Below, in pieces: positions 1 through 64,000 of a stretch of 64,000 bases of DNA (position 1 is the stretch's first letter; every line of letters begins with the position of its first letter). Source of the DNA: Polytrichum commune (Eukaryota; Streptophyta; Polytrichopsida; Polytrichales; Polytrichaceae). Location of the stretch: assembly GCA_950295325.1 (NCBI GenBank), contig OX485803.1, positions 58,483,554 through 58,547,553 on the forward strand, given 5' to 3'. The notes under the pieces were generated by a model. That model made no database searches and had not been told where the DNA came from. It saw nothing but the letters and a program-made list of their open reading frames with translations. Both the position numbers and the translations under genes were made by a program.

Positions 1-640
1 CCTTGGTACAAAACAATGACACCATATTTTATGCACACCAAGAAAGATGCTGCAAACATGTAATTCCAGAGCATGTAGCCTTCCAACATCCACAGTGTAC
101 AACAATGTACAGACAAATATGCTCCTAACTTGATCAAAACAATGATACTAAATCCACCAGCACCCACAAAACTCCTAATACTTCAAGCCTATCAGCACAG
201 CCTATCTCTCCATCTCGCCATGAGTGCCAAAAACCCTGCAACTCCAGGAGCTTAATTCATTCTCAGTATAAAACAATAACACCATATTTTACACAAACCA
301 CGTGACATGCTGCAAACATGTACATCAAGAGTATGTCACCTTCTACAATCCACAATCTAGTGTACAACGAAGGACGTGCAAGGACGTGCAAGGACATTGA
401 GGCCATCAGCCCACCAATCCGCACCATTGCCCACTGTTCTGGAAAGGTGGGGGACCATGGGTGCAATGGGCAGCATCATGGGTCAAACTAGTGTACAACG
501 ATACACAAGAATGGTTCTAACTTGATCAAATGATGATACTAAACCCACCAGCATCTACAAACACTCCTACTAATTCAAGCTTATCAGCACAGCTCCACAA
601 AATTTCCTGAAAACTCTGTGATCCTGTTGGAAATTCAAAC
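1..640. repeat. Diverged direct duplication of about 240 bp
   Basis: Two related blocks follow each other. Positions 1-240 and about 264-600 share the same order of short blocks: a 'caccatatttta' block, a 'gctgcaaacatgta' block, 'agtgtacaac', 'ctaacttgatcaaa', 'gatactaaa.ccaccagca' and 'agc.tatcagcacag'. The second copy is longer because of an extra 117-bp segment at 371-487. No coding signal is seen. This is intergenic repeat DNA of unknown class. Confidence 0.6.
371..487. other. 117-bp insertion flanked by 14-bp direct repeats
   Basis: The segment is absent from the sister repeat copy at 1-240. It is flanked on both sides by the identical 14-mer ctagtgtacaacga (357-370 and 488-501). It starts with a short tandem run of 'aggacgtgca'. 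The precise flanking repeats look like a target-site duplication or a repair footprint. No poly-A tail or inverted ends are visible, so the class is unknown. Confidence 0.5.
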
Positions 641-1186
641 AAAACATGAATTTCAGAATTTCAGAAGGTGAAAAAGGAAAATTGCCTCTGAAATGCTTGT
701 CCAAGGGTCTGAGGAGGGGTAGTCAGCAGCTGCCGCACCACCTGATGAGGCATTGCAGGTGACAATGCGACCACCGCCTCGAGGAAAGCCCACAAACCTT
801 GTGCCCTCATGCATTGTGGAGAAGGAAGATTCCAGCCTCCAAAACCTCGAACGAAGACGTTGGTGTGCATTTGGAGCATAGCTCAGGGGCACTGCTTTTA
901 AAGAAAGGAGGCGAGAGCCCAAGGACAACATGTGTGTTGACGTTGTTGGACATCCTGCCATGGCTGGCTGCTGTGGTAATATTGACCTTCCACCTTCACA
1001 TCACATTAAAGAATGAATGCACAAAAGTGTCATGCACGTCACCTCCAATTTCTTTCTTTCTTTCTTTCTTTCTTTCACCCTCTCATGATGCCACAGATGC
1101 ACCTGGTCTTCCGCCCTGCCACCCCCTGATCCATCCCGCATTCATTCTCCCATCAACGTTTTTGCTCAATCCGCCAACAAGAAAAT
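641..1186. other. Intergenic, no gene seen; (TTTC)n microsatellite
   Basis: No supported coding region is present. A short TTTC microsatellite of about seven units lies at 1049-1076. The open frames here are short and resemble no family I know. Confidence 0.5.
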
Positions 1187-1985
1187 GACGTCCACATCTG
1201 ACATATGAGGACAAGGCTCTACCAACACAGAATCTTTACCATTAAGGAAGATTTTAAAATAAAATTTCTAATTATACCAAATAATAACCCAATCATGAAC
1301 ATTGTTCGACACAAGGAAAACAAATTGGCAGACGATGTCACATTCTTGCACAAACTAAGTAGCTCTAAAACTCCAAAAACCCACTTTGAGAAAAGATTAG
1401 AGTGCCAAAACAGGTCTAACGACAACAAGATCATAAGGTAACAAGAAACTTGACATCCACAACTGACATATGAGGACAAGGCTCGCAAAGACCGATACAG
1501 AGTTTTACCAAAAATGGAAATTTAGAAAATAGCTTAATCAAAATCACACATCGAAACCCAAGCATGAACATGCATCGACGCAAGAAAAACAAATTGGAGT
1601 ACGATGTCGCATTCTGGCACATACTAGAAAGCTCTGGAACTCCATAAACTCCAACTTGAGAAAAAACTAGAGTGCCAAAATAGGTCTAGTTGACAACAAA
1701 GCCGGTAATAAAAAAATTTGACATCCACAACTGACATATGAGGACCCTCGCAAATACCTATACAAGGCTTTTACCATAAATGAATACTTGGAAATCGTTT
1801 CAAAACCCCACATCACCATACCCCACGCTTGAACGTGTATCAACGCAAGGATCACAAATTGGAATTTATCGCATTCTGGAACATACTAAGCTCCGGAATC
1901 CGAGTGAGTGATGAACTCCAAAAACCCCAATTGAGAAGAAAAAAAAATTAGACTGCCAAAAAATAGGTCTAATTGCAAAACGCCA
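1187..1985. repeat. Tandem repeat, about 265 bp x 3
   Basis: Three diverged units begin at 1187, 1451 and 1719, each with 'tgac(a/g)tccaca(a/t)ctgacatatgagga'-type starts split by substitutions. Each continues through conserved blocks: 'tttaccat', 'caa.catgaac', 'acaaattgg', 'gagtgccaaaa.aggtcta'. Spacing is 264 and 268 bp. A fading fourth unit may extend past 1985. Period and divergence suit a small old satellite-like array. Confidence 0.75.
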
Positions 1986-4680
1986 TCTAAAACTGAAAAC
2001 ACGGGCTCCATTACATACCTACCTCAATGATGAGCTCCTTAAACTTCTGCAATTTGAGAGAAAAGTAAAAGAGTTCCATAACATATCCATTTTACACATT
2101 ACCTTTTTGCCCATTGTACTGAAGATCCTAAACCCACAAGGAGTTATTTACTGAAATGGTAAAGTCCAAAGCCCCGTCCTCTACTTACAATGATCTTAGA
2201 TTACGGTACCAAAACAGGACTGATGAGCGAATTTGTGTCCCTACCTACAACCCAAATGAAACTTACCCATTTCACACCTTAGCAGAATCAAGAAGAGCAA
2301 GCAAGCTGAAATACGTAAGTGAGGGATCGATTTCACTTACATTTTGAGTGAGGGATGCTTGAAGATCTGGAGAGTGGAAATTTGAGACATGATTAGAAGT
2401 AGAATGGCAAAAGACGTGTGATTTAATTGTTGTGGGAGTGTGTTTGTACCGAAATGGTGAGATGCGTGGAGGCATTGGGTGGCAACACATGGCAAACTAT
2501 TTATCCATCCTTCATGCCAAAAGTGCCGCCAAGCAAACTCAATCCCAACTTTTTCACCCTTGCTTCTTCACAAAGATATTGTGGAGTGGGTTTGCATACT
2601 GCAATTTAGATTCCATTCTTGACCCCAAGACTCGACCAAGGATGGAATCCACAATCGATATCCCGCAAAGTCCATGATCAAAGGCTAGCTCCACACTCCT
2701 TGAAGGATCTTTGTATCAAGGGCTCCTTCGTCTCAAGTCTTTCTACTAGTTGTTGTGTCACAAAGGCCACTATTCTTCATTACTGTAGGGAACACTAAAA
2801 ACCGCTACTTCAACAGCTTGACATAAAAAAGAAAGGTGGATAGAAAAAAAAATTATATTTATATTTATATATTTCATGAAGCTCATCTATTTGTCAAAAC
2901 TCTACCTGCACTTGATGTCCACTCTTCTTTGGGTTGTGCCTCCACCTTAATGACTCCTTGTGTGTATCAAGGTTTGCTCAATGCCATGCCATGCAAGACT
3001 TTGCTCGGTACAATGATTTTGTAGCATGGTGCACAAATAATTCTAGTGTGAAACAACTTACTTTGTCATGATTCAACGTTCAATTTGTTGGCAAATACGG
3101 TGTTAAGCATTTACAACTTGTGTTCGCATCTCTAGTAGGGTTTAAAGGTTTGTGTCAATGTTCATTACAATGCAACTTGAAGGTTAGGGTGCAAGGATTT
3201 AGTGCAGTTTTGTGAATTTGATTGTAACATCCTCTGGTTCAATCTCTACATTCAACCAGAGAATGAATTGGAACAACTATATTTTCAACCGATGTTCAGG
3301 GAGGGGCTTAGGTGGAATCAATCTATGTTAGAGATTCTCTTTCTCTCCCTCTCCCTCTCAATTTGGGTATTTTAGATGTAGATTGGGTGTGCTACCCCAA
3401 GGCAAAGGAAGAAGGCATGTGAGAGCATGCAAGATGACATGAAATGTTTGCTATGTTGAATATGAATTATGATTTGATAAATATACTTTTCATTATGAAG
3501 AGTGTTGTTTTCTTGACATATAATATCAACCAAGATATCAACCTCCAAGGTCCACAATTATGATCATTGCGCCTGCAAGAATTTTGTCGACTCATGCAAA
3601 TGTTTGGTAGATATTGCAACATGGTTCATTTCCGACACTTCTAGAACACACTTGTATCATGCTATTTGCGGAATTTGTACAAGTCTTATACGAATCTAAA
3701 GATCCCCCTAGATTGATATTGGAATTGGATTGCAAATTCATTCCATCTTAAATTCTCATATGGAATTTATGAGAGTGAGAGAGAGAGATCGTTTGAGGCA
3801 TTTGTTGGTAAATTTCTCACATTTGGTATAGTTTGCATCCTTACAATATATGTGATGAAATACTGTCATGAATGATTGAAATTTGGATGAAAAATCACTT
3901 AGTTAGTGACGATAATTGCAACATTGTAAATCTATAATCTTAAAAAAATCAGAAGGATTGACAAATATTGTTGGTTAACATTTAGTGTTGTTGACGCTAC
4001 ACTAAGGTTTACAATTGATATTGAGCAAGAATATTAGCATTGGTGACACTAAATACAATATTAAGCGTACACCTTTTACACCTATTACTATGGCTCACTA
4101 TAATTTTGGCACACCATGATAATTTTGGTTGATGATTTTTTTTCCCGACCCACGTCATTTTTTAGCTCCCAATATCATATGTTTGAAACTAGGAATATTA
4201 AACCAATTTCTTATCAAAAACATAAAACATTAACGATTGTTTTATCATTTTATATTTCAAGATAAGAGTTTATGGATTTATAATCCATCCTATTTTTCAA
4301 CCCACATATAAAATTTAGTGGACTACAATATTTTCTAATCGTGCTAGCTTTCAGCCCACAACAATAGGTGTAATTGGTCTACCTAGTCTTTTTGACCATA
4401 CCTTGATGTTCTTCCAGTCCTCTAAGATTTTGGCTTCCTTTAACCCTTTCTTGCACCGGGGTCCATTACATGGGATCCTTAAAATTTAAGACCACCTTCT
4501 TTGTTACATTGATTTCAATCCTTTTAAATCAACATTTTTTTGATCGGGCTTTTGCTTGTGTTACATAAGTCCGGCACACATTTTATGGTCTAAGATAATA
4601 TAAAATCCACGGAAATCTCACAAAATCCAATGGTGTCAAAGTTCAATAACCCATGTAGGGGCGACTTTTAAAATACTATT
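1986..4680. other. Intergenic, no gene seen
   Basis: This AT-rich stretch has only short open frames with no recognisable domain, no RNA gene and no clear repeat. It ends at the TTT target-site copy (4681-4683) next to the CACTA-1 left end. Confidence 0.5.
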
Positions 4681-4683
4681 TTT

Positions 4684-4703
4684 CACTACAACAAAACCAT
4701 GGC
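4684..4703 (+). repeat. CACTA-1 left terminal inverted repeat
   Basis: It starts CACTACAACAAA and pairs with the inverted right end at 21389-21408. The preceding bases 4681-4683 are TTT. Confidence 0.85.
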
Positions 4704-4719
4704 TTAATGTCTCGGCACA

Positions 4720-5030
4720 ATTGACTATCCATGTTTATTTAACTGAGGTAGCCAAACCTCATAGTCAGGGTGGTTTTTGTGACTGACCATAGTCCCAAAC
4801 CACCCTTGGTTTTTTTTACTCAACAATCCAATCGCACTTATTGACTAAACATAGTCCACAAAATCAGAGGAGGCATACATTATTGGGAGCAAGCAAACTA
4901 TGCATTGAATATGTTTTTTTGACTTAAGACCCAATCACACATTTAGACTAACTACAGTCTTAAAAACTTGAGGGTTCATACATTATTGGTAGCAAGCAAC
5001 CTATCTATTGCATATGTTGTTTTTTTTACT
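4720..5030. promoter_or_regulatory. CACTA-1 left subterminal repeat array
   Basis: Copies of a 14-bp near-palindrome of form GACTANNNNTAGTC lie at 4781-4794, 4843-4856 and 4946-4959, with further half sites nearby. The same motif fills the right end. In Spm, TnpA binds short subterminal repeats of this kind in both orientations to pair the ends; binding here is inferred from position and symmetry. Confidence 0.7.
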
Positions 5031-5169
5031 CAGTAATTTGTATGCATGCATGGCACATGATCCTACATAAAGTTTGGGCATATCAAATACAGATTGAATT
5101 AGAAGCATGGCTATGTGCACCTTGTAATAACTATTTTGTACGTATGAGATACACAAGCTGGTATGACAT

Positions 5170-6040
5170 TCATTCTTCATCTGAAGATGAAATTCCAAGG
5201 TAATCTGAATTGTCCTCTGAGTCAAACTCATTAATATCTTGCCCCTCATCATTATCATCTGCACTATCATCATGCTCCACATCACCTGCATCTAGTGTGG
5301 GATCTGCCAAGCCTGAATAGTTGCTATCATTCCCTAAGGTCAGACAAGGCACCTCTACCATTTTATCCTTGGCACATTCTACTCTTCGACTGCGAGGCTC
5401 GTTCTTCAGAACCACTTTCCATCCAGGTTCATTGCCAGGATCATTTGAGAAAAAAACTTGCTCAACGTGGATAGGAAATGCAAAAGAATCTTCAGAGATG
5501 GGTAACATATGATTGAAGTTCACCAAAGTGAACCCATACTCATCACGTTTCATCGTAGCCCCTGCTCCTCTATGATTGGCTCTCACCCAATTGCACAACA
5601 ACATTATCACACACGTGGTACCATAGTTTAATTCCAAGATCTCCTCCACATAGCCTACATATTCAACCTCTGCTTCAATGGGGTTCCTGTCATTTACACT
5701 TGAGCGACACGTTGTCCCAAATACAGCTGCAACTCCAGAATCCATGGTAACCAAATTGGTCTCAGCACTCTTCACACAGATGTGATTTCCATATGCATAC
5801 ATAGACTGGTATGCAGTAGCTTTCATGGTAGGAGGTATGCTCAATTGAATGACCTCCTCTTCTATGTTCTCTCCGTCGTTGATTGCTTTGGAAATGGCTG
5901 GTAATATCCAATTTTCATAAGGCGGCAACGGCCTCAACTCATCTGGATATTGCAACCTTGCCCTCCCTCCCCTCCTCCTATGACTATTCTGATAGTGCAA
6001 TCGAGCTATGCCTTGAGCTTCCACAGCGTCTTCGTACCTC
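5170..6040 (-). CDS. tnpD: CACTA-1 tnpD last exon, DUF4216 domain
   Basis: This is the C-terminal exon of the transposase, ending at a stop at 5170. The minus-strand acceptor reads GATGGCAG before 6040, and its phase fits the donor at 6218. The DUF4216 signature is clear: a 'YVGYVEEILELNYG' segment, 'LLCNWV', 'DEYGFTLVNFNHM' and 'VEQVFFSNDP', in the same order as in the matching exons of CACTA-2 and CACTA-3. The last roughly 60 residues are very acidic (D/E/S-rich). The role of DUF4216 within CACTA transposases is not established. The exon itself is open. Confidence 0.85.
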
Positions 6041-6218
6041 CTGCCATCAAAAAGTTAGGTATAAAAGTCACGAGGGCATTTGATTTTGGCAATATTGTAA
6101 GAAATCACATATATGATAGGGTGTATTATTCACTACATGCAATATGAAATACAACATACGATCTTCCATACAACATGGGCCACCTATGCTAAAATGAAAA
6201 CACAAAATGAAATCTTAC

Positions 6219-7117
6219 TTTTTCCAAGGTTGTAATGCGGCTGCATTTTTCAAGACAAACGATTGTGCCCAATCCCTCAAGATAGCAGGCATAAGCCTGT
6301 CATGCCCCTCTCCTTCAGGCATTTCATCATACATCTTGGGATCTTCACGGTCATCCCATACTCGCGTCTTTGTGCTCTTGGAATCTCTTATGTACTCTGT
6401 ACAAAATCCAAGCGATTCTTCGAATGAGTACCCCTCAGCCATTCTCCCTTCCGGCCTTCCCCTATTTCGCACGAAATTCTTCAATGTCTTCATGTACCTT
6501 TCTATAGGGTACATCCATCTGGTGTGCACAGGACCACATAGGTCCAACTCCTCTACTAGGTGGTACATCAGATGTGTCATTACATTGAACAAAGAAGGCG
6601 GAAACTCTTTCTCAAGGATACACAATGTCATTGCAGCCTCTTCTCTTAGTTCTTTCATACTGCTTGGATCCAAGATTTTGGCACAAATGCGTTGAAATAC
6701 ACGACTCAGGCGAATGATTGCAAGCCTTGGTCCCTTCGGCAGTATAGTGCGAACACATAAAGGTAGGACCTGTTGCATAAGAATGTGATAATCATGGGCT
6801 TTTAAGCCCTTCATTTTGTTAGTCTCAGGGTGTATTATTCTTTTCAAAGAACTCGCGTATGAAGTGGGGGCCTTCAACTCCTGTATTATACCCACAAATG
6901 TTTGTCGTTCATCTGCGGTCATCACATTAGGTGCAGGTGGTAGCTCTAGTTCTCCATTCCCCAGGGGAATGGGCCACAAATTTGAGTGTATGTTCATAGC
7001 AACCATGTCTCTCCTTACAACCACTGTATCTTCTTCACCAAAAAGAATGTTCATTAAGTGCTCAACGAGATTTTTCTCGCAGTGCATCACGTCCAAAGTG
7101 TGACAAATAAGAAGATC
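6219..7117 (-). CDS. tnpD: CACTA-1 tnpD exon, DUF4218 domain
   Basis: The acceptor TTTTTACAG precedes 7117, and the exon ends at a strong GTAAGA donor (6218). It contains the DUF4218 hallmarks 'LDVMHCEKNL', 'LKAHDYHILMQQVLP', 'LEKEFPPSLFNVMTHLMYHL', 'GPVHTRWMYPIERYMKTLK' and 'RPEGRMAEGY'. CACTA-2 and CACTA-3 break this region with an extra intron after 'LMQQ', whereas here it is continuous, which separates CACTA-1 as a different subfamily. The exon is open along its length. Confidence 0.87.
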
Positions 7118-7400
7118 CTGTAAAAACCAAAATAAATTATCAATTATGTTACATACTTAGATTGGATACAAGCCTTCTTCATACTGCTATATTGGATTAT
7201 GTTGGATCAATCATTTAAAATGTTGCGCCATACATCTATACCATAATTAGTCTAAAAACAAATCAATGCTATAGACTACACTAAACATTTGACTATAATG
7301 CGTCTTAAAATAATTTACAAGCTCATAATTGGTTTATTTGACAATCTTTAAGACTAGAGTATTTGTTGTGCATAAAGAGCAGAGTTTCAGATAAATGAAC

Positions 7401-8933
7401 CTTCTAGTAAGGGAGTTTCCATAGAGCACACATTCTTTTCATTCCATGCTTGTGTACAGGGTCATTTCGGGCTCCAGGTCTTCCCCCTTTGGCAATCCAT
7501 TCATCCCGTTCAGTAGCATTTCTTATAATCTCGTCTGTCAAGAGTGCTCGTGGTTTTGTCCTCTTTTCTATCTTGCCATTGAACCAACTTTTCTTCTTCC
7601 GGTAAGGATGTGGGCGAGCGAGTAGGCGTCTATGACCGGTATAGATCATTTTCCGCATTGGTTTCGAGTACCTTGCAATTGTATTTGGCCCGCAATTTGG
7701 ACAAGCCTTGTAACCCTTGGTTACACACCCTGAAACAAGACCTAGGGCTGGGAAATCATGTATGGTCCACATCAAAACAGCTCGCAACAAGAAGCGATGG
7801 TTACCATTAATTGCTGCAACATCATATGCCCACACTCCTTGCCATAGCTGGAGAAGTTCTTCAAGGACAGGTGCTAAATAAACATCAAAGTTATGATCCT
7901 TCACAGCTTCTTTCCCATGAATGATGAGAGCCAACATGACGAAAAATCTTTTTGTCACAAGCCATGGAGGTAGATTATAGTTTAAAAGTACCACTGGCCA
8001 TATAGAATGTTTCAAGTTAAAATCACCAAATGGGTTCATCCCATCTGTGGCTAAACCCAATCGTATGTTACGGGTCTCAACAGCAAAATCCGGCCACATA
8101 TTGTCAATGTGCTTCCAAGCCTTGGAATTTGCTACCGATCGCACCAAATTCTCATTTTCTGCACGTGTTTCAAGAGATCCTGTATCTTTTGGTCGATTAT
8201 GTGCATGATGTTGCATAAGCCCAGCTATGGATTTGCAACGGTACATTCGTTTAAGTCTTGGGATCAAAGGGAAGTGGCGAAGTACTTTTCGCGGGACTGT
8301 GGACGATCCTTCCACATATCGGCTGCAATCGCACTTTGAGCATTTGTCAAGATCCTTGTGCTCCCCTTGATACAATATGCATCCATTTTCGCAAGCGTGT
8401 ATAGAGTCATAGGTCAATCCAAGGTTTTTTAGAAATTTTTTGGCTTCATATCTTGATTTCGGCAACAAATTGCCTGGCTCCAAGATATCCTCAGAAAGGA
8501 GAGTTAATAACTCATCTACATGGCCATTCGTAGTACCATGCACTGTGCATGTATTAAGAATAAGCAACACAGCCTGTAAGAGCTTCACTTTACTCCCTGG
8601 ATACAAAGGAGTGTTAGCCCACTTAAGTAATTCATCCAAATTGGGGTCCACCACAGTTTCTCGTGAGTCCAATGTATGCCCATCCTCATCATTTTCCACC
8701 TCATCAGGGATGTCATCTTGGTATGAGCTATTCCCATGGACTTCGTCATAGCGGATAAATGCTTCATTGCACATGCGATGCAACTCAGTTTCAGGATCTA
8801 TGTTTTCATTGAATGAGCATGTACAAGGTGCTTGAATTCGATTGCCATGACGACCCAATGTATAGGGATATTCACGATTTGACAGTGAATAAGGATCACA
8901 ATCCAATGGCGCCAACTCGGGATCCGGTCCTTG
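7401..8933 (-). pseudogene. tnpD: CACTA-1 tnpD main exon, Tnp2 transposase domain, with premature stop
   Basis: About 500 codons of Tnp2 transposase core on the minus strand. Visible landmarks are 'ENGCILYQGEHKDLDKCSKC', 'RKVLRHFPLIPRLKRMY', 'RLGLATDGMNPFGDFN', 'WTIHDFPALGLVSG', 'CPNCGPNT' and 'GHRRLLARPHPYR', in the order known for the family. An acidic linker precedes the core. Near the end the conserved 'LPYW' motif reads LPY-stop: TAG at 7406-7404 replaces the TGG seen in CACTA-2 and CACTA-3, just before the GT donor at 7400. The upstream boundary is uncertain; the frame is open to about 8933 and a possible acceptor AG lies just inside it. The single stop probably inactivates the protein. 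Confidence 0.85.
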
Positions 8934-9051
8934 CCAAATTTTGAAATTAAATAATAAAGTGTAAAGTTCTCAAGTCAACCAAGACAAAAATATAATGTTT
9001 TGAAATTTATAGTAAAAAAAGGTTATTTGGTCCATTGCTAACCTCAAAGTC

Positions 9052-9653
9052 TCAAAAATTTACTTTATAGTATGCAAATAGTTCTTCTCCTGCTTTGATA
9101 GGCTTAATTGACCTAATCATTACATATCCCCATTTTTTCTTGTTCCATGGTCTAGGATCCACATCATGATATTCCCAAGTGACATTCTCAATCGCCTCAC
9201 ACCTATCAATAGAGCTATTGATATAGCCTGCAATATTCCATTTTTCCACATCCCCATCAATGTAAAATATTTTTTCCGCTTTCAATGCATAGCATTTTAT
9301 TCTTGGAAAATAACCTTGCATCTTCTTGTATTGGTTGGTTGTGTAGCAAGGCCCCGTAAATGGAATCAATTCTTCTTCTGCTTCCAAATTTTGAAGTGTA
9401 AATAAACCCCAACCCATGTACGGAATGTGGATATTCTAATTTCCCATTGACGGTTCCACCATGTGAAGGGGGTCATCCGTGGGATTGGTAGAGTAGGCCA
9501 TTGGCCATAGTTCTTCCCCACGTCAAAATTGACCAATTGGGTTATGGCCTTAGGCACAAATGAAGCTGACATTTCTTGTTTGGGAAAGCCTTCCCTAAGG
9601 AAAGCGTTTAATGCCAAGCTCATTGATTTTTTCACTTGTGGACGATGTTTATC
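9052..9653 (-). pseudogene. SET-domain exon inside the CACTA-1 transposase gene (frameshifted)
   Basis: After a TGTAG acceptor, codons run from 9653 in one frame to about 9425, then continue in a second frame to a stop at 9052. One inserted base near 9424-9428 would join them. The second part reads as a SET domain: 'MGWGLFTLQNLEAEEELIPF' fits the start motif (G-x-GLF ... E), 'YIDGDVEKWNIAGYINSS' fits the N-H-S region (here N-S-S), and 'IKPIKAGEELFAYY' fits the C-terminal GEEL-x-Y motif with its tyrosine. SET domains usually methylate lysines. It sits between the transposase-associated exon and the Tnp2 exon on the same strand, with a phase-0 donor GTGAGT upstream. Whether it is spliced into the transposase or is a separate captured gene is open. 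The other two CACTA elements lack it. Confidence 0.72.
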
Positions 9654-9768
9654 CTACACCATACATAAATGCAAAATATCAAGCTTTGATGTCCATGTTA
9701 TGTACATTATGTTGCAAACAATGAAATTAATCCAACTATCAACATTGCATGAATAAATAAAAACTCAC

Positions 9769-9969
9769 CAGAATTGATTGTGTGAAGAATTCGTCACGCT
9801 TGAACTTTCGGAGATGTGCTCGTATCGTCGTTCGGTTGAGCACCTGAGAACCATGACATTTGTTGCATGGACAACGATATTCATGCAGCTTAAGACGATT
9901 TGCTTGTAGTTCTTCCCTAGCACAAAGGGCAGCCTCCATGGTATTGGGATCAAGTTCCCCTTCCACCAT
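9769..9969 (-). CDS. tnpD: CACTA-1 tnpD first exon, transposase-associated zinc-binding domain
   Basis: The exon starts with ATG at 9969 and ends at a perfect GTGAGT donor (9768). It encodes about 67 residues with 'YRCPCNKCHG', the C-x-C-x2-C cluster of the Transpos_assoc domain found at the start of plant CACTA transposases, followed by 'FFTQSIL'. CACTA-2 and CACTA-3 have the same cluster fused directly to their Tnp2 exon. Next in frame after the intron is the SET exon at 9653. Confidence 0.75.
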
Positions 9970-10345
9970 GTTTGTTGTAACAATTATTAGATAATACCAT
10001 AATAATTATATTGATACATTATGCTAATATACATATTAGTATGCCACAAAATTTATTAAAACACTATTTACCATGTAGGATATGCAATACATAGGTCTTT
10101 GTCATGTAAACTAAGGTTAGTCAATAGATGCTTAATTGACTACATAAGTCACAGAGGTGCTTATAAATATTGTTTTATTGACTGGATGTCACATATTGTG
10201 AGTCAAAAGGTAACTTATTGACTACATAGGGTATTTAAAATTTGAATTTCAAAAAGTGACCTAAAACGCGCCCTTCACATGCACGATTTTTGTGGTTCGA
10301 TGTTGTCAACTCATCCAACCCAGTTTGTGAGTTAGGTCATTGGCT
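9970..10345. promoter_or_regulatory. Divergent promoter region of CACTA-1 with GACTA half-sites
   Basis: The space between the two start codons (9969 minus, 10346 plus) holds several copies of the element's TTGACTA / TAGTCAA half-site at about 10115-10230 ('gttagtcaat', 'aattgactacat', 'attgactgg', 'ttattgactacat'). Finding end-type sites next to the promoters recalls Spm, where TnpA also binds the promoter region. No TATA box was assigned. Confidence 0.5.
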
Positions 10346-10714
10346 ATGGCAGAAGGTGAGGAGGTTCATGCTTATGAGCATCTGAGAAGGCAAAAGATTG
10401 CAAGGAATAATGCATTTCTTGCATCATTGAATCTTCCCACTTTGGAGAAGTCCAGGTGCGTGTCTCCCTAGGGCGACCAATTTTAGTACTTACTTGTAGG
10501 TAACTGTTAGGTTGAGTGTCGCGCCCTTCACATGGCCGAGTTTTGTGCTGATGGCTGAGGGTTGGGATGAGTGTTTTGGTTCTTGAAGCTGCCTTTTGAA
10601 GTTCTTGAAGCCGCCTCTTGAAGTTCTTTAAGCCGCTTCTTCAAGTTCTTCTGCTCTTCTTCTTCTCCTCAAACCCTGGTCTTAAGACTTAAACCCTTGC
10701 CTGCCTTGCCTGAT

Positions 10715-11370
10715 TGTAACTCTTGTTTGAGATAGTCATTGTTTTGTCTTGTTGATACCCTAGCCCTTGTTTGACTCAAAACCCACAATTTCAAACCCTT
10801 AGACTCAAAACCCACAATCTAAAACCCTTAGACTCAAACCCTGATTGTATGTCTTAGACTCAAACCCTTGCCTCAAATGAGTTCTAAGATGATTGTATGT
10901 CCAACTCTTGTTTGAGATGGTCACTGCTTTGTCTTGTTGATACCCTAGCCCTTGTTTGACTCAAAACCTACAATCTCAAACCCTTAGACTCAAAACCCAC
11001 AATCTAAAACCCTTAGACTCAAACCCTGATTGTATGTCTTAGACTCAAACCCTTGCCTCAAATGAGTTCTAAGATGATTGTATGTCCAACTCTTGTTTGA
11101 GATGGTCACTGCTTTGTCTTGTTGATACCCTAGCCCTTGTTTGACTCAAAACCTACAATCTCAAACCCTTAGACTCAAAACCCACAATCTAAAACCCTTA
11201 GACTCAAACCCTGATTGTATGTCTTAGACTCAAACCCTTGCCTCAAATGAGTTCTAAGATGATTGTATGTCCAACTCTTGTTTGAGATAGTCACTGCTTT
11301 GTCTTGTTGATACCCTAGCCCTTGTTTGACTCAAAACCCACAATCTCAAACCCTTCGACTCAAACCCTTG
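10715..11370. repeat. 185-bp tandem repeat, about 3.5 copies, in tnpA intron 1
   Basis: Matching points ('gatagtcattg' / 'gatggtcactg') fall at 10731, 10916, 11101 and 11286, giving an exact 185-bp period with very little divergence. Units contain several 'aaaccctt' words and 'ctcaaaccc' blocks, so they look telomere-like at a glance but are not telomere arrays. The high identity suggests recent amplification. Confidence 0.9.
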
Positions 11371-11374
11371 TTTG

Positions 11375-12577
11375 CTTGAGATGATTTCTGAGATGATTTC
11401 TGAAACCCTTGTTTGAGATGATTTTTGTTGTCTTGTTGAAACTCAAACCCTTGTCTGAAACCCTCAAACTACCACTTAGAAACCTTCGGTAGGAAACCCT
11501 CACTTACAAACTCTCAGTAAGAAACCCACAATCCAATCAACCCTTATTGTTCCTCACTGCATTCTTGCACTCTTGCATTCCTCAATTCTGGCATCCAATT
11601 CTTGTATCCGATTCTTGCATTCCTTGCTTCACTTGCTTCACTTGCATTACATCTTGCATTTCTTGCTTCACTTGCTTCACATCCTTGCATTCCTTGTTTC
11701 ACTTGTGGGGATTTCTGAGATGTAGTTGCTGGCCGTGTTTGAGATGTAGTTGCTGGCCGCCTCTAAGGAACATGTTCCCGCCTTTTTTTTACAACAGGGT
11801 TTTTAGTTCCTAAACCCTAATATCCCCCCTCCCCAAACCCAACATTACAATTACTAACTACTAACTTATGTATGTAACTAACTAACTTAGCTCCACTCTG
11901 ATGTTCATGAGGTAATGAGTGAATTTGTTGCCCAATGAGAACATTCGAGTATTTTTAATTAATGAGCCGTCTATACATTAATGAGGATTTGCCTTTGCTG
12001 ATGCCTTTGAGCATTTGCTGATGTACCTTGACCTTATTTCAGCCTTTACATTTAAGCTCATTGTGAGGCCAAATCCACCACCCTTAAGCGTCCTAGTCCG
12101 GGTGATGGCTTTGAGAATCACACGTATCTCTTACAACCTTGAACCATGTACAAAGAAAGCATATTGTTTTCACTCATCGTGCTTTATTAATGTTAGCCTC
12201 TTGGCTTGTGCTAGAGGTGGCCTTCTCAAGAGTCCACCCCGCGGCTTTAGCCACACATGCCCTTAAGGACATTCCCCTTGCTCGTTTAACCTTCACTTCT
12301 TTTTTCTTGTCATCGCAAGAGTCTTCCACCTTCTCCATTAATAATGCAAGTGAGTTATTTTGACCGGGAGCTTCAAGTGTTGAAAAACACTTTACTCAAC
12401 GGCTACACACACTCATACAATCCCACACGTAGCACAACTAACCTAATAGGTCTAACTACTTATCCACCCCTAAAGTGGTCTAATGTAATCTAGTTTTTTA
12501 TATGCTAACACCCACTAATTGGGTGTAGCCTTGCTACCCCCTAAATATCCTAATGGTAGTTGGTTGCTAAGCCTCGC
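11375..12577. other. tnpA intron 1: low-complexity pyrimidine-rich DNA, no gene
   Basis: Diverged 'aaaccctt' and 'cttgcattcc/ttgcttcac' words fill 11375-11710, followed by unremarkable sequence. A 'cctaaaccctaa' telobox-like word occurs at about 11809-11820. No coding signal is seen. Confidence 0.5.
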
Positions 12578-13017
12578 AGCTGCAGTCGGCCAAGCCTTCG
12601 GCTACCTAAGTAACCAGAACCTCCAGCTGCAGTCGGCCAAGCCTTCGGCTACCTAAGTAACCAAAACCCCCTAGCAGCAGTTGGCCAAGCCTCGGCTGCC
12701 TAAGTAACCAGAACCTCTAGCTGCAGTCGGCCAAGCCTTCGGTTGCCTAAGTAACCAGAACCTCCTAGCAGCAGTTGGCCAAGCCTTCGGCTGCCTAAGT
12801 AACCAGAACCTCCAGCTGCAGTTGGCCAAGCCTTCAGCTGCCTAAGTAACCAGAACCTCCTAGCAGCAGTTGGCCAAGCCTCGGCTGCCTAAGTAACCAG
12901 AACCTCCAGCTGCAGTCGGCCAAGCCTTCGGCTACTTAAGTAACCAGAACCTCCAGCTGCAGTTGGCCAAGCCTTCGGCTGCCTAAGTAACCAAAACCTC
13001 CTAGCTGCAGTTGGTCA
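12578..13017. repeat. 47-bp minisatellite, about 9.4 units, in tnpA intron 1
   Basis: Units begin (agc-tgcag / agc-agcag) at 12578, 12625, 12673, 12719, 12767, 12814, 12862, 12908, 12955 and 13003, with spacing of 46-48 bp. Each contains a small inverted word pair (gccaagccttcggc) and ends in 'aagtaaccagaacc'. Two unit types differ by 'ctgcagtcgg' versus 'cagcagttgg' and partly alternate, suggesting higher-order growth. Confidence 0.9.
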
Positions 13018-13945
13018 ATACTCAAATACCCGAATGGGTAACCCACCTACTAATTGCACCTTAATACAATCCCCTTAATTCACTAACCAAATGTTTTCTA
13101 AGTTTCTCTTACTCTTTCCTTTTCCTTGCTCCTAATGAACTAATCTAACAAACTAATTTCACTACCTACTAACTAATCAACACGTGCAATCTTAACTTCT
13201 AAGAGCTCACTCACTTGGGAGGCATTGAGAGAGAGAGTTTATCTAATTAACTTCACTAAAAACTAATAACCCACACACGTGGCTCAAGCTCTTAAGAGCT
13301 TGCTCCCTTGAGAGCGCTTGATGGAGAGAGAGAAAAATGAGAGAAAAACACCTTAAGTAGCAAAGAGGGAGAGGGGAAGAGAGGGTGAGAGAGGTGAGGA
13401 TAGGATGAGAGGATTAGCACCTCCAATCACAATCCTTTAACCCTCTCCTTCAAAGTAGGGACTCATCCCCATCCACCAAGCTTCCTTCTTCCTAAACTAC
13501 CAAGGTGGATCCAAAAGTGGGCATTTAACCCGCGGAGCTCACCTTGCTTCACCTTACCCCCTTACTCACATAATCAAGGCATTTTCTTATTGAAATCAAA
13601 CCTTGAATTAACTACACAACACATTCTAATGCCTAAACTTAAATCCACACCACACTTCACTCTTTTTATGTTTTGTGAATAATCATAACACATCAAAGTC
13701 AAACTAAAATTGGTTTCGAAGAGTTAATCACCACATGTGGGCACCATTTTGGGCTCACACTCATACCCAACTCTGATTCACAATGGGGCATTGCTAAAGA
13801 CTTTAGAGCTTGCTAAAGTCTTTCTAATGTGAATATTTGTCTTTCTGATTCACAATGGGGCATGCAATGGACACTAACGATCTTATCAGAAGATTGGCTA
13901 ACATATCAGATTTGACCAACAACGTGTGTTCTTGGCATTGAGTAG
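13018..13945. other. Remaining tnpA intron 1, with a 20-bp repeat flanking a hairpin
   Basis: Mostly unremarkable sequence with a purine-rich GAGAGA tract at about 13325-13395. The 20-mer tctgattcacaatggggcat occurs exactly at 13772-13791 and 13844-13863. Between the copies is a hairpin with AAAGACTTTAG facing CTAAAGTCTTT (13796-13823). The arrangement may be a small insertion with a target duplication or a repair scar. Confidence 0.5.
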
Positions 13946-16693
13946 GTTTCCTTCTATTCATCAACCAATCCTTCAGAAAGCCACCTCAGACCTTGTGAAT
14001 ACCTTTGAACTACAACAAACCTTACCTCGATCAGAGGGTGCTATTGAAGGACTATACACGACTAGACGGAGTAGGCGCTTGAATGCTCTTAGAAATAATA
14101 CCAGTGCGTTGATAGAATCTTCAGAAGACGACAAGAGCAAAGACAAAGATTTTGAAGAAGATCTAGAGAGTTCTAGTAGCTCTACAGAGGATACATCTCC
14201 AGCTCCATCTCCTCCTCCCAAGAAAAAGGTACATTCTAAACCTTAATTTTGTGTCAAACATTAACATTCAACCACTAAAGTATCTTTTGTTTTCAATTGG
14301 GCACTTGTATCTACATGAAATGTCGTGTGTGAATTATGCACTTGTGTAAATTGGGCACTTGTATCAGTCATTTTCCTCCAGGTTAGGAAATATTTGGTAT
14401 TTTTGAGAAATATTTTGTGATTTTGAGAAATATTTGGTGTTTTTGAGTCCCTTTGATGAAATGGAGACCAGTACTAGTATGAGCAATTAAATGTCAGGAA
14501 TTTGAACATGTTGAACAAAGTGTGACTCCACCACTACCTTCATGTAGGATTCTATATAATGTGATCTCCCCTAGTATTTCTTCAAGTGTTTCAGAGACCA
14601 ATTTCTGGAGATGTGCTTGTTTTGGTAACAGAATTTCATGAGCTTGTGGATTCCAAATTGGGTAGAGTTTTAATGTGCAAGAGGTTCAGATTGTAAGGAT
14701 TGTGATGAAATTTAGAGTTGTGCTGCTGGCAGGCATTTGCTGTCACGCATTGAAGAAGTACTACTCTTACCCTTCATGTGTGGGATTTAATCACACCGTT
14801 CTACTTCTTGAAGTATTGAGGGTGAAATCCTCGGATGTTTGCTCGAATTAGAGTTACCTTTTTTTTGTTGTGACACAATTTCATGAGCATCCAAGCACAT
14901 GATCCTCTGTTCCTGAAGTAGTGCTACTTCAAATTTGGGGTAGATGTTTAGAAATCATCATCATCATCGTCATGTGCAAGTGGCTTCCTCTCAAGAGTTT
15001 CAAGTTCTGAGGATTGTGGTGAAACAGAAGTGATCCAAAGAGAGCTATAGTAATTACAATGTTGCATGTGAAGCATCCTGAGCTCATGTGATGAAATGTA
15101 GAGCGGAGGTGTTGTCTGCAGGGATATGAAGAAGTCCATCCTATTTATATACATATATATAAATATATATTTTTATGTATGAGTTACTTCAACTCTCTAG
15201 TTCTTGAGTTGTTGAAACTGTATTAATTGTTTATTTGTATTTTGAATATGTTTTTCCGTCCCTTTCTAGCAAAGTGTGAGAGTCTTTGGAGTCGGAAGGA
15301 GAATATACGTGTCTGCAATTTGAGAGTCCAAGCTAAATTTGCTTTCTATATATTGATTGTAGCTAGCAGACTTTGTCTCACAACATCAATGTAGGTCATG
15401 CACATGTTGTTACTCAACTATGTCTGACAACTGTAGTTTGCAATATGAGAGGCTGTTGAGAGGGCTCTTAGATAGAGTAAATCACTAAGTACGCAACAAA
15501 AATATATGGGTTTATGTAGAGAGCCTCCCATTCTATGAGCTATCTATTGAGCAACTGTATTTGAGTGGTGTGTGGTTGAATGAACTATCTATTGAGCATA
15601 GGTATGTGATTTGTAGGAGGAGCTTCTGCACGTTTGGAAAAAGAGGAGCAAAGTGAAGAATCCTAGAGGAAAAATGGCACCTAACAAAAGAAAAGCACCT
15701 GTGGATCCCCTTGATGGTGAAGATGAAGATAACATGTGGTTGGGAGAATTCGAGCTCGATGAGGACGACAATGAGGAATTTGCTGAGGCCCAACTCCCTC
15801 AACCCCTTCCACAGGTATGCGCCTTCATTTTCAACTAATGTTTTGAACAATTAATGCATAATGAGAGTATATAGTCTGTATAGGTTTAAAGTTTAACATA
15901 ATTACTCTTTGGAAAATGAGATGAACCCTTAGAGCCATCTTGATCAAATTTCCTTGCTTCCAATTCATTGAATTAGCTTTGAGCTTGTCCAATAAGAAAG
16001 AAGGTAGGGGCAGCCTGTCCACTGTAACACCCAAATGGAAAATGCCATCCTTTTATAATCCAGGTAGACGCAGATTGTATCACTGGATGATTCCTCTCGA
16101 TGCTCTCTTTGTCCAGGGATGATGCTCCTCTTTGTGAAATAATAACAAACGAGCAATTCAGTATTATATTAACAATCTGTATCATAACTATGTTTGAGTA
16201 GATGCAACAAGTGCAGCCTCCCCCACAACTTTTGCCCCTCCATCAACTTCAGAATCTTCAAAATCCACAATTGTCGTATCTACTTCAAGCATTGGGACAA
16301 CAACCTACACCCCAACATATAGCATACCCTAGTGTTGGCGAGACTCAAGGCAATGTCCTAGGAGCCTTGTTGGCCGGGTTATTAAATCATGTATGTTTGT
16401 ATATTCTCTTGCTTAAGTAATTGTAAATGATGTTTGCTTAAATATGAGAGTGACCTCTCAGATTTTGTACATTTAGTTAGGTTCTGCAAGTCTTTTTTGT
16501 ACTTCTGGTCACTGAAAACTTTCCCATTTGACAGTGAATTAAGGAGGATTAGGACCCTTAGGCTGTCAGTCATAGGATACTTATTGTAAATGATGTTTGC
16601 TGAAATAATTGTAAATTTCTTTGACCTACTTCATCTACAGTAAATAGGCTACAGTAAATAGGCACCAGCTTAATGAGTTATTGATTTTTGTAG

Positions 16694-17335
16694 GCACCAG
16701 CTCCAGCCATACCTGCACCAACCATGCCAAACATTCAATTTGGCCATGACGAGGATCACGATTTTAGAATTTGCATACTTGGGGAGTCGTCGGCAGAATG
16801 AATTGTTAGGTTGAGAAATCGGAGGCGAAAAATTGAAGCAAATGCACCAGCTGAAGCAATCCTGCGAAAAACAGCAGGGCAAAAACCATATTGGGTGAAA
16901 TGTGATGTTAAAGGATTCCCCACAGGCTCTAGGTTGTATTTGTGGGGATCAGCACTTCGGGGGTATTCCCATGCATTGGATTGCAGCATCGTTGACTTGA
17001 ACAAACAACCTCACACTGCAATTGAAGCCATCAGGCGTCGACTGGATGAGGCATGGGAGTATGTAGACTACAAGCTCCATGATCATGCATTTGAGAAGCA
17101 TTTGAAGCAGATTTTGAAGAACAAGCGACATCTCCTAAAGAATCGCATTGAGGCTAATAAGGAGAGGCCGAAGACCTGCACTCCAGAGCATTGGGAGAAC
17201 ATGAAGTTATTAATTAAACATCCAGAAAAAATAGCTGAGGCTGAGAGGTTGAAGAATGTACGAGGATGCAATCAGACATCATCAGCTCGTGGAGAAGAAT
17301 CCATTCGAGAGTGTTTGGCATGTGAGAGGGATTAT
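16694..17335 (+). pseudogene. tnpA: Transposase_24-like core exon of CACTA-1 tnpA
   Basis: The acceptor GTAG precedes 16694. The end is set at a GTATTA donor (17336), the only nearby donor in phase with the next exon. The core runs from 'RKTAGQKPYWVKCD' through 'HTAIEAIRRRLDEAWEY' to 'CTPEHWENMKLLIKHPEK' and 'ERLKNVRGCNQTSSARGEES'. The W-x-x-h pattern followed by a basic NxxR-Gx-S stretch is what I know from plant Transposase_24 proteins. An in-frame TGA at 16799 interrupts the first third; a CGA arginine codon would restore the frame, so a C-to-T change is likely. Confidence 0.68.
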
Positions 17336-17686
17336 GTATTATATTTTGTTGATTTGTTGAACATTTTTATTTGGACAAAACTTCTAATTATGTGACATTG
17401 TAGGAGGAGGAGCTTGGGAGGATACCAACAAGTGACGAAGTCAATGATGAAATGAAGAGGTTGAGGGCAACCAAAAAACAGAAAACAACTGCCTCAGGGA
17501 TCTCTACAATCTTGCGGGTTCAATTCTTTTCTCTTACTTGTTGAAGTTTGTAATTGCACCTTAATTGTTTGACATTCAGTGATTTTTTCAGTGATTTTTT
17601 CTTCTGTGACTCAGCTGGTCGCTGGAGGCACGATTTAACAAATTTCAGAGTTGCAAAGATGTATGACTGAGTTTTAAATATTTATG

Positions 17687-17890
17687 TTATTTGCATATAT
17701 ACAGATTGTACAGATTTGCATACAGATTGTATACAGATTTGCATAGACGCATATTGCATATATACATATATACTGAGCTATGTTATTTGCATATATACAG
17801 ATTGTACAGATTTGCATACAGATTTGCATAGACGCAGATTGCATATATACATATATACTGAGCTATGTTATTTGCATATATACAGATTGT
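17687..17890. repeat. Tandem repeat of 96 and 85 bp, AT-rich
   Basis: Units start with 'ttatttgcatatatacagat' at 17687, 17783 and 17868 (partial). The second unit lacks about 11 bp. It lies within a tnpA intron. Confidence 0.8.
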
Positions 17891-18529
17891 TAAAGTTTCT
17901 ATAGATAGCTGTAAAGCATAATTTAAGTCAAACCAAAGTCTCTAAGTAAACTAGTAAACTAGGGGTTTTGTTGCAGGACATGCATGTACTGTTAGGTAAG
18001 TGGGCATGTGTAAGGCAATGTGATCAACCATAATCTGAGGTTCTGACTTAGGAGGAGCTGGATGACTTGCAGGAGGTAAATTCAGGGGTTGGTGGAGGTG
18101 AAGGAGCCTCAAATATGGTTTCGGGATATGCTCATGACCCTACTAATCTAGCATTAGAAGGAAGGATCTCAAAAATGGAGAGTAAAATGGATGAGATGCA
18201 CGCAATGTTTACTGCCTTTATAAAGTCAGCAACCCCTAACCCACCTACTATTGTTGTCTCACCTACTAAGATTGTGGATGCCCGGGCCATTGAAGTCGAA
18301 GAAGATAACCAACAAGTGGATTTCACACATGAGGCACCCATCATACAGGTGGACCTTGAGGCAAGAGAGAAGGTGTGTGATACTTAGGTCATTTTTCAGA
18401 ACCACTTTTGTTGTAAAGGGTTCAGCAGAAAACTATATTTCTATTGTTAACTAGTAGTAGTAACCCGAGTATTATATTCTTTGGTAACTTCATACTTATT
18501 GCATATACTTGTAATTTTTTCAAGCAGGT

Positions 18530-19030
18530 TTTTTAAGTTCAGCATGGGTTCAGCATGCTTTTTGGTTCAGCACTTAGTCATGAATGGGTTGAGCATGTTT
18601 TTTATACCCTAACCACTTAGTCATGAATGGTTTTTTCTTGTTAACACTTGTTCATGAATGGGTTCAGCATGCTTTTTAAGGGTTCAACATTTAATCATGA
18701 ATGGTTTTTTCTTCTTAACACATAGTCATGAATGGGTTCAGCCTGCTTTTTAAGGGTTCAACATGTTTTTTAAGGGTTTTGCATTTTGTCATGAATGGTT
18801 TTTTCTTCTTAACACTTAGTCATGAATGGGTTCAGCATGCTTTTTAAGGGTTCAACATGCTTTTTGGTTAAACACCCTTAACAACTTCATCCTTCTACTG
18901 TCCACTTTGGCTGTTAAGGGTTCAGCTGTCCACTTTTGCTGTTAAGGGTGCAGCTATTCACTTTTGTTGTTAAGGGTCCTACTGTCCACTTTTGTTGTTA
19001 ACGGTGCAACATGTTGTTAAGGGTTCAGCA
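18530..19030. repeat. Diverged short tandem repeats in a tnpA intron
   Basis: Words such as 'cttagtcatgaatggg', 'ttcagcatgctttttaa' and 'gggttcaacatg' recur irregularly to about 18870. A second array with a period near 38 bp ('cacttttg.tgttaagggt') follows to about 19010. No coding signal is seen. Confidence 0.7.
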
Positions 19031-19142
19031 TAGACTTGAGGTAGTCAATTGTTTGGTTGGTTGACTAGCAAATTCTATGGTACAAACACATATATGAACC
19101 CTATATATGCTAAGATATTTTTGTATTGGAATATGTGCGCAG

Positions 19143-20060
19143 GAAGCTTCAGAGGCTATGACTGTGTTGGGCATTGCTGCAGCAACAACAAACAATGGGC
19201 CACAAATTTTGAGCAACAATCCTAGCCCTACACAAAGTGGGATTGGACAATCTTCAAGGAGAGCCACACGAGGCAAAACATCTTCTAGTAAAGTAGGAGG
19301 TAGTCGGAACTCACCCAAAAAAAAAAACTACACAACCTCCAAAGCCTGCAATTGTGAAGGAGGTGAGAGAAGATGATTCCTCCCATCACCCTATGATTCG
19401 AACAAGGTCAGCTTCCAAAAAGTTTTTGGTGGTTTTTGAGGTGGAACATGTTCTTTGTAAGATTTTGGGTGATGAACGAAGGAATTTGGGAAGCCTGTGT
19501 GAGAATTATGAGAAGGTCCAAGATAGTATCGTGGCTTTGCGGTGGTCAAGCAATCAACTCATCAAAGATTGTATGTCCAAGTTTTGGTTGCCTTTTACTC
19601 GTCCCTTCCATATGATATGATGTCTGCGATTGTGGATATTTTATTACGTGGCGTATCCGAGAGACCTCTTTTCATTTGGAGTAGGGTAGACTGTGTACAA
19701 ACTAAAATTTCCCACCTTGAGAACCCGGAGACCATGTTGGTTATGAAGGACTTGGAGAAAGTGTACAAACGGGTCAAAGGACCTATGACATTCACTAGGA
19801 GGAACACCATACTTGTAGACTCCAATGTTCTTGAAACCGTTTGTATCCCTTCCGGTAATGTAGTGCACCCTAAGAGATGGGGGAACACAGACTTTGAGAA
19901 GACTTATTTAAGCAGGAAAGTATGGGGCTACCTATTGGGGTTAGATAGATACAATGATGTACTAACGTACACAGGAGCTCATGAGATGGATGGAGAGCCA
20001 AGAATTTCACCAAACCACATGTATTGGAAGGATGTTGCGCCCTTCTGTTATTCATCTTGA
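19143..20060 (+). pseudogene. tnpA: CACTA-1 tnpA exon 8, two frameshifts
   Basis: The exon opens after GCGCAG with 'EASEAMTVLGIAAATTNNG' and runs into a run of eleven A residues (19317-19327); dropping one A joins it to the next open frame ('IRTRSASKKF'). A second frame change lies between about 19560 and 19620, after which a frame reads to 20060 ('MMSAIVDILLRG' to 'ISPNHMYWKD'). I do not recognise a domain here. Either the copy is decayed or the homopolymer is a sequence error. Confidence 0.5.
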
Positions 20061-20248
20061 CTGGTTCATTCTTTACAAGTATATCTTTAAGACTGATTTT
20101 GTGTGTATGTGTGTATCATGCAATCATGTAAATATGTGTGCATGTATGTGTCTCATATACATGTTACTGATTTTGAATATTCACTTATCATTTAGCAAAA
20201 TCATTGTCACTTGAAACTATTATGTGATTTGTTTGTGGATGTATGCAG

Positions 20249-20530
20249 TGGAAGGGGTGTGCAAGTGTGGATATAATGGATCCGAATTTTGGTTTAGTTG
20301 GTCAATGTCAAATTGTAGGTTGTCCAGGTGACAACTACAACGGAGATGAAATTCCAGAGGGATGTTTTAGTGTTTTGGTACACAAAGTGTGGGTACAAGA
20401 TGCAAAGTTGCAATATCCAAACCTTGCAGGGAATCCTCCACAAGTACGGATGAAAGACTCTCAATTTGCACCAATTTTATGGAGAAAAGAGGATCTAGTT
20501 CTTCTTGGTGGACTAGGGAACTCATTGTAG
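20249..20530 (+). CDS. tnpA: CACTA-1 tnpA last exon
   Basis: The acceptor TATGCAG precedes 20249 and a stop ends the frame at 20530. It encodes about 93 residues including 'DPNFGLVGQCQIVGCPGDNY' and 'HKVWVQDAKLQYPN'. It lies just inside the right-end motif array. I do not recognise a named domain; membership of tnpA is inferred from strand, splice phase and position. Confidence 0.5.
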   Translation, partial: WKGCASVDIMDPNFGLVGQCQIVGCPGDNYNGDEIPEGCFSVLVHKVWVQDAKLQYPNLAGNPPQVRMKDSQFAPILWRKEDLVLLGGLGNSL

Positions 20531-20589
20531 ACTGTCATGACTTCATATATAGTAAAGGTCCACATATTTTTTTGTCTACCTAGCCTCAT

Positions 20590-21380
20590 GTTGCAAGTTT
20601 TATTGACTATAATGAAGACTAATCATAGTCTCATGAATGTGTTTGATTGGTTTAAAAGACACAACTTGCCATCTTTTCTTAGTCAATTTGCAAAAGAACC
20701 CAGTGCAATATGCTCCTCTTTGACTATAAGATGTTGTGATGTTGATATTATTTGCACTCCAAGTAGACAAACGACTAGTCAATTATGCCCAACATCATAT
20801 ATCGTACACAAACGATAGTCAATTAACCATATAAGCCATGTTCTTATTGACTAATAAACCCTACCATAATATAGTCAATTACTATACACCAAGTAGTCAA
20901 CAACGCCACAACAAACTATGTTTTATTGACTACGAGTAGTCTATTATGTCTCAGAATGTTTGTCAAGATGAATCATCACGGTAGTTTATTTGACCATCCA
21001 TAGTCTATTTATGTGTGTTTTATTGACTACCCATAGTATAATGTTTGTATGTGATTTGACTACCCATAGTCTAATGTACTTTGTCACTTGTGACTACATG
21101 TAGTCTAATATATCAATGTTTTATTGACTCACTATAGTCTAATGTACTTTGTTGCTTGTGACTACATGTAGTCTAATGTATCAATGTTTTATTGACTGAC
21201 TATAGTCTAATGTAAAGTTCAGAAGCATAGTCTAATGTACATACCTAGCCCATAGTCTAATGTACACCATGTTTTTTAGACTGCGTAACATTTGACTATG
21301 CCTTATTAGACTAACATGAAACGACTAGGAAGTCAAAAAGTATTTGAGTGTTTTGTAAACTCAACGAAGTTATATGTCCA
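20590..21380. promoter_or_regulatory. CACTA-1 right subterminal repeat array
   Basis: Copies of the 14-bp motif GACTANNNNTAGTC or close variants lie at 20928-20941, 20992-21005, 21058-21071, 21092-21105, 21126-21139, 21160-21173 and 21194-21207, many followed by 'taatgta'. Two are perfect palindromes (GACTACATGTAGTC). The last five sit at a regular spacing of 34 bp. The regularity and symmetry suggest binding of a dimeric TnpA-type protein. Confidence 0.8.
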
Positions 21381-21388
21381 GTCATATA

Positions 21389-21408
21389 AACAGTGATTTG
21401 TAGTAGTG
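21389..21408 (-). repeat. CACTA-1 right terminal inverted repeat
   Basis: Read on the minus strand it starts CACTACTACAAATCACTG, and it is followed by TTT at 21409-21411. Confidence 0.85.
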
Positions 21409-21411
21409 TTT

Positions 21412-22179
21412 TCTATAAATGGATGACAAGTTGAGCATAGACCCTCAAAAAAAGTCTATAGTCATGTTCCCCATTCAAAACATAGTACTAATCCAATTTT
21501 AGAATATTGGTTTGGACTCTTTATGATGAAGTTATGGTTGGTCAAAGTTTCATAGTCTTCGTCATGTGGAAAATTCCCATCCCCTTGGGCAACGTGAAAA
21601 CAATTTTGGGTTTGCCCATTTATCTGCCCGGATTCTTTTGGGCAACACCAATAATTTCCTACCCACCCCGCCCCATCAATAATTCATCTTTCTACATATA
21701 ATACCTATTAAATAACATCTCACATGCAATTATCTCCAAATTACTTTACATATTACATCATGTGTGTGTGTGTGTAGATATATATATCCAACGTCAAAAG
21801 CACCCTTGCATGGTACAAATACCTCCATCCTTCTCATTTACATTCATTTTATACATGTTGCCGAATTTAGGCAATGGAAGTTTAGTTGTTTGTTGAATAA
21901 TGTTATGACCTGAGACTATGTCTAAAAGTAAATCCACTGAAAATCATTTATTATATAAATCTTGTAAATGAGAAAGAAATTAAAAACTAAAATGAAAGGA
22001 AGTTGAAAACTAGAACATTACCAATATTACCAACAATACCAACATTAGAGTGAAGTTTCAGATTACACGAGGTGTACACTCTTCTATGTAATGTCCATGA
22101 CGGGATACGGAAATAGGGCAAAGTGATTCTCGGGTACTGTATACTTTGTCATTCAGCAAAGTGCTTCCTATGCTAGTAA
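21412..22179. other. Intergenic spacer between CACTA-1 and CACTA-2
   Basis: No gene is seen. A (TG)n tract of about 15 bp at 21761-21775 is followed by 'atatatata'. Confidence 0.5.
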
Positions 22180-22182
22180 CCT

Positions 22183-22212
22183 CACTATAAGAAACCCGTG
22201 TTTTTTGTGATG
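22183..22212 (+). repeat. CACTA-2 left terminal inverted repeat (30 bp)
   Basis: It matches the inverted right end at 42976-43005 at 29 of 30 positions and is preceded by CCT. Confidence 0.92.
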
Positions 22213-23349
22213 TTCTCCAAAAACGTAGGTGTCCTAGTGGACATCAGCGTTTAAAAACAAAACATCCAGCAAAACGTTAGAGTGAACGGGACGTTGTAAG
22301 CAACATGGAGATGTTAGCTGGCAAGCATGGGCATGCTGGCGGACAAACATGGGAATGTTAGCAAGGAAACGCGTGAGTGTATAGGGAAACATGAGCGCAT
22401 AGGGTGACATTCCGCAGGACATGAGTGACATCGTGCACGACATGATGCGAGGACAGGAAGTGCCACGTCGACAAGGGGTTCCGTTTTAGACTTTGGGCAG
22501 CACTTTGAAATCTCTTGCCACGTCAGTTACAACGATGCCCGGGTGCAAAAAAATCAGGTGGCCGGGCATGTTGGCAATAAATTAAATTAAATTAATTAAT
22601 TAATTTTTTTTTTGGGTGATTTTATTAAATTCCATTTTCCAACTGATTTCAATTTCAGTTTTTTCATATTATATTTTTTTTTGTATTTTCATGTGTCAAA
22701 AAAAATCCGGTTTGTAGTGGAATATTTCAACAATGGCGATTCCATATGGAATTTGTTATATTTAATAATGGGTTATATTATTCGTTGACTGGGAGTAATC
22801 TTTCCGTGTCTATGCTAGTATGTTTTCTATTTACGGGTATTTTTCTGCGTGGCAAGCGATTTTCCAGGTCAGCAACCCCGACGGTGTCCGCGTCAACGTC
22901 ACATGCAACATCGACCGTGGCAACGACTGCATACCAAATACATGTTCTAGTGAACGTTCTTTACAGTGTCCATGTAGACGTTAATGCCGACGATGAAAAT
23001 CTACAAGAAACCTAGTGTGCGTCAGTCACAATGTCTTAAGGTGTAGGGTGCCATACGAGGTGCTTGATACAACGTCCGCAGTAACAACGTTGTTGTTGAT
23101 GGCAACGCTTGCCAATAGTGTGACGAACGGCATTGGGAACGCTAATGAAGGATAATCGGCAGAAGTGCACATACACATTTCCATAAACAAGCTTATTTTG
23201 GGCGGAGTTCTACTGGGGACATTCATATGACACACAATCAATACGGAAGCACACTAAACATCAATATAGAGAATCATTACGGAGTCCAAACTATTGCACA
23301 AATATGTACAACAACAAAACCTTATGTCAAGTCATAGAACGCCTATTGC
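22213..23349. other. CACTA-2 left subterminal region
   Basis: Many short words of type GACATC, GATGTC, AACGTC and AACGTT recur, as they do at the right end and in the introns of this family. No gene is seen. The stretch at about 22575-22690 is poly-T and AT-rich. Confidence 0.45.
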
Positions 23350-24190
23350 TCATTCCTCTTCCTTGGCGTCTTGTGCCGTTGTGTTTGCTGCCGCCGTAAC
23401 GTACGTGCCGCCCGTGGCGGCAGGTCCACGTAGCGGTTCTGTTTCTTGTACTCTAGGTTGTAGTCCACGGAAGTCCTCGTCATTTCCCACAGCAATGACG
23501 CTGGCAGCAGGATGTCCATTCTGTATTGCCAGACGTCTACCCTTGACGTCTGTGCGGAGCACAACCTTCCACCCGCGTCTTGAGGGATCATCGGATAGGA
23601 ATACTTGTTGGCAATGCAATGGAAATGCGAATGAATCCGCATGCACCCTGCTGTCCATGTGGTTGAAGTTTGCCACAGTGAAGCCGTACCTGTCGCGCTC
23701 AATGTTGGGGACCCGCACATTTGATGTTGGCTTAACCCACTCACACAACAATATCGTCGTGCAGTGATTCCGGTAATCAAGCTCTAGTATCTCCTCAATG
23801 AATCCAACATGCTCTGCAGTTCTCTCAATTGGCCTTCCATTGCGAATACCCCATCGAAGCTGTTGGGTGAAGGTTGCCACCACACATGAGTCCCTCGTTA
23901 CAAGCCCGCCTTCAGAACTTCGAACACGCAAATGCATTCCATAAGAATACATATGATGGTGTGATGTTGCGTACCGCTCCGGTGGACATGCGTATTGTAT
24001 GACATCTTCGTCCAGATGTTGTCCTGAACGTAGGGCGTGTTCCACACGTTCTTTCAGCCAATCTGCGAAGGGGGGGACGTCGCTTAGTTCGGGGGGGTAC
24101 GTCACAGGTCTTCCGGGGCGAGACCGCCTTGACTAGCGCCGAAATGCCTCGCGCTCTTCCCACTTTCGACCCTTTGCAGCAATGTATTCC
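23350..24190 (-). pseudogene. tnpD: CACTA-2 tnpD last exon, DUF4216 domain, with stop
   Basis: The acceptor GCGCAG precedes 24190 and the phase fits the donor at 24407. The exon carries the DUF4216 marks 'HVGFIEEILELDYRN', 'LLCEWVKP', 'DRYGFTVANFNHM' and 'CQQVFLSDDP', closely matching CACTA-3. A TAG at 24135-24133 interrupts it after 'EEREAFRR', where CACTA-3 reads through. Downstream the frame is open to the stop at 23350. Confidence 0.85.
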
Positions 24191-24426
24191 CTGCGCAGAT
24201 GTCGTGTATTCAGTGTTATGGAGGTGCCCCTAACTCGAGTCAGCATAAATACACATCACGCTGCAACAATGTTTATCATGCTATCACAAATGTCCACTAT
24301 GACATCTGCAGTGGCATGCACTACTGCATTTAAAGAAGTACAACCAACATAGGAGATGTTATTGCAAACATCCAAGACAGCAGTAAGTTGGAGGTGCTGG
24401 GGCTCACTCTCGCCAATGTTCCAGGC

Positions 24427-25399
24427 TGTCGCAACCCTTGCTAGCCCCCCTTGACAATCTTGCCAATTTTCAATTCTAGCAAAGCTTACGAACGCTAACC
24501 ATTCGCATTCCGCCATGCTAATGATTAGCTCCTCCTACCCCGGACCTTATAATTCATAGGAGGGAACCAACCCTCCTACTTTGCTTTCGGGACTCACCCC
24601 TTAATCGGTAACCCATTCCTAGATGTGGACTTCCATCCATGGAAGTCCAATCCCATGTTGATCATCGCATTGCCGGAGCAACACTACAACAACCTGAACC
24701 ATACTAGGCAACTATGGCCTCACAATGGGCCAATGCCCATGGAGGCCTTGCCGTTTGGCCTCGGGTGGGTGAGGCCACACCACCTCACCCATATAAGCCT
24801 CTAGGACTTCACGCGGGGCCCCTACCCCACCGTCAACCAACCTCTTGTCTCTCTACCAAGAGTTGGGGCCAAGTGGACATTTTCCTTTAGCTGCTGGGCC
24901 TAGAACCCCCCAGCAGCTTCAGACCATCATAACTTCCTTGTATGATGTCTGATCATAACAACCAACCACTCCATCTTCATCCACGCTTCACGTACATGCC
25001 GATGGACTCCTCACTTGCCCCATTTGGGCAAGTCTTGAGGAAGTTATGCCTGTTTGAACCTTGGCAGTCCCGGGAATCACTCCCAGGCACTGCTGTACCA
25101 GGGCGCTGTCCCGGGACAGCGCCCCACTCAAATGGCCATAACTCCTAGCTCACACCTCCGATTGAGGTGTTCTTGAGCATTCTAGAATCACCACGCCATG
25201 AGCTACGCATAACTCATGGCCTTACCCTTGTGCCTCCTAGTCTTCGTGGGTGGGAGGCGTTCCCAACGCCCGGGGCCCTCACCCACACTAGGATCACTTG
25301 GGCCCTCTCACCAACGGCGCCACAAGTCCCGGGTGTCACTCCGGGGTCCCCCTTGTGCCCATGGTGTTTCAGGCACTCCTCATGGAGAGGTGCGCGACA
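24427..25399 (-). repeat. Gypsy 3' LTR (973 bp)
   Basis: It runs from TGTCGC to GCGACA on the plus strand, so its terminal inverted repeat is perfect. The polypurine tract adjoins it at 25400. It contains a palindromic 'cgctgtcccgggacagcg' word at about 25099-25116. Confidence 0.93.
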
Positions 25400-25411
25400 C
25401 TCACCCCCACC
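25400..25411 (-). promoter_or_regulatory. Gypsy polypurine tract
   Basis: On the minus strand it reads GGTGGGGGTGAG and directly precedes the 3' LTR, the usual primer site for plus-strand DNA synthesis. Confidence 0.75.
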
Positions 25412-26599
25412 AAACGGAGTCGATGCCCTCATCGACTATACTCGTAGTCGGCACACCAATTCTCAAGTTGCCATCCTCTATGGTGCGGCATTGTGTTTAC
25501 CTTAGGGCGCGACCCCCACAATGCATCTTCAAATTTGGCATAGTCCCAAAGGTGTCGTTCCTAGGTGGTCCGTTAGCGACCTTGGATCTTTCATCCAAGG
25601 ACCTAACGTATACTAGACCCACCTACTTTGGGACTCACTTGGGTTGCCCCTCCTTTGGGGCCTCCCCCGTTAGGCTCCACTAGCCTAACGTGACACATCT
25701 AGGCGAGACCTCAACGCTTCCACTAAGTTGTCTCGGTTGCAACTCCGAGATGGCTTTCCATTGTTAAGCCACGCCTCGATCGCACAGGGGTGATGCCAAG
25801 TCCCGCCCGACTCGGTTCCCACTTTGCTCTTTCGAGACATGGGTTCATGACTCCCATGCGCCAACTCTCGTTAGCTCGCGGGTAGCACTTTTATGAGCAC
25901 GCGCCATCACCTTGTCCCCGCCCGGACAAACCCACAACTAAGAAGTTTCTTGGTTTTATCCAAGGCCCCTCCAAGCCATGGCCCCCAATTACTCGGCTTA
26001 CCCAACCTAGTTTGGCATATCTATTCCCCCTCTTCCATTAACCAAGCACAAGTACAAGACTAGGACCTCATCTCATACTTTTCTCTTTGCACCACTAAAG
26101 TTTGGACTTTATTCCCTCAAGCCAAAGAACAAGTTCATGTTGTGGAGTAATTAACCTCGAAGCTAAGTGTGCTACTAGCGTCTCTCCCCCACTAAAGGAG
26201 ATTGATGTCCTCATCAATGCCTACGCTTCATTTTATTGGAATCCTTAGCCTTAGTTTCTTCAAAGTGCTTCACCAATTCATTGGTGTTCACCATGTCTCT
26301 TGCCGCCACCCAAGCGGTTTCTTTCTCATGGTATCCCCACCATTTCACCAAGTACTCCTTTGTACATTTTCTTTCATTTTCACTTGGGCTTCCTACACTT
26401 GAGGATGCCCTCTTACCTCATGTTCCAAATGACCTCCACAAGGTCGGGACGTGGCCTAATCACTTGCTTGTGATCGGGCCACAAGGTGTTGTCCTAAAAT
26501 GACTTTCGTAATGAGACATGAAATGTCGGATGCACTTTGATCTCCGGCGGTAATTCCAACTTATACATGTCCTTGAACACTTGTTCCACAATGGAAAAC
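25412..26599 (-). other. Gypsy 3' internal non-coding region
   Basis: No recognisable coding region between the integrase remnant and the polypurine tract. The sequence is GC-balanced and unremarkable. Confidence 0.45.
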
Positions 26600-27700
26600 G
26601 AAGCTCCAATTTTGGACATGAACTTTTGGAGTAAGGCCTTTGGGCAAGGTGAAGTTGTCCACATTCAGCAACATCTTATTGGCCCACCTCATACTCCACT
26701 TCGCGTCTTCCGGCATTGATTTGCACTCCGTAGCACCTTCGGGCTTTCTCCACCAACAACTTGGTCATCTCCAAGACTTGTTCACCATCCTTGGCCAAGT
26801 CCTCACCATCTTGGTTGAACTCTAGTGTTGAATGTGCCCCCTCGAGGGCTAGGTTAATAGGTTGGAGCGCATCCACTCCATAAGCCACCACGAAAGACCA
26901 CCCCTTGGTAGCCAAGTGTGTGGCTACATTGCAATTACACTCCGCTCGACCCACATAGTCCGCCCAATCTCCTTGGTCCGCCCCCACCAAGTTCCTCAAG
27001 TATTGCTTCAAGACTCCATTCACATGCTCCGCTTTCCATTCATTTGGGAATGCAAGGCCGTGCGAAACCTTAGTTTCATTCCGACCTCCTTAGAGAAATG
27101 CATTGAAAATGCACTTGTGAACTTTGAATCTTGATCCCACACAATCACTCTTGGCAACCCGTTGTGCCTCAACCATCCTTTGAGAAAAGGCTATGCGGTC
27201 TCCAACGCGGTGGTGGTTCCCACAATTGGCACCATGTGTGCCAACTTGGCAAACCGCTATACCATCAACAAGATGGCATCATACCCATGTGACTCCGGCA
27301 AACTTGTGATCAAGTCCATGCACATACTATGCCATGGTGCGGGCGGGATAGGCAACGGTTGCAAGAAACCGCCTTGCTTTTGGTAAGAGGCTCGGTTCAC
27401 TTGGCACTTTATTCACGCCTTCACAAAGTGGGTTATATCCTACTTTATGCACCGCCAATGGTACCTCTTTGACACTATTCTATGGTGGTTTTCTTTTTCT
27501 CCTCTATGGCCGGCAATAGGACTATCATATTCCTCCTTCAAAACCAATAGCCTCAACTTGCCTTGTGGCACATACACCCAACTTTGCTTGCACTTGAACA
27601 ATCCGTCCACCAACTTAACCTCTTTAAGCACCTTGCTCTTGCGAAGCTCATCTAAAAGCTTTTGTGCTTTGGGGTAGTCAATTTACCCCTCCCGTATCTT
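26600..27700 (-). pseudogene. Gypsy integrase remnant
   Basis: At 27631-27440 a zinc-binding start is visible ('LRLLVLKEEYDSPIAGHRGE', the family's H-x-x-x-H type segment). At 27023-26676 a C-terminal integrase part is visible ('LKQYLRNLVG', 'DWADYVGRAECNCN', 'VVAYGVDALQPINLALEG'). Stops and frame changes separate the pieces. The catalytic core between them is not continuous in any frame. Confidence 0.7.
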
Positions 27701-28016
27701 GCATCACAAGTTTCCTTCGCCGGCACACATTAGCCACAAGGTTTGGATGGTTCTCATTGCTTGGAATTCTTCCGGTCTACTTAGCGCATCCGGCACCACA
27801 TTTCCACGGTCCGGTTTGTGGATCAAATCCACCTACATAAGCGCCAAACTATCATGCCACCGCAATGACTTGGCGCTCACTTGCGCTTGTATGTCAAAAT
27901 TCTTTTAGGGCACATTGCCCATGTAGACCTTTGCTTTGTACGACCCCAAATAGTGTCGCCACATCTTCAAGCAATGCACTACGACAAAAAAGTTGATTGT
28001 CTTCTTTAACAACTAT

Positions 28017-28925
28017 CGAGCTTCATGCTCTCAAATGCAATGGCCATCCATCTTACACATAATCCATCATTGGCAAAGTCACTCACCCCCATATGCACCT
28101 CAAAAGGTTTGTCAAGCTCCGCGAACTTGAGCACAGGCGGCGAAGAGACTTTGGTCTTAAGCTCCCCAAAGACTCGTGACAAACATCATCCCACTCTTGG
28201 GATAGCTATTTCTTCCACAAGTCGGACAAGGTGGGACAACCATCGAGCTTCATGCTCTCATATGTAATGGCCATCCATCTTGCATCAACATCCGCCAATG
28301 GTAAAGTCACTCGCCCCCGTATGCACCTCAAATGGTTTGTCAAACTTCGCGAACTTGAGCACGGGCGGCGAAGACAACTTACTCTTAAGCTCCTCAAAGA
28401 CTTGGTGGCAAGGCTCATCCCACTCTTGGGATAGCCATTTCTTTCACAAGTTGGACAAGGTCGGACAACCATCGAGCTTCATGCTCTTATATGCATTGGC
28501 CATCTATTTTGCCTCAACATCCGCCAATGGTAAAGTCACTTGCCCACGTATGCACCTCAAAGGTTTGTCAAACTCCACAAACTTGAGCACGGGCGGCGAA
28601 GAGAACTTGGTCTTAAGCTCTCCAAAGGCTTGGTGGCAAGGATTATCCCACTCCTGGGATAATCATTTCTTGCACAAGCCGGACAAGGTTCGACCACCAT
28701 GAAGCTTAATGCTCCCATAAGCAATGGTCATCCATCTTGGATCAACATCCGCCAATGGTAAAGTCACTCGCCTCCGTATGCACCTCAAAAGGTTTGTCAA
28801 AGTCCGCGAACTTAAGCACGGGCGGCGAAGAGAACTTGCTTTTGAGCTCCCCAAAGGCTTGGTGACAAGGCTTATCCCACTCTTGGGATAACCATTTTTC
28901 AACAAATTGACTAAGGTCCTAGCAA
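28017..28925 (-). repeat. 228-bp segment of the RNase H region repeated four times
   Basis: The word 'cttcatgctc' and its variants recur at 28021, 28248, 28477 and 28705, with spacing of 227, 229 and 228 bp, close to 76 codons. In one minus frame each unit carries the start of the gypsy RNase H domain: a 'CHQAFGELK' type helix, 'SSPPVLKFADFDKPFEV', then a 'T-(D/E)-A-S' catalytic-strand motif and 'IGG'. Single-base indels and stops differ between units. A functional RNase H has one such segment, so this is an internal amplification. Confidence 0.85.
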
Positions 28926-29600
28926 CCTTAGAAAAAACTCCAATGAAGTGGTGGTAGTAGTTGGCTAGGCCAACAAATGATCTAAGCCCTTTTCTTGAGT
29001 CAAGCGCCAATTCTCCTCTTGCATTGCCTTGACATACTTCATGTTCGTCCACGAACTTCATTTGTCACCACATACCTCAAGAAGTCAATCTCTCGTTGAG
29101 CAAAGTTGTTATTCTTCCTTGGCGGTAACCTTTTGAGCAACACATTGGTAAACACATCATTGTATCTCACCAACATCCCACCAATGTGGTTTGGGGGAGG
29201 CTCATCTTTCCTAGCCTCCCCATACGTTCCTTGAAGTTGCTCCAATTGAACCACGACCATTATGTTTTCCATTTTTCATTTGGTCCATTAAGACCAAATT
29301 CAACTTTGGTCCTCCTACCATAGGAGTCCTTGTCAATTTAAACTTCAATTTTTTGCCAATATGACACATCATAATCCACCGCAAGCACACCGGCTTGCAC
29401 CTCACATCTATCATGTGAATTTCAAAGAAGGCGGCCTTCACAATGACATGCATTTCATCTATTTCACATGGTGTGAAATTTTGACAAAAATCCAATGTCC
29501 CACATTCAAAGGTTACATGCATCGCGGCCTCCTTTGTCTCATGCGGTTCGCCCTTTCCAAACCGCACCTTGGTGGGCTTGCCCGCTCTATCAATCGGCAA
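28926..29600 (-). pseudogene. Gypsy protease end and reverse transcriptase fragments, RT core deleted
   Basis: On the minus strand from 29600, a protease-type end is seen ('VTFECGTLDFCQNFTPCEID', 'HMIDVRCKPVCL'). An RT start follows ('LQGTYGEARKDEPP', 'RYNDVFTN', 'RLPPRK'), then directly the post-core segment 'FAQREIDFLRYVV'. In intact gypsy polymerases roughly 140 residues including the Y-x-D-D site lie between these two; here the junction is at about 29108-29122. Then 'KGLRSFVGLANYYHHFI' leads into RNase H. Confidence 0.75.
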
Positions 29601-30597
29601 GCCCCAACTCCCTTGTGAGTTTTGGGCTCAACAAGGAGTATGTTGAGTCTTTGTCAATCCATGAGACTTGGCCTCGGCCTAAGGCTACTAGCCTTGGCCA
29701 CAAAGCCATCGTCCAACATGCCGTCCTCGGCAACTTGGCTTGGCTTGGTCCGCAAACCCAACTTTAAACATTCCGTCCGTGGGACAAATTGGTTTGGTGC
29801 CACAAAACCAATTTCTAATAGTTTGTCCGCGGAACAAACATGATTAGCCTTGGTAGCACAAGGCCACCTTTCACACTTTGTCCGCGGCATGAACATAAAT
29901 TGCCTTGGTAGGATCAACCCACCTCCCAACATTCCGTCCGCGGCACGAGTATGTTTTGCCTTGGTATAATGGGCCAAACTACTTTCGCCCATTTCTTTGG
30001 GACCAATATCGGCCAAAACCCACTTTGTGGTGATGCGCCGCCCAACTTCTTTTCGGGACCATCGGATTCAATGTTCTTCAAATCTTAAAGATTCCCGATA
30101 CGTCCTCAAGAAGCTTTGGGGAATTGAACATGGTATTCACCACCCACTTTTGAAACCCCATCTAAAACGATGTGTTTCCTAGCCAACTAGTCAATCTTAG
30201 TTGTGCCATTCATTATGGTGGTTAAATCGCAGACATAGGCCTAAAAACCTTAAGTGCCGCATTTGCACCCATTCCAACTTCACCACATTCTAAGCAATTT
30301 CGATTGGACTTTCAATCCAACATTACCACCTTCCAAGCTTTCGGATGCATTCGGTATTCTCGCCCCCGAATATTTTTCGAGGTTTGCGGGAGCCCTTTCA
30401 AAACACTCCTCCATTTTCCTCACCGAATCCACCCTCATGCCCACCATTGTCATTAGAATCAATGGTATGGTCACAATCCACTTGCACATGATCCTTGTTC
30501 CAATTTGAGCCTCACAACCTTTTAGAAACCCCGGGCTCACCATCATAACCCGCATTTTTGATAGCCATGTCTACCTCAAAGTGCTAGCTCAAATATT
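29601..30597 (-). pseudogene. Gypsy gag/leader region, broken
   Basis: This is the stretch between the primer site and the protease remnant, where gag is expected. No long minus frame survives. A set of 'ttggct(t/a)ggt...cgtccgcgg' words repeats irregularly at about 29690-29950. I cannot identify a gag domain. Confidence 0.4.
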
Positions 30598-30617
30598 GGA
30601 ACCCTGCTCTGATACCA
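30598..30617 (-). promoter_or_regulatory. Gypsy tRNA primer binding site
   Basis: On the minus strand it reads TGGTATCAGAGCAGGGTTCC, two bases after the LTR. The first 12 bases match the complement of the 3' end of plant initiator methionine tRNA. Confidence 0.85.
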
Positions 30618-30619
30618 CG

Positions 30620-31592
30620 TGTCGCAACCCTTGCTAGCCCCCCTTGACAATCTTGCCAATTTTCAATTCTAGCAAAGCTTACGAACGCTAACCATTCGCA
30701 TTCCGCCATGCTAATGATTAGCTCCTCCTACCCCGGACCTTATAATTCATAGGAGGGAACCAACCCTCCTACTTTGCTTTCGGGACTCACCCCTTAATCG
30801 GTAACCCATTCCTAGATGTGGACTTCCATCCATGGAAGTCCAATCCCATGTTGATCATCGCATTGCCGGAGCAACACTACAACAACCTGAACCATACTAG
30901 GCAACTATGGCCTCACAATGGGCCAATGCCCATGGAGGCCTTGCCGTTTGGCCTCGGGTGGGTGAGGCCACACCACCTCACCCATATAAGCCTCTAGGAC
31001 TTCACGCGGGGCCCCTACCCCACCGTCAACCAACCTCTTGTCTCTCTACCAAGAGTTGGGGCCAAGTGGACATTTTCCTTTAGCTGCTGGGCCTAGAACC
31101 CCCCAGCAGCTTCAGACCATCATAACTTCCTTGTATGATGTCTGATCATAACAACCAACCACTCCATCTTCATCCACGCTTCACGTACATGCCGATGGAC
31201 TCCTCACTTGCCCCATTTGGGCAAGTCTTGAGGAAGTTATGCCTGTTTGAACCTTGGCAGTCCCGGGAATCACTCCCAGGCACTGCTGTACCAGGGCGCT
31301 GTCCCGGGACAGCGCCCCACTCAAATGGCCATAACTCCTAGCTCACACCTCCGATTGAGGTGTTCTTGAGCATTCTAGAATCACCACGCCATGAGCTACG
31401 CATAACTCATGGCCTTACCCTTGTGCCTCCTAGTCTTCGTGGGTGGGAGGCGTTCCCAACGCCCGGGGCCCTCACCCACACTAGGATCACTTGGGCCCTC
31501 TCACCAACGGCGCCACAAGTCCCGGGTGTCACTCCGGGGTCCCCCTTGTGCCCATGGTGTTTCAGGCACTCCTCATGGAGAGGTGCGTGACA
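30620..31592 (-). repeat. Gypsy 5' LTR (973 bp)
   Basis: On the plus strand it starts TGTCGCAACCC and ends GTGACA. It is the upstream LTR in the element's own minus orientation because the primer binding site abuts it at 30617. It is identical by eye to the other LTR apart from one base near the end. Confidence 0.93.
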
Positions 31593-32132
31593 CAGGCACG
31601 GCGCATTGTCGATTACAAATGCGTGGGCGTGGGCGCGCACCTCGTCGGACATTCTGCGCATGGTGTGTTCGTTTCGCCGCAAAACCTCATCGTTCATGGT
31701 TGCATCTTCATTGGGATCCCATACACGGTGTGTTGTTGCTCTATGCCATCTCATGTATTCCGTGCAAAAGCCAAGCGTGTCTGATTGCCGATATCCTTCC
31801 GCTATGCTACCCTCGGGGTGTGCATAAGCCCTGACGTAGTCTTTGAGTGTCTTCATGTATCTCTCGATTGGATACATCCACCTGCAGTGGACAGGTCCGC
31901 AAATGAACAATTGCTCCACGAGATGCACCGGGAGATGTGTCATAATATTCAAAAAAGTGGGCGGAAATTCTTTCTCCATCACACATGTTGCCATTATGAC
32001 GTCGCGCATGAGATCCTCCTCGGCGTCTGCTCGGACCTCTTTCTCGCATATTCGCTGAAACACCCGGCACATTTTGATGATTGCCAACCGCACTTCTTCA
32101 TCCAGTAGAGTACGTACGGCCATTGGTAGTAT
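31593..32132 (-). pseudogene. tnpD: CACTA-2 tnpD exon 3, DUF4218 C-terminal part, split by the gypsy element
   Basis: The exon starts with 'ILPMAVRTLLDEEVRLAI' and runs through 'MEKEFPPTFLNIMTHLPVHL', 'GPVHCRWMYPIERYMKTLK' and 'HPEGSIAEGY' to the insertion point, then resumes at 24426-24408 ('LEHWR') before a GTGAGC donor at 24407. The target duplication CAGGC is counted once. The expected acceptor CAG just upstream reads CAA at 32135-32133, a G-to-A change that should disable splicing there. Confidence 0.82.
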
Positions 32133-32276
32133 TTGCAAATAATAAAAGCCAGTGTTGTTTTTAACGTGAGGGATGTCTGTGAGAGCCTGCAACATGTTCA
32201 GAAATGACATGACCGATATTGAAGCAGACATCTACACCTAAAATGGAACATCACAGAAAACGCACGGATGTCACAC

Positions 32277-32624
32277 CTGCTGCATTAGGACGTGATAGTC
32301 ATGGGACTTCATGTACTGCAACTTCCCATCTTGTAGACGCTTGTGAATGGCTCCCACGTAGTTTGTTGGAGTGCGTATACTTGACACAATGTGCACAAAT
32401 TCCCTCTTCTCCTCCGGGTTTAGTATGTAAGGGGCGTGTGGCATGTAATATTCGTCACCCTGGCGTCGTGGAGCTTGCAACCATAGCTCCTCTCGTATAT
32501 TCAAGTCCTGGACATCTTGGCGACTCCCCGGACTGTCGTTCATACCAAACAATGTTTTCAGAATGTTCTCACACAAATTCTTCTCGCAGTGCATGACATC
32601 CAAAACGTGCCGGATCTTGAGATG
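32277..32624 (-). CDS. tnpD: CACTA-2 tnpD exon 2, DUF4218 N-terminal part
   Basis: The acceptor TTTTTTACAG precedes 32624 and the exon ends 'HDYHVLMQQ' at a GTGTGA donor (32276). It carries 'HVLDVMHCEKNLCENILKTL'. It is separated from exon 1 by a 111-bp intron that has no in-frame stop. Confidence 0.8.
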
Positions 32625-32735
32625 CTGTAAAAAATTCAGAGGCAGCGTATCAGATGTCTGTAATGTCCCTACATACGTCGTAGTTGCATCCCATGTCAGA
32701 ACAACTTTTCCACGCCTAAGTGTCGAAGACATCAC

Positions 32736-34490
32736 CTGCCAATACGGAAGTTCAAATAAAGCGCTCAAGCGCTTCACGCCTGTCATGTGCACAGGGTCGC
32801 TCTTCGCTCCTTTTGTGCCACCAAGATCAAGGTATGACTGTCGCCATGCAGCGTATTTGATGACGTCCAAACCAGTAACGTGTTGGGGCCTCGTCCTGTG
32901 CTCACGTTGCCTGTTAAACCTGGTGTTTCGGCGATATGGATGATGTCGGGCTAGATATCTGCGTATTCCACCAAATACAATCTTCGAACCTTTGGTGCTG
33001 CGATCAGGACGCAAGTCACCTGTCTTTGCGGAGCGACCATCCGTGTCGGGGCCACAACATGGACAACCTTTATATCCCTTACAACAAAGGCCGGAGATGA
33101 GCCCGTACGCTGGAAAATCCGATATTGTCCACATCAACAATCCCTTCATGTTGAAACGCCGGGACCCTGGAGGCTGGGAGAAATCAAGTGTTGGTACGCC
33201 ATGCCATAGTTGCTTCAGCTCATCCAACAATGGCCGTAGAAATACATCTATGTTTCCATCGTTCGGTGAACGCTTCCCCGAAATCAATATGCATAGTGAG
33301 ATGAAAAATTTCTTTGTGACAAACCAAGGCTCCAAGTTATATATAAGGATCAGCACTGGCCATGTGGACCAATTTGTGTTGCTCAACTTGAATGGATTGA
33401 CACCATCCAGTGCCAATGCTAGCCGCATGTTTCTCTTCTCCATGCCAAAGTTGTCGAAAACAGCGTCGTTGTCGATGTGCTTCCAGGCGGGACTATCAAC
33501 AACTGAACGCATGATGCCGTCTTCACAGACATGTTTTGGGTAACCAGTCAACATGCCGGCAATCTCCGGTGAACACCACATACGTTTCAGCCTGGGTATT
33601 AGTGGAAAGTGCCGAATCACCTTACTCGGGATAGAGTTTGTGCCCTCCATCCAACGTAACTTTGAACAGGTGGGGCAGACGTTTAATTCTGCGTGGTCGC
33701 CGTCGTAGAGCACACATCCGTCCGGACATGCATGGATGTTGTTGTAGTTCATGCCCAACTTTCGGATGGTCTTTGCCGCTGCGTATTGACTGCGTGGTAG
33801 CTTATTGCCCTCAGGTAGCAAGTCTTCCGACAAGTACCGCAGCAGTTCGGAGGTGAAGTTGTTGCTGACACCAAAGACGACACACATGTTCATGATGATG
33901 ATTGTGGCCGAGACAACGCTGCACTTTGAGCCCGTGTACAAAGGAGTAGTGCACTTCCTGTAAAGTTCCTCTAACCCCTGCATGGTGTCGGATTCCATGT
34001 CGTCCTCCACATCCATGTCGGGTTCAGCCGCGAACTCCCTGTGCAGTGCGTCGCCCTGGTCCAGAGCCTCCATCACCTGCCTGTGGACATCATGGTACTG
34101 GTCGAGTGGCCGCTCCGCACTACCGAGTGGATCTGAGCTCTGGTCATTTTCGCCATCTTCAGGGTTACCCTGGACGTCTGGGTTGGCGTCGACTATGTCG
34201 TCGTCATATGACATGTCATCCACCCAGATGCCCCCCGGAGGGTATCCTTCGGGGGGGTCACCTCCTATGATTGACTTTGTCAAGAAGGGGTCTCGGCCAA
34301 CCGCAGTGTGATGCTCCCTGACAACATAGATGGGTTTACGCAGGCCTCCGTGACAATTCACACACGGGCATGGGTAGGACATTATGTTATGCTCTGTTGC
34401 AACGCGAAGCTCCGTCTGCAGGATGAGGTCGCCAAGGGAAATATGTCATTGAGTGCGTCCGTCTTCCGTAATTTGGATGTGAGCACCGCA
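32736..34490 (-). pseudogene. tnpD: CACTA-2 tnpD exon 1, transposase-associated and Tnp2 domains
   Basis: The longest transposase stretch in the window. From 34382 the frame is open: 'CPCVNCHGG' (zinc cluster), 'GRDPFLTKSIIGGDPPEGYP', an acidic linker, then the Tnp2 core with 'ACPDGCVLYDGDHAELNVCP', 'VIRHFPLIPRLKRMW', 'RLALALDGVNPFKLSN', 'WTISDFPAYGLISG', 'CPCCGPDTDGR' and 'RRYLARHHPYRR'. Comparison with CACTA-3 shows the protein once began upstream: the same frame continues to about 34490 ('LGDLILQTELRVATEHN') but has a TGA at 34448-34446 where CACTA-3 has arginine, and no start codon matches. Translation from 34382 would lose about 35 residues. Confidence 0.85.
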
Positions 34491-34640
34491 AGGCCGTGAA
34501 TCTGGATCCATGCCTTGTTATCCCAGCGGCCTTGGAGTGTCGAGCTATCATCAATTTCCAACGACTTGGTCTCGCAAGACAACAATCCTTGAATGGTCAC
34601 TATATTCTTTCATAAATTGCAGTTGTGATCAAAGTGCATG
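34491..34640 (-). pseudogene. Possible captured coding fragment upstream of tnpD
   Basis: A minus frame reads 'MTIQGLLSCETKSLEIDDSS' and 'GRWDNKAWIQ' at 34600-34500, then runs into the damaged start of CACTA-2 tnpD. It has no counterpart in CACTA-3 and its composition looks protein-like. I do not recognise the family. It may belong to the same capture event as the MAGO exon. Confidence 0.35.
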
Positions 34641-35271
34641 ACCAGGAAGTGACTCACTTAAAGCCCAGTTTGTAATGTCTCAGGGTTTAGGTGTAAATAT
34701 TACAATTATGTCTTCATATGTTAGGTCCCACCTTTGGATCTTCAAAACTGCCACTGCTTGCACCTTTTACTCCAATCACCACCAGGAAACACTCATTAAC
34801 AAGATAGCACCTCCTAAAGCTTGCCTTTAGAACCTAAATTGGCTTGATCTTGAAATGCAGACCAATAAGGGAGAACACAAAGCACTTTAGGTCATGCAAG
34901 TTACAAATCGGCATCAGCACCAACTACCAGAATTTCCAGCACAGTTGACAGGTTATTTGATCAAATCAGGCTGCTATGATCATATATGTATGTATGTGTA
35001 TGTATGTGTGTGTATGTATGTATGTATGTATGTGTGTGTCTGTAAATATAACTTTTATTTTATTTTGAAATTTTCATCCCTCTAATACATAATATTCTAA
35101 GAAGGTTGCAGCACAAAAATTTATAGTTACATGCAGGCAAATACATCATATCACTGCTTCAATCTTATTACATGAGTTTGTAAGAAGCCCTTATCTCAAA
35201 AAAATGAGAACATCTTGCTGCCCAATCACATCTGCTCAAACTTATCACATACAAGCTTTCACAAGTTGTAC
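34641..35271. other. Non-coding, with (TGTA)n microsatellite; possible captured intron
   Basis: AT-rich DNA with a TGTA/TG microsatellite at 34986-35040. Its composition differs from the GACATC-rich introns of the rest of CACTA-2, so it may be intron sequence carried along with the MAGO exon. Confidence 0.4.
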
Positions 35272-35454
35272 CTGCACAAGACAGTAGAAAATTCGAAGAC
35301 CCTCAGGATCTTTGCTGCTCTGTACATCAAACGAGAGCCGTTTGAGAATTTTGGAAATAGCGAATGAGATGTGTTCATTTCCCATCACAATCTCCAGCTC
35401 TTGTCGTCCATTTCTGTCAGGCTCTGGCCAGTTGTTTACATCTTCCTTCAGAAT
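35272..35454 (-). pseudogene. MAGO: Captured exon of MAGO NASHI (exon junction complex core)
   Basis: A 183-nt minus-strand exon between an acceptor (GCGCAG) and a donor (CAG then GTACAA). It encodes the most conserved part of Mago: '[14 protein letters not shown]', '[15 protein letters not shown]', then '[15 protein letters not shown]' and 'CLVQ'. Mago pairs with Y14 in the exon junction complex in the nucleus. The middle ('[11 protein letters not shown]') departs from the usual short 'TTSKIGS'-type segment by two extra residues. Only this exon is present, with intron sequence on both sides, so it is a genomic fragment and not a retrocopy. It lies between the divergent genes of CACTA-2, as expected for gene capture by a DNA transposon. 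It cannot make a full Mago protein. Confidence 0.88.
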
Positions 35455-36217
35455 CTGCGCCAATCACATACGTTTCACCAGGACCAATTATGAAATGGAA
35501 ATCCTAAACTGGAGAACCTTCATCAACTCCCCCCTATCTACAATGTAAGTTGTCCCAACTAGTATGCTGCACATGTTGGAGCGTAGGGGTCTCAATGTGA
35601 GATGTGATCAACTTTGAATGGGGCCCCTGGAAGCTGATGAAACAATATGCTATTGGCCATTGGTTCTTTTAACCTTCTAGGTTGTGGATAGTCCCCCTAA
35701 GCAAATAGGCAAAAGGAACCCCAAGTAGGTCTTTCACTGCAGCACTTACATGGTTGACAATGGAAGGCCGTTGCCAAGCAGGTTAGTCGCGACGACACTT
35801 ACATGTTGCTGAAATAGAAGTAGGCAATTGCGTTTACACATGACTCAATGTCTTTTCAATCAGGGTTCACCTGCAACAATTAATCCTGATTTTAGAGGTC
35901 AATTCACAGCCCACTAAGGCCCACCCAGTCTCCCTCATTGACCATATTGAGTTGATATACACAGGCCTCATCAACTAATGGCAGCTCTGCTTCGCGACGA
36001 CTAGACTTTGATGTATCAACTAATGTCTACGCAGACATCCATAACGCTACAACAACAACATTTACAATGTCATGGGCGACGTCTAAGATGACGTCCCGTA
36101 TTTCAAGCAGGGGGGCATCCACACTCCACGTGTCCCATGTTATGTGCACAAGTGTGTTGAAAACGCTACTTGAGGTACGTGAAAGCTATGAACACAACAG
36201 TATAGTCGGGGCCAGCT
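35455..36217. promoter_or_regulatory. Region upstream of CACTA-2 tnpA
   Basis: No gene is seen. From about 36040 the sequence regains the family's motif-rich character ('gacgtctaagatgacgtccc'). The switch at about 35560-36000 may mark the edge of the captured segment. No TATA box was assigned. Confidence 0.35.
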
Positions 36218-37498
36218 GTGACAAACCCTAGCTCTCGGTCTTCCAGTAGCGATAGATTACGCCGTAGAATGGGGACGCATTTACAATCCATCACGGAGCC
36301 TACACACTTGCGAGAGGTAGAAAATGCTGCACAAATACAGTCGGTGGGGGTGGGAGTCACAGAGGCAGCACTGGATGTTTTCAGTAATTTTGTGCAGCAC
36401 ATTCTCGCAAATGTAGCTCCTCCAAGTGAGACCACCCTCAACGTGGAGGCCCATAACCCACAACCGCGGCGGAGCAAGCGGTTTGCGACCCGCCAAGAAG
36501 GAGAAGCCAATTGTCCGCTCACACTGCCCGCGCCCCCACAGCCTCTGGTACGATCCACAGCCAGCGTGTCGTGCAGCGATGGGCTCCAGTTAGGGTTTCA
36601 TCTTCTCCACGATCATAGGTCCAACCTTTGGTCCGCGGTCATGGGTGCCCGCAAGTGGGCATGAGTGCCCATCATCGCCATTATTTGTAGGCAGCTGGAC
36701 GTCGGGAGCTTCCCACCCATGTTGTCACGGATGTCCTGAGTGCCCTCAGGAGTGCCGCCGCCACCAATTGCATCTCGTCACACTTGTATCCCACCATTGC
36801 TTGTTGGAGGATTGTATATACCCACTCCCCTGTCCCACTGCAGTAGAGTGCTCAAGTCCTCCGCATCAACTCCCTGATCGCCATTGTTTCTTCAATTCCT
36901 CCGCTCCCTCCCCGCATTCCATCCGCTGCTCTCTCGCTTGTTTGTGTTTGGTCTTACCTGTGAGTCTCAGGTCGCCTTGTGTGTACATCGCTGCCATGCG
37001 GACAGCTCAATTTGCGGGTCCTTCTAGTTGTGTCTCCACCTCCACTTCAATTGCTGATAGCTCGTGTGTTTGTCGTTGCAGGTGCGCGGCGAAGCCTTCG
37101 TCCCCTGGCGCGTTCCTCGCTTTAGAATGCCGAGACGATCAGGCTCCAGGCTGAAAAGGGCAAGATCCCCACCGGGACACAGGGTGGAGGAGAGTTTCGA
37201 CTGCGGAGGTGAAGAGCCCGCCACCGAGGACGAGGAGCGGGAGCGCAGAACGAAGCATCGGCACGACCCTCGCTATGCTGCTCGCACCACAAAGGAGAAG
37301 GCCGCGGCTCGAACGGCGCCCAAACGAAAGCGGAGGGTTGTGGACCTCTCGTCAGGGGAGGAGGAGGAGAAGACATCGGAGCGAGGAGAGGACTTCGACC
37401 TCCAGCAGGACTTCAGGTAAGTTCCTCCTCCCTTAATCATCATGGACAACATTAAAAGTTTTCAAGTGTTCACGTTTTCAAAGTTTTGTAAGTTCTCA

Positions 37499-37546
37499 AA
37501 GTTTTGATGTCTGTTTTGATGTCTGTTTTGATGTCTGTTTTGATGT
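37499..37546. repeat. 12-bp tandem repeat x 4
   Basis: The unit gttttgatgtct repeats four times in tnpA intron 2. The unit contains the family's GATGTC word. Confidence 0.85.
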
Positions 37547-38597
37547 CATTTTTTATGTCTCTTCAAAATAATAGTAAATCATCTTCAAACCATACCCTAA
37601 TCAACATGGATGACTTTAAAAGCTGCACATTGTAGGGAAAAATGCAAGACCTGCAGCCAATATCAGAACACAAGAAATGTACATAAGACTTTCCAGCCGT
37701 AACGTACCTTAGCTTGTTATCAAGTATTCCAAAGTTTTGAGCTCCGTGAGATGTTTATAGAATAAAACGAGATTAACTCCTCTTCTCAACACAATCCTCG
37801 GCTCAGAAAGAACTAGTCTGTAGGACCTGCAAATTTGTAGGAAGCAGAGAACGGACAAATTGCTTTGACCGACTAGCAACAGCGTTGGTCTGGGCCCGCA
37901 GTATTTTCCAACGAGTCAAAAGAAACCAATTCAAGGAAGCTGAAACTGAAGTGTCCACGTCAAGTTTCAAAGTTTTGCCGTCTCTTTTGATCTCTGTTTT
38001 GATGTCTCTTTAAAATATGAGGAATTCCTCTTAAAGAAATTCCTCAATCAACATATATGACTTTGAGAAGTGAGATTCTGGAAAATAACAAGTCCAATCT
38101 AAAGTACCAGCCAAAAAACACCCTAAACTCCGCAAAAAAACTAGGCATGATAGGACGTGTGAGAGCGATACTAGATCTTTTCAGCAATTCTACGTAGGCA
38201 TGTAGTATTTTCCAAAGACTCAGAAGAAACTAATTCAAAGAAGCTGAAATTGAAGTGCCGAAGTCCAATTTTCACGTTTTCAGAGTTTTCAATGTTTTCA
38301 AGTTTTGAAGCAACAATATTGTCAAAGTTTTGTCATCTTCAAGGATTTCGCCGTTTTGAAGTTTTGAAGTATTTCAAAGTTTTGAAGTTTTCAAAGTTTT
38401 CAAAGTTCTCAAAGTTTTCGCAGAGTATCAAGTTTTCATGTTTCCAAGAGTTCAGGTTTTCAAATTTTCCCAGTATTCAAGTTTTCACGTGATTAGTTAC
38501 AATACCAGCTGGCCATGGGATTAGAGAGATGTTCCGTGTAGACAAGTCTTAGATGGGTTCTCCGTCAGCTCTTACAGAAGTTCGGAGCACGGGGAGG
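37547..38597. other. CACTA-2 tnpA intron 2, low-complexity part
   Basis: Diverged '(t)caaagtttt(g/c)' words fill 38270-38490. No coding signal is seen. Confidence 0.5.
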
Positions 38598-38986
38598 TCA
38601 CTTCATTGTCAAGTTGACACCACGTGCGAACAAAATTTGCTACCCCTATATTACATGCCATATATAATTTTAAAATTTATGATATTTTTTCTACATATAC
38701 ATAACCATTGATAGTATCTTTTGTATATTTTTTTGAAATTTTTAGTCATCTTTATTTTTTTTAGTAATTGTTTTAGTTCAATTTTGTGTCATTCTAGTTA
38801 GAAATGGTATGTTTTATGAAAAAAACAAATCATCAAATTTAGTTACCACTTTTGGCTATGTCATAGGTACTATGTATATCTACTCATGAAAAAAAATTGA
38901 TAAAATTTTGACCCATTTTGGTGGTGCAACTTACCAAAAGAAGATTTTTTTGGTCGCACGTGGTGTTCAACTTGACAATGGAGTGA
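38598..38986. mobile_element. MITE with about 38-bp terminal inverted repeats in a tnpA intron
   Basis: The left arm (38598-38635) starts TCACTTCATTGTCAAGTTGA and the right arm read inward from 38986 starts TCACTCCATTGTCAAGTTGA. Both continue through 'CACCACGTGCGA' with one indel. The interior is AT-rich with no coding capacity, 389 bp in all. I found no convincing target duplication, so the superfamily is not assigned. Confidence 0.75.
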
Positions 38987-39521
38987 TCTACCCGTGGTTC
39001 GGAGCGACTTTTTTTCTACACGCAGTCAGGTCCGCATGAGTATATCCGATTACAAATTTGGCTCTAGGCTGTGATTTCAGCCATGGCGCATTGACTTGTA
39101 AGGTTGTCAGAGTTTTGCCAAATGCACAAAGCTTAAGGGAAAATCACATGTCCTGCAAGTTGGTGTCCCTTTCTGTGCACAACGCTCGCTGAGAGGTAGA
39201 GCAGACCCAACACATAGAACAAGTTTCTTGATTCCAATAAAACGGTGTAAGTACATTCCAATTTGCCCTTCAGTACCTAGTCCAGAGCAATTTGGTATCA
39301 CCGAACAGCTGATTAATGGCCAAATTAGCTTGTACTTGTAAATTATGCTGTAATTGCCATGTTCCGTAAAGATTCGACCAAATGCAGTGTTACTCGATGC
39401 AATGCGTATCATGAGCATTGCATCCCGTACATAAATTTCTTGGCCCTGATCGAATAGAGTTTCGCATATGCCTCATTTGTATGCATGCCTGACTCTTTGG
39501 CACTCGCCTGTGTTGCATCAG

Positions 39522-40211
39522 CCGCGGCTACGACACACACACGGGCGAGTCGGATGGCAACGACGACGACCAATACTCGGAATCATTCACGGACGAGGAC
39601 GACACTCTTCATCGGGGGCGCTGCATGAAGACACACACGCACACCGAGGACATGAGGAAGCCCGTGTTGGTGGATTCCAAGGGCATTCCTTATGGCACTA
39701 TGAAGAAGGTCTTGGAGCAGGAAGTGAAGCTCTTGGCGAAGGACCTCGACCCCCGCTACAGCTGAGAGGGCCAACCCCAACACGCCAAGGATCGCTTCTT
39801 CAAGCGGGTATATGCAGGTATGTACTCGTCCGCCACGCCATACCCCTGATGTCCATAATTACATCGAAGGAAACGTCTAACTTAACATCCAAGATGTTTG
39901 ACATGACGTTTGTTGCGTACCCAGAGTGGGAGATCAAGGGGAAGGGCAATGGGAAAAAAATCGATGAGATGTGGTTCCAGAAAATTGTAACAAAGGTCCT
40001 CATCAATTGCCGATTCCGACTTGGGCGTTTGATAGACACTAAGGCCCCTAAACCCCCGGAGGTGTCAACTGAATGTTGGAACGACCTTGTGAAATGGCGC
40101 ACCTCCGAGTTGTCGAAGAAGAAGTCGGCGCAGATGCGGTCGATCTCACGACGGAGGGCATCAAAGGCATCTCAAATGCAGTCCCTTCGAGAGGCTGCCC
40201 TTGTCAGGCTG
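39522..40211 (+). pseudogene. tnpA: CACTA-2 tnpA core exons 3 and 4
   Basis: Exon 3 (39522-39817) starts after CATCAG in the same phase as CACTA-3 exon 3 and ends at GTATGT. It contains the TGA at 39763. Exon 4 (39925-40211) lies between CCCAG and GTGAGC and is open. Together they carry the region alignable between CACTA-2 and CACTA-3 and, more distantly, with the CACTA-1 core. Confidence 0.72.
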
Positions 40212-41656
40212 GTGAGCACCCCTTCACACATGTCTTTCCACATGCAACATGGACGTTGTTGTAGATGTTCGATTCAGCGTGGGCACATGTTGGTGATGTT
40301 TGGTCTGATGTCCCTTGTCCATTTATGCAAACGTCTTCTGTGCTCCAGAGCATACGGCTTCAACGAGAGCCGTTTGAGACGGAGATCATCGAGGAAGTGG
40401 AGAAGGAATACGCACGATTGGAGGCGGAGCGGCTCGGCGAAGAGGAAGGGACGGAAAAGAACATTGCAGATATGGCAACGAGGATGGAAGAGTTGGAGGC
40501 GAAGCTCGATGCGTCAAACGAACGGCTGGAGGCGAAGATCGATGCGTCCCAGTCGCGGCTGGAGGCAATGTTCCAGCAGCTTCTAGCGTCCAGAGCACCT
40601 ACCTCCTGCACCCCCCCGGTGTCCCCGAGAGACAACCACGGTGTCGGAGTCAGCGTCTTGCTGCCAATCCTAGCTGACGGGCGAAGGAACAAAGCGAAGG
40701 AGAAGGAGGTTGTTAGCCCTGAACTAACCATGCAGGTCGGAGAACGTGTTGCACAATCGGTTCATACTGAGGGGTGTGCCGAGGAGGCGGCAAAGGAGAA
40801 GGACAAAGACACGACTCCATCACCGGGCGTGGACACTGCGACAATTGGGGCTGGGCCAAGTTCAATCGTGGGGCCCAGCCCTAAACTAACCCCGCAGGTT
40901 GGAGGACGTGCCTCGCACCCAATGGCAGGTTCGGGTTGCACATCGCCGAGGACACATCTGGAAGAGATGCTTACATCCACGGTCCTCGACACCGCTGCAA
41001 CCGAGGCCGGGCCAAGTTCGGCAGTGGCCCCTGAGCAACCCGTGCAGGTATTGCAAACATAGGTAGCATATATTCCTGGTAAGCACGGTTTACAATCTGA
41101 TTTGATGAAACACGTAGAACAATGGTTGTAGATGTCGCTGAGAATAACTGTGGACATCCCTGGAAACGCTAGAATGTTTTTTTGACATCCTGGTAGACAT
41201 CTGTTTAAACGGCCCCAGGCAACACACCCTTGGCAAGCTGAGTTGGATTCACGTTTTGCAGTGCTTGCATATGTGTTGCATTTTTAAGATCAATGAGTCA
41301 TGTGTCCATTACCGTGCATGCCCAGTCAGCATTGTCTGTCACTGTTCCATTGGCTACGTCAACCATAGCTAGGTGCTTAAATGCATGTCCAGGATGCGGT
41401 GGAAACACTCTTCGACAACGTTGGTCTTCCCCCACGGCAACCTGCACTTCCTGAGAAGACACAGAAAACGGTAAAAGTTGTCGGCCTCTCAAAACCCAAA
41501 AAGGCCGATTCACAGAAGCCCCCAGGCTCCTCAAAACTGGCAGGCCTCTCGAAACCTGTGAAGTGCGTTGCCAAGGTCGGGAAGTCAACAGGAGCCGAGG
41601 CGGTGAAGAAGAAATCTGGTCGCATTGGAAGCGCCAACATTGAGAGCTCACAGTGA

Positions 41657-42975
41657 AATCGCAGTTAGTTTGCACCAATGTGTAGAGGGAGGGGCAGTGT
41701 TAAGACTGCATTATCCAACGGGACACTGCATACTCGGTTGACAATGTTAGATCGTCACTATCGTTGACGACTGCTGGTTTGGATATGGTAGGATTTTCGA
41801 GCAAACATCGACCTGTTTTGGTGGCTAGCAGAGAGAATCAAACTTCAAACTCTGCACTTGAAATGTATCGTGGCACTTAAAATGGAAGTCCACTTTGGTA
41901 ACTATAAGCCCCCTTCTTGTTATTTCGTTGTCTTGCTGGAAATTGGAATGTCGTTATTCCAATATGTGTTATTTCGGGTACATTCAGCATAACATCATTG
42001 TAATAAAATAAAAACATTGCGAACATCATGCGACACATCAAAGATAACGACATATGATGTCTCACATAATGACATGATCATGTTGCTGAAAATATGTACA
42101 TGTCCCAATAGACACCTCCCACGACACTAATGAAACCTTGAAGAATGTTTCTCGCGACCACCTTGATATTCTGTCAATGTTCGCACAACGCTGTGCTCAT
42201 GCTCACTGAGCCTAACGGATGCTCTATATGACGCCTTACAAAACGTCATGGACAACCTTTTGCATGTCTCCATGGACGTGCATTGATTGCCCACGACATC
42301 TTCAATGACATTGAGTATGCACATGTTCATAGCTTAAAGACACATGGTAATCACACGAAATGTTTATCGTGTTGTCCACGCAAACAACTCCATTCTATAT
42401 GCTTTGAATATTGACATTTAATCTACATGCGATAACGTCAAATTGGACATACACATTGTCAACACATGCATCCTAGCAAACACCCCTAAACCACATAGAA
42501 TGTCTGCCTGAACACACATGTGTTGCTCGGGACATCAAAATGAACACACCCTAAAACCCCAAATCAACCAAAATTTTGCCGACATGGCAACCCACGTCAT
42601 CGCCCCGTCACAATCCACGTAGGATGCCACAGTGGCGACGCGAGATTCCATTGTCGCCACGTCATATTACACCATGGCAGCTTGTGATTTTGGCGGGACC
42701 ACGTCATCAGAAACGTCAGCAAGGAGCCGGATGAAATAATTTACATGTGGCATTGCCCGTCCAGGAGGGCTCTGATGTGGCCCCCACGTGGCACCCACAT
42801 GGCACCACTTCTAAGCACCCTAACGCATGTTTCATCACGCACGTTAAGGTAAACATTGTCTATGTTTAGTGCAATTTTGGCCACGTTTTTGCATGTTTCG
42901 GTTGATCGAATTTTAGGTGATGTTTTTGTGGACATCAAGGCCGTTTTTTTAAACATTTTTCCACGTTTTTTGGAA
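41657..42975. other. CACTA-2 right subterminal region
   Basis: No gene is seen. The words GACATC, GACATG, ATGTCC and GACGTC are frequent in both orientations ('ggacatc', 'cgacatg', 'aacatcatgcgacacatc'). They fit a subterminal binding-site array for the family's TnpA-type protein. Confidence 0.5.
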
Positions 42976-43005
42976 CATCACAAAAAACACCGGTTTCTTA
43001 TAGTG
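42976..43005 (-). repeat. CACTA-2 right terminal inverted repeat (30 bp)
   Basis: Read inward it starts CACTATAAGAAACCGGTG and is followed by the CCT target copy at 43006-43008. Confidence 0.92.
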
Positions 43006-43008
43006 CCT

Positions 43009-43585
43009 CCTGCTGATCTCAATTTTTGACATGTTACCTTCTGTCACTCAAACCTCATGACGGGTGAACAAGTGGAATTATATATGCTAACTTCCGGATT
43101 ATTGTAAAGGAACAGGTTCCCAGAGTGAGATACAGTCGGGACTCTATAAGTGTTATCCCTATAAGCGTTATAATTTCATATATGCTAAGAAAACTTTACT
43201 CCCCTACAGAAACACAATTGGTAAGACTAGTAAGTGTTATGTGTTAAGTGTTATAACATGCTCTACTCCCTTCTTTGTTCATTGCACCTCTATAAGTGTT
43301 AATTTTGAGAAAACCAAGGTAATAATATATGAGAGCATACATTTTAAACATGTAATCACATTTATCCCATATTCTTTGTGAAAAAGTCAAATATTCTCTC
43401 TTAATTAGAGGTCCTTCCTCTTTGTCATATGATAATGAGGTGGGTGACATGATGAATGCTCATGAATACCTTAATTATGAGATTGAGTTTGATTTAAACA
43501 ACCCCTATGAACCTACTGATGAAGAGTTTTTGGATATGTATTCCTCATAACATCAAAAGATTGATGTTGATGTTGATGCTGTTGA
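43009..43585. other. Spacer between CACTA-2 and copia; possible pogo-like terminus
   Basis: At about 43131 the sequence 'tacagtcgggactctataag' followed by repeated 'aagtgttat' resembles the start of Tc1/mariner (pogo-type) elements, which begin CAGT at a TA target. A short frame at 43441-43550 is acidic. No matching right end was found, so this is at most a fragment. Confidence 0.25.
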
Positions 43586-45792
43586 TTGATGTTGAGCATC
43601 ATCAACATCAATGCAAAGAACAACGCCCTCAAACTCCTTCGCCGCTACAACGATCCATATGAATGTTGGACTGGATTGAAGGCAAGATACAAATCCGACA
43701 GCGGTCTTCGCCGAGTGATGCTCATAGACAGTTTTTTCGCTTTGAGAAAAACAGAATCAACCTCTACGGACACTCATCTTACTAAAGTTCAAGAGATCGC
43801 AAACCTCTTAGAAGAAGTGGACGTCAACATTCCTGAAGACATCATTGTTTACTACACCTTGAATAACATGCCAAAAGAATACGAAATCTTCAAGAGGATG
43901 CAGATCGCCGCTCAAACCCTGCCAAGTTACGAACAACTCGAAGCAAAGCTCATTTCGGAAGAGAGATCAATACGGTTGGAGACCCAACATAAGGAAGATG
44001 GTGAAGCATTCTTTCTCCACCACGACATACCAAGGAGACCCCAACCTACATCAAGATATAGACATCCTCCAATGGCTCCCAACTCCAGACACTACTCCAC
44101 AGAAGATACATAGATTCGGGAGGACCCTCCGCGCAGAGATACTCGAATCATATGACCCCCCCCCCCGACACACCTCGGGGTAACACAGAAAGGGATCACA
44201 TCTGCAACCTACCAATCTCGTTCCATATCCAAGGGACCCGACAAACAGAGAAATGATTTATGCAACTTCTGCAGCCTCAACAGACACTTCGAACGAGAAT
44301 GTGATCTAAGATCGATATTGGACCGCATGAAGGACTATGAACACAAATTCCTCGAACGTCGTAGTCAAACTCTCAATGGATAGGTACACCACCTGGAAGA
44401 ACCATTTGAGGTACACAATCAAGACCAAGACTCTAAAAACCTTGAACTGGCAAATCAAATCATAGGTGCTTGCTTAGTGGAACTAAATATGGTAGAGACA
44501 CCTCAACAGACGAGTTCATGGTATCTTGATTCCGGAGCCACACATCATGTGTCCGGAGATCCATCAACATTTACATCAATCTACCCAGCTAGTGGGGCTC
44601 GTGTCTATTCTGCAGGAGGTTAGAATCACAATGTAGTTGGAGTCGGAAATGTCGACATCCAATTTTTGCTTGGAACAATAAAGTCTATCTCATCTGTCCT
44701 CTACACCCCAGGAATCACGAAAAACTTACTGAGTGTAGGGTCCTTGTCCGACCAAAACAAAACCTTTGTCTTCAAATTTGAAGGATGCTTCGTAATTGAC
44801 AACGCTACCCTCAAGGTAGAAGCATTCGCTCCAAGAGAGAACAGAAGAGGTATGTATAAGCTGAAAGGCGATCAGACAAACCTAGGATCAGAAGCGAATC
44901 CACTTCATCTTGGCTCACAAGCTGATCTCTGGCATAAGAGACTCGGACACTTTCATACTCACGGTATGCAACGCATGATCAATTTTAGGACAGTCAATGG
45001 TATACCAAAAATCCATTTCTCGAAACAGACATGTAGCAGCTGCCAACTCGGGAAACATACCAGAACCAAGATGCCCAAAGAAGCTACATATCACGCTTCG
45101 AAAATCTTAGAATTAGTCTATTCTGACGTATGCATACCTTTCAAAATCAGTTCCATAGACGAAGCAAGATATTTTGTCACCTTTGTAGACGATTTCTCAA
45201 GAAAATTATGGGTTTACTTTATCTCCCACAAGAGCAAGGTTCTGGCCAAATTTCAACACTTTGTGCATCTCATGGAAAGCTCCACCGGACACACCATCCA
45301 GACTCTCCGCACCGATAACGGAGGCGAATACACGTCTCGAGCCTTCCACGATTTTTGTTCCTCAAAAGGAATAACCAGAGAGCTCACTCCGCCACACACA
45401 CCGCAACACAACGGCGTGGCCGAACGCCGAAACCGATCCCTACTAGACATCACCCAGTGCCTCCTGCTAGATAAGGCTCTACCAGGTCATCTATGGGGAG
45501 AATTGATCAAAGCTGCCAAGATCATATTAAACCTTTGATCAACTAAACGACATCCTAACAAAACACCGAACGAATTTTTTCCAGGTAAGAAACCTTCTGT
45601 AACACACTTACGCATTTTTGGTTCCCCAGCCTTCGCACATATTCCCAAACCATCTAGAACAAAACTCAAACCTCGTTCCGAAAGTTGTGTATTGCTAAGC
45701 TTCGACAAGGATGTTGTGAGCCCAAAACAATGTCCAAAGGTGTTGATAACCCTTAAAAGTTGTTAGGACTTGATTTTTGAAATTATGGTTGC
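43586..45792 (+). mobile_element. Truncated copia retrotransposon (gag, protease, integrase)
   Basis: In order on the plus strand: a gag body at about 43610-44000 ('NALKLLRRYNDPYECWTGLK', 'YTLNNMPKEYEIFK'), a CCHC zinc knuckle at 44261-44302 (C-x2-C-x4-H-x4-C), a protease motif near 44520 ('WYLDSGATHH'), a pre-integrase segment ('LWHKRLGHFHTHGMQRM', then C-x2-C) and an integrase core. Stops at 44381-44383 (TAG), 44621-44623 (TAG) and 45536-45538 (TGA), plus a frame change near 44113, break it. It has lost its 5' LTR and gag start. It stops shortly after the integrase, where CACTA-3 begins, with no reverse transcriptase. Confidence 0.88.
44666..45538 (+). pseudogene. Copia pre-integrase and integrase core
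   Basis: An open 290-codon piece. The zinc-binding pre-integrase domain has 'HKRLGHFH' and 'CSSCQLGKH'. The catalytic core shows the three acidic positions in their usual settings: D in 'ELVYSDV', D in 'TLRTDNGGEYTS' and E in 'NGVAERRNRSLLD'. The frame ends at TGA 45536, but homology continues in frame for about 55 codons ('HLRIFGSPAFAHIP'). Confidence 0.88.
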
Positions 45793-46939
45793 CACTATAA
45801 GAAAATCATGTTTTTTGTGACGTCAAAAAAAACGGGAGTGCGCGTTCACTTTGACATGGAGGTTCTTCTCTTGGACGTCACCTAAAATCCGTCATGTCAG
45901 ACAGGAGAAAAACGCATCGTGGACATGCGAAAACATAGGGAATTTCAGCACGTTTTTATGTGACGTCACATAAAACATGGTGTTCCATAGTGTCCACGTG
46001 AAGACACGTGGACGCCACCGGCATGCCACGCAAGCATGTTTTTTGCGGGCAGTGCCACGTCGGCACGTTTTTTTTTCCGCCCCCTCGGTGACGTGGATGG
46101 CCTCGTGGACCCTCTTGAGATGACGTGGAATGCGATTAAAAACTGACGTGGCATTCGCTGTTGCTAACGTGGACATTGCATTACGTGGCGATGTGTGCTG
46201 TTACCGACGTCCTCTGTGACACGAAAATGTCACATGAGACATTTTCCTCGACGTATGCATGTATTTTTTGGGTGTTTTCGGGGTGACTTTTAGTTTTCTT
46301 GGACATCATTTTTGACAGTGGGATGTTATGTGTGACATCAAATGGGGCATTACAAATTATGGGGATGTCCTCTGGCCAAAACCACAGCTTGTTTGGGAGT
46401 GATGATGCCGTTTTCAAGCTTAGCCCGCCTTGACGTGGCTGATTGCCTCAAATTCTCAAACACATTACTGACATCAAGTTGTTTGGCTATTAGCAGGACC
46501 AAATGTCAGATGCACGTCACTTATGCCATCTACGAGAACAAACACCGACGTCAACTGTTCCACCAGACAGTCGGAACAGACACAAAGAACGCGTGGAACA
46601 AATGTGCACCAATGCTTTCCAATTCCGTAAATGCAACGTTTTCATTGATACAACATATTGCAACCAAGAGGCTGCATTTACACATCAATCGCTAGTTGCC
46701 CAAAAACTTAAACATTGTCCATGATCGAGGCATCCATGTCTATAGTCGCGAGTCTACACCTCCACGACTAAGTGGATAATTCATGAGCACTCGAATGGAG
46801 AGCCGCGTCGTTATTGAGAACGTCCACTCATTTCTTCTTTTGTGTCTGTGCCTTCATACTAGTCCCCACCTGCCCCATTCCACCACCATTCACAAAACCG
46901 CATGAATTACATTAGTGGTCATCCGAACATGAAATGGAC
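45793..46939. other. CACTA-3 left subterminal region
   Basis: It holds the left terminal repeat and dense GTGACGTC, GACATC and TGACGTGG words in both orientations (for example 45825-46190). No gene is seen. Confidence 0.5.
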
Positions 46940-48767
46940 TCACACGAACGACGTGACTATATTCGAGTGCTCCACACTCCTCCTGCAATCATGCAAGCAA
47001 TGTAGGCATGCAAACACTAGTTCCCTCACCTTCGCAAGATTTTGGGGAGGTTTAGGCAAACCAACCGCTTTTGGTGCACCGAGTTTGGCTATTGAGGATT
47101 TCGCTTGTGTGCTTCTACCCACACGGCGGGGTCGGCCACCTGACTCCTCCGGTACGGGCACCTCATCCTGTAATAGCATTCCGCATTAGTACTCGGAGGT
47201 TTCAAATTATGGTCGTTCTGTTCTGCGATAATTCAAATTGTCAAGGCAAACGTCCAGCCTAATGTACATGTTGACATCCTCAATGACACCACGAAGAACA
47301 TGCCAGACAAATACATGAAGGTATAATTTTTTAAACGACGATGAGAGGGTTTCCAGTATGTCTAATATGGGTGGGTGTTACTTGATGTTACCTGATCCAG
47401 AGATGCAATCTCTTCAGGCACGTCCGCATTGCCGGATATCTCAGGGTGTCCTTCCTCGACGTCCTCCATAGCTTACACTGGCACTTCCTCGTTGGTGGGT
47501 TCTACAGGGTCATCAATTACAGGTGTCTGTGCCATTTTTTTGGCACTTCGAGAATGTCCTCAATTATAGACGCAATAATGGTTTCAGAGCTGGGAGGCAC
47601 TGCTTCTACGTCTGTGACTGCATCAGTCGCAGCATCCTCGGAGACGTCGCTCGGGACAGGAATCGCGGACGCCACACACATGTCCGCACCGCCCACCGCG
47701 CTGATAACTGGGGTGGGAGCTTGTTTCTGTGCCACCATCACCAGATCCTCCGTCGTTGACGTCAATGCCGAAATATCGAACATCTTCGCAGACGATGAAG
47801 GCTCCGTCATGCTATCAATGTTAGTCGGATGTTTCTGACTCTGATTCTGAAGAATCATTCGCATCATGTCCTCCATGCGCTTGTTTGAGGCTGCCACATT
47901 CTCTCCAAGGCGTGTGACGCTGCCCTCCAAATCCGTCACTCGAGTGCGCATCGACTCCATTTCCGAGCCATGATCGGGACGCGCTCGGCGCTTTTCCTCC
48001 TGTATGCGTTGGTACTCTTTGGCAACCTCGGCGTCAACCTCCGCATCGTACGGTGCCCTGTTCTTCAACATCGCCTGCATGGCACATTAAAATCATTACG
48101 GATGAAAGGGGACGTCGACAACAATGCGTTCCAACAGGTGCAGGTCCCGTGACGCCTTTGGAAGTGCCATGATTAACATCGAACATCAACTCAAACAACT
48201 AGAGTTACATTGCCGGCTCATCGGACGTCTAAGTAAACGTGTTGGATGACATCTGTTGTCGACATTGACATTGTAGGGGATAAGGGCCATCACAGATTTA
48301 TAAAGAGAATTGCAACATTGTCAGCCATGTCAACATAGACATAGTGGCACTCTTACCAGACGGGAGACGACCTCCCTTTCAATAGCTTTCAGTTGAGCTG
48401 TGGTCGATCCTTTCCCTTTTGAAATTGAGCGTATGTGCTGAGACTTCAAATGCGCAGCCTCGGTGGCGCGCATACTTACAAGTGTTTTCCAATGCTCTGC
48501 ATCCACATCAGCTGGTTTAGGGTTTAGGTTGTCTATGAGCTGGTTTAACCTCCACCGGGTGTTGATGAGTACCTTTGTTATAATAGGCCGCATCCACTTC
48601 TCGCACACTTTGTCACAATGCCCGCACATCTCCCAGTCTGCATGCCGGACACACACGTCAATGCCATCACATTCACTTCACAAGCGACCAACACTGGGTG
48701 CCCACACTACACCCACGTTAGAAAGGGTACAAACCAGTATGTCACCACAAAAGAGAAAATTGATATC

Positions 48768-48791
48768 ATCGACGTCCCTATGGACGTCGAT
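48768..48791. repeat. Perfect 10-bp inverted repeat with ACGT cores
   Basis: ATCGACGTCC, then a 4-bp spacer, then GGACGTCGAT. It lies in a tnpA intron and is one of the clearest paired forms of the family's GACGTC word. Confidence 0.7.
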
Positions 48792-49709
48792 AGCAATTGT
48801 CGAGCGTTTCAGTACACATGTCCACAAAAACGCACGGACGTCCTGTTCGGCATCCACTCACAGATTGTCAGCATGACACTCTGTGCTAAATACATGTCCA
48901 CCCTGACGTCAGCGAGAATGTCATGCCTGCCTACATAGACATACACCCTGTTGCTCATGTCCAGAATGATGTTTGGTTGCACTTAAAATGTCAAATTCAA
49001 GTTTCCATCGCAAATTAACGCGACACATGCATGCCAAAAAATTGATGTGCAAACCTTACCTGTGTATAGGCGTTTGAATAATCGTTTCCTCTCGTGCCGT
49101 GGCTGGCCTTCCCATCCCGTCGTGGGATCCAGGTCCTTTGCATACTTCTTGATGTCGGCGCACAGGACAGCCTTCATGGCGCCAAAAGGCTGCCCTTGCG
49201 CATCCAGCTCCACACGTTTCTTCAAGGCAGTGCTCCCCCCTCCCTTACGTGTTGGTAGTGGATGTGATGTTTCAATCCCATCACTGTTCTCCTGATCGCC
49301 GTCTGATTCCGTGCCCGAGTTGGTTGCGTATCCTTGGCTACAACAACCACATTCCACAATCAAGGAATCTCCAGGTGCACACATATGCGACTACCCACTG
49401 AGCTTGAGCAGCCACATTGCAACCAGTTACTGCCCCTATGAATCATACACGCAGTCAAGAGCATGGTCGAGCAACTTCAGAGTTCAGGAAGATTACCAAT
49501 CACGATGTTCAAGCTGGTTGAGTGTGAGAAATGGCCATCTGAGGGTTCAGAGTACAAAAAAACTACCCGTCACACGTGAATTGGTTGAGTGAAAGAAATA
49601 ACAACCTGGATGTTGAGACTTTCTATTGTCACCCATTAATATATGGACCACAACAACATGGTCTAATGTTTGAGTCGTCCTACCTAAACCATCTTGAAAT
49701 GGGTTCTTA

Positions 49710-49876
49710 AAGACTGCAGATTTGTTTTCTTGGTTTTCCAGCTGCAATTTCAAGACTTTGGGGGCATGTTATATACCGCTGGAAAGATATTTTCAATACC
49801 TTTCCAACGGTATATAACATGCCCCCAAATTCTTAAAATTTCAGCTGTAAAACCCACAAAACAAATCTGCAGTCTT
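49710..49876. mobile_element. Foldback MITE / long hairpin, 167 bp
   Basis: Two arms of about 78 bp (49710-49787 and 49797-49876) are inverted copies with roughly 10 mismatches around a loop of about 10-15 nt; each starts AAGACTGCAGATTTG when read inward. TTA flanks both sides (49707-49709 and 49877-49879), the target size and sequence typical of Tourist / PIF-Harbinger MITEs, although the end sequence is not the usual one. A transcript would form a near-perfect hairpin. It lies in intron 2 of CACTA-3 tnpA. Confidence 0.75.
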
Positions 49877-51066
49877 TTAGTGACTGCAGATCAGGGTGGT
49901 CAAAAGCTCATGGTCCCATAACCGTCGTCAAAACCCCAAGTTGCAGGTATAAAGGAAAAAATTCATGGAGCTCCAGGGAGCTGGAGCGTGGCGTGGTTTG
50001 TGTTTGAGTCTGTGTCTGTGTCTGTGTCTAGCATAGTGCGTTGCTACATTGATCCAAAATTGTGCATTCTTCTGCCCAATTGAACTGGTCGAACAGGCGC
50101 GGACATCGCGACGATGAAGACTGGTTGTGCTCTACGCTAGCATCAACACCAGGAAGAGGTCAGGAAAGGAGGAGAAAGACCCACTTACCTCCAGGATTGC
50201 TCCGGCACGTCCTCAGCCGCATCCTCCGATGATGATGATACCTCGATTATGCGGCGGCGTCTTGCCGGGGGTGAGCCACGCCTCCCAGCCACATGCCGCG
50301 GGTCCTCTCTGGCCTTGGATCGCCGCTCTCCAGCTGCACGCCTGTGTTCTACCAATGTTGCTGGAGACATCTCCTTGCGCTTCCCAATGCGATCCCGTGT
50401 CCGCAGCATCTTGGACACCCAAAAGCAACACAACGCGTCGGAAAAGCAACACAAGGGCGTGGGAAGGCAACGCAGCGCCGTAGGGAAAGCAACACATCGG
50501 CGTTGCAGCAGACACCACAATGGAGACTAGCGGACGTAGGTAAGAGGATCTATGCACCTCGGCATCGGAGAAGACCTATGGCCGACTGTGACCCTATGCC
50601 CAACCCACTGGAGGCCGTACAGGCACCTAAAACCGGGGGTTGCCGCGTGTCCGCATGCGGGCTTCCCAGTGCCAGTGGCCGAGAGCGGCGAGAAATTTCG
50701 CCGCACAGCAAAATTTGAACTTGACCGTGACCTAAATTGTGATGCATGCATATGAGATGGAAGATTTACCTGTTTTGGAACTGGGTTGATAGCGATGCTC
50801 GATGACTCAGTGGGTGTTGTGAAATTTTCACTCCCAAAGAAGTTGAGCAAGCGTGAGCGGCGGCGACGGTGTGCACATTGGGTTCTTTGAATTGTGTTGG
50901 GTTTTTGGGATGGCATCATTGCATTCTTCTCTTCGCATTCAAACACCAAAGTGGACAACACTGCAGCGGCCTCGGAGTCATCCGCATCCACCCTTTGCGG
51001 ATGTTGTGATGTGTCTATAAAACGGACAACCCTACCAGGCTTTCGTGCTGAACGCGACACCGCCAT

Positions 51067-51784
51067 GCTGCTAAGAGATGTTCAAGCAATGAGCGTACAA
51101 AGGTGAAGCCGCAACACTTAGGGTTTAGAGAATGTCGGCGAGCCTTCTCAGGGTCCTCTGGGGCATCCATTGCCTGGAATACCCTCTGGGACACGTGGGA
51201 AAAAATCAATTACATTGTTTTTTTACTGGCGTCGTAGATACCAGTGTTTTCTTGGACGTCATGTAAGACACCCAATGCGACATGTGCTTAATTCGAACAC
51301 TGTGCGCTCCCCATTGTGTGCGGGAATGAAAGATCCAGGTCATCGACGTGACCATTGTGGTTTCAATGTTTTGCAGCAGTCAAATCCCTCACGTGGGTGT
51401 GTATGGAACACACTGCCGTGTAGTGTGTGACCTTCATTTTGGTGTCCAGGAAGATGTCACAATTGACGCCGACAGATCAACAGCAATGTCCCCATGGACA
51501 TTCTCAGTGACATCCACCCTGGAAGAGACACTCCGCATAGTGTCAACGAATGGTGTCCAGGAAGATGTCACAATTGACGCCGACAGATCAACAGCAATGT
51601 CCCCATGGACATTCTCAGTGACATCCACCCTGAAAGAGACACTCCGCATAGTGTCAACGAATGGTGTCTTCTGTTTATATCAATGCTCATGCGCAACACG
51701 ACCACGCGGAGACCTTGCGGAAGCGCTGCACGGTGTGTAACATCGGCCCAGTGAGGTAACATCTTCCAATTCGGGACACGCAAC
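51067..51784. promoter_or_regulatory. Divergent promoter spacer of CACTA-3
   Basis: This 0.7-kb space lies between the tnpA start (51066, minus) and the tnpD start (51785, plus). It contains a 111-bp tandem duplication and several GATGTC / GACATTC / GACATCC words, the same vocabulary as the element ends. No TATA box was assigned. Confidence 0.5.
51441..51662. repeat. 111-bp tandem duplication
   Basis: Two units (51441-51551 and 51552-51662) differ at one base seen by eye (a g/a change in 'accctg(g/a)aag'). A third unit begins 'ggtgtc' and stops. 111 bp is 37 codons and both units are open in one frame, but nothing suggests they are translated. Confidence 0.9.
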
Positions 51785-53542
51785 ATGGGTTCGGCTGTGC
51801 GTCGTGGTGCAACCATTCGTTTGACGGATGATGGACGCACACTTCGTCACGTGCCAATAGGGGATTTGATACTTCACACGGAGCTCCGCGTGGCGACAGA
51901 GAACAATGTGCACACATTTAGATGTCCTTGCAAAGACTGCAAGGGTGGACGCAGAAAAACCATACAAGTTATACGGCAACACCACGCGGCAGTTGGCCGT
52001 GATCCATTTCTAACCAAGTCTTTACTAGGCGGTGACCCCGTCGATGGATACCCACCGTCTGGAATGTGGGTGGAGGACGTCTGTTGTGACAACGACGTTG
52101 TAGAAGACATCCCTTCGAACACATTACCTGAACTCGTGGACGCCGACAACGGGGCACTTCCCCCACCCCTCCCGGATGAATTCCATGAAGTTGAATGTCA
52201 GGTGCTGGAGGCACTGGGCAGAGGGGATGCACTCCACGAAGAGGCCATACCTGAAGGACGTTTGCATATGGAGAACGAGGAAGACGGCGACATCGAAGAT
52301 GAATTGGATGGTTTGTATACGGAAGCCACGACTTCAGTGTACCCAGGTTCAAAAATGAGTGTTGTGTCCGCCACGATCATCATAATGAACATGTGCTCGG
52401 TGTTCTGTGTGAGCAATACATTTACCGATGAGTTGTTCCGATTTTTGTCTGGAGACTTGTTACCAATGCCCAACAAGTTGCCCAAAACTCATTATGCGGC
52501 TCGGAAGAGCATCCGTCAACTTGGATTGACCTACAACAATATCCATGCATGCCCCAATGGTTGTATTCTATATGACGAAGAATATGCAAATCATGATTTA
52601 TGTCCCAAGTGCACGGCGCGACGATGGTTGGATGGCAGCAACAACATTCCCGCAAGAGTAATCCGTCACTTTCCCCTAATTCCTAGGTTGAAACGGATGT
52701 GGCGCTCGTCTGAGATAGCGCGTCTATTGACAGGTCACACCAAACACGTCAGCAGTGATGACATCATGCGTTCTGTGGTTGACAGCCCTGCATGGAAGCA
52801 CATCAACAATGACGTCGCGTTTGGCAACTTTGGGCGTGACGATAGGAACATGAGACTGGCTCTCGCTTTGGACGGAGTGAATCCTTTTAAACTAAACAAC
52901 ACCAACTGGTCGACGTGGCCGGTATTGATTTTGATTTACAATTTCGAGCCATGGTTGGTGACCAAAAAGTTTTTTATCTCGTTGTGTATATTGATTTCCG
53001 GGAAGAAGTCGCCGTCCTCTTCAAACATTGATGTGTTTATACGACCGCTTTTGAAGGAGCTACAAGAGCTTTGGCATGGTGTTGAGGCTTTAGATTTCTC
53101 CCAACCACAAGGGAGTCGCACTTTCACTTTGCGTGCCATACTTATGTGGACCATTTCCGATTTTCCCGGTTTCGGCCTCATTTCTGGTCTTACTTGTAAG
53201 GGCTACAAGGGGTGCCCTTGTTGTGGACCAAACACCGATGCGAGGATGGCAAAAACCGGAGAGATGCTTCCAAATCGGAGCATTAGGGGCACCAAAATTG
53301 TTTACGGCGGCATTCGTCGTTATTTACCCCGTCACCACCCGTATCGCCGGAATAGGAGATTCAATGGGGAGGAAGAAGAACGTCCTAGGCCAAAACCGAT
53401 GTCGGGGGATGATATCATTCGATACGCAGCTTGGCGCGATTCATACCTACAGATGGGCGGGAGAGAGAACGGACCCAACGATCCTGTGCATGTCACAGGC
53501 GTCAAAAGACTTAGTGCGTTGTTCGAGCTGGAATATTGGCAG
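51785..53542 (+). CDS. tnpD: CACTA-3 tnpD exon 1, transposase-associated and Tnp2 domains
   Basis: ATG at 51785 begins an open exon of 586 codons ending at a GTGATT donor after 'LEYWQ'. Residues about 45-90 hold the zinc cluster 'RCPCKDCKGG' and 'GRDPFLTKSLLGGDP'. An acidic linker follows to about 185. Then comes the Tnp2 core with 'ACPNGCILYDEEYANHDLCP', 'VIRHFPLIPRLKRMW', 'RLALALDGVNPFKLNN', 'WTISDFPGFGLISG', 'CPCCGPNTDAR' and 'RRYLPRHHPYRR'. This is the best-preserved transposase exon in the window, with no stop or shift. Confidence 0.9.
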
Positions 53543-53771
53543 GTGATTCCCGTATAACAATTAATGTTTGCACATCCTGTCCACAGATGTTGAAGTGGAC
53601 ATCGCGACGTCCGTCTCAGTCACGTAGTTTGTAATGATGTCCACCAAGACATCTGACCTAACGCTTCAGGCCATGATGATTACCAGCTTTGCTCATACGG
53701 ATAGACGAAGCATGCATGTGTCCATGAAAGTGCTGGCAATGTATCTGAAATTGCCCATGTGTCTTGTGCAA

Positions 53772-54119
53772 CACCTGCTAGAGCGTCACATCCTCGATGT
53801 TATGCATTGTGAGAAGAATTTGTGCGAGAACTTGTTGAAGACATTGTTTGGAATGAATGATAGTCCTAGAAGCAGGGTCGACGCGGAGGACCTGGGAATA
53901 CGCGAAGAGATATGGTTGCAACCCCCACAGCGGCCACAGGATGGGTACTATATGCCGCACGCTCCCTATGTTTTTAGGCCATATGAACGCGCGGAGTTTG
54001 TTGCAATCGTCTCCAATATTCGCACCCCCACAAACTACATGGGTAGCATTCATAAGCGCCTAGCGGATGGGAAATTGCAGTACATGAAAACGCACGACTA
54101 CCATGTTCTCATGCAACAG
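53772..54119 (+). CDS. tnpD: CACTA-3 tnpD exon 2, DUF4218 N-terminal part
   Basis: It encodes 'HLLERHILDVMHCEKN' through 'HDYHVLMQQ'. Its expected acceptor reads CAA at 53769-53771 where CAG is expected by comparison with CACTA-2. Its donor is GCAAGT (54120), a GC-AG type intron start with otherwise ideal consensus, where CACTA-2 has GTGTGA. Confidence 0.8.
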
Positions 54120-54378
54120 GCAAGTCAAGAAGGACACCCTCGGGGATGTCAATGTTGTAATACAATGTATCAATGTGTCATAGGAGTATAGGCACACACC
54201 GCATGATGTCTACTGAGACCTCATTCCAAACATGGTTGACGCGTCAACATCCTGGGGGACGTTATCCTCAAACTGTTCTCGCACTCCATGTTCTTCATGA
54301 CGCTCCTAGATGTTCTGTCTGATGTCCAGGGGGGCGCGACACAATCGTTCTCTGACTTTCTAAATACATGTCTTCCAG

Positions 54379-54932
54379 ATTCTTCCAGTGGCTATACGCA
54401 ACCTATTGGATGAAAGCGTGCGCGTAGCTATTATCAAACTGAGTAGAGTGTTTCAGAGACTATGCGCCAAGGAGGTGAAGAGAGGCGACAAGGAGGGCAC
54501 AATGTTGGATGTGGTGATGGCGACGTGCGTCATGGAGAAGGAGTTCCCTCCCACATTTATGAATGTCATGACGCATCTTCCCGTCCATTTGGTGGAGCAG
54601 TTGTACACGTGCGGTCCAGTGCATTGTCGATGGATGTATCCCATAGAACGGTACATGAAAACGTTGAAAGATTACGTTTGAACATTTGCACATCCGGAGG
54701 GTAGCATAGCATAAGGTTATCAAATGGACGACACGCTTGGTTTTTGCACGGAGTACATGCATCAGTACAGAGGAACTACACATCGTGTATGGGACGCTGA
54801 AGAGGATGCAACCATGAACGATGAGATTCTCCGTTGCAACTCACAACAAAAGCGAAAGATGTCCGACGAATTCCGCAACTATGCGCACGCTTTTGTTTTG
54901 GACAATGTGTCGTCATTGGAGCGTTGCAGAGA
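54379..54932 (+). pseudogene. tnpD: CACTA-3 tnpD exon 3, DUF4218 C-terminal part, two stops
   Basis: The acceptor TTCCAG precedes 54379. It encodes 'ILPVAIRNLLDESVRVAI', 'MEKEFPPTFMNVMTHLPVHL' and 'GPVHCRWMYPIERYMKTLK'. A TGA at 54679-54681 and a TAA at 54712-54714 then interrupt 'DYV-x-TFAHPEGSIA-x-GY', where CACTA-2 has R and E. The frame continues to a GTTAGT donor (54933) in the phase needed by exon 4. Confidence 0.85.
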
Positions 54933-55193
54933 GTTAGTGGAACCTATACTTACTTTACTTCAAGCCTCGATGATATATACTGTCACCCAATGCAAAATAC
55001 TTGTGCCATGTCAACTGTGACATGCAGCAGTGCATGAGGATGTGTTGGACATGATGTCCCAAATGACATTCTTTCTGAGATATACACGTCACATGTGATA
55101 TTGCAGATGATGGCCATCACACTTTTGCATCACCTTTATATACATGCAAGGGCCATTTCTAACCACAATTTAATGGCACACAACCTTGTGCAG

Positions 55194-56040
55194 GGAGTTT
55201 ATGGCAGCTAGAGTTTCGCGTTGGAAAGAGAAGGAGGCCTTTCGGAAAATGTGTCGCCGCCGGCATCCAACTTTGGCAGTGCGGTATCCGTTGGAACTAC
55301 ACGATCTTCCTCCCTTTGCAACATGGTTGACGTCGCGTCTGTCACGTCAGCGTTCCTCCGGCGAAGTTGTGGACGTCGATGTTGCGCAATACGTGCAACC
55401 TCCCGAGCGATATGCAATCTCACACCGGAAAATGTATGTGTTTGGCATGCACTTCCGAGTACGAGGTGCTGAGGGTGGCCTCGTCACGCGCGATTCATGT
55501 GTGGTGGCCTCATTTACACAACAAATACCATGGGGCTTGAGAAATGGGCGACCCATAGAGACAACCGAGGAGTATGTGGGCTACATCGAAGAGATCTTGG
55601 AGCTAGACTACCGAAATTATTGCACCACTGTGCTAGTGTGCGATTGGGTTCGCCCAAGTGCAGATCCTCGACACCCTAACATCACACGGGATCAATATGG
55701 TTTCACCGTTGCGAACTTCAACCGCATGGATGGCAAAGTGCACTCAAACTCTTTTGCATTTCCATTGCATTGTCAACAAGTTTTTTTCTCCAATGACCCG
55801 ACGAGGCCAGGATGGAAGGTTGTATGTCGCACGGACGTGAGGGGTAGGCGTGGGCAACTACAAACCAACCAGACCTTACCGCGCATAATCGATGTCGGCC
55901 ACGATGCTGACTTCGTGGGTTTACAACCACAAATGCAAGATGTAGAGCCCACTAGAGAGCCCGCAACGGACGGCGGCATGCACATCCCAGCCTCGTTGAA
56001 TGTTCGTAGGGAAGAAGAAAACGAAGGAACACAGTATTAG
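55194..56040 (+). CDS. tnpD: CACTA-3 tnpD exon 4, DUF4216 domain
   Basis: The acceptor TGTGCAG precedes 55194 and the stop TAG is at 56038-56040. It encodes 'EFMAARVSRWKEKEAFRKM', then DUF4216 with 'YVGYIEEILELDYRNY', 'LVCDWVRP', 'DQYGFTVANFNRM' and 'CQQVFFSNDP'. It is fully open, unlike the CACTA-2 copy, and ends in an acidic tail. Confidence 0.88.
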
Positions 56041-57134
56041 TGGTTACAACCCAAAGCACCTACAGCAACGTCACATCACACATGGCATGCAATGTATAAG
56101 GTTGCGTCACAAAGGACGCCTTGCTGGAGAGGAACCGACTGTCAAGGCTGATGTCTACTCGGGTGTCCGCGGAGACGTCCTTTGTGTTCAAACAGACGGA
56201 TGGTCATAATTTTCTAGGCACTAAGATTTTCCAGTAGCAGTTGCTCGTCTATATGTGGAATGTGGCCACGAGATCCAACGTGGGCACTCCCACGTTTGGC
56301 GCATGTATTTTTGGAATTGTGAGAGCAATGAAGTGCCATATTTTGCTTGCAAAAGTCTTCCCTTGATTTCCTCGTGTCTAAATGTACAAATATATAACCT
56401 TTGAAATCCTTTGAAATCAAAATCAACATATGACAAACTAAATTATAAACAAGTGAATGAGAAAACATTCCTTTTGTAGCAAAACTTGAAATTTCATAAT
56501 TTTTCTATTTTAATCCAAAGGGCATTTTTCCACTTTAATTAATTATTCGGCTAACATGTGTTGAACCAGCTATATATGAACCTACGGTATGCAATTGTGG
56601 TCCCGCATGTCTACCTTATGGCAATTAGAGAATGACTCAACCACCCCCGTGTTTTTTGGCTCATCCGCTACAAATATTTGAACGGAATTCGGGAGAATAA
56701 CATGCATGCCAAGAACCATATTGATGCACCGTGAGAAATTTATGTGGCATTCCCTCAAATTTTTGGGAACAAGTTTGTCTTTTATAGCCAACCACACATA
56801 GTTGAACATTCTCCAACTTTTTTTTCCCAGGCAGCACTTTAAGTCTGCCTGCCGCAACTTTATACATGCCGTGGATAGACCTGTGGGGATGACGTGGCGT
56901 TAGCGGCCTTACAAACGGCCCGACGCAGGACGTCAGCATGTTTTAAATGACATCCACAAGAACATGGCTATCCTTCCTGACATCGCCATGTCCTGGCCCA
57001 TGATCTGTCATGTTTCACGCAACGTCCAATAAAATCTGCAATTCTGTGGGCGTTTATTGCCGAACATAGTGACATCTCGGAAGACATCACTCGTTTCCCC
57101 AAAACGACCCCAAAAACGCGGGTTTCTTATAGTG
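56041..57134. other. CACTA-3 right subterminal region and terminal repeat
   Basis: No gene is seen. Family words (GACGTCC, GACATCC, GACATC) appear at 56150-56180 and 56930-57090. The block at 56230-56880 is AT-richer. The right terminal repeat ends at 57134. Confidence 0.5.
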
Positions 57135-58172
57135 TTTGTCTCTCGCATGGATAGGGAGAGGTGGTGAAGGAAAGATGTGATGTGATTATTGTGGGGGAGA
57201 AGTTGTTGAGAGAGAGAAGTGGATTCGAAGCTCACGGTGTGAGTTGTTTTGAGAAGAATATGAAATAAAATACGAGGGATTTGTGATTCATGAGAGATCT
57301 CACTTGTTGTTTTGGAAGTTAGCAATCAAAATTTGTGCTTGTTTGAGTGGAGGGAAGTCTGTTGGTTCTTAAAATAAGAGCTGAGACTTCGACCGACCAT
57401 AGAAGACGGACAGATTGAAGAATTGAAGGCTTCAAGACTCGAATGTGTGGTTGCTTGTGGCACGTTGTCTTTTTCTTGTGTGTGTGATTCCAAGCTGGTT
57501 TTGGAGGCTAGTTGCATTTCATTTCTGCATCGTAATTTGTTTCCTATGTGACAACGAAGTGGGATTAATGACCCACAAGGTTGTTTGTGACAACGAAGTG
57601 GGATTGATCACCCACAAGGTTGTTTTCTGTCGTTCCCACTGGTGAGGCGTGATTGCTGGTCACCGTGGGTTTGAAAGTTTAGGAGCCAATCTTTCGGACG
57701 TCAGCTCGTGTTCTGACGTCCCGTTTTACCCGTCCGAAGCCCGTGGTTTCTTATCACACTACCTTTACCCTTTACCCATATAGAGCCGCAACAAGATAGG
57801 TCGACGGGAAAGAGGTTGAAGATTAGAAGAAATTGAAGACTAGAAGACCAGAAGACTCGATTGAAGACCAGAAGATTCGACGGGTCCGATAAAATCTAGT
57901 TGCAGCCAAAAGCCCAGTGCTTTCCCAAGGCGGAACCCTCTCTACCCGACACCGTGGACATAGGTTTAGGGGTGGAACGAACAGACACTTCATTCACGTC
58001 GGTCCCCCCGGGGATCGAAGTTTCTTCTCTTCTCTGTTGGGGGCCTTGTATAGATTATTTTGGAGGCCAAAGAACACATTTCCGGTGCCTTTGAGGGTTA
58101 CAGTGAGGCTCACGCATTAACTTACTCCAAAGCGCAACTTTGTATGCTTCCACATCTCGCAGAAGAGGAACA
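57135..58172. other. Intergenic or LTR-like DNA right of CACTA-3
   Basis: No gene is seen. It contains a 39-bp near-exact tandem duplication (gtgacaacgaagtgggatt units at 57548 and 57587) and a purine-rich 'gaagac(t/c)agaaga' tract at 57815-57885. The stretch at 57940-58030 has the look of an LTR or leader region ('caccgtggacataggttt'), but no partner LTR is in the window. Confidence 0.4.
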
Positions 58173-58180
58173 CCCAGGAC

Positions 58181-59078
58181 CAGGGCATAAAATTGACACC
58201 CTGGGGGGTGTATTTTGCTTCCTAGAGTGTCCTAGGACACCCAAATCTCAAACAGGGTGTCCCCGAGGACACCCAAAAATCCTACAAGGATGTCCTTTTT
58301 ACACCCAAAAAAAATCCAGGGTGTCCCCTGTACTTGTAGGGCCTATCAGCGTATATGTTTGACAAAGTTTTTGCAAGTTTTTCTTTTTTGACACGCAAAA
58401 ACTTGCACAAAAAAAAATGCACATCAATTGACACGCACATTCTAGAAATTGACACGTACTGTGACTTGTGAAGAAAAAAATCACACGTCAATTGACACAC
58501 TAGAAATTGAAATGACATGTATTACTTGAGTACTATAAAGTGCAGCTCAAGTATCCGGAAAACATAACCCATAACAGTAGGAGAACTTCCTACACTCACT
58601 CACATACTTAAGTTCAACTTTGCTCTTGCTGGAAGAGTTGCTAGAAAAATCCTCATATGACAAAGTTGTGGCAAGTTGTTCTTGTAATTCCTGCTAGTAC
58701 AGCTTCTTGTGAGAGAGGATTTTCTACTCAAAATCATATTAAATCTACTTTACGGTGTAGTTTGGTATTAGAGACTTTGGAAGCACAAATGAGAGTTGCA
58801 ATGGCAAAAATCCCCATAGAGGCCATTGACTTTGAACAAGTATGGGTAAAGCGGTGTGCTATGAAAGGCCGCCGCTTGTAGGTTTGATTTGCATTGCAAG
58901 TTATGATATGTAGTGATTTTTTTGATTTTTAATTGAAAATTTGAAATGATATTATATATTTTTCAAAATTGTACCTATTTTGACCAAAAAAAAATTTAAG
59001 AGAAATTTATGAGGACACCCAAAAATTGGAGCAGGGTGTCCCCTGGAAATTTGGCTAGGGTGTCAAATTTATGGCCTG
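58181..59078. mobile_element. hAT transposon deletion derivative, 898 bp
   Basis: The left end starts CAGGGCATAAAATTGACACC at 58181 and the right end read inward from 59078 starts CAGGCCATAAATTTGACACC (17 of 20 agree). A perfect 8-bp target duplication CCCAGGAC flanks it (58173-58180 and 59079-59086). The interior keeps only the C-terminal part of a hAT transposase, so it is non-autonomous. A 'gggtgtcc' word recurs near both ends and may be the transposase-binding repeat. Confidence 0.93.
58657..58881 (+). pseudogene. hAT transposase C-terminal dimerisation domain fragment
   Basis: About 75 codons with 'VIPASTASCERGFSTQN', 'TLRCSLVLETLEAQMRV' and a basic tail, matching the Dimer_Tnp_hAT domain (hallmarks P-x-S-x2-x-C/S-E-R-x-F-S and R-x2-L-x3-x-L). 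The zinc finger and DDE core that precede it in full hAT proteins are missing, so this is the remnant left by an internal deletion. Confidence 0.88.
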
Positions 59079-59123
59079 CCCAGGACTTTGGAGATAAGCT
59101 AGATTAGGCATGGCTTGCATGCC

Positions 59124-59212
59124 GATCAGATGCACGAGCTTCGTGAAACAACACTCCTTGAAAATGTGATCAGATGCACGAGCTTCATGAAACAACACTC
59201 CTCGAAAATGTA
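59124..59212. repeat. 44-bp tandem duplication
   Basis: 'gatcagatgcacgagcttc' units start at 59124 and 59168 with two base differences. Confidence 0.8.
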
Positions 59213-59260
59213 TATCCGAACCTGATAGTTTTGAGAATCACAAAAAACTCGGCCGGAAAC

Positions 59261-59476
59261 TCACTTGATCGATGAATGATCGTCCATAACTTTATATTTT
59301 ACTTTCATTAACTGAGCCAGTGCGGCAGTTTGATCCTCTTCAATCAACTTTTGTGTCTGTTTTGACCACTTCGCGATATATGATGCACATAGGATGATGA
59401 CCGAACTCTCTTTACTAGAAATGCCACTTCCAAACTTCACATACAATTTTGGTTGTTGGATTGACTTGGGACTCAT
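59261..59476 (-). other. Unrecognised short open frame
   Basis: A 71-codon minus frame with a lysine- and glutamine-rich helix-like part ('KWSKQTQKLIEEDQTAALAQ'). It looks more protein-like than its neighbours but I recognise no family and see no splice context. It could be a host exon fragment or chance. Confidence 0.2.
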
Positions 59477-62400
59477 TTCAGTTGGTTTGCTAATTACATG
59501 TTCAATATATCTACTTGTACACTACTTGCATTGTCTTCTAGCTCATGTAGACTTTTCTTGAAAAAAAAAGTTATCAGCATAAATTGCTTGGCTTTGTAGA
59601 TCAATATATTTTCAAATGTACATGATTTTTTCCTTCACAAAATTCAAAATTAGTTTATAGTTTTAAATCACTTTCACTTAAACCTATGCAAGGTAATGGA
59701 GTTGTGCACCTGACCGTGCTCGCGCCCTTGTAGGCAAGGATTAGGGTCTTTTAATATGCCACATGAAAATTTTGTCATAGACTGTGATCAAATTTTGTCA
59801 AAGGGGTGCGGCCATCCAATTCCTATTCATGTAGTTCCATAACATATGGTATATATATACTTTGGATTATTGCTTCCCATACACCTCTTGCATGTGTGAA
59901 GCACGGCAACTATCAATATATGACTCCCATGAGGATGCCCACACACATTGCCATGTTTAGATTCAAATTTTTTTTCTTTCAATGTTATCGCAACACACAA
60001 CAAACATTTTCTACAACACTCGGCACACTCTAATACAATTGTTTTTCCTATCAATCTTACAACCTTGTTTCGGAAATCCTCTATTGGTTTTGCATTGTAC
60101 ACTCACAATCCTCACTACGTTTGCAACATTTTTATATTATTAATTAGGCTCTTTAATTTGGTCATTATGTTTAGAGCAACAACAACAAATGTTCATGATT
60201 GCATTGAAGGGGTTTGCCAATACACACTCTTTCTCGCTATCACCAACAAATTCACAATATTTTCAATTTGTTTCTATGTTGAGTCATTCCCACATGGTTG
60301 GCAACCCTTTGTTGCAACTTTTGTCCTCCCTTACACATACATATATATAGGCAACCTTTTTTTTGTGACTCATTTAGGATTGGACATTGCATGGTAACTC
60401 GTGTGTATGCAAACCCAATTTCTACTATTTTCCAAGTTATTCACTTCTTTTAGTTTCTTTTTACCATTTTCAAATCCTCCTTCACTTCGGTCCACAATCA
60501 CACGAGTGTCGTGCCCCAATGCATGATGCAATCATTCCTCCAATAAAAACGAGCCATGTGTGATTATTATGCGCCATAACGTGGGTTGTCTAATGCAATT
60601 TGGAAGCACCAAAAGAGGTTACCAACCACTTTAACTCCATATTACGGCCAACGGTGGATGGGAATACCGACAACATCCTAACCAAATATGAGCAACCTTA
60701 AGCCAACCAAAGTTGCATTTGTGACAGCCGCAGTGGAGGCAATGACCAACTGTGCATCCAAGTTGTGAGTTCCGTTATGACCTCTTCCTTATGTTCCTTT
60801 TGTTTGGCGAGCAAATCTAGGTAATTCTAGGTTTTCGTTGAAATTGGCAAGAAAGAACAAACTTGAGTTGGTGTTAGGGAGTAGAAATAAATTTCTTTTA
60901 GGTTAGGGTTCAGAAACATGGTTGGTCACTTGTGCTACAAGGTTTCCCACACCATCTCTACCACCGCTTGTTGGACTTGTAGGGATGTTGTCTAGAGTAG
61001 TGCCTTGTGTTGAGCACAAGCGAGCCATGGTTGGATTATCATGGGAAACAAGGATTGGGTTGCTTGTTGTGATGACACATTAAGAACCCGTTTGTGTTTG
61101 TTGCTTCCTTTGCAACTATGTGGCTATTGGAATGTGATCTACAACCTCCAATCCAAAGACATGGAGCGCACAAACATGCATACACTATAATTGTGGATTT
61201 CTCATATTGTTTTGTGTCTCTAGTGAATGTGTGTGATGATATTATGGATTGGCAATTTTGGCTTGTTGTGGGGAGAATCATGCTACCATGTGGGTATGCA
61301 TTGCATATTGTAGCAATATCCAAGCTGGTGCACTTGATGTTGTTGCATTTATGAGTTGGCGCACTTGATAGTGTTGAATTTTTTGGTTGTGCACTTGGTA
61401 TTAGTGCATTCATAAGTAGTTGTAGTAGATATTGTTGCATTTATGAATTGATGCACTCCATAGGGCCTTACATGTCAAAATTATTGCTTCTCTCACAACT
61501 TTGATGTGGTGAGTGTGTTTGGTGGATGTGTTTGATTGTAGGGCATATCTATTCGATGTGAATGTTGCTACCATGGGTTAGTATTTTTGGGTTGTTGTGG
61601 GAAATACTGTGTTGGCATAAGAACAAAAATTCGATATTGTTCCATGTTTGAGTGGATGCACTTGATAGTGTAGCATGTTTGAGGTGGTGAACTTAGTGGG
61701 GCCTTGCATTTATGAGTTGTTGTTTCCCAAACATGTTTACATTGAAATGTGGCTTGTTGGCTTTCATTTAAGGTAAAGCAAAAGTGTCCAAGTTGGCTGA
61801 GGTAGAAAATAAGCCCTCCTACATGCCATGTACTTATAATTTTAACATGAAAGGATTTCAACTACTATCAAATAGTAGCACATCCATGTGGAGGTATTCC
61901 AATGGGGCTTGAGCCTTTGCAAGGAGTCGTCGTTTTGATGTGTATATGTAGGTGCACATATAATCATGGAACATTGTTTCCTTTCATTTGAGGTCGCATT
62001 CTAGTCAATGATCCCAACATGTCAAGTGTTTCCGCTCATTAATTTTCTATTGAGTGGTGTAAGACATGGCCACAAGAGGCCTTACTTTATATGGGGGAGG
62101 GACAAATGTTTTGCTATGCGTGAGGGTGAGATTTTGAGATTCACAAAATACATCACGCATGTGTGGAGAACGTACATATAGTGGGGAAAAACAATTATGT
62201 CGAGTCCAAACTAAACGTAATTGTTGCCCCTACCCACTATTATGTGATTGAATCAAAGACATATAAGGCCATATTGACATGTATAGATGAACAACATGAG
62301 TTGTATTTAAATGGTGTTATGGCCCTATTTTCAACAACTTGCATCATCTTTGATGTCTACTAAGAGATTATAACAAACTCACTTGCAAGTCCGTTGTTGC

Positions 62401-64000
62401 ATGGTGTGTAGGGAGTGGACACGTGGATGTATGAGCCGGTGCACCTAGTGCGCCACCATGTGGGCACATAATGGTGTGCACATTGGGCAGTTGTGTTTGC
62501 AAGACTGTTTTATATGGGTTAAGGTTGATATGTGTATGGTAGATGAGGTTGTTGGTGAATGCAGATGCAATAGTAGTGTTTGTATACGTGTTGAAGAGGA
62601 CATGACAAGTGCCATGGCGGAAGAGTACGATAAAAGGTAATGAAAATAAGCCAAGGGAGAGCACGAGTATTAGCAACTCCACAAATGATGAAGGAGAGAG
62701 CAAAGAACTAAATGTAACACCCCAAAAAAAGACAACATGGTTGTAAAATGTTGTGGCATAGGATGCATAAAAGGGCAACGTCACGACAATTTCACAAAAA
62801 GAGCATGTCAATTAAAATTTGTGAAATTTTGTAGCATTTATAATGCTTACAATTGATGACAACGGATGATGGATACATGATGCAACCAAGTTTGAGATTA
62901 CAACATATTGGCAACCAAAATCCCAATGTATTGCGAATCGTAATATTCATTTTGTAGTGAGTCCAAATTTGATAATTGTGGAAATTTGTTTTCCAAAAGC
63001 TAATATTTGGAATTCTTTGCATACGTTTGAATTAGAGCAACTAATGTACCTTGTGGAGCAACAAAACAAATGCGTCAAGGTGGTAGTCGAAAAAATCACC
63101 AGGATACATTATTAGAGATTCCCGCAACATACAGTTGTAAAGGGGTGGTACTGAGTGTGGGTCATGGAGGCATACCACCTATTAACTCCAAGGTGGTTTG
63201 ACGAGTTAGAGTCTATATTCAAAATCTCTCAGGTTGTGAACATGAACACTATATGGGACTCTGGGTACATTTGTTCCCATGGAAGATGCACCCATGCATG
63301 CTGAGAATGTGGAGCAAAGGAAATAACCTCTGTGCATGGTGGCAAAGGCATGCATAAAGCATTTTCAATATAGGTACATGAATATGGAAACGCATAGTGA
63401 AATTGCATGCATGTTGTATGCAATTTCTAATTTGATGGATGTGATATTGCAATAGGAACTTTAAGGGTTAATAATTGCTCATACAGTGTAACTTATGTAA
63501 GGATACTCACTTTATAATGCAAAATCTCAAGAGCTAATCTCATTATGATTGCAAAGGTTGGATAATGAATGGTATAGAGATGCATGTTGTATTGACAACT
63601 CAAGTAGAACAAATATGTAGGGTTGTTTGCAAATGTTGAGAAACCATTTCAAAAAACGAATGCCAATAAAGGTTGTGATTGGCATCCATGGTTGGTGTTG
63701 GTTAAAGTTTGATAAAAGTTTGGTAGTTGGCATGATGGAGTGAATGCCATCCATAACTTGTGTATCTTTTTTAGAGTGCCAAAAATGAAGGCTCAATGAC
63801 AAAGGAAACATCATAATTAATTTACTACGTGCCTTGCTTTTAGGCTCACATGGAATGCCCATATTGGGTGGATCATTAATGTATGTGCCCATCTTATACA
63901 TATAATTATACACAAAATATTAGGTATTAATATTTATTTAGAAAATGAGTGCTCCAATAACATATCGCATTGCCCAATTTGTTCCATGTTGTACACATAG
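59477..64000. other. Intergenic, no gene supported
   Basis: AT-rich DNA with only short open frames and no recognised domain. Loose repeats of 'gttgcatttatgag' and 'gcacttgatagtgt' occur at about 61320-61460 and 61650-61710. No RNA gene, terminal repeat or LTR pair was seen. Confidence 0.5.

Follow-up and report, generated by a model that had tools for sequence, protein, structure and literature searches.

A stretch of Polytrichum commune DNA 64,000 nucleotides in length (the window) carries a SET domain on its minus strand, enclosed by the parts of a CACTA transposon. This raises three questions: whether the domain belongs to the element, whether it is made within the transposase or as a separate protein, and what it might do there. 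The first-pass annotation had taken the whole of 9052–9653 for one SET exon internal to the transposase gene, had regarded it as the mark of one subfamily and had suggested an effect on the silencing or targeting of the element. In a Pfam scan the domain proves to be real (PF00856, scoring 41.9 bits where the cut-off is 22.4 and covering profile positions 1–105 of 105), and it is confined to the second part of that interval (Table 1). As proposed, it follows the exon with the transposase-associated (TA) domain and precedes the Tnp2 exon. This CACTA element consists of tnp2 (PF02992) with DUF4218 and DUF4216 on the same strand; none of the Harbinger transposase families matched at E ≤ 0.1 in the six window stretches scanned, and a weak match to CARDS_D3 (E = 0.011) is below the cut-off.

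Table 1. Parts of the SET-carrying CACTA copy in the window
Feature	Position (nt)	Strand	Support
Exon 1, TA (transposase-associated) domain, 67 aa, ATG at 9969	9769–9969	-	phase-0 donor CTG/GTGAGT
Exon 2, first part: acceptor TAG/GAT (phase 0) and linker of ~75 aa	9436–9653	-	sequence
Exon 2, SET domain to stop codon TGA (9054–9052)	9052–9435	-	PF00856, E = 1.5e-10
Tnp2 exon (PF02992, Transposase_21), open frame to TAG at 7406–7404	7404–8927	-	PF02992, E = 1.7e-72
DUF4218 part of the transposase gene (stretch as scanned)	6215–7117	-	PF13960, E = 2.1e-37
DUF4216 part of the transposase gene, TGA end (stretch as scanned)	5170–6042	-	PF13952, E = 8.2e-09
Terminal CACTACAACAAAACC.., 3' end of the element (TIR read on the + strand)	4684–4703	+	

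The window copy is, by comparison with other copies, a decayed member of its family. The interval is not a single open exon; its first part and its SET part are read in different frames. The frame is lost near 9435, where the window copy lacks a T that is present in copy L002, and the SET frame therefore differs from the frame of the acceptor. The GTGAGT donor and TAG acceptor thought to bound the exon are both present and both phase 0; the donor is that of exon 1, and the acceptor (ending at 9654) opens the SET exon. No donor closes the SET exon, which ends instead in a TGA stop codon. The Tnp2 acceptor of the window copy, which reads CAAG here and in L002 and CAG/GGA in L001, L003, L004 and L005, has decayed as well. 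The minus strand of the window gave no 5' terminal inverted repeat (TIR) to match the CACTACAACAAAACC end; the copy shows its 3' end alone. Tandem repeats, located by eye and from offset matches, lie upstream of the TA exon at 10700–11400 and 12560–13030, with periods of ~185 and ~60 bases. Elsewhere in the window, CACTA-type ends at 24682 and 30875 are identical over the 50 bases compared, and the open frames behind them (25213–25683 and 31406–31834) begin alike.

The window's own genome (407.8 Mb) was searched for further copies. With the window SET as query, 143 of the 150 candidates scored were matches, and two more distant members as queries added 34 new rows; the resulting 177 hits, from which a few SET pieces adjoining entered rows were left out, merged into 167 loci. 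Sequence was fetched for 64 of these (16 stretches and 48 short ones); the choice favoured loci whose open frames are long, and the sample is thus not a fair one for intactness. The SET is carried by at least five tnp2 families, here called A (that of the window), B, B2, C and D, and so is not the mark of one subfamily. Identity to the window SET is 77–90% in A, ~53% in B and B2, ~45% in C and 31–38% in D. The order TA-SET-Tnp2-DUF4218-DUF4216 recurs in A (L002, L005 and the window), B (L006, L007, L008 and L014), B2 (L009 and L010) and C (L012, and L011 alike but for the lack of a TA match), and D has a TA-like exon, the SET and Tnp2. Late insertion of the SET into the window copy alone is ruled out by the genome-wide matches and the domain order conserved elsewhere.

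A SET locus lies upstream of tnp2, on the same strand and within 6 kb, at 64 of the 84 tnp2 places of this clade that were counted (scoring covered 85 of 724 candidates, and 86 rows less two second-piece rows give 84). Of the 20 places without one, 19 are at 51–55% identity and one is an A-type piece at 92%. The other two CACTA elements of the window, CACTA-2 and CACTA-3, had been said to lack the domain, and they do: the genome search lists a single SET place inside the window, and none of the 67 listed places of their tnp2 type (family F, the type of CACTA-3) comes within 10 kb of any of the 167 SET loci. That search scored 73 of 826 candidates, and its 76 rows were reduced by nine (split pieces and three E-type places). 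As these 67 places and the 20 above are without the domain, some CACTA lineages evidently manage without a SET. Two further observations concern individual copies. L013 (G000:C3:18188300-18196700) is a deletion derivative in which a truncated SET runs in frame into DUF4216, giving an open frame of 265 aa. Among the D copies L015, G000:C5:1795593 and G000:C1:31043427, two SETs are identical over 157 aa and one is 97% identical; D, the most divergent family, therefore seems to have been mobile recently.

Selection on the SET core was estimated from ten hand-chosen pairs with shared members. In the seven with dS ≥ 0.18, dN/dS is 0.09–0.19, with upper 95% limits of 0.18–0.51; the three close pairs gave 1.10 (0.42–5.17; L002/L005), 0.46 (0.16–1.28; L006/L025) and 0.30 (0.09–0.95; L006/L008). 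Within-family means of 0.13–0.30, from 47 loci with an exon of 190–216 aa (L004 trimmed), agree with the pair values. At the level of codon comparisons, purifying selection on the SET core is clear. SET and tnp2 distances run together across 14 SET-carrying loci (Mantel r = 0.985, with none of 2000 permutations as high), a correlation resting largely on between-family contrasts. D differs from A, B, B2 and C to much the same extent in both parts (identity 0.34–0.38 for SET, 0.36–0.39 for tnp2), and the widest gap between the two is that of B against B2 (0.67 for SET, 0.59 for tnp2). Given the low dN/dS and this co-divergence, we regard the SET as an old component of the element and not a recent capture. 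CACTA elements do take up pieces of genes (PMC8978399), and a host SET gene might have been captured by chance and have hitchhiked ever since with no function for the element. We consider this very improbable, since the domain has kept step with tnp2 through several families down to 34–38% identity and is constrained in all informative pairs, and since the D SET scores 65–83 bits to the SETs of the other element families, whereas seven translated host SET regions reach at most 36.2 bits to the element type. The spread over families, the linkage to tnp2, the co-divergence and the dN/dS values together strongly support the proposal that the SET is the element's own domain. The two best host regions are what we take to be an ATX/Set1-like gene (36.2 bits) and a presumably E(z)-like one (32.0 bits). 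As the seven host regions resemble the element type only weakly, a direct origin from one of them was rejected.

Support within the SET tree is weak (0.09–0.46), and for this reason branch order was taken from tnp2, in a tree without L001 and L013. There, the SET-less copy L069 (G000:C1:37090700-37095700) is sister to the SET-carrying family C with support of 0.995; this position suggests that L069 lost its SET, probably as a natural loss. In the other copies of family E, the SET may have been lost or may have been absent from the start, depending on the root. D forms a long branch beside the SET-less family F (support 0.906), and its SET may have been gained separately. On the simplest account, A, B, B2, C and D would owe their SET to one shared ancestor; it would have been inherited with the transposase since, and would have been lost in some lineages, namely L069 and perhaps E.

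The ends of the SET frame bear on whether SET and Tnp2 are one protein. The motif with the catalytic tyrosine was found in 63 of the 64 SET loci read, and in all 63 the frame stops 3–8 residues later, with ends reading ..KVNF, ..SLNPHTAL, ..SVN, ..PLN or ..LFAK before the stop codon. A phase-0 GT between tyrosine and stop occurs in 12 of 13 loci of A, 19 of 19 of B2 and one of 22 of B; there is none in the remaining 21 B loci, in all seven of C and in both of D. The annotation's reading of the SET exon as an internal part of one TA-SET-Tnp2 protein is not supported, given these stops and missing donors. A fused transposase, with the SET as an internal exon in frame to Tnp2, would be allowed by order and phase in A (AAA/GTAAAT to CAG/GGA, both phase 0) and in B2. 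In these families, though, the GT coincides with the codon for valine in a tail of the form x-[VL]-N (45 of the 50 aligned proteins have N197) that is common also to families with no donor, and SET-less relatives have the TA exon directly ahead of Tnp2. With no phase-0 GT ahead of the stop in C, in D and in all but one locus of B, the fusion is unavailable to these three families. We reject it as the main reading and judge it improbable overall; an in-frame fusion after a complete SET is, from the tail sequences, unlikely even in A and B2.

The candidate splice sites agree in phase with another arrangement. The donor of exon 1 is GTGAGT in A and B and GTAAGT in B2. In copies from each of the families A, B, B2 and C, the exon 1 donor and the TAG acceptor of the SET exon are both phase 0, and candidate phase-0 acceptors lie on the Tnp2 frame (CAG/GGA in A, CAG/GAC in B, CAG/GAG in B2 and CAG/GAC in C, the last from L011). 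Copies from A, B, B2, C and the SET-less family E share a similar exon 1 with a GT at the same codon. In all seven SET-less relatives fetched, Tnp2 is preceded by the same exon 1, which ends in SIL or TLL followed by a GTN codon, and no SET match was found between the two at E < 0.05. In CACTA-2 and CACTA-3, a TA-like CPCxxC stretch and Tnp2 lie in one frame (by eye); Pfam gave no match for the stretch of CACTA-2. The simplest reading of these sequences is that the SET is an alternative terminal exon, one first exon serving two products. Exon 1, with its Cys-rich TA domain, would be spliced to the Tnp2 exon to give an ordinary CACTA transposase, or instead to the SET exon with its own stop to give a short TA-SET protein of ~265 aa, for which family B or B2 has intact copies. 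We infer this choice from candidate splice sites with agreeing phases. Pattern searches for spliced genomic copies (exon 1–2 or 1–3 junctions of families B and B2) found none above the control, there being at most a single match with three mismatches, which the control equally gives, and otherwise zero.

The stop after the SET would also suit two separate genes, a two-exon TA-SET gene (tnpA-like) and, after it, a Tnp2 gene that would have a promoter of its own and a start codon in the long exon. The SET frame closes before Tnp2 begins, and the gap between SET and tnp2 matches is at least 461 nt in 51 of 64 linked copies, which would leave room for a promoter. Against this, the gap is only 126–128 nt in ten A copies, the Tnp2 frame carries candidate phase-0 acceptors in A, B, B2 and C, and in SET-less relatives the TA exon stands ahead of Tnp2. 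We hold two genes to be unlikely, a little less so than the fusion. The shared first exon thus remains our preferred arrangement, and a CACTA clade making two proteins from it, with an ancestral SET and the role proposed below for the TA-SET protein, is in our estimation probable.

The best Pfam match of the window exon 1 is PF13963 (E = 9.5e-05, 22.9 bits), under the cut-off of 27.7. All seven TA exons from six families score 19.5–24.2 bits against this cut-off, and PF13963 is the best match in six of them. The exception is B, where the U-box profile is better (23.1 bits against its own cut-off of 21.4).

Of 58 distinct SET proteins free of stops, 50 were aligned, and all 50 match PF00856 at E ≤ 0.01. 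Other matches among them are weak (PRDM2_PR in one, E = 0.009; Ntox17 in six, best E = 0.0008). Six residues are invariant in the 50: G81 and G83 of the GxG motif, N146, the asparagine of the NHSC region, E188, L190 and Y194, the catalytic tyrosine. The usual SET motif is (R)FINHSC, and the host SET regions have it as well. Its histidine is found in none of the 50 element proteins (serine in 47, asparagine in three) and the preceding arginine in one; with the histidine gone throughout, activity may be altered or lost. The AF2 model has a SET fold with moderate confidence (mean pLDDT 67.3 and pTM 0.63 for the best of five; mean pLDDT 39–51 for the other four). The nearest structure by Foldseek is the MLL1 SET (6u9n_B, E = 5.1e-06, TMq 0.45) and by VIA SET7/9 (1o9s_A, Z 10.2, rmsd 3.1, 127 residues aligned), with SET8 and MLL3 tied. 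A profile comparison ranks KMT2A, ASH1L, yeast Set1 and EZH2 highest among solved relatives (E from 2.8e-06), and SUV39H2 comes far lower at E ~0.008. The profile leans towards setting the element SET apart from the SUV39 type and does not give its substrate.

What the TA-SET protein would do is a matter of more tentative proposals. The TA domain would bring it to the DNA of the element; the SET would methylate lysines, either of the histones close by or of the transposase itself, and this would keep the chromatin of the element permissive or tune transposition. Our best guess is that TA takes a SET with methyltransferase activity to the element, where histones or the transposase would be its targets; we would not put this higher than possible. 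Nearly as likely is a SET that does not methylate and serves a structural or regulatory role through binding of SAM or a partner, for instance by dimerising with or restraining the transposase. The change of NHSC to N-(S/N)-x in every aligned protein is in keeping with such a role, as are the short tails after the catalytic tyrosine, which have no cysteine, and an inactive host SET protein has been described (PMC12886896). The purifying selection on the core, and the invariance of GxG, asparagine and catalytic tyrosine in all 50 proteins, speak rather for catalysis.

The extent of a whole element was seen in family B. Both copies examined (L006 and L007) have 29-bp perfect CACTA TIRs starting CACTACAA. 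The complete element L006 is ~15.5 kb, bounded by CACTACAAC.. inverted repeats; CTC, a candidate 3-bp target-site duplication, stands on both sides of L006, and no matching pair was found at L007, the other of the two copies. The TA exon is preceded by over 9 kb of the 15.5-kb element (L072 and L074, upstream of L006), and this part has several open frames on both strands.

Two products from one CACTA element have precedents. In maize Spm, tnpA and tnpD arise through alternative splicing around the first intron, which holds the reading frame of tnpD, and alternatively spliced transcripts are described also for the soybean CACTA element Tgmt (PMC2613891). As here, maize En/Spm and Tgmt are CACTA elements with a tnp2 transposase; alternative splicing is documented there, whereas we infer it here. 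The second product of En/Spm is a DNA-binding protein, whereas the present elements would make a TA-SET protein in that place, their SET exon coming after the first exon and before Tnp2. SET domains have been met on DNA transposons before. HarbingerS and MuDR elements of Phytophthora carry SET histone methyltransferase genes, in other transposase superfamilies and in an oomycete host, and the passages of that study on SET-carrying DNA transposons name no CACTA case (PMC12730594). SETMAR, a primate fusion of a SET with a mariner transposase (PMC9062482), likewise joins a lysine methyltransferase domain to a transposase, but as a single host gene and not in many mobile copies. The extra domains named in the relevant part of a CACTA survey are Peptidase_C48, Transposase_24 and a few others, with no SET seen there (PMC8978399). 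In the part of the open-access literature covered, we found no CACTA element with a SET domain.

The proposed role has its own parallels. To our knowledge, few modifiers of silencing are encoded by transposons. TET/JBP genes are carried by fungal DNA transposons (PMC12730594), and VANC of the Arabidopsis VANDAL elements is a sequence-specific anti-silencing protein (PMC10398659). These, too, modify epigenetic marks or silencing from within a transposon, as is proposed here; the TET/JBP dioxygenases and VANC differ from a SET in chemistry or action, and VANDAL belongs to another superfamily. An effect of the SET on silencing or targeting, as the annotation suggested, is plausible. The full scheme is a splicing switch, older than the split of the families, by which the element would make either its transposase or a TA-SET 'writer' acting on the same DNA, marking its own chromatin to escape or set silencing; we put it forward tentatively, as one possibility.

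For the annotation of such genomes there is a direct consequence. Among the exon-level PF00856 matches listed for the genome, 90 of 119 overlap CACTA SET loci, and counts of 'SET genes' can therefore mislead where transposons are not removed. For the biology of the elements, the CACTA SET offers an old pedigree within a single superfamily, near-identical recent copies, and SET-less relatives as natural controls. Since the domain has been kept by selection and is most likely made as a second protein, the element may use it to modify chromatin or proteins for its own benefit.
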